59,239 nt of DNA from Deltaproteobacteria bacterium. GTDB taxonomy: Bacteria; Desulfobacterota; Binatia; Binatales; Binataceae. The translations under genes were made by a program, and so were the position numbers. The notes beneath the pieces were generated by a model. That model saw only the letters and a program-made list of their open reading frames with translations, made no database searches and was not told the DNA's origin. The DNA lies in assembly GCA_021799495.1 (NCBI GenBank), contig JAJZAI010000019.1, forward strand, positions 1-59,239, given 5' to 3'. Shown piece by piece: positions 1 through 59,239 of the stretch (position 1 is the stretch's first letter; each line of letters begins with the position of its first letter).

Positions 1-118
1 CCGCGCCCGTCGCCGCGCCCACCAGCGTGTACTGCCGCTGCTCGTCCGTCATCCCGCAGGCCGATACCATCCCCAGGATGGCCACCCACATCAGGTACGT
101 CCCTATTCTTCTTCGCAC
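1..118 (-). CDS. Glycine-zipper lipoprotein, OsmB-like (3' end outside window)
   Basis: Only the first 39 codons lie in the window. The GTG start at 118-116 is chosen because GGGGGAGG sits a few bases upstream on the minus strand. The peptide begins with basic residues (RRR), then a short hydrophobic stretch, then a lipobox reading VSAC at residues 18-21, so it should be lipid-modified and membrane-anchored. After a polar segment (MTDEQRQ) it enters a Gly/Ala-rich run (VGAATGA), as at the start of glycine-zipper 2TM domains of OsmB-like proteins. It is divergently transcribed from the CoA-transferase gene. The signal and lipobox are visible; the glycine-zipper assignment rests on a few residues and is tentative. 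Confidence 0.6.
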   Translation of the reverse strand, partial: MRRRIGTYLMWVAILGMVSACGMTDEQRQYTLVGAATGA

Positions 119-489
119 CTTATTCCTCCCCCTGTTCGTCGATATCGACGGTTGCGGAGACAAGGCGGCGACGCGGCCGGGGAAGCCATCGCCGACGCGG
201 CCAAGTGTCTACCGGTTAACTTGATCCATCGTTTCATGCGAAGCCGCCTTGCGCAGCTTTCGCCAGCAAAGGTCGCACGGCGCCTTCACGAACGGCAATA
301 TACTGATTCGGGCATGCCGATTCAACGCAAAACAATAGCTACGCATGCGGAAATCTGCTTTGCCTTGCCATGGTTTTTTACTCGATCCAATCGCCCTCCG
401 GCGTCCGCTTGGCCCACCAGACTAGGCGCGGACGGCCGATCTGTGCGATTCTGCCGGCCGTGCCCCGGAACGTCACCGGCGGGTCGAAG
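119..489. other. Intergenic region between divergent genes
   Basis: About 370 bases separate the lipoprotein start from the CoA-transferase start. Short open frames here have no family resemblance or ribosome site and are dismissed. Promoters for both genes should lie here, but I see no box close enough to a sigma-70 consensus to name. Nothing else is recognised. Confidence 0.5.
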
Positions 490-1770
490 ATGGCGCAGGA
501 ACTTGACAGCAAAAACCCTGATTTATCGGGCATTATCCGCCCCGGCGACCATATCATCTGGAGCCAGGGATCGGGCGAGCCGCAGACGCTAATTGAGGCG
601 TTTATCGCGCAACGGCGCCAATTCGCCCGCACGACCGCTTTTGTCGGCGGAATAACCTATACGAAGACGCTCAAGCCCGAACACGCCGATGCGGTCGATT
701 TCGTCGGCTATGGCGCGATCGGAAACCTGCGCGCGCTGGCGCGCAGCGGCGCATTGCGGACCATCCCGCTGCATCTCTCGCAGCTTGTGCCCTATATCGA
801 AGCCGGCACGATTCCGTGCGACGTCGTGATGCTGCAGGTCAGCGCGCCAAACGAACGCGGCGAGTACAGCTATTCGCTCACCAACGATTATCAGCAGGCG
901 GCGATCGCGCGGGCGCGCGTGGTGATCGCGGAAGTCAACGAGCTGGCGCCGTGGACCTATTGCGACGCTTACCTTACCGCCGATCAAATCGATTACGTCG
1001 TGCCGGCCGCACGACCGCCGGTGATGCTGGAAGCGCGCCCGATCGGCGAGGCCGAGCGGGCGATCGCGCGCCACGTCGGCCGCTATATCGAGGACGGCAC
1101 GACGATTCAGATCGGCATCGGCGCCATTCCCGACGCCGTGATGGCGGGCATCGGCGATCGCCGCGATTTGGGCATCCATTCGGGGTTGATCAGCGATCGC
1201 GTCGCCGACCTGATTGAAAGCGGCGCGATGACCAACGCGCGCAAGCCGATCGATACCGGCGTCGCGGTCTCCTGCTCGTTGCTGGGAACCGCCCGCGTCT
1301 ATCGCTTCGGCCACGAAAATCCCGCGATCAAGCTGTTCACCATGATGCGCACGCATCGCGCCGAAGTGCTCTCCCAACTCGACAAGATCGTCGCGATCAA
1401 CTCCGCGGTCGAGGCCGACCTGACCGGGCAGATCAACGCGGAGGTCGCGGGCGGCGTGTATGTAGGCGCGATCGGCGGTCAGGGCGACTTCGTGCGCGGC
1501 TCCCAGATGGCGGCGCGGGGCCGGTCGATAATCGCGATGCCGGCGACGGCGCGCGACGGCGCCGTCACCCGCATCTGCGCCCGGCTCAACGGGCCGGTCA
1601 CGACGGCGCGCGGCGACGCCGACGTAATCGTGACGGAACATGGCGCGGCGGAACTGCGCGGCCAGCCGATCGACGAGCGGATCCGCCGGATGATCGCGAT
1701 CGCGGCGCCGCAATTTCGCGACACGCTCGAACGCGAGGCGCGCGAAATCACGCGGCGCGGCGGCTGGTAA
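490..1770 (+). CDS. Acetyl-CoA hydrolase/transferase family protein
   Basis: A 426-residue cytosolic protein of the acetyl-CoA hydrolase / 4-hydroxybutyrate CoA-transferase family, close to the usual length of about 430. Family signatures seen are GIGAIPDAV (about residue 215), INSAVEADLTGQ (about 303), GGQGDFVRG (about 335) and TEHGAAELRG near the C-terminus. It probably moves CoA between carboxylic acids or hydrolyses an acyl-CoA; the substrate cannot be read. The ATG at 490 is preferred over an in-frame ATG at 370 because homology begins just after it. At the position where 4-hydroxybutyrate CoA-transferases have the HSE motif with the catalytic Glu, this protein reads HSG (Gly232), so its chemistry may differ. 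It stands alone, divergent from the lipoprotein. Confidence 0.88.
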   Translation: MAQELDSKNPDLSGIIRPGDHIIWSQGSGEPQTLIEAFIAQRRQFARTTAFVGGITYTKTLKPEHADAVDFVGYGAIGNLRALARSGALRTIPLHLSQLVPYIEAGTIPCDVVMLQVSAPNERGEYSYSLTNDYQQAAIARARVVIAEVNELAPWTYCDAYLTADQIDYVVPAARPPVMLEARPIGEAERAIARHVGRYIEDGTTIQIGIGAIPDAVMAGIGDRRDLGIHSGLISDRVADLIESGAMTNARKPIDTGVAVSCSLLGTARVYRFGHENPAIKLFTMMRTHRAEVLSQLDKIVAINSAVEADLTGQINAEVAGGVYVGAIGGQGDFVRGSQMAARGRSIIAMPATARDGAVTRICARLNGPVTTARGDADVIVTEHGAAELRGQPIDERIRRMIAIAAPQFRDTLEREAREITRRGGW

Positions 1771-1825
1771 ACATCCCGTATCCGCCCGGATTTCCGTTTT
1801 CCGGATTGAGTAGCAACCCGGAAAA

Positions 1826-3385
1826 ATGTCAAGAAATCCCTATGCGTCCGGCGATGGCGATGGCTCAAAACGGAAATTCCGGCTTATGATCTTTCCTGAT
1901 CGAGGCCCGCCACAATACAACTCAAGGAGCCGGTTCCCGCTCGGATGCATACTGGGAATCGCCCTCGTTTTGCGTATCCTGCTTCCGCTCCTTGGGTATT
2001 TGTTCACGCATGACCGGACCATCTTTTACGCGGGAGACAGCGAGCAATATTTAGTGCCGGCTAACGAGCTGATCGCGTCTCATCGTTTCTTCTCCGATGG
2101 ATCGCAGCCGGCGCGCGCATGGAACTGGCCGATCAATCCGGCGCCGGAAGTCCTCCGGACTCCTGGTTATCCGCTATTGCTCGCCGTCGGACTGCTTTCC
2201 GGGCATGTCGAAGCGACGACGATCGCGTGTCAGATCCTGCTGAGCTGTCTCACGGTGTACATCGTTTATCTGACGGTCGGCCTTCTATTCGAAAATGAAT
2301 GGACCGCTCTCGCAGCCGGAGCGCTGTACGCGGCCGAGCCGTCGGCAATTCTTTTTTCCAGCCTGATATCCTCGGAAGCGCTGTTCACTTCGATATTCAT
2401 GATCGGGATCTATTACCTGGCCAAATATATCAGACGGGGCGCGTTGACAAACCTGGGCATTGCCGGGGGAGCTCTGGGCGTCTCCGAATACGTACGTCCC
2501 GCGGGCTATTTTTTGCCCCTGATAATCGCCATCGCGATGGGAGCATGGGCATTCGCCGCCGGCTGCAAGCATAAGCATCGCGTCCTCGCGCAGTTCAGCG
2601 CATTCGTGTTGATCCCGCTTGTACTGGTCGTGCCCTGGCGTATCCGGAACAAAATCGAGACGGGATATTCAGGCTTCTCGTCGATCTTCACCCAGGATAT
2701 GTACTGCAATGTCGCCGCTTCAGTTGTGGCGGCGCAACGGCATATATCCTATCGAGAGATGCAGGATCGGATGGGCTGTTACGATCTTGCGGTCTATTTT
2801 GAAGATCATCCCGGACAAATCCACTGGTCACTGCGCCGAATTCTCGATTATCAACGCGATCGCACCGTTCGGATATTTCTCCTCGATCCGGTTACCTTCG
2901 CCAAAATCTACCTTGCGGGAGTGGTCCGGGGGGTGTTCGACCCTTTATCGACTGAGTATGTGAGGTTTTTCGATCTGTATCCGAAGCAAGGGGGCTTGTT
3001 GGAAACGGCCGTGGACCAGGGAGTGGTAAAGACCCTGCAAGCCATGTTTCGCAACAAGCTGCTCGCATGGAGCACGATGATCCTTCTTCTGGTTCACTTC
3101 GTTTATCTGTCTGGCGCATCCATAGGCTTGTGCAAGTCATCTATACGCGACCCGGCGGTACTATTGATGATAGTGGCGGTGGGGTACTACCTGGCGCTTC
3201 CCGGCGGACCCTCCGACTGGGGCCGATACCGGCATCCCGCCATGCCGCTTATTTGCGTTTTCGCGGGATACGGCGTCCGTCTGGCGGGCGAGCGAATCTC
3301 TTCTCATCGTGGAAAGACCGCGACTCCGATGCAACGGCCGCTATCAGGAGCGGAGCAATCCTGCCAAAGCCAGACCTGTCTCTGA
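1826..3385 (+). CDS. GT-C family membrane glycosyltransferase (PMT/GT39-like)
   Basis: A 519-residue polytopic membrane protein. The first membrane segment (about residues 38-62) is followed by an outside loop with an acidic motif, GDSEQYL, and by the RTPGYPLLLA motif, both typical of dolichyl- or undecaprenyl-phosphate sugar transferases (PMT_2/ArnT-like GT-C fold). Eight or more further hydrophobic segments follow. It probably transfers a sugar from a polyprenyl-phosphate donor to lipid, glycan or protein outside the membrane; the acceptor is unknown. No good ribosome site precedes ATG 1826, and ATG 1886 is a possible alternative that removes a polar N-terminus. Base composition is visibly less GC-rich than the neighbours, which may mean transfer. 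There is no linked glycan cluster. Confidence 0.75.
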   Translation: MSRNPYASGDGDGSKRKFRLMIFPDRGPPQYNSRSRFPLGCILGIALVLRILLPLLGYLFTHDRTIFYAGDSEQYLVPANELIASHRFFSDGSQPARAWNWPINPAPEVLRTPGYPLLLAVGLLSGHVEATTIACQILLSCLTVYIVYLTVGLLFENEWTALAAGALYAAEPSAILFSSLISSEALFTSIFMIGIYYLAKYIRRGALTNLGIAGGALGVSEYVRPAGYFLPLIIAIAMGAWAFAAGCKHKHRVLAQFSAFVLIPLVLVVPWRIRNKIETGYSGFSSIFTQDMYCNVAASVVAAQRHISYREMQDRMGCYDLAVYFEDHPGQIHWSLRRILDYQRDRTVRIFLLDPVTFAKIYLAGVVRGVFDPLSTEYVRFFDLYPKQGGLLETAVDQGVVKTLQAMFRNKLLAWSTMILLLVHFVYLSGASIGLCKSSIRDPAVLLMIVAVGYYLALPGGPSDWGRYRHPAMPLICVFAGYGVRLAGERISSHRGKTATPMQRPLSGAEQSCQSQTCL

Positions 3386-3461
3386 AGGCGGCGATACGAT
3401 GGTGATGAAGTTCGTTTGCGATGCTGGTTATTTCGGATTAGACAATCTAAGGAGACCTGCA

Positions 3462-3902
3462 ATGGCCGACGACGAAAAAATCGTGCGCGAAGTCGAGGCT
3501 TTCTATCGAGGCTACATCGACGGCTTCAATCGCGAAGATATCGATATCTTCATGCAATCTTTCGATTTGCCTTTCGTCGTGATTTCCGGCGAGCAAGGCG
3601 CTTTCGTCTGTTCCAATGAAGCCGACCAGCAGCGCTTTTACACGCGGATGATGGGCGCGATTCAGGAACAGGGATGGGCGCGTTCGGGCGTCGATCAGTT
3701 GCGGGTGTGGCCGCTTGGCGAGCGGCTGGCGATCCTGTTGGCGGACGTGACGCGCTATCGCCGCGACGGCTCAATCCTAGCCCGGCTGCGCGCCTTCTAT
3801 AATGTTCGCAACGACGGCAAAAACTGGAAAATCGTTTCATTGAGCGAAGCCCACGCGCCGTTTGCCGGACCGGGCGATCTGCCGCGCCCGGCTGGCGGCT
3901 AG
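3462..3902 (+). CDS. NTF2-like / SnoaL-like domain protein
   Basis: A 146-residue protein. The ATG at 3462 is chosen because AAGGAG lies 7 bases upstream; the open frame continues further up but without coding character. The N-terminal helix (VREVEAFYRGYIDGFNREDID) followed by strands ending in FYNVRNDGKNWKIVSLSE is the pattern of cystatin-like NTF2/SnoaL folds, which bind or isomerise small hydrophobic ligands in a conical pocket. No catalytic residue can be assigned. It is followed by the diiron ferritin-like gene, but a promoter-like sequence between them suggests separate transcription. The fold is fairly sure; the function is unknown. Confidence 0.7.
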   Translation: MADDEKIVREVEAFYRGYIDGFNREDIDIFMQSFDLPFVVISGEQGAFVCSNEADQQRFYTRMMGAIQEQGWARSGVDQLRVWPLGERLAILLADVTRYRRDGSILARLRAFYNVRNDGKNWKIVSLSEAHAPFAGPGDLPRPAGG

Positions 3903-3909
3903 ATTTTCT

Positions 3910-3939
3910 TTGACATTCAGACAGCGGGCGATCATTAAT
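3910..3939 (+). promoter_or_regulatory. Putative sigma-70 promoter of the ferritin-like gene
   Basis: A perfect -35 box TTGACA (3910-3915) is followed after 18 bases by ATTAAT (3934-3939), matching four of six -10 positions, in a short AT-rich island. The start codon at 4008 is about 65 bases downstream. Predicted by eye only. Confidence 0.45.
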
Positions 3940-4007
3940 TAATTAGAAAATCAAACAAGCGATTGGCGCCGGGGGAAACAATCGCCGCTTGCCGGAGGTT
4001 CGGGGAC

Positions 4008-5129
4008 ATGCCAACGGTTCAAATCAAAGACGAGGCGCGCATCGGCACGGAGGCCAAAATCAAGTTGGAACCCTCCGCATACCTGGAAAAGCTCTTCAAA
4101 ACCGGCACGCCCGACCTCGGCTGGATGAACGAGCACGGTGAATGGGGCGTTCGCGCCAAACCCGGCAATCTTGGATTGCGCCTGAAAGATATCGAGATTG
4201 GCAGCTACGGCGTGATTCCCAAGCACGGCGGCGCGCATTGTTCGATGGCGCCGCGCGGCTCCTTCGTGCCCAACGATTTGCCGTCGCTCGGCTTCTCACT
4301 GAACGAAAAGGCCGAAGTCTGGGCGGACAACGCGATGGAGCTTTACGAAGAGGCGGTGGCCCGCCAGTGGAGTTCCGCCCGCGATATTCCCTGGGATGAA
4401 CTGAAACCGTTGCCCGACGACCTCGAGCGGGCGATGTGCCAGCTTTGCACCTTCCTGACCGAAGTCGAATTTATCGCCGCGGACGCGCCAACGCGCTGGA
4501 TGAGCAAAATCAACCAGGATTTTCTGGAAGTGAAGCTCTTTCTGGCGACGCAGGCAATGGACGAGGCGCGCCATACAGACGTTTTCCGCAAGCGTGCGCT
4601 GGCGAACGGCGGCGGCCTGGGCAAAGCCAGCAAGCTCAGCGAATTGAGCCTGAAGCGGATTTTCGATTCGCCCAGCTTCTCGGCGCAGACCGCGCGCCTG
4701 CATCTGCTGGGCGAGGGCTTCGTGCTCACGATGTTCCGCCAGGGCGAGTTTATCGCGCCCAGCCGGGTCGATCAGGAAATTTTCCGCCGCTGCATGCAGG
4801 ACGAATCGCGCCATGTCGGCTACGGCACGATGCATCTGCGGGCGCAATTGAAGGAACGGCCGGACCTGGCCGGAGAAATCCACGAACAACTCGACGACGC
4901 GGAAGCGATCCTGCTGCAGCTTTTCAGCGTGCCGGAATCGGTCGAGCCGATGGCGATTCTGCTGGGCGGCGGCATCAAGAATTTCGACAAAGGGATGGAA
5001 TTGCAGGGCAGCCTCTGGCGACGAATCGTCAACGAATATTTGCAGCGATGCGATTCCGCGGGACTGGACCGGCGTCCGCGATGCCTGCTGCCGACCGATT
5101 TCAGCAAATTGTTTAGCACGGCCGCATGA
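4008..5129 (+). CDS. Ferritin-like diiron protein (RNR-R2-like superfamily)
   Basis: A 373-residue protein of the ferritin-like superfamily that is often mislabelled ribonucleotide reductase beta subunit. A full set of diiron ligands can be placed: Glu152 or Glu154 in TEVEF, Glu186-x-x-His189 in DEARH, Glu236 in GEGF, and Glu266-x-x-His269 in DESRH. It could therefore bind Fe-Fe or Mn-Fe and activate oxygen. The radical-site architecture of a true R2 is not recognised and no large RNR subunit is near. The roughly 100-residue N-terminal extension and the C-terminal tail are outside the four-helix core. Start 4008 has GGAGG 10 bases upstream. Its stop overlaps the SCP2-like gene by four bases, implying coupled translation and perhaps a lipid or hydrophobic substrate. 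Confidence 0.8.
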   Translation: MPTVQIKDEARIGTEAKIKLEPSAYLEKLFKTGTPDLGWMNEHGEWGVRAKPGNLGLRLKDIEIGSYGVIPKHGGAHCSMAPRGSFVPNDLPSLGFSLNEKAEVWADNAMELYEEAVARQWSSARDIPWDELKPLPDDLERAMCQLCTFLTEVEFIAADAPTRWMSKINQDFLEVKLFLATQAMDEARHTDVFRKRALANGGGLGKASKLSELSLKRIFDSPSFSAQTARLHLLGEGFVLTMFRQGEFIAPSRVDQEIFRRCMQDESRHVGYGTMHLRAQLKERPDLAGEIHEQLDDAEAILLQLFSVPESVEPMAILLGGGIKNFDKGMELQGSLWRRIVNEYLQRCDSAGLDRRPRCLLPTDFSKLFSTAA

Positions 5130-5560
5130 TGACCAGCTTTCCCGCCCCTGAATGGTTTCTCGCCCTCGGCCGCATGATGGCGGCCGAGGGCGAAGTTTTC
5201 CGCCGTCTCGGCTACGCGGAAGTTCGTTTCGTCGTGCGCGTGCTTGATGACGGCGGGAAAGTCGCAGCGGCGACCGCGATCGAGATTGACGGCTATGCGT
5301 TGACGAACGCATTCCAGCTCGACGGTAAGCCATTTGACGCGGATTTCGCGATTTGCGCTCCGCGCGCCGTCTGGGCGGAAATGCTCGAAGAAATCGCGCG
5401 CGAGGGAAGGGCGACGCTACGCCATACCCTGAGTTCGCTGGCGCTGGTGGGCGAGAGTCTCTGGCTCGAGTCCGACGATCAGCTCCGCGAAGACAAGTTT
5501 TATCGCTATAATCAGACGCTGCAGGAATTGTTCAATTTGTCGGCGCGACTGCCACACTGA
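5126..5560 (+). CDS. Small SCP2-like protein
   Basis: A 144-residue protein whose ATG overlaps the stop of the ferritin-like gene (ATGA), so the two are translationally coupled. The middle (FQLDGKPFDADFAICAPRAV, then a helix with AEMLEEIAREGRATL and a final strand-like segment) resembles sterol carrier protein 2 domains, which hold acyl chains or sterols in a hydrophobic tunnel. The match is by pattern, not by search, and some SCP2 hallmarks are weak. There is no signal peptide, so it is cytosolic. By context it may present a lipid substrate to the diiron protein or bind its product. Confidence 0.5.
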   Translation: MMTSFPAPEWFLALGRMMAAEGEVFRRLGYAEVRFVVRVLDDGGKVAAATAIEIDGYALTNAFQLDGKPFDADFAICAPRAVWAEMLEEIAREGRATLRHTLSSLALVGESLWLESDDQLREDKFYRYNQTLQELFNLSARLPH

Positions 5561-5597
5561 CCGGCTGCCGTCCGCGCCGCCGGACCAAAAACTTTTT
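5561..5597 (+). terminator. Possible terminator after the diiron/SCP2 pair
   Basis: An imperfect GC-rich inverted repeat (CCGGCtGC paired with GCcGCCGG, one mismatch) begins at the stop codon and is followed by an A-rich spacer and a run of six T. The stem is imperfect and the T run is not immediately adjacent, so this is tentative. Confidence 0.35.
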
Positions 5598-5665
5598 TGA
5601 CCGTATCAAACCGCGCGAGCGTGCTCGCGCCGTGACGCGCGCTTCATGGCGCGGGAGGCGGCATC

Positions 5666-6547
5666 ATGGACATCGGATTTCTCGCGGCGGCTACCGCCGA
5701 AGCCGGCGATATAGCTGAAATCGCGCGTCAGACCGAAGCGCACGGCTACGAATCGCTCTGGATTCCGGAGCATCCAGTCATTCCGGCGGAGATGCGCACG
5801 CCGATGCCGTTCACGGAGAACGAAAAACTGCCGGAGCATTACGGGCGCTGGGGCGATCCGTTCGTGGCGCTGGCGGTGGCCGCGGCCGTGACCAAAAAAA
5901 TCCGGCTGGCGACCGGAATCTGCCTGCTTCCCGAGCGCGAGCCGCTGATCACGGCCAAGGCCGTCGCTACGCTCGACCTGGTCTCGCAAGGACGCGTGGT
6001 GCTTGGGGTCGGCGCGGGATGGCTGCGCGAAGAGACCGAGGCAATGGGCGCGAACTTCGGCACGCGATGGCGCCGCACGCGCGAAACCGTCGAAGCGATG
6101 AAGATGCTGTGGCGGGACGGACGCGGCGCCTACAATGGCGAAACGATCAAATTTCCGCCGGTGCGATGCGAGCCGCGGCCGATGCGGAAATCGGGGCCGC
6201 CGGTGCTGCTGGGCGCGCATGGGCCGAAGGCGATCGAACGGGTAGCGCGGAGTTACGACGGCTGGATGCCGCTGCTTCAGGATCCGGCGCAATTGAAGCG
6301 CGACGTGGCGAATTTGCACGAACTGGCGGCAAAACATGGCCGCCAAAACGTCAAGTTCGAGATTTCGCCGCTGGTCGAACCGGGCGACGACGGCATGTCC
6401 GCCGACGCGCTGCGCGCTTTCCGCGACGCTGGCGCGACCCGCATCGTGCTGTTGTCGCAAAAATCGGTTAAGCTGACCGCTGACGGCCACGCGCTCGATC
6501 TAATCCGGCGATTTGCCGCTACCGTCGAGCGCGCCTGCGCGCTCTGA
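5666..6547 (+). CDS. LLM-class F420-dependent oxidoreductase
   Basis: A 293-residue luciferase-like monooxygenase fold protein. It begins directly with MDIGFLAAA. Typical segments are the RQTEAHGYESLWIPEH stretch, KIRLATGICLLPEREP, and LVSQGRVVLGVGAGWLREE, followed by the long FGTRWRRTRETVEAMKMLW helix of the F420 subgroup (TIGR03619-like). Such TIM-barrel enzymes use F420H2 or FMNH2 to reduce or oxidise small organics; the substrate is not predictable. F420 rather than FMN use is inferred from subgroup resemblance. GGAGG lies 10 bases before the ATG. It converges with prfB, 27 bases apart. Confidence 0.85.
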   Translation: MDIGFLAAATAEAGDIAEIARQTEAHGYESLWIPEHPVIPAEMRTPMPFTENEKLPEHYGRWGDPFVALAVAAAVTKKIRLATGICLLPEREPLITAKAVATLDLVSQGRVVLGVGAGWLREETEAMGANFGTRWRRTRETVEAMKMLWRDGRGAYNGETIKFPPVRCEPRPMRKSGPPVLLGAHGPKAIERVARSYDGWMPLLQDPAQLKRDVANLHELAAKHGRQNVKFEISPLVEPGDDGMSADALRAFRDAGATRIVLLSQKSVKLTADGHALDLIRRFAATVERACAL

Positions 6548-6574
6548 CGCGGCGGCCGAAGGCGGACGTTGGCG

Positions 6575-7703
6575 TTACGCCGGCGCCGCCTCCGCGCCCG
6601 ATTTCCGCACGCCCATCAGGTAGGCTTCGATAAACGGATCGATATCGCCATCGAGCACGGCGGCGGTATTGCCGATTTCGACTCCGGTGCGATGGTCCTT
6701 GACGAGCTGGTAGGGGTGCAGCACGTAGGAGCGGATTTGGCTGCCCCACGCTATCTCTTTCTTATCCTTGCTGAATTTTTCCAATTCTTCGCGGCGCTTG
6801 CGCTGCTCAAGCTCGAACAGGCGCGCCCGCAGAATCTTCATCGCCATCGCGCGGTTCTTATGCTGCGAGCGTTCATTCTGGCAGGTCACGACGATTCCGG
6901 TCGGCAGATGGGTGAAGCGCACGGCGGAATCGGTCTTATTGACGTGCTGGCCGCCGGCGCCGCTGGCCCGGTACGTATCGATCTTGAGGTCGGCGGGGTT
7001 GATGATCACTTCGACCTTGTCGTCGATTTCAGGAAAAACGAAGACCGAAGCGAACGACGTATGGCGGCGCGCGTTGGCGTCGAACGGCGAAATGCGGACC
7101 AGCCGATGGATTCCCGCTTCAGCCTTGAGATAGCCGTAGGCGTACTCGCCCTCGACGGTAAAGGTCGCGTTCTTGATGCCGCCGCCGTCGCCGGGCTGGA
7201 GGTCGGCCAGGTCCGTTTTGAATCCACGCCGCTCGGCCCATCGCAGGTACAAGCGGAGCAGAATTTCAGCCCAGTCCTGCGCTTCGGTGCCGCCGGCTCC
7301 CGGATGGATCGAGACAATCGCGCCGAGCCGGTCGTACTCGCCGCCGAGCATCACCTGCAATTCCTGACGTTCGAGTTCCGCGCGGGCGGCCTCAAGCGCG
7401 GCGCCGGTTTCACGAGCGGCCTCGGAGTTTTCGTCGCCCTCCTCTTCGGCCATCCCGAGATAGACGCGGGCGTCTTCGAGCGCGCGGACCAGCCGATCGA
7501 CGCCGCCGGTCTGCGCCCTGATGCGATCCTGTTCCTTGAGGACGGCCTGCGCGGTCTCCTGGTTGTCCCAGAAGCCGGGGCGGGTGGATTGTTCGCTGAG
7601 TTCCTGCTGACGAGCGATCAGTTTGGGGACGTCAAAGACGCCTCCGCAACGCGTCCGCGCGCGTTTCAAAGTCCGTCAATTGCTGGCGCATATCGCTGAG
7701 CAT
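6575..7703 (-). CDS. prfB: Peptide chain release factor 2, with programmed +1 frameshift
   Basis: RF2 ends translation at UGA and UAA. The gene is in two frames. A 23-codon first part starts at ATG 7703 and reads to an in-frame TGA at 7634-7632. The second frame starts with GAC at 7633 and runs to 6575. Skipping one base joins ...LRRRL to DVPKL... and gives 375 residues, near the usual 365. The second part holds the SPF stop-recognition tripeptide (in RISPFDANARR) and the GGQ peptidyl-hydrolysis motif (GAGGQHVNK). The frameshift is the autoregulatory type: when RF2 is scarce the TGA is read slowly and the ribosome slips. A 230-base gap with a palindromic repeat separates it from lnt, so it probably has its own promoter. 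A longer upstream open frame runs into that repeat and is not coding. Confidence 0.93.
7631..7646 (-). promoter_or_regulatory. prfB +1 frameshift site
   Basis: On the minus strand the sequence reads CGGAGGCGTCTTTGAC. The slippery codon CTT is followed by TGA C, and the internal Shine-Dalgarno-like GGAGG lies three bases before CTT, the spacing found in the Escherichia coli prfB site. All three parts of the classical element are present. Confidence 0.9.
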
Positions 7704-7839
7704 CGTCTCAATCGCTTTCTGTCGGGGCTTGCCGCCGAATAAAGTTGCGGACGCGATCGATCGCGTCCAGCTTTTATTCTGGCACAAACCAGCCGCTTCC
7801 GTAATCCCGCCCCTAAGGAAGCTCCGCATAAGCCAGCTT

Positions 7840-7903
7840 GTCATTCTGAACGAAGCGCAGCGGAGTGAAGAATCCCGGGATTCTTCGCTGCGCTCAAAAT
7901 GAC
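7840..7903. repeat. Interspersed palindromic repeat
   Basis: A 64-base element beginning GTCATTCTGAACGAAGC and ending with the reverse complement of its own start, GCGCTCAAAATGAC. The centre (7867-7886) is a perfect 20-base palindrome, GAAGAATCCCGGGATTCTTC. Elements of this look (GTCATTCTGAGCGAAG...) are scattered between genes in many bacterial genomes and often produce false ORFs reading FRHFERSEESR, as here. It lies between lnt and prfB, where the transcript would fold into a strong hairpin that could limit read-through. Confidence 0.75.
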
Positions 7904-7935
7904 GGAATGGACCTTTTGCAGAGGTTCCCGAACGG

Positions 7936-9558
7936 CTACGGCCGGCCATGCCCGTTCATGGCGTGAACTTCACGATCTTCAATTGCGGCAGGTTCGGGTC
8001 TGGCGGGACGGCGGCGCCATGCGATCGCCAGTCCGATCAGCGTGAGCGCGAAACAGATTTCAGCGAAAACATCGCCGACTTCGGCATAGATCGTCACTTC
8101 GGGGCGCCATCCGACGCGCTCGATTTCCGTGCCACGCTTGAACAGGGGAGTGCGCGCGGCGATTTGTCCGGTCGGCTCGATGACGGCGCTGATTCCGGTA
8201 TTGGCGACACGGACCATCGGCAGCTTGGTTTCGATCGACCGCATCGCCGCCATCGCGAGCAACTGATAGGGCGCCGAGCTGCGTCCGTACCATGCGTCGT
8301 TCGTGATATTCACAAGGATATTCGCGCCAAGCCGGGCTTCTTCGCGTGAAAGCGCTGGAAAGATGCTTTCGTAACAGATGAGGACGCCGAGTTTGGCGCC
8401 CTTGAGATCGAACAACGTTTGCCGCTGGCCCGGAAACATGTCGCCGAAGCCGGTGACGATGCGGTTGACGATTCCGCCGAGCAGGCCCCGCAAGGGCACA
8501 TATTCGCCGAACGGAACCAGTTGTATCTTGTCGTACCAATCGAGCACCTGGCCTTTGCCCGACACGAGGTAGGCGCGATTGTAAAAGCCGACGCGGCCGT
8601 ACTCGACGCCCAGCGCGGGCGCGCCGAAAAGAATCGGCATCCCGGTGTTCGCCGCGAGTTGCAGGAGCCGCGCGCGATAGCCGGCGTCGCTAGCGAACGC
8701 GGCGGGATAGCGGTCCTCGGGCTGGAAGAAAAACGCGGCCGCCGCTTCGGGCCATACCGCGACGTCGGCGCCAAGCCGGGCCGCCGCTTCGGTCTGGGTA
8801 ACGTAAACATTGAAGCTGGTTTCGAGAAAATTCGGATCCCACTTGACCGATTGCGGAATATCGCCCTGCACCATCGCGAACTTGATCGTTCCGTCATGCT
8901 TCACACGGGAAAGCTGATCGAGCCGGACCGAGCCGAAAATCCACGCGGCGGCGATCAGCGCGCTGAGCGTCGCCAGCGCGATCCCCTGAATCCGCGAACG
9001 CTCGCGCTGGAAGACGACGACGTAGATGACGACGTTGAAAAACGCGATCAGCGCGGAGACGCCATAGACGCCCGTGATCTCCGCGAACTGAACCAGCGCG
9101 AGGTTGCGGTAGGCCGCGTAGCCCAGCAGGTTCCACGGAAAGCCGATCGGGAAGTAGGTTCGCACCCATTCGAGCGCGGTCCACGCGATCGGAAAAGTCG
9201 CGACGATCGAGAGGTCCGCGCGGGCGGTGACGAACGACGCCGCCCAAACCGCAACGCCGGTGTAAATCGCGACCACGGCCGCCAGCAGCAGCATCGGCAG
9301 CACCGCGAGTTCGATCCGCACGCCAGCGAAAGTATGCAGCGTGATGGTTATCCAGTAGAGGCCGATCACGTTGGCGGCAAAGCCTTGCAGCCATCCCAGC
9401 GCGAAGGTTTCGCGCGGCGAAGCGCCGTCGATCGCCGAGAGCAGCGGCACGAGCGCCACCCACGCCATCAGGTTGAAATCGAAGCGCGGGAAGGCGAGCG
9501 CCAGCACGATCCCGCTCAAGACGGCCAGCGCGGCCCGCATCCGAAGGCTGTGAGGCAT
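7936..9558 (-). CDS. lnt: Apolipoprotein N-acyltransferase
   Basis: A 540-residue inner-membrane enzyme that adds the third acyl chain to the N-terminal cysteine of lipoproteins, using phospholipid as donor. About six membrane segments fill residues 8-210, then a periplasmic nitrilase-fold domain, then a final membrane helix near 510. The catalytic triad is visible: Glu271 in WPEAAAA, Lys344 in DKIQLVPFGEYVP, and Cys395 in LICYESIFP. The ATG at 9558 is chosen because homology starts there; the longer open frame upstream is a shadow of the previous gene. The start lies 2 bases after the AbiGi-like stop, so it is in the phoH-ybeY operon. Length and motifs are normal. Confidence 0.95.
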   Translation of the reverse strand: MPHSLRMRAALAVLSGIVLALAFPRFDFNLMAWVALVPLLSAIDGASPRETFALGWLQGFAANVIGLYWITITLHTFAGVRIELAVLPMLLLAAVVAIYTGVAVWAASFVTARADLSIVATFPIAWTALEWVRTYFPIGFPWNLLGYAAYRNLALVQFAEITGVYGVSALIAFFNVVIYVVVFQRERSRIQGIALATLSALIAAAWIFGSVRLDQLSRVKHDGTIKFAMVQGDIPQSVKWDPNFLETSFNVYVTQTEAAARLGADVAVWPEAAAAFFFQPEDRYPAAFASDAGYRARLLQLAANTGMPILFGAPALGVEYGRVGFYNRAYLVSGKGQVLDWYDKIQLVPFGEYVPLRGLLGGIVNRIVTGFGDMFPGQRQTLFDLKGAKLGVLICYESIFPALSREEARLGANILVNITNDAWYGRSSAPYQLLAMAAMRSIETKLPMVRVANTGISAVIEPTGQIAARTPLFKRGTEIERVGWRPEVTIYAEVGDVFAEICFALTLIGLAIAWRRRPARPEPAAIEDREVHAMNGHGRP

Positions 9559-9560
9559 AG

Positions 9561-10127
9561 TCAGGCTGAACCAATCATTTCCGCGACCGGCATCACGCCG
9601 GCGCAAGGCGGACGCCCGTCGAAAGCGTCGTAAATTTCGTCGGCGTCGCGCCATGTGGCGACCAGCGCGACGGTCGCGGCGGGTTCGAGCGACAGGTCGC
9701 CGGCGATGCGCCATTCGCGCTCGAAACTCCAATCGACCGGCGGATCGCTTGCCAGGTCGAACGCGACCACGCGCCACCATGCGGCGGCATCAAGCGACCG
9801 TTCGGCTTCGTTCCACGGCATGTAGATCGCTGGGCGCGCGCCCATCCGGAAAGCATAGCGTTTCTCGACCGCGACGCCGAAGGGCTCGTAGCGGCGGCGG
9901 TTCACGCGCGCGAGAATATGGCGCAATTCGCCGATGGGCGCGTCGCACAGGCAAACCACCGGCCGGCCGCCGCGCACCATCCGGGTGGAACCCCGAATCA
10001 CGCCCGCGCGCAGAATCGCAATAAGGTTATCGATCGCGCGCGCTTCACCCGCCGCGCGAGTGAAATGCGCGATCGCAGGCCACGCGACGCCGGCCGGCGG
10101 CGCCGCTTCGCTCCGCCGCGCGCTCAT
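9561..10127 (-). CDS. AbiGi-like / DUF2971-type protein
   Basis: A 188-residue protein. The ATG at 10127 overlaps the ybeY stop (ATGA), which fixes the start despite a longer open frame. Conserved-looking segments are [19 protein letters not shown], a nearby [30 protein letters not shown], and [12 protein letters not shown]. The order HFTR - ILxxG - VCxCDxPI - YxPFGVAVxK - REWR resembles the putative abortive-infection protein AbiGi and related families that share features with ADP-ribosyltransferase-like folds. No enzymatic activity can be claimed. It sits between ybeY and lnt, where many bacteria carry corC. It could be a housekeeping protein rather than a defence gene. The family call is by pattern only. 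Confidence 0.5.
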
Positions 10128-10705
10128 CGCGTTGTCGCTCCCGAGCGTTTGCGAACCCGGGGAGTTGCGCGGCGCGCGCGCCGGAGCGGCGGCATCGCCG
10201 CCGGCGACCACACGGAGCCGGCGGAAGTCGTTTCAGCCGTCGCGCGGTCACCGGCCAGAAGCGCGGCTAACTGATGCTCCCGCTTAAACATCCGGCGCGC
10301 TTCGGCCGCGGACGCTTCATGGTCGTAGCCGAGCAGATGAAGCATTCCGTGGATGAGCAGCGTGCGCAGCCGGGCCGCGATTTCCATATTCAGCTCGCGC
10401 GCCTGGCGGGCGGCGGTTTCGATTGAAATCACGATATCGCCGAGCGGGACCGGCGGCTCCGCCGCACGCGCCGCCACCGCGGCGACGGCGTCCGGATCGA
10501 ATTGCGGGAACGACAGAACGTCGGTAGCGCTATCCTTGCCGCGAAAGTCGCGATTCAGACGGCGGATCGCGCGGTCGGTCACGAAACTCAGCGAAAGTTC
10601 AGCTTGCGGCGCGCCCAACGCGCGCATCAGCGCCGCGGCGTCCGCCGCGATTCCCTTCAGATACGGCCGGGCGCGAATCGTGCGGCAGCCGATTTCCACC
10701 GCCAC
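10124..10705 (-). CDS. ybeY: Endoribonuclease YbeY (16S rRNA maturation)
   Basis: A 193-residue zinc metalloprotein acting in 16S rRNA 3'-end maturation and ribosome quality control. The metal site H-x3-H-x5-H is present as [11 protein letters not shown] (His119, His123, His129), and the upstream [14 protein letters not shown] segment is typical. About 35 residues after residue 155 form an Arg/Ala-rich tail absent from most homologues, which are around 155 residues. It starts 2 bases after the phoH stop and overlaps the AbiGi-like start by four bases, so it is co-transcribed and coupled with both. Confidence 0.94.
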
Positions 10706-10707
10706 GG

Positions 10708-11784
10708 CTAGTCGCCGGAGGATTTGGCGGCGGCGGAGTTGTCGAACGCGCCGCCGCTGCTGAACGATTCGTAGGCCGTGATCACGGCCTGAACCAGGCG
10801 ATGGCGCACAACGTCGCGCTCGTTGAAATGGATAAAGCTGATTCCGGGCGTGTTGGCGAGCACGGTGCGCGCCTCTTTGAGGCCCGAGAGCTTGCCGCTG
10901 GGCAGGTCGATTTGGGTGACGTCGCCGGTGATCACCGCCTTGGAGCCGTAGCCCAGCCGGGTCAGGAACATCTTCATCTGTTCTGAAGTGGTGTTTTGCG
11001 CCTCGTCCAGAATGATGAAGGAATCGTTCAGGGTGCGGCCGCGCATAAAGGCGAGCGGCGCGACTTCGATCGTGCCCCGCTCGAGCATCCGGCGCGCCCG
11101 ATCGAAATCGACCATGTCATGCAAGGCGTCGTAGAGCGGCCGGAGATACGGATTGACCTTTTCGGCCAAATCGCCGGGCAGAAAGCCGAGTTTTTCGCCG
11201 GCCTCAACCGCGGGCCGGCACAAGACCATCCGCGCCACCTGATTCTTCATCAGCGCCGCCAGCGCCATCGCCATCGCAAGATAGGTTTTGCCCGTGCCGG
11301 CGGGACCGATGCCGAAAACGATATCGTGCCTGCGAATCGCCTCGACGTAAGCCTTTTGGTTGAGGCTTTTGGGCGAGATGATCCGCTTGTGGGCGGAAAT
11401 ATAGACCTGATCGAGGAAGATATCCTTGAGCTCGGCGTCGCGATCGGCACGCAGGATTCGAATCGAATATTCGACGTCGCCCGAATAGATCGGGTAGCCG
11501 CGCTTGAGCAGGTCGTAGAGCTCGCCGAGCAGCTTGCCTGCCAGCGCCTGCTCCTCGTGGCCGCCCGAAATTTTGAGCGCGCTGCCGTTGACGCCGACGC
11601 GGACGCCGAGCGCCTGCTCGATCGTGCGGAGATGGCCGTCCTGCTGGCCGAGCAATTCGGTGAACAGGCGCGGATCGTCGAAATGGAGTTCGAGAGAATC
11701 TTCGTTCGCTGTGGAGGAAATCGTTCGGTACGTCCTCTGACGGCTCTGGATTTCGTCAGCGTTCAAATTCGCGCCGTCCGCCAT
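10708..11784 (-). CDS. ybeZ: PhoH family ATPase/RNA-binding protein (YbeZ)
   Basis: A 358-residue cytosolic P-loop NTPase. A KH-like N-terminal region ([20 protein letters not shown]...[15 protein letters not shown]) precedes the PhoH domain with Walker A GPAGTGKT (about residue 159) and Walker [10 protein letters not shown] (about 255). PhoH-type proteins are partners of YbeY in rRNA processing and stress responses, and here phoH is the first gene of the operon, with ybeY 2 bases downstream. Length is normal. An upstream gap of about 100 bases before the SDR gene probably holds the promoter of the phoH-ybeY-abiGi-lnt unit. Confidence 0.94.
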
Positions 11785-11881
11785 TGCCGATCTCCATCAT
11801 AACGGTTTTGCGCGATCGTGTTAAACGCAAATCCGCGGAAACAGGCGCCGAGCCGCGCGGCCGTAAACCGCGCCGCCGCGC

Positions 11882-12604
11882 TCATGCGCGTCCGTAAACC
11901 GGCACCACCGCGCCGGACGTCGCGAGATTCTGATCCGAACACAGGAATGCGAGCGTGTGCGCGATCGCTTCCGGCTTGACCCAGTTTTCATGCTTCGCCT
12001 TGGGCATCGCCTTGCGGTTCGCCTCGGTATCGATCGTACTGGGTGCGATCGCGTTGACGAGGATATTGTCGCCGAGCACTTCCTCGGCCAGCGAAGCCGT
12101 GAAGGTTTTGATCGCGCCTTTGGCGACCGCGTAGGCGGCGAATTCGCCGGCGCCGGTCAGGCCGGTGCGCGAACTGACCGACACGATCCGGCCGTACTTG
12201 TGCTTTTGCATGATCGGAACGACGGCGCGGCAGCACAGAAAGGCCGGCTTCAGGTTCAGGTCGAACATCGCCTGCCATTCGGCGAGCGTGGTTTCCGCGA
12301 CGGTCTTGAAGCCCCAGAACCCGCCGACGAGATTGATTAGAATATCGATGCGGCCGAATTTCGCGGCGGTTTCCTCAACGAACTTCGCCACCTGGGCCTC
12401 GTCGCCAACGTCGATTTTGCCGAGCAGGATATTCGCCGCCGCGTGGCGCGCCGCGACCTGCTGGTTGAACAACGGAACCTCGGCGTCAACGATATAGGGA
12501 ACGGCGACCTTGCCGCCGTTGGCGAGAAAATGATCGGCGACGGCGCGGCCCAGCGCCCCAGTGCCGCCGGTAATGATCGCGATTCGGTCTTTAAGCAGTT
12601 CCAT
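11882..12604 (-). CDS. SDR family oxidoreductase
   Basis: A 240-residue classical short-chain dehydrogenase. The cofactor motif is TGGTGALGR (residues 12-20), INLVGG replaces the usual NNAG, and the catalytic SS...YAVAK motif with Tyr and Lys is present. The start at 12604 is supported by GGAGG 8 bases upstream; an ATG five codons earlier is less likely. The substrate is unknown. The downstream gene is the c-type cytochrome gene, which starts further upstream on the same strand. The C-terminal VPVYGRA ending is typical of SDRs annotated as glucose/ribitol dehydrogenase-like. Confidence 0.88.
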   Translation of the reverse strand: MELLKDRIAIITGGTGALGRAVADHFLANGGKVAVPYIVDAEVPLFNQQVAARHAAANILLGKIDVGDEAQVAKFVEETAAKFGRIDILINLVGGFWGFKTVAETTLAEWQAMFDLNLKPAFLCCRAVVPIMQKHKYGRIVSVSSRTGLTGAGEFAAYAVAKGAIKTFTASLAEEVLGDNILVNAIAPSTIDTEANRKAMPKAKHENWVKPEAIAHTLAFLCSDQNLATSGAVVPVYGRA

Positions 12605-12710
12605 CTGAACGTCCTCCATGCCGCGGCGCGCGGCCGCGCGCGTAAAGTCCCGGCCGCCGGATGGAACTTACAACGCCGCCGGCCGCCGGCGCCAGCATTC
12701 CGGCGGCGCG

Positions 12711-13127
12711 CTAATGGCGGACGGAGACCGAATCGAGATACGCAGTCAAATCGCCGATATGCGGCTCGAGCCACGGCAGCGGACGCATCAGATGGGTCAC
12801 GCGCTGCGGATGATAGCCGGGGGGATAAGCGGCGTGCATCACGCGCGCCTCGATCAATGCGCGCGGCGAGCCAGCGATCGCGGGCCCGAGCGCGCCGGGT
12901 AAATTCGGATTGCGATTGTGGCAGGAAGCGCAATTGGTGCGATAAACGACCTCGCCGCGCTGGACGGCCGTGAGCGTACGCGGCGGACCGCATCCGAGGA
13001 TGGCCGCGGCCGTCGCGAAACCCGCGAGCGCGCCGAGCAGGGATGCGGCGAGCGTGGAACGGGGCCGGGCGATCGCGAGCCAGCGCGCGGACCATCCGAG
13101 CGCTTCCGGCGGAACCGTTTCAGACAC
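12711..13127 (-). CDS. Small membrane-anchored c-type cytochrome
   Basis: About 138 residues with one haem-binding motif CASCH and a plausible distal Met in HLMRPLPW. Before it, a hydrophobic stretch (TLAASLLGALAGFATAAAILGC) acts as a signal anchor; ILGC may be a weak lipobox, giving a lipoprotein. It should work in periplasmic electron transfer; the partner is unknown. GTG 13127 is chosen as start (reading VSETVPPE) because the part upstream is Arg-rich and unlikely; no strong ribosome site decides it, and 13187 is possible. It lies between sodB and the SDR gene. Confidence 0.65.
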   Translation of the reverse strand: MSETVPPEALGWSARWLAIARPRSTLAASLLGALAGFATAAAILGCGPPRTLTAVQRGEVVYRTNCASCHNRNPNLPGALGPAIAGSPRALIEARVMHAAYPPGYHPQRVTHLMRPLPWLEPHIGDLTAYLDSVSVRH

Positions 13128-13214
13128 GTGAAAAAAGGCGCGCGGCGGCGCGGATCGGCGTGAACGGCCGGCGGGACGCGCGCCCAACCACGACGCCCGT
13201 CCCGCCGTCGCGTG

Positions 13215-13796
13215 CTACTTCAGGTTGGCGGTGGCGAAATCCCAGTTGACGATATTCCAGAACGCTTCGACATATTTGGCGCGCGCGTTGCGATAATCGA
13301 TGTAATACGCGTGCTCCCAGACGTCGCAGGTGACAAGCGGCGTATGGCCGTGGAGGATCGGGCAGTCGGCGTCGTGCGTGCCGACCACGTCGAGACCGCC
13401 GTCCGATTTCTTCACCAGCCAGGCCCATCCGGAACCGAAATGGGTCACGGCGGTGTCGGTGAATTTTTTCTTGAACGCGTCGAAATCGCCGAACGCCTTC
13501 TTGAGTCCGTCGGCGAGCGCGCCCGACGGCTGGCCGCCGCCATTCGGTTTCAGCGACTTCCAGTAGAAGCTGTGATTATAATGCTGCGCGGCGTTGTTGA
13601 AGAGGCCGCCCGAACCGGCGCTCTTCATAATCTCCTCGACCGACTTGTTCTCGTTGGGCGTGCCTTTGGTCAGGTTGTTGAGGTTGGTGACGTAGGTCGC
13701 GTGATGCTTGCCGTGATGAAACTCGAGCGTCTCTTTGGAGATATGCGGAGCGAGCGCGTCGAGGGCGTAAGGCAGAGCGGGAAGTTCAAAAGCCAT
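13215..13796 (-). CDS. sodB: Superoxide dismutase, Fe type
   Basis: A 193-residue enzyme converting superoxide to oxygen and peroxide. All four metal ligands are in place: His27 (EFHHGKHH), His75 (YNHSFYW), Asp158 and His162 (CDVWEHAYY). The segment QHYNHSFYWKSLKPNGGG and the length fit the Fe/cambialistic group; Fe over Mn preference is inferred from resemblance to SodB. No signal peptide, so cytosolic. AAGGAAGG is upstream of ATG 13796. It stands at the head of a short minus-strand run with the cytochrome gene. Confidence 0.95.
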   Translation of the reverse strand: MAFELPALPYALDALAPHISKETLEFHHGKHHATYVTNLNNLTKGTPNENKSVEEIMKSAGSGGLFNNAAQHYNHSFYWKSLKPNGGGQPSGALADGLKKAFGDFDAFKKKFTDTAVTHFGSGWAWLVKKSDGGLDVVGTHDADCPILHGHTPLVTCDVWEHAYYIDYRNARAKYVEAFWNIVNWDFATANLK

Positions 13797-13988
13797 GGCG
13801 CATTACCTTCCTTGATTTGAATACGGTTGCGCGGCGCCGCGCGTCAGGATCGGAATAACCCAAAAACCTTTCGATCCGGCGCGAGCGATCGCCGCGAAGT
13901 CGCACGGATTACCATGCTGATCGCCGGAAGTCTAACGCCGCCCCGCAGGCCCGCGCAAGCTCGGCGCCGGCGGACAATGCGGCCTACG

Positions 13989-15428
13989 CTATCCGCGCAG
14001 CGCCGCCGATCCAGCCGCGGCGCCGCCGGCCGCGGCCGCCGCAACGCGGCTGTGAAAACGTCCGTAGGAAAAGTAAACCACCATGCCCACGGCCATCCAG
14101 ACGAAAAAGCGAATCCACGTCACCAAGGGCAGGCTCAGCACGAGATATCCGCACGAGATGACGCCGAGGATCGGAACGAGCGGGACCATCGGCGTGCGAA
14201 ACGGGCGCGGCCGAGCGGGATCGACGCGGCGCAGAATCCACAAGCCGAGGCATACGAGAACGAAGGCGAAGAGCGTGCCGATATTCGCAAGCTCGGCGAT
14301 TTCCTGAATCGGCAGCAGCGCGGCGGTCAGGCCGACGACGATTCCGGTCAGCGTGGTCGGCCAGTACGGCGTCCGGAAGCGCGGATGAATCCGGCTGAAA
14401 ACCGGCGGCAGCAGGCCATCGCGCGAGATGGCGAAAAAGATCCGCGATTGGCCGAGCAGCAGCACCAACAGCACCGACGTCAACCCGGCGACCGCGCCGA
14501 GCGAAACGATTCCGGCGACGGCATTCAGTCCACGCAGCACGAAAGCGGAGGCGAGCGGCGCCTTGAGGTCGATCTTGAGCGCCGGCGCCATCCCGGTCAG
14601 CACGGCCGCCACGGCGATATAAAGCGCGGTGCAGAGAAACAGCGACGCAAGAATTCCAATCGGCAAATCGCGATTCGGATCGACCACTTCCTCCGCGGCG
14701 GTCGAGACCGCGTCGAAGCCGATATATGCGAAAAAAATCACCGCCGCGCCGCGCATCACGCCGTTCCATCCGAACGGCACGAACGGCGACCAATTCGCCG
14801 GGCGGATGTAAAAGACGCCAACCACGATTACGACCGCGATCGCGAACAGCTTGACGGCCACGATCGCCGAATTGACGCGAGCGCTTTCGGAGATGCCGAT
14901 AAAGAGAATTACGGAAATCAGGAGAACAATCAGCAACGCCGGCAGGTCCATTTGCATCAGCGATCCCGCCGCCGGCGCATGGGTCAGCGCGTAGGGCAAA
15001 TGGACGCCCATCCCGTCGAGAATAACCGCCAGGTATCCTGACCATCCGACGGCCACCGCCGCCGCGCCGACCGCATATTCGAGCACGAGATCCCAGCCGA
15101 TAATCCATCCGATTAGCTCGCCCATCGTGGCGTACGAATAGGAATAGGCGCTGCCGGCGACCGGAATCATCGCGGCGAATTCGGCGTAACAGAGCGCGGC
15201 CATCGCGCAGGCGAATCCCGCGACGACGAAAGACAGCGTCACGGCCGGGCCGGCATATTTGGCCGCGGCGACGCCAGTCAGCACAAAGATTCCCGCGCCG
15301 ACGATCGCGCCCACGCCGAGGAAAGTCAGGTCGAGCGCGCGGAGCGCGCGCTTGAGCCCACCGGCATGAGTCGCGGCTTCCCCGAGTAGTATCTCGGCCG
15401 ATTTGCGTCTGAAGAGCTGTTCCCTCAT
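13989..15428 (-). CDS. APC-family amino-acid permease
   Basis: A 479-residue inner-membrane transporter with about 12-13 hydrophobic segments. The first unwound-helix motif GVGAIVGAGIFVLTG (about residues 38-52) is diagnostic for the APC superfamily; PVAGSAYSYSYATMGELIGWIIGWDL and IFFAYIGFDAVSTAAEEVVDPNRDLP place it near the cationic amino-acid transporter (CAT/YfnA) group. It probably imports amino acids by proton symport. The last 20 residues are an Ala/Gly tail. It is transcribed divergently from the first MlaC gene. Confidence 0.92.
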   Translation of the reverse strand: MREQLFRRKSAEILLGEAATHAGGLKRALRALDLTFLGVGAIVGAGIFVLTGVAAAKYAGPAVTLSFVVAGFACAMAALCYAEFAAMIPVAGSAYSYSYATMGELIGWIIGWDLVLEYAVGAAAVAVGWSGYLAVILDGMGVHLPYALTHAPAAGSLMQMDLPALLIVLLISVILFIGISESARVNSAIVAVKLFAIAVVIVVGVFYIRPANWSPFVPFGWNGVMRGAAVIFFAYIGFDAVSTAAEEVVDPNRDLPIGILASLFLCTALYIAVAAVLTGMAPALKIDLKAPLASAFVLRGLNAVAGIVSLGAVAGLTSVLLVLLLGQSRIFFAISRDGLLPPVFSRIHPRFRTPYWPTTLTGIVVGLTAALLPIQEIAELANIGTLFAFVLVCLGLWILRRVDPARPRPFRTPMVPLVPILGVISCGYLVLSLPLVTWIRFFVWMAVGMVVYFSYGRFHSRVAAAAAGGAAAGSAALRG

Positions 15429-15643
15429 CCCGCGATTCGCCTTTCCGGGCGCGGTGCGAATCCGTGGTTCGATGCTGGCGACCCCGGACTCGCGGCGCCG
15501 GCCCGCGAACGAGAGACGGAATATGCCGCAAGCGCGCCAGAGTCAATCGAATCCGGCGAAACGCCAATAATCGCGCGACTCTCGGATGCGGATGGCGTAA
15601 AATCGGCTTCGGGTGCGGTTATCAAGGGGTACTACGAAGCTTC

Positions 15644-16339
15644 ATGGAACAGACAGATGGATTACGCCGGAGGCCATGCGAAGACGCGCGGGCGCGGCGC
15701 CACTCGCGATCGGCAATTCTCATTTTGAGCTCGGTCATAATCGCGATCGCGATTTCCGCTCCGATACTCGCCAGAGCCGCGTCCGCCGCGCAAACCGGTC
15801 CGATAAACGTCACGCGCACTCTGCTCGATCGGGCGGTCGAGATTTTGCGCAATCATAATCTTTCGCTCGATGCCAAACGGGAAGAGTTGAAGCGGATGGC
15901 GGCCGCGAATTTCGATTTCAGCGAAATGTCGCGCGCCACGATTGACGAGCACTGGTCGGCGCTGACTCCGGATCAGCGCGAAGCTTTCACGCGGCTCTTC
16001 ACGAGCTTTATCGAGGACTCCTACCTCGATCAGATTCAGGGCTACGCCGGCCAGAATATCAATGTGTTGCGGCAGGATCTGGATGGCGACCACGCCGACG
16101 TTTACAGCACGATCACCAGTCCCGGCGAGGATCCGGTCGATCTCGAACTGCGCTTCAAGCGCGAGGCCGCCGGCTGGAAGATTTACGACGTTGCGGTCGA
16201 TGAGGTCAGCATCACCTCAAATTACCGGGCGCAATTCGACCATGTGATTCGCGAGAAGGGCTTCGACACGCTAATGGCCGATTTGCGGGCCAAGCAGCGG
16301 CGCCTCGACGCGTCGCTCGGCGAAAGCTCGAAAGATTAG
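15644..16339 (+). CDS. MlaC/Ttg2D-like periplasmic lipid-carrier protein
   Basis: A 231-residue protein with a basic N-region and a hydrophobic signal (SAILILSSVIIAIAISAPIL) ending at ARAASA, so exported. The mature part carries the MlaC/Tol_Tol_Ttg2 pattern: KREELKRMAAANFDFSEMSR, LTPDQREAFTRLFTSFIEDSYL, and GWKIYDVAVDEVSITSNYRAQF. MlaC shuttles phospholipids across the periplasm between MlaA at the outer membrane and the MlaFEDB transporter. No mla transporter genes are in the window, so it is an orphan. No clear ribosome site marks ATG 15644, and the start is uncertain by up to 10 residues. A second copy is at 49.2 kb. Confidence 0.85.
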   Translation: MEQTDGLRRRPCEDARARRHSRSAILILSSVIIAIAISAPILARAASAAQTGPINVTRTLLDRAVEILRNHNLSLDAKREELKRMAAANFDFSEMSRATIDEHWSALTPDQREAFTRLFTSFIEDSYLDQIQGYAGQNINVLRQDLDGDHADVYSTITSPGEDPVDLELRFKREAAGWKIYDVAVDEVSITSNYRAQFDHVIREKGFDTLMADLRAKQRRLDASLGESSKD

Positions 16340-16353
16340 CGCTGCGCGCCGGA

Positions 16354-17136
16354 TTACCAGACTACGTAGCCGCCATCGATCGCCAGCACCGTGCCGGTCA
16401 CGTAGGCCGACGCGGGGCTCGCCAAATAGATTACGGCGCCGCGAAGATCCTCCGGCCGGCCCAGCCGGCCGAGCGGCGTCGCCCGTTCCATCCGCTCGCG
16501 ATTCTGCGACTTCGCCATCCCGGCCTCGGTCGCTTCGGTGGGAATCCATCCGGGCGCTATCGCGTTGACCAGAATTCCGTATTGCGCCCATTCGACCGCA
16601 AGCTGCCGCGTTAAATTGACCAGGCCCGCCTTGGTCGCGACATACGCCGAGAGCCGGTAAATCGAACTGGCGACCGTGCCGTAAATCGAGCTCATGTTGA
16701 TCACGCGGCCCGGACGGCCCTTTTCGATCAGGCCGCGCGCGAAACGCTGCGCGAGCATCATCGGCGCGGAAAGATTGGTCGCCAGCGCGCCGTCCCAGAT
16801 TTCGCGCGAGAGCGATTCCGCGCGGCCGGTCGGAGAAATTCCGGCGTTGTTGATCAAAATATCGGGCAGGCCCAGGCGCGAGTTGGTCTCCGCGATCAGG
16901 CGATCGAGGTCGGCGTCCACGGTGATATCGCACTGCACGCCGATCGCGCGGACGCCGTATTCGCGCGCCAGTTGGCCGGCAAACGGATCGAGCCGATCGC
17001 CACGGCGCGCGGCCAGCGCGACGTCCGCGCCGGCAATCGCGAGCGCCCGCGCGCACTCGACGCCCAGTCCCGACGACGCGCCGGTGACGATTCCGATTCG
17101 TCCGCGCAGCGAAAACAATTCTTCGAGAGAGTTCAT
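16354..17136 (-). CDS. SDR family oxidoreductase
   Basis: A 260-residue short-chain dehydrogenase with TGASSGLG (residues 18-25), NNAG, catalytic Ser in NMSSIYG and YVATK. The VLAIDGGYVVW ending and overall pattern resemble 3-oxoacyl-ACP reductase-like and gluconate 5-dehydrogenase-like SDRs. The substrate is not determinable. It lies 30 bases downstream of the threonine aldolase gene on the same strand and may be co-transcribed with it. It converges with the MlaC gene, 14 bases away. Confidence 0.88.
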   Translation of the reverse strand: MNSLEELFSLRGRIGIVTGASSGLGVECARALAIAGADVALAARRGDRLDPFAGQLAREYGVRAIGVQCDITVDADLDRLIAETNSRLGLPDILINNAGISPTGRAESLSREIWDGALATNLSAPMMLAQRFARGLIEKGRPGRVINMSSIYGTVASSIYRLSAYVATKAGLVNLTRQLAVEWAQYGILVNAIAPGWIPTEATEAGMAKSQNRERMERATPLGRLGRPEDLRGAVIYLASPASAYVTGTVLAIDGGYVVW

Positions 17137-17166
17137 ATTGGGTACGATTCTGTCAGCGGAATCCGC

Positions 17167-18213
17167 TCAGCCGGCGAAGGCTTCGGCGGCGGCTTCGGCC
17201 GCCGCCGCGACCGCGCGATCGATATCGGCCCGCGCTATTCCATGATGCGTAACGGCGCGGAACGCCGCGGGCCCGCGCGCGCCGACCAGCACGCCGCGTT
17301 CTTTCAGCGCCGTAACGAACTTCGCCGCTTCGTCCGCGCCGCCGTCAACGTCGAACACGACCATATTTGTGCGCCGTTTCACCGGACGCACGTTGATTCC
17401 AGCGATCAGGCCGAGTCCCTCGGCTAGCGCACGGGCGTTGCGATGGTCATCCGCAAGCCGATCGACCATGGTCTCGAGCGCGACGATTCCGGCCGCCGCG
17501 ATTATGCCCGCCTGCCGCATCCCGCCGCCGAGCATCTTGCGCATCCGATGCGCCCTTGCGACGAACTCGCGCGAGCCGCAGATCAGCGATCCGACCGGGC
17601 ATCCGAGGCCCTTCGACAGGCAGAACGACACCGTATCGAAATGCGCGGCGATCTCGCGCGCGCTCGATTCGAGCGCAATCGCGGCGTTGAAGATGCGGGC
17701 ACCGTCCAGATGCGCCGGCAGACCGCGCGAGCGCGCCAGCCCGGCGGCTGCTTCAAGATGGGAATTTTCGACCGCCGCGCCGGCGCAAAGATTGTGGGTA
17801 TTTTCGAGCGCGACCAATCCGGGCGGCGCGAAATGCGCGTCGGGCGGACGCTCCAGCTCTTCCCGCAGTTGATCGAGATCGAGTTCGCCGCCCGGCAGAT
17901 TCCGTATCGGCGTCATCACCACGCCGCCCAGCGCCGCGGCGCCGCCGGCTTCATAAACGTAAGTGTGCGCCTGATCGCCGAGGAACGCTTTCGCGCCGCG
18001 CGCGCAGTGCGCAAGCATCGCGGCAAGGTTCGCCATCGTGCCGCTGGGCGTGAACAGCGCGGCTTCCTTGCCAACGATATCGGCCGCCATCCGCTGCAAG
18101 CGGTTGACGGTCGGATCCTCGCCGTAAACGTCGTCGCCGACCTCCGCGCGCGCCATCGCTTCGCGCATCGCGGCGGTCGGCAGCGTCACGGTATCGCTGC
18201 GCAAATCGATCAC
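17167..18213 (-). CDS. ltaE: Low-specificity L-threonine aldolase
   Basis: A 348-residue PLP enzyme of fold type I that cleaves threonine or allo-threonine to glycine and acetaldehyde. It starts with the signature MIDLRSDTVT; GDDVYGEDPTVNRLQ, HLDGARIFNAA (with PLP-binding Asp170) and the Schiff-base lysine Lys201 in FCLSKGLGCPVGS are present. Length is normal. It begins 8 bases after the CbbQ-like ATPase gene, so the two probably form one transcript, an unusual pairing without known meaning. Confidence 0.92.
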   Translation of the reverse strand: MIDLRSDTVTLPTAAMREAMARAEVGDDVYGEDPTVNRLQRMAADIVGKEAALFTPSGTMANLAAMLAHCARGAKAFLGDQAHTYVYEAGGAAALGGVVMTPIRNLPGGELDLDQLREELERPPDAHFAPPGLVALENTHNLCAGAAVENSHLEAAAGLARSRGLPAHLDGARIFNAAIALESSAREIAAHFDTVSFCLSKGLGCPVGSLICGSREFVARAHRMRKMLGGGMRQAGIIAAAGIVALETMVDRLADDHRNARALAEGLGLIAGINVRPVKRRTNMVVFDVDGGADEAAKFVTALKERGVLVGARGPAAFRAVTHHGIARADIDRAVAAAAEAAAEAFAG

Positions 18214-18221
18214 GAAACTCC

Positions 18222-19097
18222 CTACTCGGGCATGATCGCCTTCACGATTTCGTCGATCGCGCGCTTGCTGTCGGCTTCGTCGGTGAGCGACCAGGTGACG
18301 GCGACGGTGGCGGCGCGCCGCGGCGAAATATTCTGGCGGATCAGCTCGCCGGCGTAGATCAGCAGGCGCGTCGATACGCCTTCTTCCAGTCCCGACGCCT
18401 TCAGATGGCGCACCTTTTCGCCGAGCACCGCGAGCTGGTTCGCCATGTCGCGATCGACTCCCGCCTCGTGCGCGATAATTTCGACTTCTTTCTCCGCCGG
18501 CGGATAGTCAAATTCGATCGTCACGAAGCGCTGGCGGGTGGAATGTTTAAGGTTCTTCTGGATGCTCTGGTAGCCGGGGTTGTAGGAAATCACCAGCAGA
18601 AAGCCGTCGTGCGCCTCGATCGTCTCGCCACGTTTTTCGATCGGCAGGAGCCGCCGATGATCCGACAGCGGATGGATCAGGACGGTGGTGTCCTTGCGCG
18701 CTTCGACGATTTCGTCGAGGTAGCAGATCGCGCCGCGGCGGACCGCCTGCGTCAGTGGTCCGTCAACCCATACGGTTTCGTCCGCCTGAATCAGAAAACG
18801 GCCGACCAGATCGCTGCCGGTCAGGTCTTCGTGGCAGGCGACGGTGATCAATTCGTTGGGGCCGTTGTCGAGCATGGCGAGCTGATGCGCCATGTGCTCG
18901 ACGAAGCGGGTCTTGCCGCATCCGGTCGGGCCTTTCAGCAGAACCGGCAGGCGCGCCTTGTACGCGGCGGTGAAAATGTCGACTTCGTCGGCGATCGGCA
19001 GATAGTACGGCGTGGCGCCGGGGTCGAGATGACGCACCTCGGGGCCTTCGTGGCTGCCCTGGGTTCGAGTGTCGAATTTTTTCAGTTCAATCGCCAT
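18222..19097 (-). CDS. MoxR-type AAA+ ATPase, CbbQ/NirQ/NorQ subfamily
   Basis: A 291-residue AAA+ ATPase with Walker A GPTGCGKT (residues 56-63), Walker [12 protein letters not shown] and the motif [32 protein letters not shown] that marks CbbQ/NorQ proteins. Such ATPases, with a VWA-domain partner (CbbO/NorD), remodel and activate enzymes such as Rubisco or nitric oxide reductase. No VWA partner and no Rubisco or nor genes occur in the window, so the target is unknown. AAGGTGAG precedes the ATG. It is the first gene of a run with threonine aldolase. Confidence 0.88.
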
Positions 19098-19162
19098 CGC
19101 TCACCTTTTTCGCACGGCGGTCGTTAGTTCGCCCGGATTGTAGGAAACGCCTCGCCAATTAC

Positions 19163-20656
19163 TCAAGACCGATGCCGCTTCGGCGTGAGTATCGACTGCC
19201 CGCCTGGAGTATCGCGCAACTCATAACCGAGCTGATCGGCCTTTTCATTTATCTGCACTCTCAATGCATCGGCGCGCTTGAAATCGCGACAAGCTCTCGC
19301 GAGCTCACGTTCCTTCTGCAAATTCTCCAACTCAAGCAAGCCGAACGCGCGCTCCTCGCTCAGACTTTCGTTCAATCGCTCCGCGAGGCCAAGACCCAGA
19401 AGCTCGTCAAATCGCAGCAGAGTCTTCAAAACCAACAAATCGCCGCGGCGGTACGCTTGACCAATCATGTCCAATACAATTGCCAACGCGCGCGGGGTGT
19501 TTAGATCCTGGTTGATCTCTTCGTGAAAACTCTCGATATATGCGTTCGTCCACGCGGCATCTTCAAAATCTGTAGCGCCGGAGCGCTGTGCATTCCGGCA
19601 AAATTCGTCGAGGTAATCGAGTTTCAATTCCATAGCCTCGACTGCGCTAATACTGAACGCTAACTCGGAACGGTATTTCGCGCCGAGACACAGCATCCGA
19701 AACGCGAGCGGATTGATTCCCGCCGCGACCAGATCATCGAGCACCGGAAAGCGTCCCGCACTTTTCGAGATCTTGGCGCCCTCCATCCCGACCAGAAACG
19801 CATTGTGCACGAAGTAGCGGGCGAACGGATGGCCGGTCGCGCTTTCGGATTGCGCGATCTCGTTCTCGTGATGCACCGGGATATGGTCGAGGCCGCCCGA
19901 ATGGATATCCAGCGTCTCGCCCAGATACTTCATCGACATCGCCGAGCACTCGATATGCCATCCGGGATAGCCGCGTCCCCACGGCGAATCCCATTGCATC
20001 AGATGAGCCGGCTGATTGAGCACCCACAGCGCGAAATCGTGCGGACTCTTTTTGTCGGGCGAATGTTCCAGCCGCTGGCCGGCGTGCTGCTCGGCAAGAC
20101 TCTGGCGCGCCAGCCGTCCGATCCCGCCCGGCCCGCGCCATTTTTCCACGTCGAAATAGACGCCCGACGGCGTTTTGTAGCCGTAACCGTTCGCCATGAT
20201 GCGCCCGATCACCGCGATCATCGCGCCGATATTGTCGGTGGCGCGGCAGAGCGCGCTTTGCGGCGGCGCCGGATGGTCGCCGGCGGGCGCGTCGGGCGGC
20301 AGTTCGATATTGAGCGCGGCGCAATCGCGCTTGAACTGCGCGATATAAAAATCGGCGACTTCGCGCGGAGATTTCCCCTGCGCGCGCGCGGTCTTTTCGA
20401 TCTTGTCCTCGCCCGCGTCGGCGTCCGAGGTCATGTGGCCGACGTCGGTGATATTCATCACATGCCGAACGTCGTAACCGTTGAAGCAAAGCGCGCGCCT
20501 GAGCGTATCCACAAACACATAGGCGCGCATATTCCCCAGATGCTGCGGCAGATAGACGGTCGGTCCGCAGGAATAAAACGTCACGATCCCCGGCTTCAGC
20601 GGGACGAATTCTTCGACCGCGCGATGGAGCGAATTGTAAATCTGGAACGGCTTCAC
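19163..20656 (-). CDS. cysS: Cysteinyl-tRNA synthetase
   Basis: A 497-residue class I synthetase attaching cysteine to tRNA-Cys. Cys30 (FYSCGPTVY) and later HIECSAM and GGLDHIPVHHENE supply the zinc ligands that select cysteine. The HIGH motif is the accepted variant HLGN (39-42) and KMSKS is KISKS. The C-terminal part has the usual anticodon-binding region. Length is slightly above the common 460-480. The 3' third looks less GC-rich than the 5' part and neighbours. It lies 66 bases downstream of the DCC-family gene on the same strand. Confidence 0.95.
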   Translation of the reverse strand: MKPFQIYNSLHRAVEEFVPLKPGIVTFYSCGPTVYLPQHLGNMRAYVFVDTLRRALCFNGYDVRHVMNITDVGHMTSDADAGEDKIEKTARAQGKSPREVADFYIAQFKRDCAALNIELPPDAPAGDHPAPPQSALCRATDNIGAMIAVIGRIMANGYGYKTPSGVYFDVEKWRGPGGIGRLARQSLAEQHAGQRLEHSPDKKSPHDFALWVLNQPAHLMQWDSPWGRGYPGWHIECSAMSMKYLGETLDIHSGGLDHIPVHHENEIAQSESATGHPFARYFVHNAFLVGMEGAKISKSAGRFPVLDDLVAAGINPLAFRMLCLGAKYRSELAFSISAVEAMELKLDYLDEFCRNAQRSGATDFEDAAWTNAYIESFHEEINQDLNTPRALAIVLDMIGQAYRRGDLLVLKTLLRFDELLGLGLAERLNESLSEERAFGLLELENLQKERELARACRDFKRADALRVQINEKADQLGYELRDTPGGQSILTPKRHRS

Positions 20657-20722
20657 GATAACGTCAGATTAAATTAGCCCGCCGCGCCGTTCGGCCACAA
20701 GGCGTATCACGGCGGACGCGCG

Positions 20723-21160
20723 TTATAAGGAACAGGCTGTGTCTGGCGATGGCGACTCGCCCGCTCGGCCGCGGCCGCGAGACGCCGCGATTCGCTTGTA
20801 TTGGCGATCGGCGAGCCACGCGAAGCCCGGCAGATACCATAGATACGCGAGCAATCCGCGGACTCCGCGCTGCTGGCGCAGCACTTCATTGATGGCGCGC
20901 GCGCCGCGCCACACGCATCCGGAATCATTGACGACGTGCAGTTCTTCGAGCAGCGCCGGCATCGTCAAATCGGGAAATCCGGCGCGCACGCCGTCATCGT
21001 TGAAGTCGAGCAGATCGATCTTCCCCGAATTGTCGAAGAGCCGCACGGCTTCGGCGCTCATCCGGCAGAGTTCGCATCCGCCGTCGTACAGCACCGCTAT
21101 CCGACCGGCACGAGCGCGTCCGGGATTAGCGGCCGGAACGGAACTGGACGGCGCATCCAT
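20723..21160 (-). CDS. DCC-family thiol-disulfide oxidoreductase (DUF393)
   Basis: A 145-residue protein with the hallmark YDGGCELC (Asp-x2-Cys-x2-Cys) after an N-terminal hydrophilic stretch, then LLDFNDDGV and RGARAINEVLRQQ, followed by a hydrophobic patch (LLAYLWYLPGFAWLADRQYKRIA). This is the thioredoxin-like DCC family, predicted to handle disulfides; real substrates are mostly unknown. It starts 7 bases after the free-standing LeuA regulatory domain gene, so both are one transcript. Its tail is Arg/Ser-rich. Confidence 0.85.
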   Translation of the reverse strand: MDAPSSSVPAANPGRARAGRIAVLYDGGCELCRMSAEAVRLFDNSGKIDLLDFNDDGVRAGFPDLTMPALLEELHVVNDSGCVWRGARAINEVLRQQRGVRGLLAYLWYLPGFAWLADRQYKRIAASRGRGRAGESPSPDTACSL

Positions 21161-21167
21161 GCGCGCC

Positions 21168-21680
21168 CTAGCGCTGGCCGTACTTGGGATTTCGCGCCAT
21201 CTCGCGCTGGCGCAGGTTCTCGCGCCAGATCCGCCATTCGTAGCCCTCGACCAGCGACTTCCATCCGGCTTCGATCGTGTTTCCCGAGCGGGCCAGCGTC
21301 GTCCACGACAGCCGGCCGTCGGTGAACTTGTTCACCGTGATCACGTCGGCCTCGGTCGATTCGCCGGTGGCGTGGGCGTAGGTCTCGGTCACGCGAACTT
21401 CGCTCAGATACGGAAAGTACTTGAGCAGCGCCTTGCGCAGCGCGTTGTCGAGCGCATGCACCACGCCGACGCCGCGCGCGGCTTCGGTCTCCTCGACCCC
21501 GCCGATTCTGATCACCAAGGTCGCGTCGCAAACCATCCGGCCCTCGAAGTAATCGTCGATTACCCGCCGCCGGATAATCTGGAAAGGCGCAACATAGTCG
21601 GGCGCGGTTTTCAGTTCGGCCAGTTCGCGCGAGGCTTGCGGCGCCTCTTGTTCTTCAAAAATCGATTCGCTTTCGGACAC
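21168..21680 (-). CDS. Free-standing LeuA/CimA-type regulatory domain
   Basis: A 170-residue protein matching only the C-terminal allosteric (dimerisation) domain of alpha-isopropylmalate and citramalate synthases. The signature parts are a GVGVVHALDNALRKAL helix, then LKYFPYLSEVRVTETYAHA, and WTTLARSGNTIEAGWKSLVEGYEW, which is the counterpart of the WGTVGVSxNIIEASWxAL stretch of citramalate synthase. The catalytic TIM barrel is absent, and the ORF has its own start and a 30-residue polar leader, so it is not the 3' end of a broken synthase. It may bind leucine, isoleucine or another ligand and regulate an enzyme in trans, or be recruited for something else. It is followed 7 bases later by the DCC gene. 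Confidence 0.75.
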   Translation of the reverse strand: MSESESIFEEQEAPQASRELAELKTAPDYVAPFQIIRRRVIDDYFEGRMVCDATLVIRIGGVEETEAARGVGVVHALDNALRKALLKYFPYLSEVRVTETYAHATGESTEADVITVNKFTDGRLSWTTLARSGNTIEAGWKSLVEGYEWRIWRENLRQREMARNPKYGQR

Positions 21681-21774
21681 CGCCTAATCCTTCGATCGAA
21701 TTATCTTGTGGTTGCATATCTGCATCAAGCGAAAATGTGGCTGTACGAATTGCGCGGACAGTTTTTCCACAACT

Positions 21775-22539
21775 TCACATCGCCAACCCGCCGTCAATTT
21801 GAACCACGGCGCCGGTGATATACGCGGCCGCGTCGCTCAGCAGAAACGCCGCCGCCGGCGCCACGTCCGCGACGGAGCCGAATCGTCCCAGCGGAATCAT
21901 CTCGAGCGCCGCCTTGCGATTCGCTTCCGGCAACGCGGCGGTCATGTCGGTTTCGATAAAGCCGAGCGCCAGCGCGTTCACGCGCACGCCCATCCGGCCC
22001 AACTCCTTCGCCATCGCTTTGGTCATTCCGATCAGGCCCGCCTTCGACGCCGAGTAGTTGACCTGCCCGGCCATGCCGCTCAGTCCGCTGACCGAAGTGA
22101 CGTTGAGGATCGCGCCGCGTTTCGCCTTCATCATGATGAACGCCGCCGCGCGCGCGAAATTGAATGCGCCCGTCAGGTTGACGCGCAGCACTTCGCTCCA
22201 GTCCTCTTCCGTCATCATCACGAGCAGCTTGTCGCGGGTCAGGCCGGCGTTGTTGACGAGTCCGTCGATCGCGCCGAATTCTTTTTTTACCGCATTGACC
22301 ATCTCGCGCGCGGCCTTGAGATCGCCAACGTCGGCCTTGAAAGCCATCGCTTTCACGCCGCACGCCGACAGTTCTTCTTTGAGTTCCGCCGCCTGCGCGT
22401 CGCTGCGCGCGTAATTGAACGCGACATTGGCGCCGCATCGCGCGGCTTCGAGCGCGATCGCGCGGCCAATTCCGCGCGTCGCCCCGGTCACGATTATTCC
22501 CTTGCCCGCGAGATCGCTCACTTGCCTGATAAAGTCCAA
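21775..22539 (-). CDS. fabG: 3-oxoacyl-ACP reductase
   Basis: A 254-residue NADPH-dependent SDR. TGATRGIG (residues 18-25), NNAGLTRDKLLVMMTEEDW, SVSG...YSASKAG and the ending GAVVQIDGGLAM are typical of FabG, which reduces beta-ketoacyl-ACP in fatty-acid elongation. With the PHA synthase in the window, it could also provide 3-hydroxyacyl-CoA (PhaB-like activity); this is inference. It lies 94 bases upstream of the LeuA-domain gene on the same strand, and no other fab gene is near. Confidence 0.9.
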   Translation of the reverse strand: MDFIRQVSDLAGKGIIVTGATRGIGRAIALEAARCGANVAFNYARSDAQAAELKEELSACGVKAMAFKADVGDLKAAREMVNAVKKEFGAIDGLVNNAGLTRDKLLVMMTEEDWSEVLRVNLTGAFNFARAAAFIMMKAKRGAILNVTSVSGLSGMAGQVNYSASKAGLIGMTKAMAKELGRMGVRVNALALGFIETDMTAALPEANRKAALEMIPLGRFGSVADVAPAAAFLLSDAAAYITGAVVQIDGGLAM

Positions 22540-22672
22540 CTCGTATGGCGCATGCCGGCCGACGCCAGACGCAATCCGCGGCCGGACCGGACGCTTGCCG
22601 CGCGCGCGCGACCGCCCGGTGCACTCGGTTCAATTTTCACGGTGATGCCGCCGGCGCCGGCGCGCCCTCCGC

Positions 22673-23059
22673 TCAGACGCTGAACGACGAGCCGCATCCG
22701 CAGGTGCGGCTGGCGCGCGGATTGTCGAAGCGGAAGCCGGCGTTATGCAGTCCTTCGACAAAATCCAGCGTGACGCCGGCGATATACGGCAACGAAACGT
22801 CATCGACCAACACCTTGACGCCATCGATTGTCGTTATCCGGTCGCCTTCCTTGGCCTCGTCGAAACTCAACGAATATTGGAATCCCGAACATCCGCCTCC
22901 GACCACCGAGATGCGCAGTCCCGATTCCGGTCCGAGCCCCTCTTTGACGATCATGCGGCGCACGGTCTCAAGCGCTTTCGGCGTAAGTTTTACTTCCGGC
23001 GCGTCAGCGAAATTCGCGCTGGCGGCCGTTTCATGCTGTTGATGGAGTTCGTCTGCCAT
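22673..23059 (-). CDS. erpA: A-type Fe-S carrier / insertion protein
   Basis: A 128-residue A-type carrier delivering Fe-S clusters to apo-proteins. The three cluster cysteines are Cys57 in GGGCSGFQY and Cys120 and Cys122 in TCGCGSSFSV. The start at 23059 is preferred because GGAGG lies 6-7 bases upstream; an in-frame start nine codons earlier is less likely. The N-terminal 20 residues are polar and longer than in most ErpA/IscA. There are no isc or suf genes nearby. It is divergent from queG, itself a two-cluster Fe-S enzyme. Confidence 0.9.
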   Translation of the reverse strand: MADELHQQHETAASANFADAPEVKLTPKALETVRRMIVKEGLGPESGLRISVVGGGCSGFQYSLSFDEAKEGDRITTIDGVKVLVDDVSLPYIAGVTLDFVEGLHNAGFRFDNPRASRTCGCGSSFSV

Positions 23060-23232
23060 CGAAACCTCCGAAGCATCGGGCGGCATATTCCGGCGGCCCG
23101 TTAACCCAATCTTAACTTATCGGCAACCGCAACGCATCCCGTCCTTCCGGACTCTCGATCGCGGCATCCCGCCGTATCCGCGACGCCATCGATGCGCCAT
23201 GCGTGCTATCCTTTGCCTGACCGGCGGAAACC

Positions 23233-24351
23233 ATGCGGCCGCTTGCCAAACAGCTTGAATCGATCGCCCTGGAACAAGGTTTTATTCTAATCGGCTTCGC
23301 GGCCTTGCGCCGGCTTGACGAACGCGCCGAGTTTTTCTCCCGATGGCTCGCTGAAGGTCGGGCGGCCGAGATGGGCTGGCTTGCGAAATCGCCGGAAAAA
23401 CGCCTTGACCCGCGGTTGATCGATCCGCGCCTGCGCTCCGCGATCATGCTGGCGTGGCCGTATGCGCCGCCGCGCATTCCCGAGATCGACTGGTGCGCCG
23501 AGATGCGCGGGCGGATCGCCGCGTACGCGCTCGGCCCCGACTATCATGAGACGGTAAAGGCCCGTGCGACCGCCGTCGCCAAGGAGCTCGCCACGGCCCG
23601 ACCCGGCTCGGTGACGCGCGTTTACGTTGACACCGGCCCCGTCTTCGAGCGCGAATGGGCCGCCGACGCGCGTCTCGGATGGTTCGGACGCAACACGAAC
23701 CTGCTCAATCGCTATCACGGTTCGTATTTCTTTCTGGCTGAAATCCTGACCGACGCCGAATTCGACGCGCCCGCCGAACCTTATCGCGAACACTGCGGCA
23801 CGTGCCGCCGATGCCTTGATCTCTGCCCGACCGGAGCGCTCGCGGACGGCTATATGCTCGAACCGCGGCTCTGCATTTCGTACCTTACGATCGAGCATCG
23901 CGGGCCGATTCCGCGCGCGATGCGGCCACGGCTTGGCGCGTGGATCTTCGGATGCGACGTTTGCCAGGAGGTATGTCCGTGGAACGCCGACGACGCCGCC
24001 GCAACGCCTGTCAATGAGGAGCTGGCGCCGTCGCTGGCCGCATTGCTCGCGCTCGACGACGACGGTTTCCGGCGCCGCTTCGCGAAGTCCGCGATTCGCC
24101 GCACGAAACGGCGCGGCCTGCTGCGCAACGCCGCGATCGCGCTTGGCAACAGCGGCAATCCCGCCGCGATCGCGCCGCTCACCCGCGCGCTCGCGTCCGA
24201 ACCGGAGCCTTTGGTGCGCGCGCACGCCGCATGGGCGCTCGGCCGCTTCGCGGCATCCGACGCGCACGCCGCGCTTGAACGCGCGCGCGCCCGCGAGCCG
24301 AATCCGTCTGTGCTCGCGGAAATTTCGCTGGCGCTCGAGCGCGCGCCTTGA
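23233..24351 (+). CDS. queG: Epoxyqueuosine reductase
   Basis: A 372-residue cobalamin- and Fe-S-dependent enzyme catalysing the last step of queuosine synthesis in tRNA. The catalytic Asp133 lies in YVDTGPVFERE; two 4Fe-4S motifs are at Cys188-191-194-198 (CGTCRRCLDLCP) and Cys241-244-248 (CDVCQEVCP), with Cys214 completing the usual set. The C-terminal 90 residues form HEAT-like helices (LRNAAIALGNSGNP...), as in longer QueG forms. It starts about 170 bases from the divergent erpA and is followed by the SirB1-like gene. Confidence 0.94.
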   Translation: MRPLAKQLESIALEQGFILIGFAALRRLDERAEFFSRWLAEGRAAEMGWLAKSPEKRLDPRLIDPRLRSAIMLAWPYAPPRIPEIDWCAEMRGRIAAYALGPDYHETVKARATAVAKELATARPGSVTRVYVDTGPVFEREWAADARLGWFGRNTNLLNRYHGSYFFLAEILTDAEFDAPAEPYREHCGTCRRCLDLCPTGALADGYMLEPRLCISYLTIEHRGPIPRAMRPRLGAWIFGCDVCQEVCPWNADDAAATPVNEELAPSLAALLALDDDGFRRRFAKSAIRRTKRRGLLRNAAIALGNSGNPAAIAPLTRALASEPEPLVRAHAAWALGRFAASDAHAALERARAREPNPSVLAEISLALERAP

Positions 24352-24393
24352 GCCGCGCCCTCGATCTGGAATAACACTGGAGTTGGACATCCG

Positions 24394-25227
24394 ATGGCCG
24401 TTTCCACCGATCCCCGGCGCGATTTCACTTCGATCACGGCGCGCGAGCCGATTCCGCTGGCCCGCGGCGCGCTGCTGATCGCGAGCGAGGAATATCCCGG
24501 CCTCGATATCGAGCACTATCTCGATCGCATCGCGGAACTGGCGCGCGAGGCCGAACCCCTCGTCCGCGGCGGCGACAATACGGTCGAGCAGGTACAGTTG
24601 CTGTCGGAATTTCTGTTCGTGCGGAAGGGTTTCGAAGGCAACCGCGACGCTTTCGGCGATTCGCGCAATTCGTTTCTCAACGAAGTCATCGATCGCCGCC
24701 TCGGCATCCCGATTACGCTCTCCGTGATCTATCTCGAAGTCGGCCGCCGCCTGGGGCTCAATCTGCACGGCGTTTCATTTCCCGCGCATTTCCTGGTCAA
24801 AGCGGTTGACGACCGCGGCGAACTGATTATCGACCCGTTCAACGGCGGCGCGATTATCGGTCTCGACGAAATCCGCGCCCGTCTCGCCCAAATCTACAGC
24901 CAACCCGTCGAGGTGCATCCCGCGATGCTCAAGGCGGTCGGCGCGCGGCTGATTCTGACCCGGATGCTTCGCAACCTGAAGGGCATCTACGCCAGCGGCG
25001 CGGATTGGCCGCGCACGCTCGCCGCGCTCGATCGCATTCTGATCCTGGATCCGCGCGCGTCCGACGAAATCCTCGAACGCGCCGCGCTCTACGAACGGAT
25101 GGAATGTTTCAGCGCGGCGCTCGGCGACTTTCAGAGTTTTCTTTCCATCGCCCCCGACCATCCGCACGCCGACGGCGCGCGCGAATCGGTGGTGCGCCTG
25201 ATGCGCCAGGTGGCGCGCATCAATTAA
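24394..25227 (+). CDS. SirB1-like transglutaminase-like/TPR protein
   Basis: A 277-residue cytosolic protein of the SirB1 family. The N-terminal part has the LSEFLFVRKGFEGNRDAFGDSRNSFLNEVIDRRLGIPITLSVIY core and LHGVSFPAHFLVK, a degenerate transglutaminase-like fold; the C-terminal part has TPR-like helices (TLAALDRILILDP...ERAALYERM). The molecular function of the family is not established. Start 24394 follows GGAG at a usable distance. It lies between queG and the lut operon on the same strand, with 42- and 46-base gaps. Confidence 0.85.
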   Translation: MAVSTDPRRDFTSITAREPIPLARGALLIASEEYPGLDIEHYLDRIAELAREAEPLVRGGDNTVEQVQLLSEFLFVRKGFEGNRDAFGDSRNSFLNEVIDRRLGIPITLSVIYLEVGRRLGLNLHGVSFPAHFLVKAVDDRGELIIDPFNGGAIIGLDEIRARLAQIYSQPVEVHPAMLKAVGARLILTRMLRNLKGIYASGADWPRTLAALDRILILDPRASDEILERAALYERMECFSAALGDFQSFLSIAPDHPHADGARESVVRLMRQVARIN

Positions 25228-25273
25228 GCTGTACGCGCGCCTTTTGCGCCGCGCGGCCTTCGGAGATTCAATC

Positions 25274-26743
25274 GTGAGCGCTGGCCCATCCTCATCCGGC
25301 TTTCTCGAATCGAGCCGCCGCGGCGTCGCCGACGCCGATTTGCGCCGGAAGCTCGAAAACGCCACCGGTCGCCATCTCGAGCACGTCGCCGCCACCCGCG
25401 CCGAATTTCCCGCCTTCGATTCCGAACGCGACGCGGCGCGGCGCATCAAGGAAGACGCGATCGGCCGGCTCGACGAGTTGCTGGTCGAGCTGAAAAACAA
25501 GCTCGAAGCCAACGGCGCGACGGTCTTTGTCGCCGCCGACGCCGGCGAAGCGCGCGACTATATCGTGAATGTCGTCAAACGCGCCGGAGCCAGGCAAGTG
25601 GTCAAGGGCAAATCGATGACCACCGAGGAGATCGAGCTCAATCCCGCCCTTGAACGCGCCGGCGTCGAAGTGGTGGAGACCGATCTCGGCGAATATATCG
25701 TGCAGCTCCGCGGCGAGCGCCCGTCGCACATCATCACGCCCGCCATTCACCTATCGAAAGAGGATATCGGCCGGCTCTTCGCCGACAAGCTCGGCATCCC
25801 GTACACGGCCGAGCCTGAAACGCTGACCGACGCCGCGCGCAAGCGCCTGCGCGAAATCTTTCTCAGCGCCGGCGTCAGCGTGACCGGCGTCAACTTCGCG
25901 ATCGCGGAGACCGGCACGCTCGCGTTGATCGAAAACGAGGGCAACGGCCGCCTTTCCAGCACGCTGCCCGACACCTTCATCGCCGTGATGGGCATCGAGA
26001 AGGTCATCCCGAAACTTTCCGACCTGCCCCATTTCCTCGAAATTCTCGCCCGCACCGGCACCGGCCAGAAGCTCACCACCTACGTCAATTTCATCAGCGG
26101 GCCGCGCGGCGAGCATGACGCCGACGGCCCGCGCGCGATGCACGTCGTGATTCTCGACAATGGGCGCAGCGCGATGCTTGCCGATCCCGTTCTGCGCGAG
26201 GCGCTCTACTGCCTGCGATGCGGCGCGTGCCTCAACGTCTGTCCGGTTTATCGGCGAATCGGCGGCCACGCCTATAATTCGACCTACCCGGGTCCGATCG
26301 GCTCGATCGTGAGTCCCAATCTCTTCGGCTCCGCCGCGGCGGAACTCCCGTTCGCCTCGACGCTGTGCGGGGCCTGCCGCGATATCTGTCCCGTCCGGAT
26401 CGACATTCCCCGCATCCTGTTGCATCTGCGATGGCGCGAGGGCGCGGCGCATCCGGCGATCAAGTGGCCGCAAGCGGCGGTTAAGGCGCGCGCCAGCGTC
26501 GCCCGGTTCGCCCGCATGGCGCGGTTTCCGCGCACGTTGCGCCTGCTGACGCGGCTCGCCGCTCTCGTCCTCCGGCCGTTCGCGCGCGACGGTTACATGC
26601 GCCGGATGCCGGGCGTCGCCGGAAATTGGACCCGCTGGGGCCGCGATTTTCCCGCTCTGCGCGCGCGCCGCAAAACGCGCTCGGCGCCGCAAGCAGCCAA
26701 CCATAATCGCGACGGCGCGGCGGCGCCGGCCGAGCATTCCTGA
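25274..26743 (+). CDS. lutB: Lactate utilisation iron-sulfur protein LutB
   Basis: About 489 residues. LutB is the central Fe-S and electron-transfer subunit of the LutABC complex, which oxidises L-lactate to pyruvate in the cytosol. The N-terminal LUD domain contains KGKSMTTEEIELNPALERAGVEVVETDLGEYI and FAIAETGTLALIENEGNGR; two cluster motifs follow, CLRCGACLNVCPVYRRIGG and CGACRDICPVRIDIP. GTG 25274 is chosen because GGAG lies 8 bases before it; a TTG at 25244 is possible but without support. Its stop overlaps lutC (TGATG). The order lutB-lutC-lutA differs from the lutA-lutB-lutC order of Bacillus. Confidence 0.92.
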   Translation: MSAGPSSSGFLESSRRGVADADLRRKLENATGRHLEHVAATRAEFPAFDSERDAARRIKEDAIGRLDELLVELKNKLEANGATVFVAADAGEARDYIVNVVKRAGARQVVKGKSMTTEEIELNPALERAGVEVVETDLGEYIVQLRGERPSHIITPAIHLSKEDIGRLFADKLGIPYTAEPETLTDAARKRLREIFLSAGVSVTGVNFAIAETGTLALIENEGNGRLSSTLPDTFIAVMGIEKVIPKLSDLPHFLEILARTGTGQKLTTYVNFISGPRGEHDADGPRAMHVVILDNGRSAMLADPVLREALYCLRCGACLNVCPVYRRIGGHAYNSTYPGPIGSIVSPNLFGSAAAELPFASTLCGACRDICPVRIDIPRILLHLRWREGAAHPAIKWPQAAVKARASVARFARMARFPRTLRLLTRLAALVLRPFARDGYMRRMPGVAGNWTRWGRDFPALRARRKTRSAPQAANHNRDGAAAPAEHS

Positions 26744-27432
26744 TGAGCGCGTTTCACAAACTTATCGCGCGCGTCCGCACGGCGCTTGAGCGTCCGGCTG
26801 AATCCGCGCCGCCGCATCAGGCGGCCGGCGGCATCGCGCCGCCGCACGCGGAAGCCGCCCGTCGCGCGGAATTGGCCAGCGCGTTCGCGCGCGAATTCGC
26901 GGCCGTGCGCGGCGAATTTCTCGGCATCCACGCGCCCGGGGAAATTCCCGCGAAAGTCGTGGAGCTGGCGCGGTCGTTGAACGCGCTGGCGGTCGCCGTC
27001 GGCGCTGGAGTAACGCTCGATTTCGAGCCGATCGGTCGCGCGCTCGAAGCCGCGCGCATGGCCGTCGTGCGCGCGGATGCGAAAAAGCGCGCCGTCGCTC
27101 CGCCGCTGCACGAGCGAATTGCGCAGGCGGACCTGGGCGTTGCCGAGGCTGACGCCGCGATCGCTTCGACCGGCACGCTCGCCGTGGTTGGAACGCCCGC
27201 GAGTCCCGCGTCCCTGACTCTGACGCCTCCGGCGAACCTGATCATCTTTCACGCCGAGCGCCTGCACGCCGATCTGGCCGCCGCCATCGCCGCGCTCGGT
27301 CCCGAACCGTTCGTCAAAAACCGCGTCGCGATGATCACCGGGCCGAGCCGCACCGCCGATATCGAAAAAATGATCGTGCTGGGCGTGCACGGCCCGCGCC
27401 GCCTGTTCGCGATCGCGGCCTGGCCCGGCTAA
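26743..27432 (+). CDS. lutC: Lactate utilisation protein LutC
   Basis: A 229-residue LUD-domain protein. The C-terminal half carries the family pattern DLGVAEADAAIASTGTLAVV and NRVAMITGPSRTADIEKMIVLGVHGPRRL. The N-terminal 40 residues are Ala/Pro-rich and poorly conserved. LutC is required for lactate oxidation with LutA and LutB, though its catalytic role is unclear. It overlaps lutB by one base (TGATG) and is 22 bases before lutA, so translation is coupled. Length is normal. Confidence 0.9.
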   Translation: MSAFHKLIARVRTALERPAESAPPHQAAGGIAPPHAEAARRAELASAFAREFAAVRGEFLGIHAPGEIPAKVVELARSLNALAVAVGAGVTLDFEPIGRALEAARMAVVRADAKKRAVAPPLHERIAQADLGVAEADAAIASTGTLAVVGTPASPASLTLTPPANLIIFHAERLHADLAAAIAALGPEPFVKNRVAMITGPSRTADIEKMIVLGVHGPRRLFAIAAWPG

Positions 27433-27454
27433 TAACTATCGCGCGGCTACCACG

Positions 27455-28177
27455 ATGACCGAAGTGAGATTATTCGCGACCTGCCTCGCCGAGGAATTTT
27501 TTCCCTCGGTCATCGATGCGGCGAAAACCGTGCTCGAGCGGCTGAAGCTCAAAGTGCGGCCGGTCCGCTCGTCATTCTGCTGCGCCCAGGCGCCGTTCAA
27601 CGAGGGACTGCGCGAGCCGGCGCTCGAGCTGGCGCGGAAATTCCTGCGCGCCTGCGAACCAGGCGCGCCGATCGTTATTCCCTCGGGCTCGTGCGCGAGC
27701 ATGGTCAGGATTTTCTATACCGATCTGCTCGCCAATGAGCCGAAATTGGCGGAGCGCGCGGCGGCGCTGCGTCCGTGGATCTATGAGTTTTCGCAATTCC
27801 TCGTCGATGTGATGAAAGTCAAATATGTCGGCGCGCGTTTCGACCGCACCGTCGCCTACCATCCCGCCTGCCATCTGACGCGCGAACTGCGCGTGGTCGA
27901 TCAGCCGCGCGCATTGCTCGCCGCGGTCGAAGGAATTCGCGTGGTCGATTTTCGCAATCCCGAGGAGTGTTGCGGATTCGGCGGCGTGTTTTCGGTCAAG
28001 CTGCCGCACATTTCGGCCGCGATGGCCGAAGACAAGATTCAGCGAATTCAGGAAAGCGGCGCGAGCGCGATCGTCGCCAACGATTGCGGATGCCTGATGC
28101 AACTGGGCGGCGCGCTCCGTCGCCGCGGCATCCCGATCGAAACCTGGCATCTCGCCGAAGTCCTCGCCGCCCGCTAG
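27455..28177 (+). CDS. lutA: Lactate utilisation protein LutA (CCG-domain subunit)
   Basis: A 240-residue protein with two cysteine-rich CCG domains, which bind non-cubane Fe-S clusters in LutA, GlpC and heterodisulfide reductase subunits. The first domain has SSFCCAQAPFN and PSGSCASMV; the second has YHPACHLTRELR and PEECCGFGGVFSVK, with a final NDCGCLMQ. It works with LutB to pass electrons from lactate. It is the last gene of the lut operon. No LldP-like lactate transporter or LutR-type regulator is next to it. Confidence 0.92.
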   Translation: MTEVRLFATCLAEEFFPSVIDAAKTVLERLKLKVRPVRSSFCCAQAPFNEGLREPALELARKFLRACEPGAPIVIPSGSCASMVRIFYTDLLANEPKLAERAAALRPWIYEFSQFLVDVMKVKYVGARFDRTVAYHPACHLTRELRVVDQPRALLAAVEGIRVVDFRNPEECCGFGGVFSVKLPHISAAMAEDKIQRIQESGASAIVANDCGCLMQLGGALRRRGIPIETWHLAEVLAAR

Positions 28178-28248
28178 GCCGCCACGGCGGAGTAATTCCG
28201 CCGCGCGCGCCATAGTCTGGCGATCGCCGCGCGAAGAGTCCCGGAAAA

Positions 28249-28545
28249 TTACGCGAAACGCGACGCCTGATTGACCAACGTCGAAGCGATCTTTTCGACG
28301 CGCTCTTCAAGCCGCTCGATCATCCCTTCCAGCCGCGCAGCCTCGCCGGCGCCTGTATCCCGATATTCATCGCGCCCGTTCGCCGATCCGTTGGCCGCCG
28401 CCGGACGCCCGGCTGCGGGACTGGCATCCGCGCGTGCGAAATTCTCCGCAAGCTTTTCGATCGCGCCGGCCAGCTCCTTGAGTTGCTTCTCGACCGCCGT
28501 CAAGCGGATTTCGATCTCCTTCGCCAACTGATTGGTCATCGGCAT
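28249..28545 (-). CDS. Small coiled-coil protein after phaC (phasin-like?)
   Basis: A 98-residue protein that begins 22 bases after the PHA synthase stop on the same strand. Residues 1-40 form one amphipathic helix (AKEIEIRLTAVEKQLKELAG...), the middle is a Ala/Gly/Asn linker, and residues 70-98 form a second coiled coil (LEGMIERLEERVEKIASTLV). A GGAGGGGAGCGGGAG region precedes ATG 28545 and ATG 28539; either may start. It has no phasin motif I can name, but position and helical nature suggest a granule-surface protein or a PhaC partner. Function inferred from context only. Confidence 0.6.
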   Translation of the reverse strand: MPMTNQLAKEIEIRLTAVEKQLKELAGAIEKLAENFARADASPAAGRPAAANGSANGRDEYRDTGAGEAARLEGMIERLEERVEKIASTLVNQASRFA

Positions 28546-28567
28546 CTCCCGCTCCCCTCCATCGCGC

Positions 28568-30286
28568 TCACGGACGGCCGCGCACGTAGCTTCCGGGCGC
28601 CGGTTCGATCGGCCTGTAGCGTCCGCCGCCCAGCTCCGCCGGCGCGGGACGTTTCGCGCCGGATCTCTGTTCAATCCAATCCAGCCAGTTGTCCCACCAG
28701 GTTCCCTTGTGTTCCGCCGCGCCCTGCATCCATCGATCGGGATCGTCGCCGAGGCGGGGATTGGTGAAATACTTCATTTTGAAATTTCCGGGCGGACACA
28801 CGAGGCTTTGCACGTGGCCGCTCGCGCTGAGCACGAATTCGGTATCACCGCCGAACAGCCGCGCCGCGCGATGGCATGCGCGCCACGCGCAAATATGATC
28901 CGTCATGCCCGCGAGCACGTACATGTCGCCGGTAAAGCGGCCCAAATCGATCGGCGTATCGAGAATTTTCGCCGCGCCCGGTTCAACCAGCGGATTACGG
29001 AGCAGAATTTCAAGGAAACCCGCGTGCAGGCGCGCCGGCAGATTCGTCGAGTCGGAATTCCAGTAAAGAATGTCGAACGCCGCCGGATCCTTGCCCATCA
29101 AATAGTTGTTTACCCAGTAGTTCCAGACGAGATCGTTCGGCCGCAGCCATGCGAATGTCCGCTGCAGCGTGGCGGCGTCTAGGACGCCCCTCGCGCGCGA
29201 CGCCTCGGCTGCGGCGCGCACCGTCTCCTCGTTCGCGAACATCCCCGTCATCGACGGCTCCGACGAATCGAGCATCGTCACGATCAACGTCGCGGCGTTG
29301 ATGCGCCGATCGTCGTGCGCCGCCAGATGGCCAAGCATCAGCGAAGACGTGATGCCGCCGGCGCATACGGCCGTCAGATTCACATCGGGACTTCCGGTGA
29401 CGTCGGCCGCAATAGCAACCGCCTCTTCGCACGCCGATACGTAGTCATCCAGACCGAGATCGCGATCCTGGGCGCCGGGATTGCGCCAACTGACCGTGAA
29501 GAACTGGATGCCGCGTCCGACTGCGTATTCCGTGAAGCTCCGCTTCGGCGCCATGTCCATCACGTAGTACTTGTTGATCTGCGGCGGAATCAGCAGCACC
29601 GGACGCTCGAACACCTGCGGCGTCGCGGGCCGGTACTGGATGACTTCACAGAGCTTGCCGCGATGAATCACCGCGCCGGGAGTCGCCGCGATCGTGCGTC
29701 CGACCTCGAACGGACGCTTGTCCACCTGCGACGGCATCCCGTTGTTGGTGAAAAGATCGACGATAAAATTCCGCGCCCCGTAGAGCAGGCTCATTCCGGC
29801 GGTGTCGAAGGCGCGTTTCAGCGCGGCGGGATTTCCCCACAGCAGATTGGTCGGCGCCAGCGCCTCGGTCATCAGAGTTACGGCGAAGCGCTCCTGCGCC
29901 GGAGTCTTCCAGTCCTTGCCGTCGGACTCGGCGGCCAGCCCGACGAGATCGTGCATCGCGGCGCGCCACGCCAGATACGTCTGCATCAGGCGCCGATAAA
30001 CCGGATTTTCGGCGAAGGCGGGATCGCTGAAGCGCCGATCGCCGGCCTCGGGTTCGATTTCCGACGCGCCCGCCGCGACCCGCATCAGCTCGAACGTCAG
30101 TTCCGAAAAGCGGCTGGAAAACTTCTCGGGATGGGCCGCAAGGTTGACCAGAAACTGGCCGAGCGTGCGCAGGGTGTCGCGCGGACTCAACGCGACGAAA
30201 GGATTCGCCCCCAGGATCGCGTCAACCGCCGGCGCCATCTCTTCCGGATGGGCCAGATCGATTTCGTGCTTGATCGCTACTGCCAT
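28568..30286 (-). CDS. phaC: Poly(3-hydroxyalkanoate) synthase, class I-like
   Basis: A 572-residue enzyme polymerising 3-hydroxyacyl-CoA into storage polyester. The triad is Cys308 in TAVCAGG, Asp463 in AGMTDHI and His491 in SGHVQSLV, equivalent to the set in Cupriavidus PhaC. The box normally reads G/S-x-C-x-G-G; here Ala306 replaces the first Gly/Ser. Other features are the PPQINKYYVMDMAPKRSF segment and the conserved Trp-rich FTVSWRNP. Length fits class I (about 590); no phaE or phaR is adjacent, but a small coiled-coil gene follows. phaA/phaB are not linked. The 280-base upstream gap contains an AT-rich stretch that could hold its promoter. Confidence 0.92.
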   Translation of the reverse strand: MAVAIKHEIDLAHPEEMAPAVDAILGANPFVALSPRDTLRTLGQFLVNLAAHPEKFSSRFSELTFELMRVAAGASEIEPEAGDRRFSDPAFAENPVYRRLMQTYLAWRAAMHDLVGLAAESDGKDWKTPAQERFAVTLMTEALAPTNLLWGNPAALKRAFDTAGMSLLYGARNFIVDLFTNNGMPSQVDKRPFEVGRTIAATPGAVIHRGKLCEVIQYRPATPQVFERPVLLIPPQINKYYVMDMAPKRSFTEYAVGRGIQFFTVSWRNPGAQDRDLGLDDYVSACEEAVAIAADVTGSPDVNLTAVCAGGITSSLMLGHLAAHDDRRINAATLIVTMLDSSEPSMTGMFANEETVRAAAEASRARGVLDAATLQRTFAWLRPNDLVWNYWVNNYLMGKDPAAFDILYWNSDSTNLPARLHAGFLEILLRNPLVEPGAAKILDTPIDLGRFTGDMYVLAGMTDHICAWRACHRAARLFGGDTEFVLSASGHVQSLVCPPGNFKMKYFTNPRLGDDPDRWMQGAAEHKGTWWDNWLDWIEQRSGAKRPAPAELGGGRYRPIEPAPGSYVRGRP

Positions 30287-30569
30287 CGCAATGCTCCTTG
30301 CGCAGGGGCGCGATACCCCGCCATCGCTAGCAGAGTTATAAACCGCCTACAACAATATCTATTGAGCTTTTTGGATCAGAACATTCATGGCGCGTGAAGT
30401 TTCGCTTTTGGCCGGAATAGACCGGATTTGCGTGGATTGCGCGTCATGCGCCCGCGGAAGGCGCCGAGAATTGCGAGGAAGAGATCCGCGCCAGTTACAT
30501 ATGCCGCATTTTCGATCCGCGCCGGCGCGCGTCAAGCCCGCCGCGCCCGCCATCTCTTGATGGCCGGTT

Positions 30570-31586
30570 TCAACCCAGCAATTCGCGGCCCCGCGCGAAC
30601 AGCCGAGCCGCGGAAAGGCCGATATCCTCCCACGTCGGATCGATGCGCTTGCCCCGCCGATGGAGCATCAGATTGAACGCGGTGATCGCGCCAAACCGAT
30701 ATCCCGCAAATGCGCGAAACCATCGCACGTCCGCGTCGGTGACCTCGAACGAGACCATCCCGCGATACATCTCGGCCAGCGTTTCCGGCGATGGAATATG
30801 GGCCGGCACCAGCGATCTGTCGACCCAGCTATCGGGATCGGAAAACAGGCATAGCCAGCCCAAATCGATCAATACCGCGCCAATTTGCGCCAATTCCCAA
30901 TCGATCACGGCGCGGACCTCGCCGTCGCGAATCAGCATGTTCGACCATTGCATGTCGCCGTGAACGCATCCCAGACGCGGCGCGCGCGGCGCGGTGGCGA
31001 GCAGGCGATCGCGCAATTCCGAGGAGCCGACGGTGGTCGCGGGATCGAGCGTCGGACGGTCGAGCAACGCGTTGCAGCGCTCGATCTCCTGCTGCAGCGT
31101 GACCGGCTCGCCCCATACCGCGCGGCGCGGCTCCCACGGCACGGAATGGAGCGCGGCGTGCGTCCGGATCGCGGCGCGCGCCGCGGCCCGCTGTTCGTCA
31201 GAACTGTATTCGCGTTCGCCGAGCGCGAGTTTGTCGCCCGCGACGAAATCTACGACGAACCATGGCCGGCCGAATTCCTCGACGCCTTCGCCGATCCACT
31301 TGACCGGCGGCGTCGGCACCGCCGTCCCTTCGAGGGACTTCATGATGCGCGCCTGGCGGGCGACATCGGCCGTCCCGACCGGCCGCACGCCGGCGGGAGC
31401 CAGCCGAATCACGAGATGCTCGCGCGCCGTCACGCCGCCGTCGCGATGCGTCGTCAGTTCGAAGCCGTAGCTTTGCCCGGCATGTCCCGGCAGGACGGTC
31501 AATCCGCCAATCGCGGCGGAGGGATCGCCCGTGCGCGCCCGCAGCATCGCAAGCAGTTGCGTTTCAAATTCAGTATCAGCTTCCAT
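30570..31586 (-). CDS. APH-like phosphotransferase family protein
   Basis: A 338-residue protein of the aminoglycoside phosphotransferase/choline kinase fold. The catalytic loop reads HGDMQWSNML and the metal-binding motif VIDWELAQIG; the N-lobe has LPGHAGQSYGFEL and LVIRLAP. This subgroup (ACAD10/11 N-terminal kinase-like) is often linked to acyl-CoA dehydrogenases, where the human counterpart phosphorylates 4-hydroxyacyl-CoA. The length is the same as the phosphotransferase at 54.9 kb. ATG 31586 is preferred over an upstream TTG. It is flanked by phaC and a GST, with no acyl-CoA dehydrogenase next to it. No evidence of antibiotic resistance function. Confidence 0.85.
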   Translation of the reverse strand: MEADTEFETQLLAMLRARTGDPSAAIGGLTVLPGHAGQSYGFELTTHRDGGVTAREHLVIRLAPAGVRPVGTADVARQARIMKSLEGTAVPTPPVKWIGEGVEEFGRPWFVVDFVAGDKLALGEREYSSDEQRAAARAAIRTHAALHSVPWEPRRAVWGEPVTLQQEIERCNALLDRPTLDPATTVGSSELRDRLLATAPRAPRLGCVHGDMQWSNMLIRDGEVRAVIDWELAQIGAVLIDLGWLCLFSDPDSWVDRSLVPAHIPSPETLAEMYRGMVSFEVTDADVRWFRAFAGYRFGAITAFNLMLHRRGKRIDPTWEDIGLSAARLFARGRELLG

Positions 31587-31685
31587 CCGTGGACCTGCTA
31601 ACAATGGCCCGCCCTCGCCGGGACGGACGCGGACGGGCCTGAGATGTCAACCGTCCACGAGCATACGCAACCGCGCGTCGATCCG

Positions 31686-32336
31686 CTAACCGCGCATCTT
31701 GAGCTGGGCTGACGCCGGATGGAGGCTCGATTGCGCGCTCGGCCGCGCTTCGACCCGCCTGGACCACGCGGTGAGGTTGGCGAGCGACGGATCGATTTTC
31801 TGGCCGACGCCGGCCGCGAAGTCGGTGCAGCAATAAAGAATGATATCGGCGATCGTGAAGCGGTTGGGCACGATAAACTCGCGTCCCGCCAACAAGCCAT
31901 CGAGCCATTTCAGCCGCGCCTGCGCGATTCGCTTCAGGCCCGGTCCGGCCTCCGGCTCGCACGGCACGCGGTTTTTGAAAAGCTCGAGGCCTTCGGTGAA
32001 GCGGAAGCCGTTGTACATGTTTTCGGTGATGTTCTGCTCGACGCGCCGCACCCACTGGCGGGTTTCCGCGCGATCCTCGGCGGTGGCGCCGATCAGCGCG
32101 GGCGCCGGATGCTTCTCTTCGAGATATTCCCAAATCACCACGGTCTCGCCGATACACTGGCCGTTGTCGAGCTCGAGCGCCGGCAACTGCCCGCCCGGAT
32201 TGCGCTCCAGATAGGGCGCCTGACGGTTTTCGCCCTTCAGCAGCTCAACCGTTTTGGTTGGAATCGTGATGCCTTTTTCGGCGAGAAACATGCGCATCGC
32301 GCGCGGATTCGGTCCGAACGAATCGTAGAGTTGCAT
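31686..32336 (-). CDS. Glutathione S-transferase family protein
   Basis: A 216-residue soluble GST. The N-terminal thioredoxin domain begins MQLYDSFGPNPRAMRMFLAEKG and has the cis-Pro/GETVVIWEYLEE segment that binds glutathione; the all-helical C-terminal domain has FTIADIILYCC. Ser/Pro rather than Tyr at the N-terminal position points to a Ser- or Cys-type bacterial class. Start 32336 has AGGGGAAG upstream. The substrate is unknown. It is divergent from the zinc-ribbon/TPR gene. Confidence 0.88.
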   Translation of the reverse strand: MQLYDSFGPNPRAMRMFLAEKGITIPTKTVELLKGENRQAPYLERNPGGQLPALELDNGQCIGETVVIWEYLEEKHPAPALIGATAEDRAETRQWVRRVEQNITENMYNGFRFTEGLELFKNRVPCEPEAGPGLKRIAQARLKWLDGLLAGREFIVPNRFTIADIILYCCTDFAAGVGQKIDPSLANLTAWSRRVEARPSAQSSLHPASAQLKMRG

Positions 32337-32607
32337 ATTCGGCTTCCCCTGTGTTTTGGTTGATTTGATCGGCGCCTCAAGCCCGCCGGCTCGCCCCAAA
32401 ATCGGCGGAAATATAGCCCATCACCCGGCGCCGATGAAACCTCCGCGACGGCCGTATCTGGCGGGCATGGACGATTTTCAATAGGCTGACTGGGATAGCC
32501 ATCAATTGCAGGCTGGCCATGGCTGGACGGAAACCCGGCGGCATGGCCAGCTCCGCAAATCCGTATGGAGGGAAAGCGGCGGCCGAACCGTCCGTGACGT
32601 TCCGATC

Positions 32608-33921
32608 GTGAAATTTTGTCCTCAATGTGGCGCTGGATTGCTAAAAAGCGCTCGTTTTTGCGTCGAATGCGGTGAAAATCTCGCGAACTACGCCCCGGCC
32701 GGCCCGACCGCGCCCGCGACCGTCCCGGCCGGTCCCGCGGCGCCACTTGGCGCCCCGAACGATCCATTCGCGACACCGATCGCGGCGCCGGCCGCGCCCG
32801 CGCCGATCGCTCCGGCGGATCCGGCGGCCAATTCGATCATGCCCTTCGCCGCGATCTTCGTCGCCATCCTGGCGGTGGGCACGGTCGTGGCGATTCTGAT
32901 CATGCGGCAGCTTCCGGCCCGCGAGCGCCTGCTCGCCAGCGCGCCGCAGGCCGCGCCCGCCGCGTCGGGCATAACGTCGGTCAACGGCGAGCAGTTCCCG
33001 CCCGGCCATCCGCAATTGCGGCTTCCCAAGGAGGCGCTCGACTTTATCGCCAACCTTCAGAAGAAGGCCGACGCGAATCCGAAGGACCTCGCGGCATGGG
33101 ATCAGCTCGGCGGCGTCCTGCTGCGCGCCGCGACGATCGTGCCATCTTATTATCCGCGCGCCGCGGCGGCCTACGCCCACGTCCTCAAGGCCGACCCGGA
33201 AAATCTCGACGCGTTGCGCGGAACCGGCAATATCGACTTCGACCAGCGCAAGTTCGACGAGGCTATAGCCGCGTATGAACATTATCTCAGTCACAAGCCC
33301 GACGATCCCGACGTCCGCACCGATTTGGGCACGATGTATCTTTCGACCGGTAACGCCGACCAGGCGGTGATTCAGTATCGCAAGGTATTGGCGCTGCATC
33401 CGCAATTCTTCGAGGCCTACTTCAACCTCGGCGTGGCGTACGGGCAGATGAACCGGCTCGACGACGCGAAGCAGGCGTTCGACGCGGCGATCAAGATCGC
33501 GCCGGATCAGGACGCCCGCGATCGCGTGAATCAGATGGTCGCGTCGCTCAACGCGTCCGGGGCGGGCGGCGCTTCCGCGCCGGCGGTGAACGTCGCGAGC
33601 GGCGGCTCGAACGCGGCGCCGCAAACCGCGTCGGCAGGAACGCCGGCGACGTTTCAGGGCGCTATGGAGCAGATGCTGCGCAATCTGCCGATCGCCGGGC
33701 CCAAGGTGCAGACGGTGCAATGGTCGTCGGCGACCGACGCGCGCGTGATGATGGACAATTTCCCGATGGATCAGATGCCGCCGTTCGCGGCGCACAAGTT
33801 TCTTGAGGATTTAAAGACGGGAATCGAGCAGGTGAAGTCGGCGCATCAGATCTCGTCGCCGGTGCAGGTGAATATCTGCGACGCCGCGAGCGGCCGCGTC
33901 ATGCAAACCGTGACTGAGTAA
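32608..33921 (+). CDS. Zinc-ribbon, transmembrane, TPR-repeat protein
   Basis: A 437-residue protein with four parts: a zinc ribbon at the N-terminus (Cys4, Cys7, Cys18, Cys21: FCPQCGAG...FCVECG), a Pro/Ala-rich linker, one membrane helix (IMPFAAIFVAILAVGTVVAILIM, about 78-100), and about three TPR units (AAAYAHVLKADPENLDALRGTG, YEHYLSHKPDDPDVRTDLGTM, YRKVLALHPQFFEAYFNLGVAY), then a Ser/Ala-rich linker and a C-terminal domain (RVMMDNFPMDQM...). GTG 32608 is chosen because the zinc ribbon starts at once; no longer start has support. The ribbon faces the cytoplasm and the TPR the periplasm if the helix inserts N-in. Function is unknown; the TPR probably holds envelope partners. Confidence 0.75.
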   Translation: MKFCPQCGAGLLKSARFCVECGENLANYAPAGPTAPATVPAGPAAPLGAPNDPFATPIAAPAAPAPIAPADPAANSIMPFAAIFVAILAVGTVVAILIMRQLPARERLLASAPQAAPAASGITSVNGEQFPPGHPQLRLPKEALDFIANLQKKADANPKDLAAWDQLGGVLLRAATIVPSYYPRAAAAYAHVLKADPENLDALRGTGNIDFDQRKFDEAIAAYEHYLSHKPDDPDVRTDLGTMYLSTGNADQAVIQYRKVLALHPQFFEAYFNLGVAYGQMNRLDDAKQAFDAAIKIAPDQDARDRVNQMVASLNASGAGGASAPAVNVASGGSNAAPQTASAGTPATFQGAMEQMLRNLPIAGPKVQTVQWSSATDARVMMDNFPMDQMPPFAAHKFLEDLKTGIEQVKSAHQISSPVQVNICDAASGRVMQTVTE

Positions 33922-33950
33922 TATAAAAAAAGCGTTATGGCTCTGCCATG

Positions 33951-33986
33951 GCGATGGATTCGCGGGTCAAGCCCGCGAATGACGAT
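33951..33986. repeat. Interspersed palindromic repeat, copy A
   Basis: The core at 33958-33980 is a perfect hairpin: ATTCGCGGG, loop TCAAG, CCCGCGAAT. The same element, reading in the opposite direction with several changes, is at 34080-34113. Such GGGTCAAGCCCG elements are widespread as intergenic repeats. It is located between the TPR gene and the amidase gene, two convergent genes, where the folded RNA could help end transcription from both sides. Confidence 0.65.
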
Positions 33987-34079
33987 CTGGCGCCATGCGA
34001 GGCGTGGCCGGAACGATCGGCGCTTTTTTTGTCGACTACTTCGACGCCATTTGATTCGTCATGTCTGGGCGCTCTTATC

Positions 34080-34113
34080 AGTCATGCCCGGGCTTGACCC
34101 GAGCATCCATCAC
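34080..34113. repeat. Interspersed palindromic repeat, copy B (inverted)
   Basis: Reads GTCATGCCCGGGCTTGACCC and continues with a GAGCATCCATC tail; its reverse complement matches copy A over about 33 bases, sharing GATGGAT and CGGGTCAAGCCCG. Copies A and B are about 95 bases apart and inverted, with a run of eight T at 34023-34030 between them. Together they resemble a two-ended cassette, but no transposase or target duplication is visible. Confidence 0.6.
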
Positions 34114-34135
34114 GACGGCGCCACCGCGAAGCGAA

Positions 34136-35539
34136 TCAAATCTTCGGGCGTTGGGTGTGCCAACTGGTCGCGCGTTCGTAGGCGGCGCCGGCGCGGATCA
34201 GCGTCACCTCGCCCAGCCACGGACCGATTAGCTGGAGGCTCGGCGGCGGCGCGCTGCGGCCGTCTCCGCCCGGCATCGAGAGCGTAGGATTGCGGCTCAT
34301 GTTGAACGGCCCGGTGAAGGCGAGCAGCGGATTCGGCCCGACGAAGGCGCTCGCGTTCGGCGGCATCGCGTCGGCGGGCATGCTCGCCGACGGCGTCGAG
34401 GGGCACGCGATCAGATCGACCTCATCGAAGAGTTGCTGGAAGCGGTTCGAGAAGCGCTCGCGCACCATATGGGCGTTAGCGTAGTCGCGCCCGCTCACCG
34501 AAACGCCGAGTTCGAGGAACGAGCGGAAGCCGGGGCCGTAGTCGGCCGCGCGCGCGGGATAGGTCGCAACGTGCGCGGCGGCGGCCTCGGCGAAGCAGAT
34601 CGTGCTCCACGCGCTCAGGGCCGGATCGACGTCGGGAACGGCGACCTTGACGATGCACGCGCCGAGCCGTTCGAGCTCGCGGACGGCGGCGGCGATCGCT
34701 GTGGCGACGTCGTCGGATGCGCGCGCGACATATTTCTCGTCGAAGCCGACGCGGATTCCCTTCGCGCCCGCATCGACGGCGGCGGCATAGTCGTCGAGCG
34801 GCGCGTTGAGCGAAGTGTCGTCGTGCGGGTCCTGCCCGGCGATTACGCTGAGCGTCAAAGCGGCGTCGGCGACGGTGCGCGTAATCGGACCGATATGATC
34901 GAGCGATTCGCCGAGCGGAAAGACGCCGTGGCGACTGACGCGGCCCCAGGTCGGCTTCAGGCCGACGACGCCGTTGGCCGCCGAGGGAAAGCGGATCGAG
35001 CCGCCCGTGTCGGTGCCGATCGCGGCGTAGCAGAGGCCGGCCGCGGCCGCGACGCCGGAACCGCTCGACGACGCGCCCGGCCACAACGCCGGATTCCACG
35101 GGTTGAGCGGTGGCGGAAAATCGGGATGGTACCAGGCGACGGCGAATTCGGTCAGATGGAGCTTGCCGAGCATCACGGCGCCGGCGGCGGCGAAGCGATC
35201 GACGACGGTAGCGTTGGCGTCGGGGCGCCAATCGCGCAGCACCTTGCTCGCGCAGGTGGTCGGCACGCCTTTGGTCCAGCAGAGATCCTTGACCGCGACC
35301 GGGACGCCGTGGAGCGGTCCGCGCCATCGGCCGGCCGCGATCTCTTTATCGGCGGCTTCGGCCTGGCGAGTCGCGGAGTCGTCGAGGACGGTGAGATAGG
35401 CACGCAGCTTCGGGTTGAGCAGCCGGATGCGCTCGAGCACGGCGCGGGTGGCCGCGGCGGACGTGGCCTTGCGCTCGCGAATCAGTTTCGACAGTTCGCT
35501 CAAAGGAAGGAAACACAACGGCTCGGCTGAGATTTCCAT
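34136..35539 (-). CDS. Amidase signature family protein
   Basis: A 467-residue amidase with the Ser-cisSer-Lys triad: Lys84 in VAVKDL, Ser157 in PGASSSGSG and Ser181 in GTDTGGSIR. It hydrolyses an amide or related bond; the substrate is not predictable. It is not GatA: no gatB or gatC is near and the length and tail differ. It lies 145 bases downstream of the SRPBCC gene on the same strand. Confidence 0.9.
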   Translation of the reverse strand: MEISAEPLCFLPLSELSKLIRERKATSAAATRAVLERIRLLNPKLRAYLTVLDDSATRQAEAADKEIAAGRWRGPLHGVPVAVKDLCWTKGVPTTCASKVLRDWRPDANATVVDRFAAAGAVMLGKLHLTEFAVAWYHPDFPPPLNPWNPALWPGASSSGSGVAAAAGLCYAAIGTDTGGSIRFPSAANGVVGLKPTWGRVSRHGVFPLGESLDHIGPITRTVADAALTLSVIAGQDPHDDTSLNAPLDDYAAAVDAGAKGIRVGFDEKYVARASDDVATAIAAAVRELERLGACIVKVAVPDVDPALSAWSTICFAEAAAAHVATYPARAADYGPGFRSFLELGVSVSGRDYANAHMVRERFSNRFQQLFDEVDLIACPSTPSASMPADAMPPNASAFVGPNPLLAFTGPFNMSRNPTLSMPGGDGRSAPPPSLQLIGPWLGEVTLIRAGAAYERATSWHTQRPKI

Positions 35540-35683
35540 GTACGCCTCCCGACGATCGGTTACTTAATCCAGCGCGCCGCCGCCTTCAACCGCGGGCGTA
35601 TCGGCGCCCGCGCCGCGAACCAGTTCCGTCGTCGAGCTCTTCCGCCGCCGGATTTGGGAATGTCTTTGACGTTCCAGCGATGC

Positions 35684-36190
35684 TCACGGAGGATCGCCGG
35701 ACGCCGCCATCCGGGCGAGGCCTTCGAGCCAGTGCTGATGCTCGCGGAGCAAGCCGCGCCGCAGATACCATCGGCCAAGCGCGGTCAGCGGGCCGCGCTG
35801 GGTTTCCTCGGTGACGACGCGGGTCGCGCCGCCGGAAAGCGCGTCCAGCTCCCATCCGTGGAACGCGGTCAGGCCGAAGGCGGTCGCGTTCCAGCCGATT
35901 TCATTGAGCGGATCGAAGACGACGACGCGGCTTTTCACGCGGACGCCGAAGGTTTTCCAGACAAACTCGGTGCCCGGTGCAAGGTCGGGGCCGTCGCCGT
36001 TGCGAAAACGGAGCCATCCGCAGTTCCCGTACCATTCGGGCCATTGCGCGGCCCGCACCAGCCATCGCCAGACGCGCTCGCGCGGCGCGGAGATAACCAG
36101 TTCGTTGCGGGCGTGAACGACCGACCGTTCAGGCTCGGCGCCTTCGGGCCATCGCATAAGCGGCGTCACCTTTCCGGCCGCGAACGGCAA
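35684..36190 (-). CDS. SRPBCC (START-like) domain protein
   Basis: A 168-residue protein. From residue 29 the pattern ELVISAPRERVWRWLVRAAQWPEWYG marks a START/polyketide cyclase-like helix-grip fold; then RVKSRVVVFDPLNEIGWNATA, and the closing helix RRGLLREHQHWLEGLARMA. Such proteins bind hydrophobic ligands. No catalytic residue is recognised. It precedes the amidase gene and is divergent from dedA, 300 bases away. Confidence 0.75.
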   Translation of the reverse strand: MPFAAGKVTPLMRWPEGAEPERSVVHARNELVISAPRERVWRWLVRAAQWPEWYGNCGWLRFRNGDGPDLAPGTEFVWKTFGVRVKSRVVVFDPLNEIGWNATAFGLTAFHGWELDALSGGATRVVTEETQRGPLTALGRWYLRRGLLREHQHWLEGLARMAASGDPP

Positions 36191-36490
36191 ATCGCCGCGG
36201 CGCGCGATTCGGATGAAGCAATCAGTCCCATCGGAATAGCCAAGAGCGCGCCGCCGAACAAGCGACTATCCGCATCTTTTCATCATTTTGATCGTCTATT
36301 TTGTCTTTTTGACGACAATTTTTGCAAACCGCGTTCATTTCCATGGAATCTCGGGTTGGAAATCGCAGCGACTGGCCGAGGCGCCGGAGCGTATCGGGAA
36401 TCCGCAGGCGTCTCGCAACGGGCGGAGCGGCGTGGCAAGTTGGGGCGTAAAAAATCGGCGGGCAAGCCGGGCGGGAAACGGATCTGACGG
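36191..36490. other. Divergent intergenic region
   Basis: 300 bases between the SRPBCC start and the DedA start. The middle (about 36265-36345) is visibly AT-rich, with short T and A runs, and probably holds both promoters; no hexamer pair is convincing. No gene is seen. Confidence 0.5.
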
Positions 36491-37120
36491 ATGATCGACA
36501 AACTGATAAGCGCGGTCTCGGCGTTGATAATCGGAGCGATATCGGCGCTGGGCTACGGAGGCGTGTTCCTGATGATGGCGATCGAGAGCGCGTGCGTGCC
36601 GCTGCCGTCGGAAGTGACGATGCCGTTTTCGGGCTACCTGGTGGCGACCGGCAGGTTCGGGCTGAACGCGGTGGCGATCGCGGGGGCGTTGGGATGCCTC
36701 GCCGGATCGTACGTGGCGTACTGGGCGGGGGCGAAGGGCGGACGGCGCTTTCTGGAGCGTTACGGGCGATGGGTGCTGATCGCGCCACATGAGCTGGAGA
36801 GCGCGGACCGGTTTTTCGAGCGCTGGGGTTCGCACGCCGTGTTCACGGCGCGGCTGCTGCCGGTGGTGCGCACCTTTATCGCGTTTCCGGCGGGAGTGGC
36901 GCGGATGAGGCTGCTGCCGTTCACGATCTATACGCTGGCCGGATCATATATCTGGTGCCTCGTACTGGCGTACGCCGGAATGAAGCTGGGCCAGCATTGG
37001 ACGGCGCTGGGGCCGTGGTTCCATCGATTTGACGGAGCGATCGCGATAGCCGCGGCGGCCGGCGCCGCAGCGCTGCTCTACAACCGGATCAAGTCGGTGG
37101 CCGCGGCCGCGCGCGCATAG
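36491..37120 (+). CDS. DedA family membrane protein
   Basis: A 209-residue membrane protein of the DedA/VTT (SNARE-associated) family. Expected features are an N-terminal re-entrant region with E-x(3)-P (FLMMAIESACVPLPSEVTMPFSGYLVATG), the RFFERWGSHAVFTARLLPVVRTFIAFPAGVARM core with its conserved Arg and Gly, and three or four further membrane helices. Recent work shows DedA-type proteins act as undecaprenyl-phosphate or phospholipid flippases; which applies here is unknown. No clear ribosome site. It stands alone before the DUF2007 gene. Confidence 0.88.
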   Translation: MIDKLISAVSALIIGAISALGYGGVFLMMAIESACVPLPSEVTMPFSGYLVATGRFGLNAVAIAGALGCLAGSYVAYWAGAKGGRRFLERYGRWVLIAPHELESADRFFERWGSHAVFTARLLPVVRTFIAFPAGVARMRLLPFTIYTLAGSYIWCLVLAYAGMKLGQHWTALGPWFHRFDGAIAIAAAAGAAALLYNRIKSVAAAARA

Positions 37121-37193
37121 CCGTTCGCGGCGGGACAGAGGCGCGCGAGCTTTTGCGGATCGGCGGCGGCCGGGACTATGGTGTCGGCAGGCG

Positions 37194-37454
37194 ATGGCTA
37201 ACGGCGGCAGTAATCCCGCGGATCGGCTCGAAGCGGTGTTTTCGGATTCGGACCTGGTGCGGCTGGGAATCGCGCGGGACTACCTTGAAAACGCGGGGCT
37301 GGACGCATTCATATTCGACGCGACATTCTCGCAACTGTACGGCGCGGCGATGCCGGCGCGCCTGATGGTCTATGCGGACCGCGCGGCGGAAGCGCGCGAC
37401 CGGCTGGGCGAGCTGGGCTTCCTCGATCGGCCGGCGGCGGCGCGGCGCAAATAG
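37194..37454 (+). CDS. DUF2007-like putative signal-transducing protein
   Basis: An 86-residue protein. The pattern LVRLGIARDYLENAGLDAFIFD, with MPARLMVYADRAAEARDRLGELG near the end, matches small DUF2007 proteins, often annotated as putative signal transducing proteins of unknown function. It has no signal or membrane segment. It lies 58 bases before the MetE-like gene, perhaps as one unit. The ATG at 37194 has no strong ribosome site. Confidence 0.7.
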   Translation: MANGGSNPADRLEAVFSDSDLVRLGIARDYLENAGLDAFIFDATFSQLYGAAMPARLMVYADRAAEARDRLGELGFLDRPAAARRK

Positions 37455-37512
37455 AATCCGCGCGCGTCCAACCGCGTCAACGGCGCGCTGGCGCGCGCAT
37501 GGAGCATCCACG

Positions 37513-38670
37513 ATGAAACGCAGCAGCGAACGGATTCTGACCACCCATACCGGCAGCCTGCCACGTCCGGACGATCTGATGGCAATGTTGCGGGCGCGGG
37601 AAGTGGGCGAAGCGCACGACGCGGCGGCGCTGGCGGCGCGAATCCGGTCGAGCGTGGCCGAAACGGTCGCGCGGCAGGCGCGCGTGGGAATCGATATCGT
37701 CAACGACGGCGAGATGGGCAAGCCGTCGTACGCGACCTATGTAAAAGATCGGCTGACCGGCTTCGAAGGCGGCAAGAGCGCGCCGATCTTCGCGGCGGAT
37801 CTCGGAGAATTTCCGAGCTTCACCAAGCGCGGTGGACGCGAAAGCGGCGTCACCGTGATGAAGCGGCCATCGTGCGTCGGGCCGATCAAATATTGCGGGC
37901 AGGACGCGCTGAAAACGGATATCGCGAATCTGAAAAGCGCGGCGGCGGACGCGAAAATCGAAGAGACGTTCATGAGCGCGGCGTCGCCCGGCGTCGTCTC
38001 GTTCTTCCTGAGCGACAATTACTATCACGATCATGAACGCTATATCCGCGCGATCGCGGAGGCGATGCGCGCCGAATACGAAGCGATCGCCGAAGCGGGA
38101 CTGATTTTGCAAGTGGATTGTCCGGATCTCGCGATGAGCCGGCATATACAGTTCAAGAACCTGAACCTGAAGGAATTCCGCAAGACGATCGAACTGCATA
38201 TCGACGCGCTCAACCATGCGCTGGCGAACGTGCCGCCCGAGCGCGCGCGGCTCCATCTGTGCTGGGGCAACTACGAAGGCCCGCATCATCACGACGTGCC
38301 GTTCGCCGATATCGCGGATATCGTGTTCAGGGCGCAGCCGCAGGGACTGTCGTACGAAGCGTCGAACCCGCGCCACGAGCACGAATGGGAAACGTTCAGG
38401 GAGATCAGGCCGCCGGACGGCAAGATACTCATTCCCGGCGTGATCGACTCGGTCACCAACTTCATCGAGCATCCGAAGCTCGTCGCGCAGCGGATCGCGA
38501 ACCTGGCGAACATCGTTGGACGCGAGAACGTGATCGCGGGGACCGATTGCGGATTCGGGACGATCGCGGGGGTGTCGCGCGTGGACGGCGAAATCGCATG
38601 GGCGAAACTGGCGGCGATGGCCGAAGGCGCGAAGATCGCGACGGCGCGGCTCTGGTCGGGCCGCGCGTAA
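37513..38670 (+). CDS. Cobalamin-independent methionine synthase-like (MetE C-terminal) protein
   Basis: A 385-residue TIM-barrel protein related to the catalytic C-terminal half of MetE. Zinc ligands are visible in HLCWGNYEGPHHHD (His and Cys) and GTDCGFGT (Cys). The N-terminus RILTTHTGSLPRP and the ending ARLWSGRA are typical of stand-alone MetE-like proteins of about 370-390 residues, which include methylcobalamin/thiol methyltransferases and epoxyalkane:coenzyme M transferase. It lacks the N-terminal folate domain of MetE. The methyl donor or alkyl acceptor is unknown. GGAG at 37501 supports ATG 37513; the upstream in-frame extension is Arg-rich and not coding. Confidence 0.85.
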   Translation: MKRSSERILTTHTGSLPRPDDLMAMLRAREVGEAHDAAALAARIRSSVAETVARQARVGIDIVNDGEMGKPSYATYVKDRLTGFEGGKSAPIFAADLGEFPSFTKRGGRESGVTVMKRPSCVGPIKYCGQDALKTDIANLKSAAADAKIEETFMSAASPGVVSFFLSDNYYHDHERYIRAIAEAMRAEYEAIAEAGLILQVDCPDLAMSRHIQFKNLNLKEFRKTIELHIDALNHALANVPPERARLHLCWGNYEGPHHHDVPFADIADIVFRAQPQGLSYEASNPRHEHEWETFREIRPPDGKILIPGVIDSVTNFIEHPKLVAQRIANLANIVGRENVIAGTDCGFGTIAGVSRVDGEIAWAKLAAMAEGAKIATARLWSGRA

Positions 38671-38692
38671 GAATCGCGCGCCGAGCGAAAAA

Positions 38693-38720
38693 GGCCGGTC
38701 CGCCGCGCGGCGGTCCGGCC
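38693..38720. terminator. Bidirectional-looking terminator between convergent genes
   Basis: A GC-rich inverted repeat, GGCCGG-T-CCGCCG pairing with CGGCGG-T-CCGGCC, with one T/T mismatch and followed on the plus side by ATTGCTATTTT. It lies 22 bases after the MetE-like stop and 35 bases before the phosphoesterase stop. Confidence 0.6.
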
Positions 38721-38754
38721 ATTGCTATTTTACCGGCGTAACGCCGGCATCCGG

Positions 38755-40662
38755 CTAATTTTTGTTCTTGCCGAAGACGAACATCTGCATCAAATCGCCG
38801 ATCGCCGGGCCGTTGGCCGGCACGTAGGGATTCGATTTCGACGCGACTGGATCGGGCAGGTTGTCGCGGCTCACGCCCGAAATCGGGGGCAGACTCCAGT
38901 TGGCTTCGACGAATTTCGCGAACGAGACGTGGTCATAGTAGTTGTGGACCACGCGGCCGCCTTGCGAATAGGGCGAAACCACCAGCATCGGGATACGGGT
39001 GCCGTCGCCGAAGAAATCGATCGGCTGGATATAGCCCGAATCATAGTAGCCGCCGCCTTCGTCGACGGTGATCACGATCGCGGTATCCTTCCACAGCTTC
39101 GGATTCGACTGCACCATATCGATAATCTTGTGGCAGAAGCTCTCGAACAACTCGAACTTCGACGACGCCGGATGGCCGTCGAGGAAGCCGTCAGGCTTGA
39201 CGATCGAAACCGCCGGCAGCGTGCCGTTCTGGATATCCGAGTAGAGGTTCTCGATACCCTTGAGATTGGCGCGCTGTGACGGGTTGGTCATGATCTGCGT
39301 CGAATAAAGGAACGGATTGCAGATATTGCAGTAGGTCGAATCCTCGCCGGTCTCGCTGCCGTTGTTCCAGCCCTCGCCATAGTAGCTCCACGACACGCCG
39401 TGCGCCGAAAGGAGCGTCGCTAGGTTCGGCTGCGTCGATGGCGGAATGGTGTAAGGACCGGTGGCGCCGGTTTGATACGCATTCGTGCCGTCTCCGAGAT
39501 AGCCGGGGTTGTAGTTATTGACGAGGTAATAAGCGTTCGCCGCGCAATCACCGTTACTGAACGGCCGGTACGGCAGCGAATTTAGATAATCCATAATCGG
39601 CGCGACGCCCGGCTGGGCCGAATCCGCGCAATTGACATACGAGCCGCCGCTGTAACCGTCCTGCGTGTAGAAGTTATTGGTGCTGGGCTGCGCATTCGGA
39701 TTTTCGATCTGATTCGAAGGCGGCGTGCCGGGAGTTCCGTCGGAGTTCGCGAAATAGATCGCTGTGCCGTAGCCGACCGCGATATGATTCGCGCCCGTTC
39801 CGCCCATGATCGCCTGATGGTAATTGTCGCTGAGCGCGTATTGCTGGGCCAGGGCGGTAAAATAGGGAACGTCGCCCTGCAGGTTGTTGTAGAAACCCAT
39901 CGCGATCGAGCCTTCACCGGTATAACCTGCCGGTTCGGGATTGCCGTTGCTGCCGGCCGATACCGTAGTTTCAACCCAGGGGAAAAGGTCTTTCTGGCAT
40001 CCGCTGGGATTCTGGACGGTCGCCGCGCTCGTGTCGCAGTCGGTCTCCTGCCACATCTGGAAGAACCGGTGGACGGGGCTGCCAGCGTAAGCGTCGTAAG
40101 ATATGAAGTTGGTTATATCGAATGGATCGTTCGGCAGCGGTCCGTCGGTTAGAAAGCGGGTGTCGGGTCCGCTGGTCAGGCCTGTGCCGCCGATCGTAAG
40201 CATGTAGTAGTCATACGGCAGCAGCGCCGGTTCGACCGCTTCGGCGGCGCTGACGCTGTTGAAGAACGGCGTCGTGGGACCGCCCACATTCGGCGTCGGC
40301 AGAGGCGAGAATGGGGTCGTTTTCGCGGGATGGATTTCGTACCCATCCGCGGCCGTGTCGGTCGCCTGATACTGAGTCGCGATACTCGCGTTCGGTCCGG
40401 GCGAACCATCGGGATTGACAATTCCCTGAGAAAGCAGATTGTAAACCGTCTGCCCCTGCGGCGGAACGTACGTGCCGAAAACGTTGTCGAACGTGCGATT
40501 TTCGCCGATGATCAGCATCACGTGCCTGATCGGCGTCTTCGTATTGTCGTCATTAGACGAGTTCGACGGCCTGGCCCACGCGAGCGGAGCGGCGAGCTGC
40601 GTCAGCAACATCGCGCCCGCACCCATCGCGGCGGTTAACTTCCTGCGCCTTTTGGTCTTCAT
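38755..40662 (-). CDS. Secreted phosphoesterase (phospholipase C/acid phosphatase family)
   Basis: A 635-residue protein of the PF04185 phosphoesterase family. A basic start (MKTKRRRKL) and a hydrophobic signal (TAAMGAGAMLLTQLAAPLAWA) export it. The metal-site motif IGENRTFDNVFGTYVPP is the family signature; later VDEGGGYYDSG and FGDGTRIPMLVVSPYS complete the alkaline-phosphatase-like site. It should hydrolyse phosphate mono- or diesters outside the cell, perhaps phospholipid. The ATG at 40662 is set by GGAGGAG 8 bases upstream; the longer reading frame is rejected. Its 5' leader holds two overlapping hairpins (40683-40736). A convergent terminator follows the stop. Confidence 0.92.
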   Translation of the reverse strand: MKTKRRRKLTAAMGAGAMLLTQLAAPLAWARPSNSSNDDNTKTPIRHVMLIIGENRTFDNVFGTYVPPQGQTVYNLLSQGIVNPDGSPGPNASIATQYQATDTAADGYEIHPAKTTPFSPLPTPNVGGPTTPFFNSVSAAEAVEPALLPYDYYMLTIGGTGLTSGPDTRFLTDGPLPNDPFDITNFISYDAYAGSPVHRFFQMWQETDCDTSAATVQNPSGCQKDLFPWVETTVSAGSNGNPEPAGYTGEGSIAMGFYNNLQGDVPYFTALAQQYALSDNYHQAIMGGTGANHIAVGYGTAIYFANSDGTPGTPPSNQIENPNAQPSTNNFYTQDGYSGGSYVNCADSAQPGVAPIMDYLNSLPYRPFSNGDCAANAYYLVNNYNPGYLGDGTNAYQTGATGPYTIPPSTQPNLATLLSAHGVSWSYYGEGWNNGSETGEDSTYCNICNPFLYSTQIMTNPSQRANLKGIENLYSDIQNGTLPAVSIVKPDGFLDGHPASSKFELFESFCHKIIDMVQSNPKLWKDTAIVITVDEGGGYYDSGYIQPIDFFGDGTRIPMLVVSPYSQGGRVVHNYYDHVSFAKFVEANWSLPPISGVSRDNLPDPVASKSNPYVPANGPAIGDLMQMFVFGKNKN

Positions 40663-40682
40663 CCTTTTTCTCCTCCGTGGAA

Positions 40683-40736
40683 CGAACGGGACCATCCCGT
40701 TCGGGGAACGCCGCAGATACGGCGTTCCCCGAACGG
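40683..40736 (-). promoter_or_regulatory. Two overlapping hairpins in the phosphoesterase leader
   Basis: On the minus-strand RNA a perfect 17-bp stem (40720-40736 with 40697-40713, six-base loop) comes first, then a second stem of 8 bp (40696-40703 with 40683-40690, five-base loop). They share bases 40697-40703, so both cannot form. The second hairpin ends 7 bases upstream of the GGAGGA ribosome site (40676-40671). The structures are seen directly; any switch, attenuation or protein-operator role is inference. No U run follows the first stem, so it is not a standard terminator. Confidence 0.55.
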
Positions 40737-40758
40737 CGCGTCTGAAGACCGGGGCTGT

Positions 40759-40878
40759 CTAGAGATGCGCGACCGCAACCGCGAAAACGGCCATCGCGGT
40801 CAGCGCCGAGCCGATCGCGAGCCAAAGCCAGCCGCAGGCGGATGCGGTGCGAGTCGCTTCGATACTCCCCCAGTTCAT
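40759..40878 (-). CDS. Possible 39-residue single-pass membrane protein
   Basis: ATG 40878 opens a frame of 39 codons reading MNWGSIEATRTASACGWLWL and then an almost unbroken hydrophobic helix (AIGSALTAMAVFAVAVAHL). It lies on the same strand as, and just before, the hairpins and phosphoesterase gene. No ribosome site is seen. It may be a leader peptide, a small membrane protein or chance. Confidence 0.3.
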   Translation of the reverse strand: MNWGSIEATRTASACGWLWLAIGSALTAMAVFAVAVAHL

Positions 40879-41076
40879 ACGCAGGGAATGGAATACCAGC
40901 GGCCGATTGCGCGCTGATTACGAGGGGCCGCCGGGTGCGCTAAATCAATTTTGCGGGAGTTTTGCGCATCGAAGTCGGCTCGATTGCAGCAAAAGCGACT
41001 GCGCGCGGCTATATCATCTATCGTCGCCGGCGCATCTCTATAACGTCGCGGCTGCGACGATTAAACTTGAACGCGC

Positions 41077-41565
41077 ATGGCTCAGGAAAAACGCAACGAC
41101 GCCGCTGCGGACGGCTACGAACTCGTGGCCGACAATCGCAAGGCGAGGCACGACTTTTTTATCGAGGAAACGCTGGAGGTCGGAATGGCGCTCACCGGCA
41201 CGGAGGTGAAGTCCTTGCGCGGGCATCGCGCCAACCTGCGCGACAGCTACGCGCGCATCAAGGCGGGCGAAGCCTTCCTGTACGGCGTTCATATAGGCGC
41301 ATACGCGCCCGCCGGGCAGTTCAGCCATAAAGAGACGCGGCCGCGAAAATTGCTGATGCATCGGCGGGAGATCGAACGGCTTTGGGGCCGGGTGCGCGAG
41401 CGCGGCTATTCGCTGGTGCCGCTCAAAATTTACTTCCGCGGCGGCCGCGCCAAGGTCGAACTCGCGCTGGCCAAGGGCAAGCGCCTGTACGACAAACGGG
41501 AGGCGATCGCGCGCAAAAACATGCGCCGGGAAATCGAACGAACGATCAAGGGGCGGAATCGCTGA
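41077..41565 (+). CDS. smpB: SsrA-binding protein
   Basis: A 162-residue tmRNA partner for rescuing stalled ribosomes. Typical segments are YELVADNRKARHDFFIEETLEVG, LTGTEVKSLRGHRANLRDSYARI, RPRKLLMHRREIERL, and the basic C-terminal tail KREAIARKNMRREIER that inserts in the mRNA channel. Length is usual. No tmRNA gene is near. Its stop is directly followed by the stop of the convergent M48 protease gene. No ribosome site is visible before the ATG. Confidence 0.95.
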   Translation: MAQEKRNDAAADGYELVADNRKARHDFFIEETLEVGMALTGTEVKSLRGHRANLRDSYARIKAGEAFLYGVHIGAYAPAGQFSHKETRPRKLLMHRREIERLWGRVRERGYSLVPLKIYFRGGRAKVELALAKGKRLYDKREAIARKNMRREIERTIKGRNR

Positions 41566-42615
41566 CTAATGCGTCGCCGGAGCGGCGGCGGTCGAACCGG
41601 GCATCGAGCCTTCCGCGGCAAGCGCGCGCAAACGCGCGATGCGCTGTGCGAGCGGCGGATGGGACGACAACAGGTTGGCGAAGAAATTTTCGCCGCCGCC
41701 ATCCCCCTCGGCAGCGCTTTCCAACGGATTGACGATGAACAGATGAGCGACGCCGCGCGACGCGGCGCGCAGCGGCGATTCGGATTTCGCGATCTCTTCG
41801 AGCGCGCGCAACAGCGCTTTGGGATTGCGCGTGAATTCTACCGAAGCGGCGTCGGCCAGATATTCGCGCTGGCGCGAGACGGCCATCGCCAGCAATTGCG
41901 AAAAGATCGGCGCCACAGCCGCGAGTATGAGCACGGCGATCGCGATCAATGCGCCGGCCTCGCCGCCGTCGCCGCCACTATTGTCGCGGCCGCCGCGTCC
42001 GCGGAAATCGCGGTCGCCGAAGCCCCCGAACCACGACCATCGCCAGACGAAGTCGGCAAGCATCGCCACGCCGCCAACCAGCACCGCGATCATCATCATC
42101 GTGCGGATGTCGTAGTCGCGGATATGCGCCATTTCATGTCCGATCACGCCCTGCAACTCTTCCCGGTCCATTCGATCGACGAGTCCCTGCGTCATGCATA
42201 TCACCGAGTGCGCGGGATCGCGGCCGGTCGCGAACGCGTTCGGCGCCGGATCGTCGATGAGGTATGCGCGCGGCGCGGGCATGCGGGCGGCGAGCGCCAT
42301 CTCGCGGATCACGTCGAGCGTGACTTGATGCTTGACCGAATCAGCTTCGAGCGGGCGCGCATGCACCGACAGCAGCACGAGGGACGCTCCGCCGTAGTAT
42401 GAAAGAAGCGCTTGGAACAATCCGAAGGCCAGCGCGACGACCGTCAGGATTGGCGCGCCGGCGAGCCGGCCATCGATTACTTTGAGATTGCCGGCCAGAA
42501 AATCGAGCCCGCAGCCCAGCGCGGTGAAGAGCGAAATAAAGACGACGACCAACAGCGCCGTTTGGCGGCGGTTTTTCCGTTCGAGCCGCCAGAAACTGTC
42601 GCGGGGCTGGGCCAT
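41566..42615 (-). CDS. M48 family membrane metalloprotease (HtpX-like)
   Basis: A 349-residue membrane zinc protease. The zinc site HEMAH is at 160-164 (His160, Glu161, His164) with Glu251 in REYLADAASVEFT as the third ligand. Two N-terminal membrane helices (20-38, 54-74) and two more between the motifs fit the HtpX layout. A Gly/Arg/Asp-rich insertion (RDFRGRGGRDNSGGDGGEA) sits between helices. It digests misfolded membrane proteins in homologues. It is 71 bases downstream of lemA; LemA-M48 pairs are common and thought to work together. Confidence 0.92.
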   Translation of the reverse strand: MAQPRDSFWRLERKNRRQTALLVVVFISLFTALGCGLDFLAGNLKVIDGRLAGAPILTVVALAFGLFQALLSYYGGASLVLLSVHARPLEADSVKHQVTLDVIREMALAARMPAPRAYLIDDPAPNAFATGRDPAHSVICMTQGLVDRMDREELQGVIGHEMAHIRDYDIRTMMMIAVLVGGVAMLADFVWRWSWFGGFGDRDFRGRGGRDNSGGDGGEAGALIAIAVLILAAVAPIFSQLLAMAVSRQREYLADAASVEFTRNPKALLRALEEIAKSESPLRAASRGVAHLFIVNPLESAAEGDGGGENFFANLLSSHPPLAQRIARLRALAAEGSMPGSTAAAPATH

Positions 42616-42686
42616 TGGGTTCGGTCAGGGCGCGGAGCGGCGATTGACCCGCATATCATCAAGCGGTATGCGGCCGGCCCTGAACT

Positions 42687-43250
42687 TCAGGCTTTCGGCG
42701 CGCCGAGCGACAGGTCCACTTTCGGCAACGCCTGTTCTTCCGGCGCGGCCTTGAAGTATTCGGCCGCGGTGAACCCGAAATTATTCGCAATCAGGTTGGT
42801 GGGGAAAACCTGGATTTTCGTATTCAACGCGAGCACGGCGTCATTATAAGCCTGCCGCGCGAAAGCGATTTGGTTTTCCGTGGTGGTGAGTTGCTCCTGC
42901 AACTGCATCACGTTCTGATCGGATTTCAATTGCGGATAGTTTTCCATCACGGCGAGCAACCGGCCAAGGCCGGCGGTAAGCTGATTTTCCGCGGCAACGC
43001 GCGCGGCCTGGTCCGGCGCCGCGACGGCGCGATTGCGCGCCTCCACGACGCGCGTCAGCGTATCGCGCTCGAATTCCATGTAGCCCTTGACGGCTTCAAC
43101 CAGGTTCGGAATCAGATCGTGGCGGCGCTTGAGTTGAACGTCGATCTGGCGCCATGAGTTGTCGACCTCATTGCGCATCCGCACAAGCGAGTTGTAAGCC
43201 AGGATCACATAAATCGCGATCAGCGCCAGGATTACCAGGACGACGGTCAT
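42687..43250 (-). CDS. lemA: LemA family protein
   Basis: A 187-residue protein with an N-terminal membrane anchor (VVLVILALIAIYVILAYNSL) followed by the LemA helical domain: RMRNEVDNSWRQIDVQLKRR, DLIPNLVEAVKGYMEFE, and VLALNTKIQVFPTNLIANNFGF. The family function is unclear. It lies immediately upstream of the M48 protease gene, an arrangement seen in many phyla. Length is typical. Confidence 0.92.
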   Translation of the reverse strand: MTVVLVILALIAIYVILAYNSLVRMRNEVDNSWRQIDVQLKRRHDLIPNLVEAVKGYMEFERDTLTRVVEARNRAVAAPDQAARVAAENQLTAGLGRLLAVMENYPQLKSDQNVMQLQEQLTTTENQIAFARQAYNDAVLALNTKIQVFPTNLIANNFGFTAAEYFKAAPEEQALPKVDLSLGAPKA

Positions 43251-43428
43251 AGCCGGCAGCCGCCTTTCCGCAGTTGCGAATAGTTATGCGCTCGCAAGCC
43301 AGTTCCATTCAATATCGATGGCGGGCCGAGTGCGAAGCCGCCCTCCCTCATCGACCCGCCGTTCGTGATTCGAACCAAGATGATGGCGGCAGGGCGCGCA
43401 TCTCAATCCCTGCGCCCTGAATCCGCGC

Positions 43429-43845
43429 CTAGTTGATTTGAATCTTGACGGGCCTGGTCTCCGGCCGCTTCTCGATCGTGACTTCAAGCACGCCGTCGCG
43501 ATAATTCGCGCGCACCCGCTCGGCGCTCGCGTCCTTGGGCAGTTCGAACGCGCGCCGAAGCTGTCCCCACGCGCGCTCCGCGAACCGCAGCGCCGCGCCG
43601 TTCGGCAGTTCCGGACGACGGCGTTCCGCCTCGACGATCAGCTTGCTTTCTTCGACGCGCACGTCGATCGATTCATTCTTGAGACCCGGCATCTCGAAGT
43701 AAAACCGGTATCCCTCCGCATCCTCGACCACATCCACGGGGGGCGACAACCGCCGCGGCGCGGGCTGGAATTCCCGCGTCATCCCGTTCACCCAATTGCG
43801 CATCCAGCGGTCGCCGCCGACGCAATTTTCAAAATAAAGTTCCAT
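43429..43845 (-). CDS. Small heat-shock protein (Hsp20/alpha-crystallin)
   Basis: A 138-residue ATP-independent holdase. The alpha-crystallin domain runs from about residue 37: PPVDVVEDAEGYRFYFEMPG, IDVRVEESKLIVEAERR and GVLEVTIEKRPETRPVKIQIN; the A-x-x-x-GVLxV motif is clear. The start is 43845 with a strong GGAGGAGG on the minus strand; the much longer open frame upstream is not coding. The leader contains a short hairpin overlapping the ribosome site (43856-43873). It is a single gene. Confidence 0.92.
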   Translation of the reverse strand: MELYFENCVGGDRWMRNWVNGMTREFQPAPRRLSPPVDVVEDAEGYRFYFEMPGLKNESIDVRVEESKLIVEAERRRPELPNGAALRFAERAWGQLRRAFELPKDASAERVRANYRDGVLEVTIEKRPETRPVKIQIN

Positions 43846-43851
43846 CCAAAA

Positions 43852-43873
43852 CCTCCTCCGGCCGATGCCGGAA
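43852..43873 (-). promoter_or_regulatory. Hairpin overlapping the hsp20 ribosome site
   Basis: On the minus-strand RNA UUCCGGC (43873-43867) can pair with GCCGGAG (43862-43856) around an AUCG loop; the last pairs cover the first part of GGAGGAGG (43859-43852). A heat-sensitive cover of the ribosome site is how RNA thermometers control small heat-shock genes. The second GGAGG stays free, so the effect may be weak. Confidence 0.35.
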
Positions 43874-44002
43874 TGATTTTTTATTTCGGGCTGTAACCGG
43901 CGTCCTTGCCTATTCCGGGCATCAGCCGCTGAACAAAAACTAAGTACGATTTGAACGCCGTCAAGGCGCGGAACTTCGCGCCGGGGCGCGGCGCGTCCAG
44001 AC

Positions 44003-44206
44003 TCAGCCGGCGGATTCGGCTTCGCGCCGCGCGCGCTCGGCGTCGGCGGCGAACCGCCGCGCCATCGCAAGGTCGCCCAATTCCTTCGCCAGCGCCTCGC
44101 CTTCTTTCAGCACGCCAATCGCGCGCGCTATGTTGCCTTTGCCGAGATATACTCCGGCTTTGCGGAAAATTTTGGCGTAACGTTGACCTTTTGCAGCCGC
44201 GTTCAT
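44003..44206 (-). CDS. Small helical protein of unknown function
   Basis: A 67-residue basic protein, almost all helical: MNAAAKGQRYAKIFRKAG, then a repeat-like helix pair GNIARAIGVLKEGEALAKELGD. ATG 44206 is one base away from the divergent ATG 44208. It has a TPR-like look in the middle. No family is recognised. It could be a small RNA- or ribosome-binding protein given basic charge, but that is a guess. Confidence 0.5.
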   Translation of the reverse strand: MNAAAKGQRYAKIFRKAGVYLGKGNIARAIGVLKEGEALAKELGDLAMARRFAADAERARREAESAG

Positions 44207-44207
44207 A

Positions 44208-44963
44208 ATGGCGCAGGAAGAGACCGTCGATTCGATCCTAGGCGGCGCACTGCGCATCGTCCAGCCGCGCGACGGCTACCGCTTCGCGCTCGACTCGATA
44301 CTGCTCAGCCGCTTCGCCGGCGTGCGGTCCCGCGATCGCGTGCTCGAGCTGGGCGCGGGATGCGGCGTGATCTCCGCGATTCTGGCTTCAGTGCGCCGGC
44401 CGCGCGAGATCGTCGCGATCGAGCTGCAACCGGCGCTCGCACAGGCCGCGGCGCGGACCGCGGCGCTGAACCGGCTCGATAACGTCCGCGTCGTTCAGGG
44501 CGATTTGCGCGCGCGCCGGCTTGCGGGCGCGGCGCCGGCTTCTTTCGATTTCGTGATCGCCAATCCGCCCTACCGCGCGGCCGGAAGCGGCCGTGAAAGC
44601 CCCAATCTCTCGCGGCGGATAGCGCGCGGCGGCGCCGGCGCGACGCTCGCGGAATTTCTCGCCGCGGCAAGGCGCTACGCCGCCGACCGCGGCCGCGTCG
44701 CGATCGTCTTCGACGCGACCCGCAGCGCCGAATTGATCGCGCAATTGGCCGCGCACGCGCTCGAACCGAAGCGGATGCGCTTCGTCCATCCGCTGCCCGG
44801 CGTTCCGGCGTCGAGCGTGCTCATCGAAGCGCGCAAAGGCGGGCGTTCCGAAGCGACCGTCGAAGCTCCGCTGATCGTTCATACGCGGCCGGGAATTTAC
44901 AGCGACGAAGCTCGATACTTGCTGAATGACGGAATTCCGCGCGATGGAGGCCCGAATGAATAA
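44208..44963 (+). CDS. tRNA1(Val) (adenine(37)-N6)-methyltransferase-like
   Basis: A 251-residue SAM-dependent methyltransferase. The SAM motif VLELGAGCGVISAILA (about 45-60) and the NPPY catalytic motif (FVIANPPYRAAG) mark an N6-adenine methyltransferase; GGALRIVQPRDGYRFALDSILLSRF and KRMRFVHPLPGVPASSVLIEA resemble TrmN6/YfiC. It probably methylates A37 of tRNA-Val. Its last bases overlap the DJ-1/PfpI gene start by eight bases. It starts one base from the divergent small gene. Confidence 0.82.
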   Translation: MAQEETVDSILGGALRIVQPRDGYRFALDSILLSRFAGVRSRDRVLELGAGCGVISAILASVRRPREIVAIELQPALAQAAARTAALNRLDNVRVVQGDLRARRLAGAAPASFDFVIANPPYRAAGSGRESPNLSRRIARGGAGATLAEFLAAARRYAADRGRVAIVFDATRSAELIAQLAAHALEPKRMRFVHPLPGVPASSVLIEARKGGRSEATVEAPLIVHTRPGIYSDEARYLLNDGIPRDGGPNE

Positions 44964-45579
44964 TTCCAGAACCCTCGGCGTGGCGCTGTTCGACAAATTT
45001 GAACTGCTCGACGTCTTCGGCCCGTGCGAGGCGTATGGACTTCGCGATCTGGGCGGCGCGTTTCAAATCATAATGACCGCCGCGCAGGCCGGACCGGTCG
45101 CGAGCGCGCAAGGTCCGCGCGCCCAAGCCGATTGCGCGCTGAAGGATTGTCCGCCGCTCGACCTGATTCTCGTGCCCGGCGGCATCGGCACACGCCGCGA
45201 GGTCGAAAATCCGGATTTGCTCGATTGGCTGCGCGATCGCGCGGCGCGGGCGGAAGTTGTCAGTTCGGTATGCACTGGCGCCGCGCTGTTGGCGCGCGCC
45301 GGCCTGTTGGATGGCCGTCGCGCCACCACCAACAAGCGCGCCTTCAGATGGGTCGAAAGCCAGGGTCCGAACGTCAATTGGATAAAAAGCGCGCGCTGGG
45401 TCGAGGACGGCCGCTTCTGGACGTCGTCGGGCGTCTCCGCTGGAATCGATATGGCGCTCGCGATTGTCGCGCGGCTGGCCGGCCCCGACGCCGCCGAACA
45501 AGCCGCGCGCGTGATGGAATACGAGTGGCATCGCGACGCCGGAGGGGATCCCTTTGCCCGCCTGTACGGCCTGGCCTGA
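44956..45579 (+). CDS. DJ-1/PfpI family protein
   Basis: A 207-residue protein of the class I glutamine amidotransferase-like fold. The nucleophile elbow VSSVCTGAALLARAGLLDGRRATTNK has Cys in VCTG. The N-terminal GVALFDKFELLDVFGPCEAYG and LDLILVPGGIGTRREV are typical of the isonitrile hydratase-like and ThiJ groups. Function may be glyoxalase, isonitrile hydratase or a chaperone; it cannot be decided. Start 44956 has a perfect GGAGG 5 bases upstream. It overlaps the methyltransferase gene by eight bases, hence translational coupling. Confidence 0.87.
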   Translation: MNNSRTLGVALFDKFELLDVFGPCEAYGLRDLGGAFQIIMTAAQAGPVASAQGPRAQADCALKDCPPLDLILVPGGIGTRREVENPDLLDWLRDRAARAEVVSSVCTGAALLARAGLLDGRRATTNKRAFRWVESQGPNVNWIKSARWVEDGRFWTSSGVSAGIDMALAIVARLAGPDAAEQAARVMEYEWHRDAGGDPFARLYGLA

Positions 45580-45590
45580 AATGTGCGAGG

Positions 45591-46454
45591 TCAGCCCGCG
45601 GCAAAAAATTCCAGGGCCTTGCGCGCGACCAGCTCCGGTTGCTCCATCGGCATGAAATGCGAAGTCTCCGGAATCACCTCGACGCGCGCCCGCGCCGCCT
45701 CGCGTCCAACGCGCTCCGCCAGCAAAATGCCCGGCGAATCGCTTTTCTCGCCGAACAACACGAGCATCGGCGCGGGACATGCGAGCATCAGGCCGAGCCC
45801 GTCGAAATCGCGCGAGGTCTCGTAAACCCGCGCCTCGATTTCCGGCGAGCAGCGCAGCGAACGGTTACCGTGATGCGTTTCGTAGGTGCCGAACTCGCAA
45901 TAGTCGCGCAAAATTTCCGTGCGCCACGTGTCGCATGGCGGCTTCGAGCGGAAATTCTCGAACATCGCTTCGACGCTGTCGAAAGTCCGCTTGCGCTTGA
46001 GCGTGCGCTCACGCAACTCGGTCGGCCGGCGCGCCGGCGGCGTGGTCAGATCGAGGATTACCGGCTCGGCCATGACCACGCCCGCGATCAATTCCGGACG
46101 GCGGCTGCCGACCGCGCCGAACGCCGTCGCTCCCGCGGAATGGCCGATTCCCCGCACCGCTTTCCAGCCCATCGCGTCGATAAAGCCTTCAAGGTCGTCG
46201 GCCGTCGTGTGCCATCCGTCGATCGGCCGGCGCGGCAGTTCGCTTTCGCCGTGTCCGCGCTGATCGTAGCTGAAGACGTGTCCGGCGCGCCGCAGCTCGC
46301 GGAGAATCGGCGCGTAAATCCGTCCGAGGAATCCGGTCGCGTGCAAAAACAGGATCGGCGGGCCGTCGCCGCCCCAATCCAGGTAATGGAGCCGCAGGCC
46401 GTTGACGATTACGTCGCCGCCCCGGGGCTCGCCGTCGTGTTTGGCAGTGTCCAT
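45591..46454 (-). CDS. Alpha/beta hydrolase
   Basis: A 287-residue hydrolase with the oxyanion-hole region ILFLHATGFLGRIY, the SYDQRGHGES strand-helix turn, the nucleophile elbow GHSAG and a final His in ETSHFMPMEQPE. An Asp near LVLFGEKSDSPG completes the triad. The substrate is unknown (esterase, lipase or C-C hydrolase). It is convergent with the DJ-1/PfpI gene and divergent from coaE. Confidence 0.9.
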   Translation of the reverse strand: MDTAKHDGEPRGGDVIVNGLRLHYLDWGGDGPPILFLHATGFLGRIYAPILRELRRAGHVFSYDQRGHGESELPRRPIDGWHTTADDLEGFIDAMGWKAVRGIGHSAGATAFGAVGSRRPELIAGVVMAEPVILDLTTPPARRPTELRERTLKRKRTFDSVEAMFENFRSKPPCDTWRTEILRDYCEFGTYETHHGNRSLRCSPEIEARVYETSRDFDGLGLMLACPAPMLVLFGEKSDSPGILLAERVGREAARARVEVIPETSHFMPMEQPELVARKALEFFAAG

Positions 46455-46602
46455 CGGGTCAAATCTTAAAAGACCGCGCCGCCCAAGAGAACCGCAACCG
46501 CGCTCTTTTGATGCGCGAGCGCTTTTCCGGCGCGCGGACTTCGGCTAGCAGTAGCAGTTCATCAACCCGCGCGCGCCGCGCGATATCTGGAGAGCGCTTG
46601 CG

Positions 46603-47211
46603 ATGCTGACGATCGGACTTACAGGCGGAATCGGTTCGGGCAAAAGCACGGTGTCGAAATTCCTCGCCGAACTGGGCGCGCCGGTAATCGACGCCGACAA
46701 GGTCGGCCACGCCATCTATCAACCGGACGGACCGGCGTATCAGGAGATGATTGACGCCTTCGGCCGCGACATCCTCGCGCCGGACGGCGCGATCGATCGC
46801 AAGAAGCTCGGCCCGATCGTTTTCGGCGATCCGGCGGCGCTGAAGCGCCTCAATGCGATCGTCCATCCGAAGATGTTCGCGCGGATGCGCGAGATGGTAG
46901 CGGCGATGCGCGCGCAGGGAGAACGCAAACCGATCGTGATCGAGGCCGCCATCCTGATCGAAGCGAACTGGCAGCCGCTGTTCGACGAAATCTGGCTGGT
47001 GATCGCGTCGAAGGAGCGGGTTATCGAGCGCGTCGAACGGGACCGCGGGATGAAGCCGGAGCAGACCGAGGCGCGGATTCGCGCCCAACTTTCCGACAAC
47101 GACCGGCGGCGCCACGCCTCGCTGGTCGTGACCAACGACGGCACGCTCGAGGAATTGCGCGCGCGGGTCGGCGAAATCTGGCAGGGCGCGATGCGCCGCA
47201 ACCTGGCCTGA
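46603..47211 (+). CDS. coaE: Dephospho-CoA kinase
   Basis: A 202-residue enzyme for the last step of CoA synthesis, phosphorylating the 3'-OH of dephospho-CoA. Walker A GGIGSGKST is at residues 8-16; APVIDADKVGHAIY and HPKMFARM, then ERVIERVERDRG are family features. The ketopantoate reductase (panE) follows 80 bases downstream, a sensible grouping for CoA supply. Length is usual. A weak GGAGAG precedes the ATG. Confidence 0.95.
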   Translation: MLTIGLTGGIGSGKSTVSKFLAELGAPVIDADKVGHAIYQPDGPAYQEMIDAFGRDILAPDGAIDRKKLGPIVFGDPAALKRLNAIVHPKMFARMREMVAAMRAQGERKPIVIEAAILIEANWQPLFDEIWLVIASKERVIERVERDRGMKPEQTEARIRAQLSDNDRRRHASLVVTNDGTLEELRARVGEIWQGAMRRNLA

Positions 47212-47291
47212 CGCGCGCCGTCGGCCGCGCTTGACTGCATCCGCCCGGCGGATGAAAAAGAGCGCATCGGCGGAAACCGGAGGAGCGCGGA

Positions 47292-48236
47292 ATGAAAATC
47301 CTCGTGATGGGCGCGGGCGCGGTCGGATGCTACTACGGCGCGCGATTGCAACAGGCGGGGGAAGAAGTCGTGCTCTGCGCGCGCGGCGAAAATCTGCGCG
47401 CGCTCCGCGAGCGCGGCCTCGAAGTGCTGAGCGCGAAGGGAAATTTCCGCCTCGACGTGGCCGCGACCGATCGTCCGGATGAATTCGCGCCCTACGACCT
47501 GATTCTGTTCGCGGTCAAATCCTACGACACCGACGGCGCGGCCGCCCAAATCAGGGATTGTCTCGCGCCTGAAGGCGTGGTGATGACGATCCAGAACGGC
47601 GTCGAAAACGAAGACGCCTTGTGCCGCTATTTTCCGCGCGGCGCGGTGATGGGCGGCAATTCGCGGGTCGGCGCCGAACTAATCGCGCCGGGCCGCGTCA
47701 ATCACACCGCGCTCGGCATAATCGAATTCGGCGAGCTTGACGGCTCGATCACTCCGCGCGCGGAACGGCTCGCGCAGGTCTTTCATCGCGCCGGCATCCT
47801 CGGCGAACTGACCACCGATTTGAAAACGATTCGCTGGTACAAGCTGATGGGCAACAACGCGACCAACACGGTTGCGACCCTGAGTCGCACCACGCTGGGC
47901 CAGATGCTCGAAGATCAGGACGGCTACGACCTGGTGCGGCGGCTGATGCTCGAAACGCTCGCCGTCGGCCGCGCCGAAGGCGCGCATGTGAGCGACGAGC
48001 GGGCAGATCTGCAATTGCGGCAGATCCAGAAGAGCCTTAACGCTTACGCGATCAAGCCCTCGACTTTTCAGGATCTCGAACGGGGCAAACGACTCGAATA
48101 CGACGCGATCAGCGGCGCCGTGCTGCGCGCGGCGCGCCGCCACGGGATGAAGGTTCCTGCGACCGAGACGGTTTACACGCTGCTCAAGCTGCTCGACCGC
48201 GGCCGCTCCGCCGCCGGCCGCGCGCGCCCTGGCTGA
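47292..48236 (+). CDS. panE: 2-dehydropantoate 2-reductase
   Basis: A 314-residue NADPH-dependent enzyme reducing ketopantoate to pantoate in CoA synthesis. The nucleotide-binding GAGAVGCYYG is at residues 7-16; FAVKSYDT, MTIQNGVENED, and the KLMGNNATNTVATL segment carrying catalytic Lys are present. GGAGGAG precedes ATG 47292. Length and motifs fit PanE/ApbA. It is next to coaE. Some PanE paralogues reduce other 2-ketoacids, so pantoate specificity is inferred. Confidence 0.92.
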   Translation: MKILVMGAGAVGCYYGARLQQAGEEVVLCARGENLRALRERGLEVLSAKGNFRLDVAATDRPDEFAPYDLILFAVKSYDTDGAAAQIRDCLAPEGVVMTIQNGVENEDALCRYFPRGAVMGGNSRVGAELIAPGRVNHTALGIIEFGELDGSITPRAERLAQVFHRAGILGELTTDLKTIRWYKLMGNNATNTVATLSRTTLGQMLEDQDGYDLVRRLMLETLAVGRAEGAHVSDERADLQLRQIQKSLNAYAIKPSTFQDLERGKRLEYDAISGAVLRAARRHGMKVPATETVYTLLKLLDRGRSAAGRARPG

Positions 48237-48284
48237 CGGCCTCCGTGCCAATCCGGCGAAAATTTCTCTCTGGGACTGAATCCA

Positions 48285-48320
48285 TAAAAAACGAATCCCG
48301 CGCTCCGGGCGCGGGATTCG
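48285..48320 (-). terminator. Rho-independent terminator of the downstream GST gene
   Basis: A perfect 12-bp stem (CGAATCCCGCGC with GCGCGGGATTCG, five-base loop, 48292-48320) followed on the minus strand by a run of six T (from 48291). It lies 25 bases after the GST stop. Confidence 0.75.
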
Positions 48321-48344
48321 ACCGGCCAAGCCGATAAAATCCGG

Positions 48345-49049
48345 CTAGCGTTTTTCGAATTGCTGCTTGCCGAAAAGAACCTCCCACGATTTTTTATCGG
48401 GCGCCACGTTGCGCGCCTTTTCCAATTCCTCTTTCATCACCGCGATTCCGCGCTGCACGGCGGGCCGCGCCTCGATCGCGTCGTACCAGCGCTTGAGGTT
48501 GGGAAAATCCTCAAGCGCCTGGCCCTGCCAGTTATGCGGTCGAACCCACGGATACGCCGCCATATCCGCGATCGAGTACTCGTCCGCAAGGTAGGTAACC
48601 TCGCCGACGCGCTTGTCGATCACGCCGTAGATGCGGCGCGCTTCGTTGGTATAACGATCGATCGCGTATTGCAGTTTTTCCGGAGCGTAGCGGCGGAAGT
48701 GATGCGCCTGGCCGAGCATCGGTCCAACGCTCGCCATCTGGAACATCAGCCACTGCACGACGTCGTAGCGCCGCCGCACGTCCTGCGGCATGAATTTCCA
48801 TCCGCTCTTTTCCGCCAGATACATCAGGATCGCGCCCGACTCGAAAATCGCGATCGGTTTGCCGCCGGGTCCGTCGTGATCGACCATCGCCGGAATCCGG
48901 TTGTTCGGGCTGATCTTCAGGAATTCAGGCTTGAACTGATCGCCCTTGCCGATATTCACCGGAATGACTTTGTACTCCCATCCCAGTTCTTCGAGCATGA
49001 TCGTGACTTTGTAACCGTTGGGCGTGGTCCAGAAATATACGTCGATCAT
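48345..49049 (-). CDS. Glutathione S-transferase (YfcG/YghU, Nu-class-like)
   Basis: A 234-residue GST. The start MIDVYFWTTPNGYKVTIMLEE, then PNNRIPAMVDHDG, FESGAILMYLAEKSG and FSIADMAAYPWVRPHNWQG-like (here YSIADMAAYPWVRPHNWQG) are the pattern of the YfcG/YghU group, which reduces disulfides with glutathione. GAGGAG lies upstream of ATG 49049. A terminator follows. Confidence 0.9.
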   Translation of the reverse strand: MIDVYFWTTPNGYKVTIMLEELGWEYKVIPVNIGKGDQFKPEFLKISPNNRIPAMVDHDGPGGKPIAIFESGAILMYLAEKSGWKFMPQDVRRRYDVVQWLMFQMASVGPMLGQAHHFRRYAPEKLQYAIDRYTNEARRIYGVIDKRVGEVTYLADEYSIADMAAYPWVRPHNWQGQALEDFPNLKRWYDAIEARPAVQRGIAVMKEELEKARNVAPDKKSWEVLFGKQQFEKR

Positions 49050-49208
49050 CGGACGCTCCTCGTGGCCGGCCGGAGCGGCCGGCCGGCGTGACGTTGCTCA
49101 AATGTGGCGCGACTCGCCGGCCCCGCGCAAGGCGGTGGATGACCGGCGAAGCGCGCTATCGAACCGCGGCGGCGATCGTCGCCGATACGGTTTCATTATG
49201 CAACCGTG

Positions 49209-49883
49209 TCAGGAGGATGCGAGCGCGACTTTGCGTTTCAACTCGGCTTCAAGCTTGTCGAAGCCGCCCGCGTTCATTTTCTGGTTGAACTCCGTGCGAT
49301 ACGTCGCCATCGTGCTCGACCCATCGACGACGATATCGTAGAGCTTCCATGTTCCGCTGTCGCGGCGCAGGGAATATTCCACGTTCAGGGGATCCGCCAG
49401 ATTCGGCATCCGCACCTCGCCGAAGACCGTCGCGAGACCGGGACCGTCGATGCGCGCCTTGTCCTTGAGCCCATGGCCGGCGGATTCGACCGTGTTCTGC
49501 TTGAGCGTTCCGAGGTAAGTGTCCATCACGTAGTCGGTGAAGGTCGGAACGAACTCGCGGCGTTGCGCGTCGGTCAAGGTCTTCCAATGCGTGCCCATCG
49601 CGGAACGCGCCATATAGACAAAATCGAAATGCTTGGTCGCGATCGCGCGGAGCCGCCGCTGCCGTTCTTGCGGCGTCAGCGATGTATTTTTGAAGACGGG
49701 CGTGGCCTCGGCGATCGTTTCGCGCACGGCACCCACCGGCCCGCCGTGCGCCGCGCCGCCCGCGACCGCCGGAGAGGCCGGATATCCCGCCGCCAAAACG
49801 ACAACGGCAAAAATCATCGCCGCCGGCGCAAGCCCGAATCGCGCGTTCCGCCATCGAAGATTTGCGTCGCTAATCGGATTCAT
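49209..49883 (-). CDS. MlaC/Ttg2D-like periplasmic lipid-carrier protein
   Basis: A 224-residue exported protein with signal helix (APAAMIFAVVVLAAGYPASPAVA). The mature part has LTPQERQRRLRAIATKHFDFVYMAR, LTDAQRREFVPTFTDYVMDTYL and WKLYDIVVDGSSTMATYRTEFNQ, the MlaC pattern. It is 36 bases downstream of the WS/DGAT gene on the same strand and so is likely co-transcribed with it. It shares the fold with the orphan at 15.6 kb but is only moderately similar. Confidence 0.87.
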   Translation of the reverse strand: MNPISDANLRWRNARFGLAPAAMIFAVVVLAAGYPASPAVAGGAAHGGPVGAVRETIAEATPVFKNTSLTPQERQRRLRAIATKHFDFVYMARSAMGTHWKTLTDAQRREFVPTFTDYVMDTYLGTLKQNTVESAGHGLKDKARIDGPGLATVFGEVRMPNLADPLNVEYSLRRDSGTWKLYDIVVDGSSTMATYRTEFNQKMNAGGFDKLEAELKRKVALASS

Positions 49884-49919
49884 CGCTGGTTGGTAATCGT
49901 GGTCCTTCCGCCACCGCGT

Positions 49920-51446
49920 TCATGCGGCGCGCGATGGCGCGGACCGCGCGGTCGCGCCGCCGGCCTGCGCCTTTGCGGCCGCCATCAACTCGTTGAATAC
50001 GTCTCCGGCCAGATCGCGCATCCGATCGACGTCCGGCATCAGTCGCGGTTCGGCCATCATACCGAAGACCAGCGTCTGGTTGTAGCTTACGATCGCGACA
50101 TTGTAACCAAGGTTCGCGCCGAGCGGCACGAGACCGACCATCTCGACCATCTCCCGCCCGGCAAGATAGAGCGGGACCTGCGCTCCGGGAACATTGGTAG
50201 CGATGAAATTGATGCCTGGCGGCGGCAGCGTCGCGGCCCGCGCGACCCGCGGCGCGAGCGCCGCCAGCTTCGCCGCCGCATCGACCGCGTTCGTTCCGAC
50301 CAGCGATCCCATGCCCAGCAGCATCGGCGCGACCAGATCTCCGAGCTCCATCATAAGCTCCAGCGCCTGCGCGTCGCCGGCGCTCTTGATCCGGTTCGTT
50401 TCGCGAATCACCGCCTGCAATCGATCGGTCGCGCCCATCGGTTCCGAGGGCAGTTCCGGAAACATCATCGAGACCCGATTGCCCAACGCGCCGCTTTCCC
50501 CGCCGCGCCGCACATTGACGGGGCATCCGATGCGCAACGGCGCATGGTCGGCGCGCACGCCATGCTCCGCAAGATAGCGCGCCGCCGCTTCGCTCAGGAT
50601 CGCCAGAACCACGTCGTTCGCGGTGCCGCCCAGCGCGTTGCGAATCGATCGCAAGTCGGCGAACGATACCTTCAGCCACGCCAGTGATCGAGCGGAACTG
50701 ACCAGACCGGCGTTCCACGGCGACGCGACGATTCGCCGGCCCAGCATCGCCGTCATCTTCGCCGCGTAGTTCGCGATCGTCGCGGCGCGTTTCAGCGCCG
50801 CGCGCGGCGCGTCGATCATGCCGGCCAGTCGCCGCGCTTCGTTCAGCCGGTTTTGCGCGAGATCGACCAGCGCGGTGGCGAAACTGCGCAGCGCGCTGGG
50901 CAGCGGTTGCGGACTCCACGGCAGCGCCGGCTGTTCCGGCGGCGGAGCTTCGGCGCGAAAATCGAGCGCGACCGTCAGCAGTTCCATACCCGAGACGCCA
51001 TCGACGAGACAGTGATGCACCTTCCACACGACCGCCGAACGGCCGTGCGGAAGTCCCTGAAACAGATGCATCTCCCAGAGCGGCTTATTACGATCGAGTA
51101 TGGGCTCGAACGTGGCCATCGCCGCCGCCAGAAACGTTCGCTCGTCAGCGCCGTCCGGAAGACTGTGCGGTTTGACGTGATTGCGCAGGTCGAAATCGGG
51201 ATCGTCCTCGAGCGTCGCATGAGCGAGATTGAACGGCGCGAACGCCAGCCGCTGCCGATAACGGGGCAGCAGATGCATCCGCTGCGCCATGTGCTCGAGA
51301 ATCTCGTCGTAATCGATCGGCGAGTCGAAAATGTTCAGCGAGCCGATATGCAGGGGGCCGCTATGCGATTCGCCGTAGATGAACGACGCGTCCTGCGTGC
51401 TCATCCGATGGGAAAGCTTGACCGACGATTTTCCCTCATCCGCCAT
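49920..51446 (-). CDS. Wax ester synthase/diacylglycerol acyltransferase
   Basis: A 508-residue WS/DGAT (bifunctional acyltransferase) making triacylglycerol or wax ester. The catalytic motif HHxxxDG is present as HHCLVDG (His144, His145, Asp149, Gly150), preceded by KPLWEMHLFQG; NDVVLAILSEA and the PLYLAGREMVEMVGLVPLG region are family features. It should be membrane-associated in the cytosol. It lies immediately before the MlaC gene. The ending is Ala/Arg-rich. Length is slightly above the 450-490 norm. Confidence 0.93.
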   Translation of the reverse strand: MADEGKSSVKLSHRMSTQDASFIYGESHSGPLHIGSLNIFDSPIDYDEILEHMAQRMHLLPRYRQRLAFAPFNLAHATLEDDPDFDLRNHVKPHSLPDGADERTFLAAAMATFEPILDRNKPLWEMHLFQGLPHGRSAVVWKVHHCLVDGVSGMELLTVALDFRAEAPPPEQPALPWSPQPLPSALRSFATALVDLAQNRLNEARRLAGMIDAPRAALKRAATIANYAAKMTAMLGRRIVASPWNAGLVSSARSLAWLKVSFADLRSIRNALGGTANDVVLAILSEAAARYLAEHGVRADHAPLRIGCPVNVRRGGESGALGNRVSMMFPELPSEPMGATDRLQAVIRETNRIKSAGDAQALELMMELGDLVAPMLLGMGSLVGTNAVDAAAKLAALAPRVARAATLPPPGINFIATNVPGAQVPLYLAGREMVEMVGLVPLGANLGYNVAIVSYNQTLVFGMMAEPRLMPDVDRMRDLAGDVFNELMAAAKAQAGGATARSAPSRAA

Positions 51447-51719
51447 CTGGCTCGCACCCCCGGCGAGAATTTTGCAGCCGAACAGCCAACCAAGGATGCG
51501 CCAGCGGCTGCTGGCGGGTCAATCACGCCGCTGACCACGACGTGGCTAAAACCGTCCATAGCGCGCATGGCCGGCTGTGCGCGGTCTGCGGCGTCGCTTG
51601 CCGGAACTTTCGCCTCCGCACTAGAATTCCGCCGTCGCCATCGCGATCCCGCGGTTTCAATCGCAATTGGCGCGCTGGAGTGATAAGCGTGGCGATGTCC
51701 CGCCACGACGGAGATGAAC

Positions 51720-52307
51720 ATGGCCAAGGCGCATCGAAACAACGGTACGACAGGGTTTCCCAAAGAGCTGAAACTCTCCAATGGGCGTAGCGTTACGGTG
51801 CGCCTGATCGAATCCGCCGACAAGGCGAATATCATCGCCTTTGCGCGCTCGCTGCCGCACGACGATCTGCTCTTTTTGCGCACCGATATCACTGAGCCCG
51901 AGGTGGTCGAAGAATGGCTGGCCAACGTCGAGAAGGGCAACACCGCGACCGTCGTCGCGGAATCTGATGGGAAAATCGTCGGCTACAGCAGCGTCCATAC
52001 GGATCAGGCGCGATGGACGCGGCGGGTCGGCGAAATCCGCGTGCAGGTCGCTCCGGTTTATCGTGGGAGCGGTCTCGGACGGCATCTGGCGGCCGAAATC
52101 TTCAAAATCGGCCAGGAGCGCGGATTGAAAAAAATGGCCGCGATGATGACGCCGGATCAGGCCGGCGCGCGCGCCGCTTTCGACAAGCTCGGCTTTCAGG
52201 TCGAAGCGCTGTTGCAGGATTGGGTCATCGATCGCGACGGCCATCCGCGCGACCTGCTGATCATGAGCCACGATCTGGAAGGTCTGAGCGATCAAATCAG
52301 CGTCTGA
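51720..52307 (+). CDS. GNAT family N-acetyltransferase
   Basis: A 195-residue acetyltransferase with the acetyl-CoA site VAPVYRGSGLGRHLAAE and AARAAFDKLGFQVEALLQDWV at the C-terminus. The substrate is unknown; an HDDLLFLRTD segment is also notable. ATG 51720 is used with GGAG 6 bases upstream; an ATG two codons earlier is too close to GGAG. It is not in a clear operon, though the SDR gene follows after 80 bases. Confidence 0.85.
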   Translation: MAKAHRNNGTTGFPKELKLSNGRSVTVRLIESADKANIIAFARSLPHDDLLFLRTDITEPEVVEEWLANVEKGNTATVVAESDGKIVGYSSVHTDQARWTRRVGEIRVQVAPVYRGSGLGRHLAAEIFKIGQERGLKKMAAMMTPDQAGARAAFDKLGFQVEALLQDWVIDRDGHPRDLLIMSHDLEGLSDQISV

Positions 52308-52389
52308 CGGCTAAATTCCTCTCGCTTCCGCTGGCGCGCGCTGCTTCACTGGGAGTGCGGGCGCCGTAAGCGGCGGAGGTGAGCGTCAG

Positions 52390-53307
52390 ATGGCCAAGCG
52401 TAGCGATTCGACGTCAACCGGCAACGTCCAGGGCGCGTCAAAAGCGGCGCGGGTCGCGGCGCGGGCGGCTGAAGCCGCGTCGCGGATGGTTCCGGGAGCC
52501 TATTTCCGCGACCGGACGGTTCTTATCACTGGCGCATCAAGCGGCATCGGGCGTGACATCGCCCTGACCTTCGCGCGGATGGGCGCGAAGGTCGCGTTGC
52601 TGGCCCGCAGGCGCTCGATGCTCGACGAAATCGCCGGGGAAATCCGCAAGAACGGCGGCGAAGCCCTGCCGCTCGCCGCCGACGTAACCCATCGCAGCGA
52701 ACTTAAGGAAGCCGTCGATCGGACGCTGTCGCATTTTCAGCGCATCGACGTGCTCGTCAACTCCGCCGGCATCGCCCTGCCCGATAGCGTCGAAACGATG
52801 CCGCCCGAGGACCTCGAGCGGATGATGTCCGTCAACCTGATGGGCACGCTGCACGCGATGCAGTTGGTATTGCCCGCGATGCGCTCGCGCGGGGCCGGCA
52901 ATATCGTCAATATCGCATCGCTGGCGGGCCGGCGCGGGATGCCGCCGCTCGGCGGCTACTGCGCGACCAAATTCGCCGTGGTCGGCCTTACCGAAGCCTT
53001 GCGCGTCGAACTTTTCGGCAGCGGCGTCAAGGTGTCGCTGGTGATGCCGGGCGTGATCGACACGCCGATGGTGCGTGACGCGAGCGGAACCGGAATCTTC
53101 AAGAATCTGCCCGAGTCGATTCCCTCGATGCCGCCGCAATGGGTGACGTGGGCGGTGATCGCCGCCGTCGTCCTTGGCCTGACCGAAATCGACGTGCCGC
53201 CCGGCGCGGTCATGATGGAAAAATTGGCGGCGCTTTTCCCCGGCCTGACTGACGCGGCTCTCGCCCTCGGCAACCGGGTTCTGGATTGGCTTACGACCCG
53301 CGGTTGA
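52390..53307 (+). CDS. SDR family oxidoreductase with N- and C-terminal extensions
   Basis: A 305-residue SDR. The N-terminal 40 residues are Ala/Arg-rich and amphipathic, then TGASSGIG (residues 47-54), NSAG, SLAG and YCATK. The C-terminal tail after residue 240 includes a hydrophobic stretch (WAVIAAVVLGLTEIDVP) and an amphipathic helix, as in membrane-linked SDRs that act on lipids or retinoid-like substrates. The ribosome site GGAGGTGA (52375-52382) is a perfect anti-SD match, so the gene is probably well expressed. Confidence 0.87.
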   Translation: MAKRSDSTSTGNVQGASKAARVAARAAEAASRMVPGAYFRDRTVLITGASSGIGRDIALTFARMGAKVALLARRRSMLDEIAGEIRKNGGEALPLAADVTHRSELKEAVDRTLSHFQRIDVLVNSAGIALPDSVETMPPEDLERMMSVNLMGTLHAMQLVLPAMRSRGAGNIVNIASLAGRRGMPPLGGYCATKFAVVGLTEALRVELFGSGVKVSLVMPGVIDTPMVRDASGTGIFKNLPESIPSMPPQWVTWAVIAAVVLGLTEIDVPPGAVMMEKLAALFPGLTDAALALGNRVLDWLTTRG

Positions 53308-53647
53308 TTGGTAACGCCGGCGTCATAAGGTACGCCGCAATTTATTCCCATTATGTTTAGTTATTTCGCATGATTTTTGAGTAAAACTATGAACCATTTA
53401 ATTGATATTACTCTATAACCATATATGCGCTGTCGAATTTAGCGCACATGGGCCGCGTCTAAAGAAACAGGAGCGTCAGAGATGCGCATTGCGGACCATC
53501 GAGCCGCAGTCCGCGCCAGTCCGGCGGGAAAATCGGGCGTCGCGAAGAGAAAACCGAAGGCTTTGTCAATGGTTTCGCTTCTTCGCGCATTTGATTACAG
53601 TGGCGTGAATTGCAGGTCTCGGGCGCGTTGCGCGACGAGGTTACTCG
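53308..53647. other. Intergenic region with an AT-rich centre
   Basis: 340 bases between the SDR stop and the lipase-like start. The part at about 53335-53430 is strongly AT-rich compared with the rest of the window and reads like a promoter area, though I cannot set a hexamer pair with right spacing. An ATG at 53482 has GGAG upstream but opens a frame that runs as a shadow into the next gene, so I reject it as a gene. Confidence 0.5.
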
Positions 53648-54436
53648 ATGAGTCGAAACGATGGCGGAACCAATCTTTCCTTCATGGACTTGCTGCAGGA
53701 GTTTCGCGTCGTGCGCGAAGTCGCGACCTTCGCCCAGCGCGCGTGGACGTGGCCGATCGCGCGCACCGCGGAAAACAAACGCTCGATATTGCTGATTCCC
53801 GGCTTCCTGGCTGGCGACGCCACGCTCTATCCCTTCGCCGACTGGCTGCGCGCCCGCGGTCATCAGGTCTATTTTTCGGGCATCATGGCGAACACCGACT
53901 GCCCGGTGCGCGCGCTCGAACGCCTCGGCCGGATTTTGCAGGATCGCGCCAGCCGTTCCGGCGAAAAACTGGTCGTCATCGGTCACAGCCTGGGCGGCAT
54001 CTATGCCCGCGAACTCGCGCGGCGCCATCCGGATTTGGTCGATCAGGTGATTCTGCTCGGTTCGCCAATCCATGAACCGCACAAGCATTCCAATCCGTTC
54101 GTGAAGATGCTCGCGACGGTCGCGATGCGCGTGAACGAAATCGGATGCCATTGTCCGCCCGACCGGCTCGCGACCATTTGTGGCGTCCTCGGCAGCGACC
54201 CCCCGCTGGGAATTCGCGAGACGCTGATCTATTCCAAGACCGACGGCGTGGTTGACTGGGAAAGCTGCATCGAGGAAGGCGATTACGTCGAAGCGGCCGA
54301 GGTCAAATCGACCCACTGCGGCATCCCGTACAACATGGATACCCTGCGCATTATCCGCGAGCGGATCGAGCGTGACGGCCAGCCCGACGATCCGGCCGCG
54401 ATCCGCGCGGCGCAGGCCCGCATGCAATCCGCCTGA
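53648..54436 (+). CDS. Lipase/esterase-like alpha/beta hydrolase
   Basis: A 262-residue alpha/beta hydrolase. SILLIPGFLAGDATLYPF is the oxyanion-hole strand, VVIGHSLGGIYARELARRHP the nucleophile elbow (GHSLGG), and Asp/His occur in KTDGVVDW and STHCGIPYN. The pattern resembles PGAP1-like or triacylglycerol lipase-type proteins. No signal peptide; an N-terminal amphipathic helix (FMDLLQEFRVVREVATFAQ) may touch the membrane. Its lipid-related role fits the neighbours. The start is 53648, where coding character begins. Confidence 0.85.
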   Translation: MSRNDGGTNLSFMDLLQEFRVVREVATFAQRAWTWPIARTAENKRSILLIPGFLAGDATLYPFADWLRARGHQVYFSGIMANTDCPVRALERLGRILQDRASRSGEKLVVIGHSLGGIYARELARRHPDLVDQVILLGSPIHEPHKHSNPFVKMLATVAMRVNEIGCHCPPDRLATICGVLGSDPPLGIRETLIYSKTDGVVDWESCIEEGDYVEAAEVKSTHCGIPYNMDTLRIIRERIERDGQPDDPAAIRAAQARMQSA

Positions 54437-54475
54437 CCGCCCTTCGCCGCGCGACCGCGCTGAATCCAGACGGAG

Positions 54476-54832
54476 TCAGCGCGAGGTCCACTTGGGATTG
54501 TTGATCGCGAGCGCGTCGGCCAGCGAACGCCGCACGTGATCGCGCAACGCCGCGTCGTCAGCATCGATCGCGCCGGAACGAATCCGCGCGCACATCTCTT
54601 CATTCAATGAATCGAGCGGCCCGTCGTGGCCGAGCATCGCTTGCAGCCGCGCGGCTTCATCCGCGGCCTGCGCGCCGCGCAATTCCAACTCGCGGCGCAC
54701 TGTGTTCAGGACATTGATAGTCACCCGCGTCTGGAAACGGTAATAGCCATTCAGCGTCGGCAGCAATTCCTCTTCGAGGTATTTCATCGCCGCTTGCAAC
54801 AATATCGTCGCGTCGGGTTTGCTGGTCGGCAT
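54476..54832 (-). CDS. DUF6285-like protein
   Basis: A 118-residue protein of the DUF6285 type, found in many genomes next to acyl-CoA dehydrogenase and APH-type phosphotransferase genes. Patterns are LLQAAMKYLEEELLPTLNGYYRFQTRVTINVLNTVRREL and DAALRDHVRRSLADALAINNP. Start ATG 54832 is preferred over GTG 54841, with GGAG 10 bases upstream. Function unknown; it may be a helper of the phosphotransferase. It follows the phosphotransferase stop by 31 bases. Confidence 0.75.
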   Translation of the reverse strand: MPTSKPDATILLQAAMKYLEEELLPTLNGYYRFQTRVTINVLNTVRRELELRGAQAADEAARLQAMLGHDGPLDSLNEEMCARIRSGAIDADDAALRDHVRRSLADALAINNPKWTSR

Positions 54833-54863
54833 TTGTATCACGCTCCGTGCGCGCCCGGACGCA

Positions 54864-55880
54864 TCATTCGCGTCCCTCGATCAGGTTGAGAAAATCCCAG
54901 AGCGGCTCCTCGATCCGCCGGCCGATCGCTGACTGCTCGACGCTGATCGGCTCCGTGCCGTCGCTGAAAGCCATCCCCTTGCGCAGGCACATGAGCGCCC
55001 ATTTCACGTCGCCGAACGCTTCCCAGAACATCACCTGCTTCGGATCGACGGAAATGCCGCTGGCGCGTTCGTAGGCCGCGAAAAGATCATCGCGCGAACC
55101 GAATCCGCCCACCGGCGGCTTGCCGCCGAAGCGCCATGTCTTCACGCACAGCCATCCCAGGTCCTGCATCGGATCGCCGATCTGCGAAATCTCCCAATCG
55201 AGCACGCAGCGGACTCCGTCTTCGCCGACGATCAGATTGCCGGTGCGGAAATCGCCGTGCAGCACCGTCATCCGCGGATTTTTCGGCGCGTGCTCGGCGG
55301 CCCATTTCAGTCCGAGTTCGACCGCCGGCAGTTTCAGCCGGTAGTGATCGGCGTAGCGGTAATACGCGGCCACTTCGGCCGCCGCGTCCTGACGGACCAG
55401 GAACGGCGCCTCACGCGGATCGATCTTGTGGATCGCGGCGAGAATTTCGCCGCACTGGCGCGCCATCACGGCGCGCGCCCCGGCGAATTTTTCGTCGCGC
55501 ACGATGCGCGGCCCGAGCGTTTCGCCCGCCACGCGTCCGGTCACGTAGCCATGGCCGATTCCGTCGGCGTCGTCGAATACGGCATAGACGTGCGGCGCGG
55601 GCACGCCCCCGCGCTCCGCCGCCATCGCGATTTGCGCGTCTTCCTCTGAATTCAGATGGGGCGTCACGCCCGCGAGCGGATCGGGCACGGGCGTCGCCCC
55701 GGCGTTCGAGAGCTGCACGATCAGTTCGAGCCGTTTTTCGCCGACGTCGGCGTCGAACGACCATGTGGTCTTGGTCGCGCCGCCGGTGAGGCGCTGCAGA
55801 TTATGCAGCGCGCCGGGAGCGCCGAGATGGCGCGCGATCGCGGCTCGCAGGCGCTGCGCAAAAATTTCGTCCTGGTTCAT
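54864..55880 (-). CDS. APH-like phosphotransferase, acyl-CoA dehydrogenase-linked
   Basis: A 338-residue protein with the catalytic loop HGDFRTGNLIV and the metal motif CVLDWEISQIGDPM. The N-lobe has LTGGATKTTWSFD. It is the ACAD10/11-type kinase-like family, which may phosphorylate 4-hydroxyacyl-CoA to feed acyl-CoA dehydrogenases. The ATG 55880 lies 16 bases after the acyl-CoA dehydrogenase stop; the longer open frame is a shadow of that gene. Operon: dehydrogenase, kinase, DUF6285. Confidence 0.9.
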   Translation of the reverse strand: MNQDEIFAQRLRAAIARHLGAPGALHNLQRLTGGATKTTWSFDADVGEKRLELIVQLSNAGATPVPDPLAGVTPHLNSEEDAQIAMAAERGGVPAPHVYAVFDDADGIGHGYVTGRVAGETLGPRIVRDEKFAGARAVMARQCGEILAAIHKIDPREAPFLVRQDAAAEVAAYYRYADHYRLKLPAVELGLKWAAEHAPKNPRMTVLHGDFRTGNLIVGEDGVRCVLDWEISQIGDPMQDLGWLCVKTWRFGGKPPVGGFGSRDDLFAAYERASGISVDPKQVMFWEAFGDVKWALMCLRKGMAFSDGTEPISVEQSAIGRRIEEPLWDFLNLIEGRE

Positions 55881-55896
55881 CGCCGGCCGCCGCGCC

Positions 55897-57168
55897 TTAT
55901 CCTTCGCCGCGTCCCTTGCGTCCGAAGCCGAACAAAATCTGCGCCACCCGCCGCATCTGAATCTCCTCGGCGCCTTCGGTGATGCGGTAGCGGCGGTGAT
56001 GCCGATAGATATGCTCGAACGGCTTGTGCCGCGAATAGCCGATTCCGCCATGCACCTGCATCGCGCGGTCGGCCGCTTCGCATACCAGCCGGTTCGCCCG
56101 GTAGTTGCACATCGCAACCTTGTCCGAGAGCTTCTCGGCCACCTCCGGCTTCGACATCCGATCCATCTCCCACGCCGTTTTGTGGATCAGCGTGCGGAGC
56201 ATCGCGGCCTCCGTATGCAGTTCGACCAGCGGCCACTGGATCGCCTGGTTGGTCGCGAGCGCCTTGCCGAAGGGCTTGCGCTCCTGCGCGTACTTGACCG
56301 CCTCATTGATGCAGAACTGCGCGGCGCCGAGCGACGATGCGGCCTGACGGATGCGGTTTTCGTGCACGAAATGCTGCGCGACGGCGAGACCGTCCTGCGG
56401 ATCGCCGAGAATCGCGTCGGCCGGGACCCAGACGTCGGTCAGGGAAATCCGCGGATGGTCGGTCGGCATGTTGAAGGTCCACAGGTACTCTTCGATTTTG
56501 AAGCCGGCGCTGTTGGTCGGCACGATAAAGCATCCGATTCCGCGCGGACTGCCGTCGCGACCTTCGTGCCGGGCGAAAACGAAATCGTGCGTGGCGACGT
56601 GCAGGCCCGTGTTCCACATCTTGGCGCCCGTGATCCGCCATCCGTCGCCGTCGCGCACCGCCCGCGTCTCCATCCAGGTCGCGTCCGAACCGTGATTCGG
56701 CTCGGTCAGGCCGAAGGCGATGCGAATTTTGTCTTCAAGAATCCCCGGAATGAAGCTGGCCTTCTGCTCGGGCGTGCCGAAATCGCGGAACATCAGCACG
56801 GTCGGGAGATTGCCGACGATCGAGCTTTCGTTTTGCAAATCATTGTGCAGGCCGAGACCCTTGGCCGCGAGATGCTCGCGAATTACGGCCATCCCAAGGT
56901 TGGTGCCGTCCTTGCCGCCGTATTCCCTGGGGAGAGCGTAGCGGAAATGGCCGGCGCGGTCGGCGCGCCGGCGCATCTCGCCGAGCAGCGCCTCCCATTC
57001 GTGGCGCGGCAGGCCGCCACGCTCGAAATCGGTGCGCGCCCATTCGCGGCGATGGTCGAAGAAACGAATATTGTCGTTTTCGCGTTCGAGCGGCTTGATT
57101 TCCCGTTCGATGAATTCGTCGAGCTCTACCAGATAGGCCGTCAGTTCGGCGGGTAGATTGAAATCCAA
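55897..57168 (-). CDS. Acyl-CoA dehydrogenase family protein
   Basis: A 423-residue flavoenzyme. Signs of the fold are FGLTEPNHGSDATWMETRAV, WRITGAKMWNTGLHVATHDFV, YAQERKPFGKALATNQAIQWPLVE, and the C-terminal QVHGGIGYSRHKPFEHIYRHHRRYRITEGAEEIQM, where EGAEE region carries the likely catalytic base. It should oxidise an acyl-CoA; substrate chain is unknown. It resembles the ACAD10/11 type by its kinase partner downstream. The first gene of an operon of three. No electron-transfer flavoprotein genes near. Confidence 0.93.
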   Translation of the reverse strand: MDFNLPAELTAYLVELDEFIEREIKPLERENDNIRFFDHRREWARTDFERGGLPRHEWEALLGEMRRRADRAGHFRYALPREYGGKDGTNLGMAVIREHLAAKGLGLHNDLQNESSIVGNLPTVLMFRDFGTPEQKASFIPGILEDKIRIAFGLTEPNHGSDATWMETRAVRDGDGWRITGAKMWNTGLHVATHDFVFARHEGRDGSPRGIGCFIVPTNSAGFKIEEYLWTFNMPTDHPRISLTDVWVPADAILGDPQDGLAVAQHFVHENRIRQAASSLGAAQFCINEAVKYAQERKPFGKALATNQAIQWPLVELHTEAAMLRTLIHKTAWEMDRMSKPEVAEKLSDKVAMCNYRANRLVCEAADRAMQVHGGIGYSRHKPFEHIYRHHRRYRITEGAEEIQMRRVAQILFGFGRKGRGEG

Positions 57169-57273
57169 GGTCGTGCGTCTCCTGCGATCGTTTCCGGGGC
57201 GTCGCCGCGCCGAGCGTCTAAGGTAAACACGGCGGCGGCGGCAGGCTCAAGTCCAGCGGAGAGCGGTGGAAGC

Positions 57274-57350
57274 TGGCGCGCCCGGAGGGATTCGAACCCC
57301 CAACCCTCGGATCCGAAGTCCGATGCTCTGTCCAGTTGAGCTACGGGCGC
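57274..57350 (-). tRNA. tRNA-Arg (anticodon TCG), CCA encoded
   Basis: A 77-base gene on the minus strand with all arms: acceptor GCGCCCG/CGGGCGC, D-arm GCTC/GAGC, anticodon stem TCGGA/TCCGA with loop CTTCGGA (anticodon TCG), T-arm GGGGG TTCGAAT CCCTC, discriminator G and encoded CCA at 57276-57274. The TCG anticodon reads CGA and, with modification, other CGN codons. No att-like direct repeat of its 3' end was seen in the window. Confidence 0.95.
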
Positions 57351-57362
57351 GCGCGACCGCTA

Positions 57363-57368
57363 ATTATC
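57363..57368 (-). promoter_or_regulatory. Likely -10 box of the tRNA-Arg gene
   Basis: GATAAT on the minus strand, five of six matches to TATAAT, placed 12 bases upstream of the tRNA 5' end. A weak TTCCGT lies 16 bases further upstream as a poor -35 box. Confidence 0.4.
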
Positions 57369-57640
57369 CCCTCTTTTTACTGGAACGGAACCACCCCCGC
57401 CAACCAATCCTTCCTCGGACGCTGCCCGTGAGTACGTGGAGGTTGTGTGGCGTTTCTGGCGAATGGTCCAGGCGCGCCTCTGTCGCGGCGTCGCCATGCG
57501 ACGATTTTCGCTTTGGTATCAACGGGATTGATCTGGAACCTGACGCCGACTCAGAGGGTGCGTCTAATGATGTGTGTCGTGACAGACCGGACCGCAGGCA
57601 GTTTCAACGCGGCGCGGTCGCGTGGCCGCTAGCAATCGCT

Positions 57641-58433
57641 TTAGTCAGCATCGTTGGAGTGGCGGTCCAAGCAGGAGTTTGCATTTGTCATCATCGGGAC
57701 CGGCCTTTGTTGTTTGCCAGATCCGGTAGAGCCAATGGTAACTCTCCATTCTTGGCAGAAATCAGTGTGGAAAACTCCATAGTTGATCTTGACGCGCAGA
57801 TACAGCCATTTGTAATAGCCAGCATTCATTTTGTTTGGTCAACTCGGCGTCGCTGAATTCGTTGCGCATCTCCACGAGATCATGATTGTCAATAGGCGAA
57901 GGCCACAACATCTCGTGAATAGGCGTGACGTTATCCAACGACGGGCCATTTGGCAGGCGTTTGGGGCTTGCCACGACAAGGTGCCGAAGCAGCGCATTTC
58001 CAGGTAATTTCCCAAAGTTAATATATGCGATTCCTATCTGGATTTGCCGGAAGTTTGTTTCTTGGGAGGAGCGAAAGACTTGGGTGTCGTTCGGTTCTTT
58101 TCCCTCAAAGGCCACCCCAATATATGGCCGCGTCGATGCGGTCACCGCATCGCGCGCGATGCGATTCGCACTCCTCATCTGACAGGACTGATATCCAGCG
58201 AACAGGGTGTAAAAGAAGACGACAATGACTCCGATCGCCTCGATAGGTCGTTTCCAAGATTCCTCTTTCGTCTTGCTCCAGAATTGGTATGCGTTGCCGG
58301 TATGGCGATGCTCGGTATCCCGCTTAGTCTGTGCGGATTTTCGGTAATAGAGAATGAGGTTCCGCGTCAGCTTGATAGCGAAGCGACGTGGTTTGCGTTC
58401 TTGATGGGCGCGTTGATTTTCTTCGTGGGACAA
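57641..58433 (-). pseudogene. Frameshifted membrane-anchored protein of unknown function
   Basis: The first frame, from 58433, gives a charged cytosolic start (about 60 residues), one membrane helix (IEAIGVIVVFFYTLFAGY), then TRPYIGVAFEG and INFGKLPGNALLRHLVV, and runs off into an unrelated end. In the +1 frame from about 57829 the sequence continues sensibly as YYKWLYLRVKINYGVFHTDFC and ends at 57641. The pattern (membrane helix, RPYIGV, FGKxPG, LYLxxxxxYxxxFHTxFC) matches a known type of small anchored hypothetical proteins. One missing or added base near 57815-57845, at a CAAACAAAATG run, would restore it. It may be real decay or a sequence error. Confidence 0.6.
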
Positions 58434-58496
58434 GGTTGCGCTCTCTTCACCGCGATTTTCGCTTTAGAAAACTTCTTTATTCTCCATATCGCGACA

Positions 58497-59239
58497 TCAC
58501 ACTGAACTCTTTGCGTGGCTTCTCTTCCACGATAGATATTTCTTCTCTTCCTCCGCGTGCGGGTGCTCCATTAATCCAATCACAGCGTCCCATGTTGTGT
58601 CGCGAGTATGGATAAATACCGATCCTAGCTTTACATCCGTAATTGGTACCATTTGCCCGAAAATGCTTAGACCGACTATTACAAAACGACGGCAAAATGG
58701 CAGCAATCGTTGTCCGTGCAACTTACAAAACTTTTGACGGAGGCTTATTTGATCCTCGTTGCGCTCAACGCCCTGCCTTGAACTGATGTGCGAAAGCCAT
58801 TTCGCCTCGCCGATTAGGAAAACATCGTCAGTCTGAAGGCCAAAATCTACCTCTGGACCCCCGGGCACGAGAGTTTCCGGGTGTGGAAGGCGACGCCAAA
58901 GCCAGAAATTCGCAACCGAGATCGAGCCTGCGGGTACATTAATCAAATTGAGCAATGCACTTGCAAATTTGGTTCTCGCACTCGGCTCTCCATAAATGAT
59001 CGGACCAAATACACTCCAAGTCAGAGCATCTTCGCTATGGAGTGATTGAAGATCGGAATAGAAACCGAGCGTTTTTGATAAGGCACTTCGATCAAATTCG
59101 TCAAAAGCACTCTGGTAGTGTCGCGGAGTTGGTGGAAAAGTGAAAAGGCGTCAAGATCCGGTGAGTTGAGCCACAACTCGCGCCCGCTGTTGGGCGGGTG
59201 CCGAAGGATGACGCCGTGGAGAGGGATAGCAGGAGTCGG
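58497..59239 (-). pseudogene. PD-(D/E)XK nuclease-like protein, frameshifted and cut by window edge
   Basis: The main frame from 59150 to 58497 gives PPTPRHYQSAFDEFDRSALS, DALTWSVFGPIIYG, VANFWLWRRLPHPE, then PEVDFGLQTDDVFLIGEAKW, a good PD-(D/E)XK-type active-site pattern (Asp in VDFG, Glu-x-Lys in EAKW), then QISLRQKFCKLHG. No ATG or GTG occurs before 58955 in this frame (TTG only), and a TGA is at 59153-59151, yet the protein looks real well upstream. In the other frame the sequence from 59239 reads HGVILRHPPNSGRELWLNSP and could join it through an indel in the CCTTTTC run at about 59145. It resembles nucleases in defence or mobile elements; the role is unknown. Confidence 0.5.

Follow-up and report, generated by a model that had tools for sequence, protein, structure and literature searches.

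A free-standing regulatory domain of citramalate synthase type in Binatia: a putative trans-acting subunit of CimA

Introduction

The regulatory domain found in 2-isopropylmalate synthase (LeuA) and citramalate synthase (CimA) has so far been known as a fused tail. Of the systems described, the C-terminal domain of CimA (TIGR00977; LiCMS, the Leptospira citramalate synthase, structures 3f6g and 3f6h) is homologous to the protein reported here in both domain and fold, including the preceding helix. Our protein differs in that it has no catalytic barrel; in its family, the pocket tyrosine is replaced and the GxGP loop is altered. The LeuA regulatory domain (PF08502; Mycobacterium tuberculosis 3fig) belongs to the same Pfam family and shares the fold (Z 10.7). 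Again, our protein lacks the barrel and, unlike the LeuA domain, it is of CimA type and is scored weakly by LeuA models.

Two further systems are analogous in function. Acetohydroxyacid synthase (AHAS) has a separate regulatory small subunit, IlvN or IlvH, encoded beside the catalytic gene, as in two of the families described below. The fold of IlvN is of the ACT type, and the large subunits of AHAS are not known to carry a fused regulatory domain. In contrast, the CimA considered here keeps its own. The second analogue, HisZ, is unrelated in fold to the LeuA/CimA regulatory domain. Note that a generic annotation name exists for proteins of the kind reported here. In PMC9734150, HisZ is the regulatory partner of short HisG, a separate protein controlling a biosynthetic enzyme. 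The likeness to our case would be that of a separate regulatory protein for a biosynthetic enzyme. Among related papers, the main text of one with passages on LeuA feedback does not contain the word 'citramalate' (PMC10464499), and another concerns citramalate pathways of Aspergillus (PMC6862759). We found no description of a free-standing LeuA/CimA regulatory subunit in the open-licence full-text literature; one may exist elsewhere.

Results

The window encodes a CimA-like regulatory domain alone

The window, meaning the whole 59,239-nucleotide stretch of DNA analysed, contains the features listed in Table 1. An earlier sequence-only reading held that one open reading frame, with its own start, encodes the LeuA/CimA allosteric domain alone and has no catalytic barrel nearby. 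All of this stands. The frame is open, and PF08502 (LeuA_dimer), the family named for checking, is the sole Pfam match up to an E-value of 1. The match spans residues 49-147 (E 2.8e-10) and scores 40.7 bits, where the curated cut-off is 24.9. No catalytic barrel was found anywhere in the window by tblastn (E <= 1e-3) using the CimA and LeuA barrels of the same genome as queries. The best NCBIfam match is the C-terminus of the citramalate synthase model TIGR00977 (9.1e-17). Only profile positions 412-520 of 526 are covered and, at 60.5 bits against 450, the protein is not a full-length member. LeuA models in NCBIfam match much more weakly (E 0.0084 and 0.15). These scores rule out a LeuA-type origin; judged on its sequence, the domain is CimA-like and not LeuA-like.

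Three PF08502 matches were detected in the genome. One is the free domain and the others are complete enzymes: a citramalate synthase (711 bits, cut-off 450) and a 2-isopropylmalate synthase (752.8 bits, cut-off 532). Hence, the free domain replaces no lost domain, and a split CimA or LeuA is ruled out. Besides the protein-coding genes, a tRNA-Arg (tcg) at 57274-57350 is the sole RNA gene detected in the window.

Table 1. Positions of the features discussed, numbered from the first base of the window
Feature	Position	Strand	Basis and remarks
Cysteinyl-tRNA synthetase (CysS), downstream	19163..20656	-	Pfam; near in 17/20 family loci; family-level synteny only
DCC1-like thiol-disulfide oxidoreductase	20723..21160	-	PF04134; neighbour, probably outside the system
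Free-standing CimA-type regulatory domain gene	21168..21680	-	GTG start, 170 aa; Pfam/NCBIfam, family conservation, dN/dS
Beta-beta-beta-alpha twice, LeuA/CimA regulatory fold, residues 33-151	21228..21584	-	pLDDT 89; match to LiCMS 3f6g
Strand-loop-strand, residues 97-113, pocket positions equivalent to LiCMS 451-468	21342..21392	-	Alignment to 3f6g
Ligand-loop equivalent GVGVVH, residues 70-75	21456..21473	-	GxGPVN in fused CimA; alignments
Helix, residues 15-24	21609..21638	-	Aligns with the ASFEL helix just ahead of the regulatory domain in fused CimA; alignment and model
FabG-like SDR, upstream	21775..22539	-	Pfam; near in 19/20 family loci; family-level synteny only

The predicted fold matches the regulatory domain of citramalate synthase

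A structure was predicted for the window protein from its sequence and those of 46 relatives. The model (mean pLDDT 89) has a helix followed by two beta-beta-beta-alpha units. What the sequence-only reading called a polar leader is, in part, a tail with low-confidence stretches (pLDDT below 50 at residues 1-3 and 8-10). The remainder is the helix, which has a counterpart in fused CimA (Table 1). The top Foldseek matches are M. tuberculosis LeuA and the isoleucine-bound regulatory domain of LiCMS. Structural comparison gave Z 14.0 against LiCMS 3f6g (rmsd 1.9, 117 aligned residues) and Z 10.7-10.9 against LeuA chains, with 3fig at 10.7. The remaining PDB rows shown have Z <= 7.7. Rows with Z < 8 were set aside; these are mostly ribosomal small-subunit chains, aligned over half the domain, and include one RAD52 row. 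The predicted structure is that of the pseudo-twofold regulatory fold of PF08502, and not the ACT fold of an IlvN-type subunit. Searching the sequences of solved structures with the window protein alone gave no match, and the family alignment gave only two chance matches (E 0.8). A wider alignment recovered LiCMS 3f6g (E 0.0012).

The free-standing form is conserved and under purifying selection

Families are referred to by the labels of our search tool (f1, f5, f2 and so on), with f1 being the family of the window. A class-level search covered 148 genomes. Among the matches listed, the free domain occurs in 40 of 41 f1 genomes, and the single exception is a genome that is 53% complete. Two of the 40 copies are incomplete: that of G016 starts at a contig end, and that of G351 covers 88 of 162 profile positions. 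Elsewhere in the class, the matches listed include free copies in 15/16 genomes of f5, 20/25 of f2 and 1/1 of f105, and none in the 65 genomes of other families.

Comparison of the window gene with four members of its genus gave dN/dS values of 0.03, 0.06, 0.29 and 0.17. In three of four pairs the value is below that of the FabG-like gene, and in three of four it is below that of CysS. Because 40 of 41 family genomes carry the domain, among the matches listed, and dN/dS is 0.03-0.29, it is not debris. We conclude that the free domain is a real gene kept under purifying selection. A C-terminal domain alone is also what would be left of a leuA or cimA gene decaying after rearrangement, and yet we give this explanation almost no credence. 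The N-terminus is conserved, the genome encodes both parent enzymes in full at other loci, and the conservation and dN/dS values rule out a broken gene. An open, single-domain gene under purifying selection is what a free-standing CimA-type subunit would call for.

The sequence-only reading would have been undone if all homologues were fused to a barrel. This is not so. A profile of free domains was searched against 395 genomes of the phylum, taking the best nine candidates per genome. Outside the class, free copies occur in at least 36 genomes of nine families, one of which, f86, is represented by a copy that begins at a contig end (L232). Overall, free-standing relatives are found in at least 13 families of the phylum. 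Note that free and fused forms were called by open-frame length, so that G411 was scored at 778 aa, though a 173-aa frame is present (L239).

Named matches for f1 were 'Deltaproteobacteria' or 'Proteobacteria' metagenome-assembled genomes, and for f5 the chromosome of an uncultured Candidatus Binatia. Among 50 named genomes, just two have free copies: the Binatia genome of L095, and that of L127, where the match coordinates agree with the f11 genome G112. The other 48 have fused forms, with the frame cut by a contig end in two (L096 and L117). In the Geobacteraceae genome of L108, a short 134-aa frame (G534:C12:11959-12333) matches the free-domain profile, with one stop inside the matched stretch; it is either a fragment or another free copy. 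Viral contigs, searched with an f61 protein as the query, yielded nothing.

The adjacent DCC gene is probably incidental

The sequence-only reading paired the domain with a DCC thiol protein encoded seven bases away. The spacing is correct, and the genes lie on the same strand (Table 1). Furthermore, 15 of 20 fetched f1 loci have a DCC gene beside the free domain. Taken together, these observations could indicate a DCC-coupled redox module, in which the pair is the working unit. We consider this very improbable. The free domain persists without DCC in 5/20 family loci and in 46/46 loci of other families, so DCC is unlikely to be a working partner and the proposed unit is not borne out. In addition, the DCC gene (dN/dS 0.26-0.33) is less constrained than the free domain. 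The pairing looks incidental.

We found no common operon partner across the families with free domains. Neighbours vary by family and include ArsC-like and GuaA/GuaB genes in f5, YceG in f2, and CxxCxxCC and DUF2333 genes in f11. At locus L061, CysS (4863-6332) is 81% identical to that of the window, compared with 95% for the FabG-like protein and 98% for the free domain. An assembly frameshift, or replacement of cysS, is possible.

In two families the free domain is encoded at the end of the cimA operon

In f61 and f33, the gene order is nnr-tsaE-lysC-cimA followed by the free domain. This was seen in 16/16 loci, one for each genome of both families in the phylum search; at L214 the contig stops short of the free gene's 3' end. 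In eight of the 16 loci, cimA and the free gene share 4 bp. In four more the free gene overlaps or abuts cimA, with spacings of -17 to +1 bp that vary with the start codon taken. Thus, 12/16 overlap or abut. The gaps in the other four are 14, 106, 193 and 603 bp. At the representative locus L206, Pfam and NCBIfam identify an NAD(P)H-hydrate repair enzyme, TsaE, an aspartokinase with ACT domains and citramalate synthase. The fifth gene matches PF08502 alone (69.4 bits).

The window copy is not encoded next to cimA, unlike the copies of all 16 f61/f33 loci, where the free domain is the next downstream gene at -17 to +603 bp. In the window genome, nnr-tsaE-lysC-cimA lies on contig C76 without a free domain, and the free domain is on C61. 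Similarly, none of the fetched loci of f1, f5, f2, f105, f11, f17, f99, f20, f32, f86 or f28, some of which are on short contigs, has a free gene beside cimA. Since relatives close the cimA operon in two families, we infer, as the best reading, that the free domain acts in trans as a CimA regulatory subunit. The trans-acting part of the sequence-only reading, which had suggested a leucine or isoleucine sensor, hence gains from these loci.

The same operons could be read differently, with another aspartate-family enzyme, such as aspartokinase (LysC) or a DHDPS-family protein, as the target. LysC is encoded in all 16 f61/f33 operons, and a DHDPS-family gene adjoins the free domain in 7/12 loci of f17. 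Against this, the domain descends from that of CimA itself and directly follows cimA, while the LysC of the cimA operon has ACT domains of its own. We therefore think regulation of these enzymes, instead of CimA, unlikely.

In six f17 loci (L220, L221, L224, L225, L226 and L228), the free domain lies near one or two radical SAM genes and a gene for a 249-aa protein that matches no Pfam family. The DHDPS-family gene is divergent in several. Possibly, this is an unrecognised biosynthetic cluster.

Free domains probably share one old origin

Three trees were built from different samples. An early tree took every second named locus, without seven fused loci. A fuller tree took every fourth named locus, without two f11 rows. 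A reduced tree included the f11 rows and dropped 21 others: seven free domains and 14 fused ones, the latter including several long or odd sequences. The fuller tree places 40 free domains opposite 51 fused domains, with weak support (60/52). In the reduced tree, 35 free domains are split from 37 fused domains with support of 97/84. Note that the free clades f1/f5, f2/f105 and f61-type have long stems, and that the tree program warns of long-branch joins. The single origin of the free clades may be a product of long-branch attraction.

Shared residues were also compared. The f1/f5 and f61-type clades have in common five residues that are rare in fused CimA (L23, P32, V71, F119 and I151). With the same thresholds, only P32 and F119 are common to f2/f105 and the f61-type clade. 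For a recent origin from the CimA of the same class, we sought residues tying f1/f5 solely to that CimA. None passed the test, which used four class sequences, and this origin was rejected. One old origin of the free domains seems likelier than several recent ones.

The ligand pocket is altered in the family of the window

We take the isoleucine pocket of LiCMS to consist of residues 430, 431, 451, 454, 458, 464, 468, 493 and 495. This list fits the letters of 3f6g at a constant offset. In the window copy, Tyr454 is replaced by Thr100, and Thr464 and Val468 are kept (Thr109 and Val113). At position 454, Thr is found in 10/10 f1 sequences, and Leu or Ser in 3/3 from f5. The position is aromatic in 51/51 fused CimA proteins and 22/22 f61-type free domains (24/24 with f11). 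Thr464 is kept in 10/10 f1 sequences and in f5, and Val468 in 8/10 and 3/3 respectively. There is an alignment gap at 458 in f1, and the loop after 454, before Thr109, is shortened. The GxGP loop reads GVGV in nine of ten f1 sequences (GIGV in the other) and GVGG in f5. Hence, f1 does not have the full LiCMS pocket, as far as an uncertain local alignment can define it. The fused CimA of the window genome retains its own regulatory domain, with pocket residues intact.

From these alignments, isoleucine sensing by f61-type free domains is plausible. For the window copy it is doubtful, because the Tyr454 position is Thr in 10/10 sequences and the next loop is shortened. The ligand proposed by the sequence-only reading is accordingly in doubt.

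The chief rival to a CimA subunit draws on the same residues. The window version may have lost its action on CimA and been repurposed as a small-molecule sensor with another ligand or target. Loss of the aromatic residue in f1 and f5, the shortened loop and the change from GxGP to GVGV in f1 are in keeping with this, as are four residues (E99, Y101, H103 and W149) invariant in 22 f1/f5 sequences and the position of the gene, away from cimA, in f1. However, free relatives adjoin cimA in two other families, the fold is unchanged, and the Thr464 and Val468 equivalents are mostly kept. On this balance we regard repurposing as somewhat unlikely, though it deserves more weight than the other rivals.

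Discussion

We favour, with modest confidence, a free-standing and dedicated regulatory subunit of CimA, derived from an old duplicate of the enzyme's C-terminal regulatory domain. In this scheme, an ancient duplication of CimA's own domain would have supplied the free protein, which would most likely dock on CimA through the dimer face used by LeuA/CimA domains. Once docked, it would act in trans to tune how active CimA is or how sensitive to feedback. In principle, this would resemble the action of IlvN on acetohydroxyacid synthase or of HisZ on HisG. Points in favour are the f61/f33 operons (16/16), the TIGR00977 match (9.1e-17), the split in the trees, the shared residues, the LiCMS fold and the dN/dS values. 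Against it, the CimA of the window genome keeps its own regulatory domain, so that a second is not obviously needed. Furthermore, the gene is away from cimA in the fetched loci of most families, and the pocket aromatic is lost in the window copy.

In f1, where the gene is away from the cimA operon and the pocket is changed, the signal may no longer be isoleucine. A more elaborate and tentative possibility is feedback in two tiers. Each CimA would have its fused isoleucine domain, to which a free subunit with a retuned pocket would add a different signal in trans. Such an arrangement would be ancient in the phylum. Some families have the subunit gene within the cimA operon, and others have it elsewhere.

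If a CimA subunit is the correct reading, a long-inherited free form, with a link to a lysC-cimA operon, would be a new design for feedback on the enzyme at which isoleucine synthesis is entered. Engineers would also gain an allosteric module that can be detached. With their pairs of cimA and partner gene, f61 and f33 make the idea directly testable.

A separate observation concerns these pairs. In the fused CimA proteins of f61/f33 that have an adjacent free partner (L200-L215), the position of pocket residue Val468 is Thr in 9/11 and Ile in 2/11. In the same alignment, the 11 free partners keep Val at 468. The contrast is a possible sign of division of labour.
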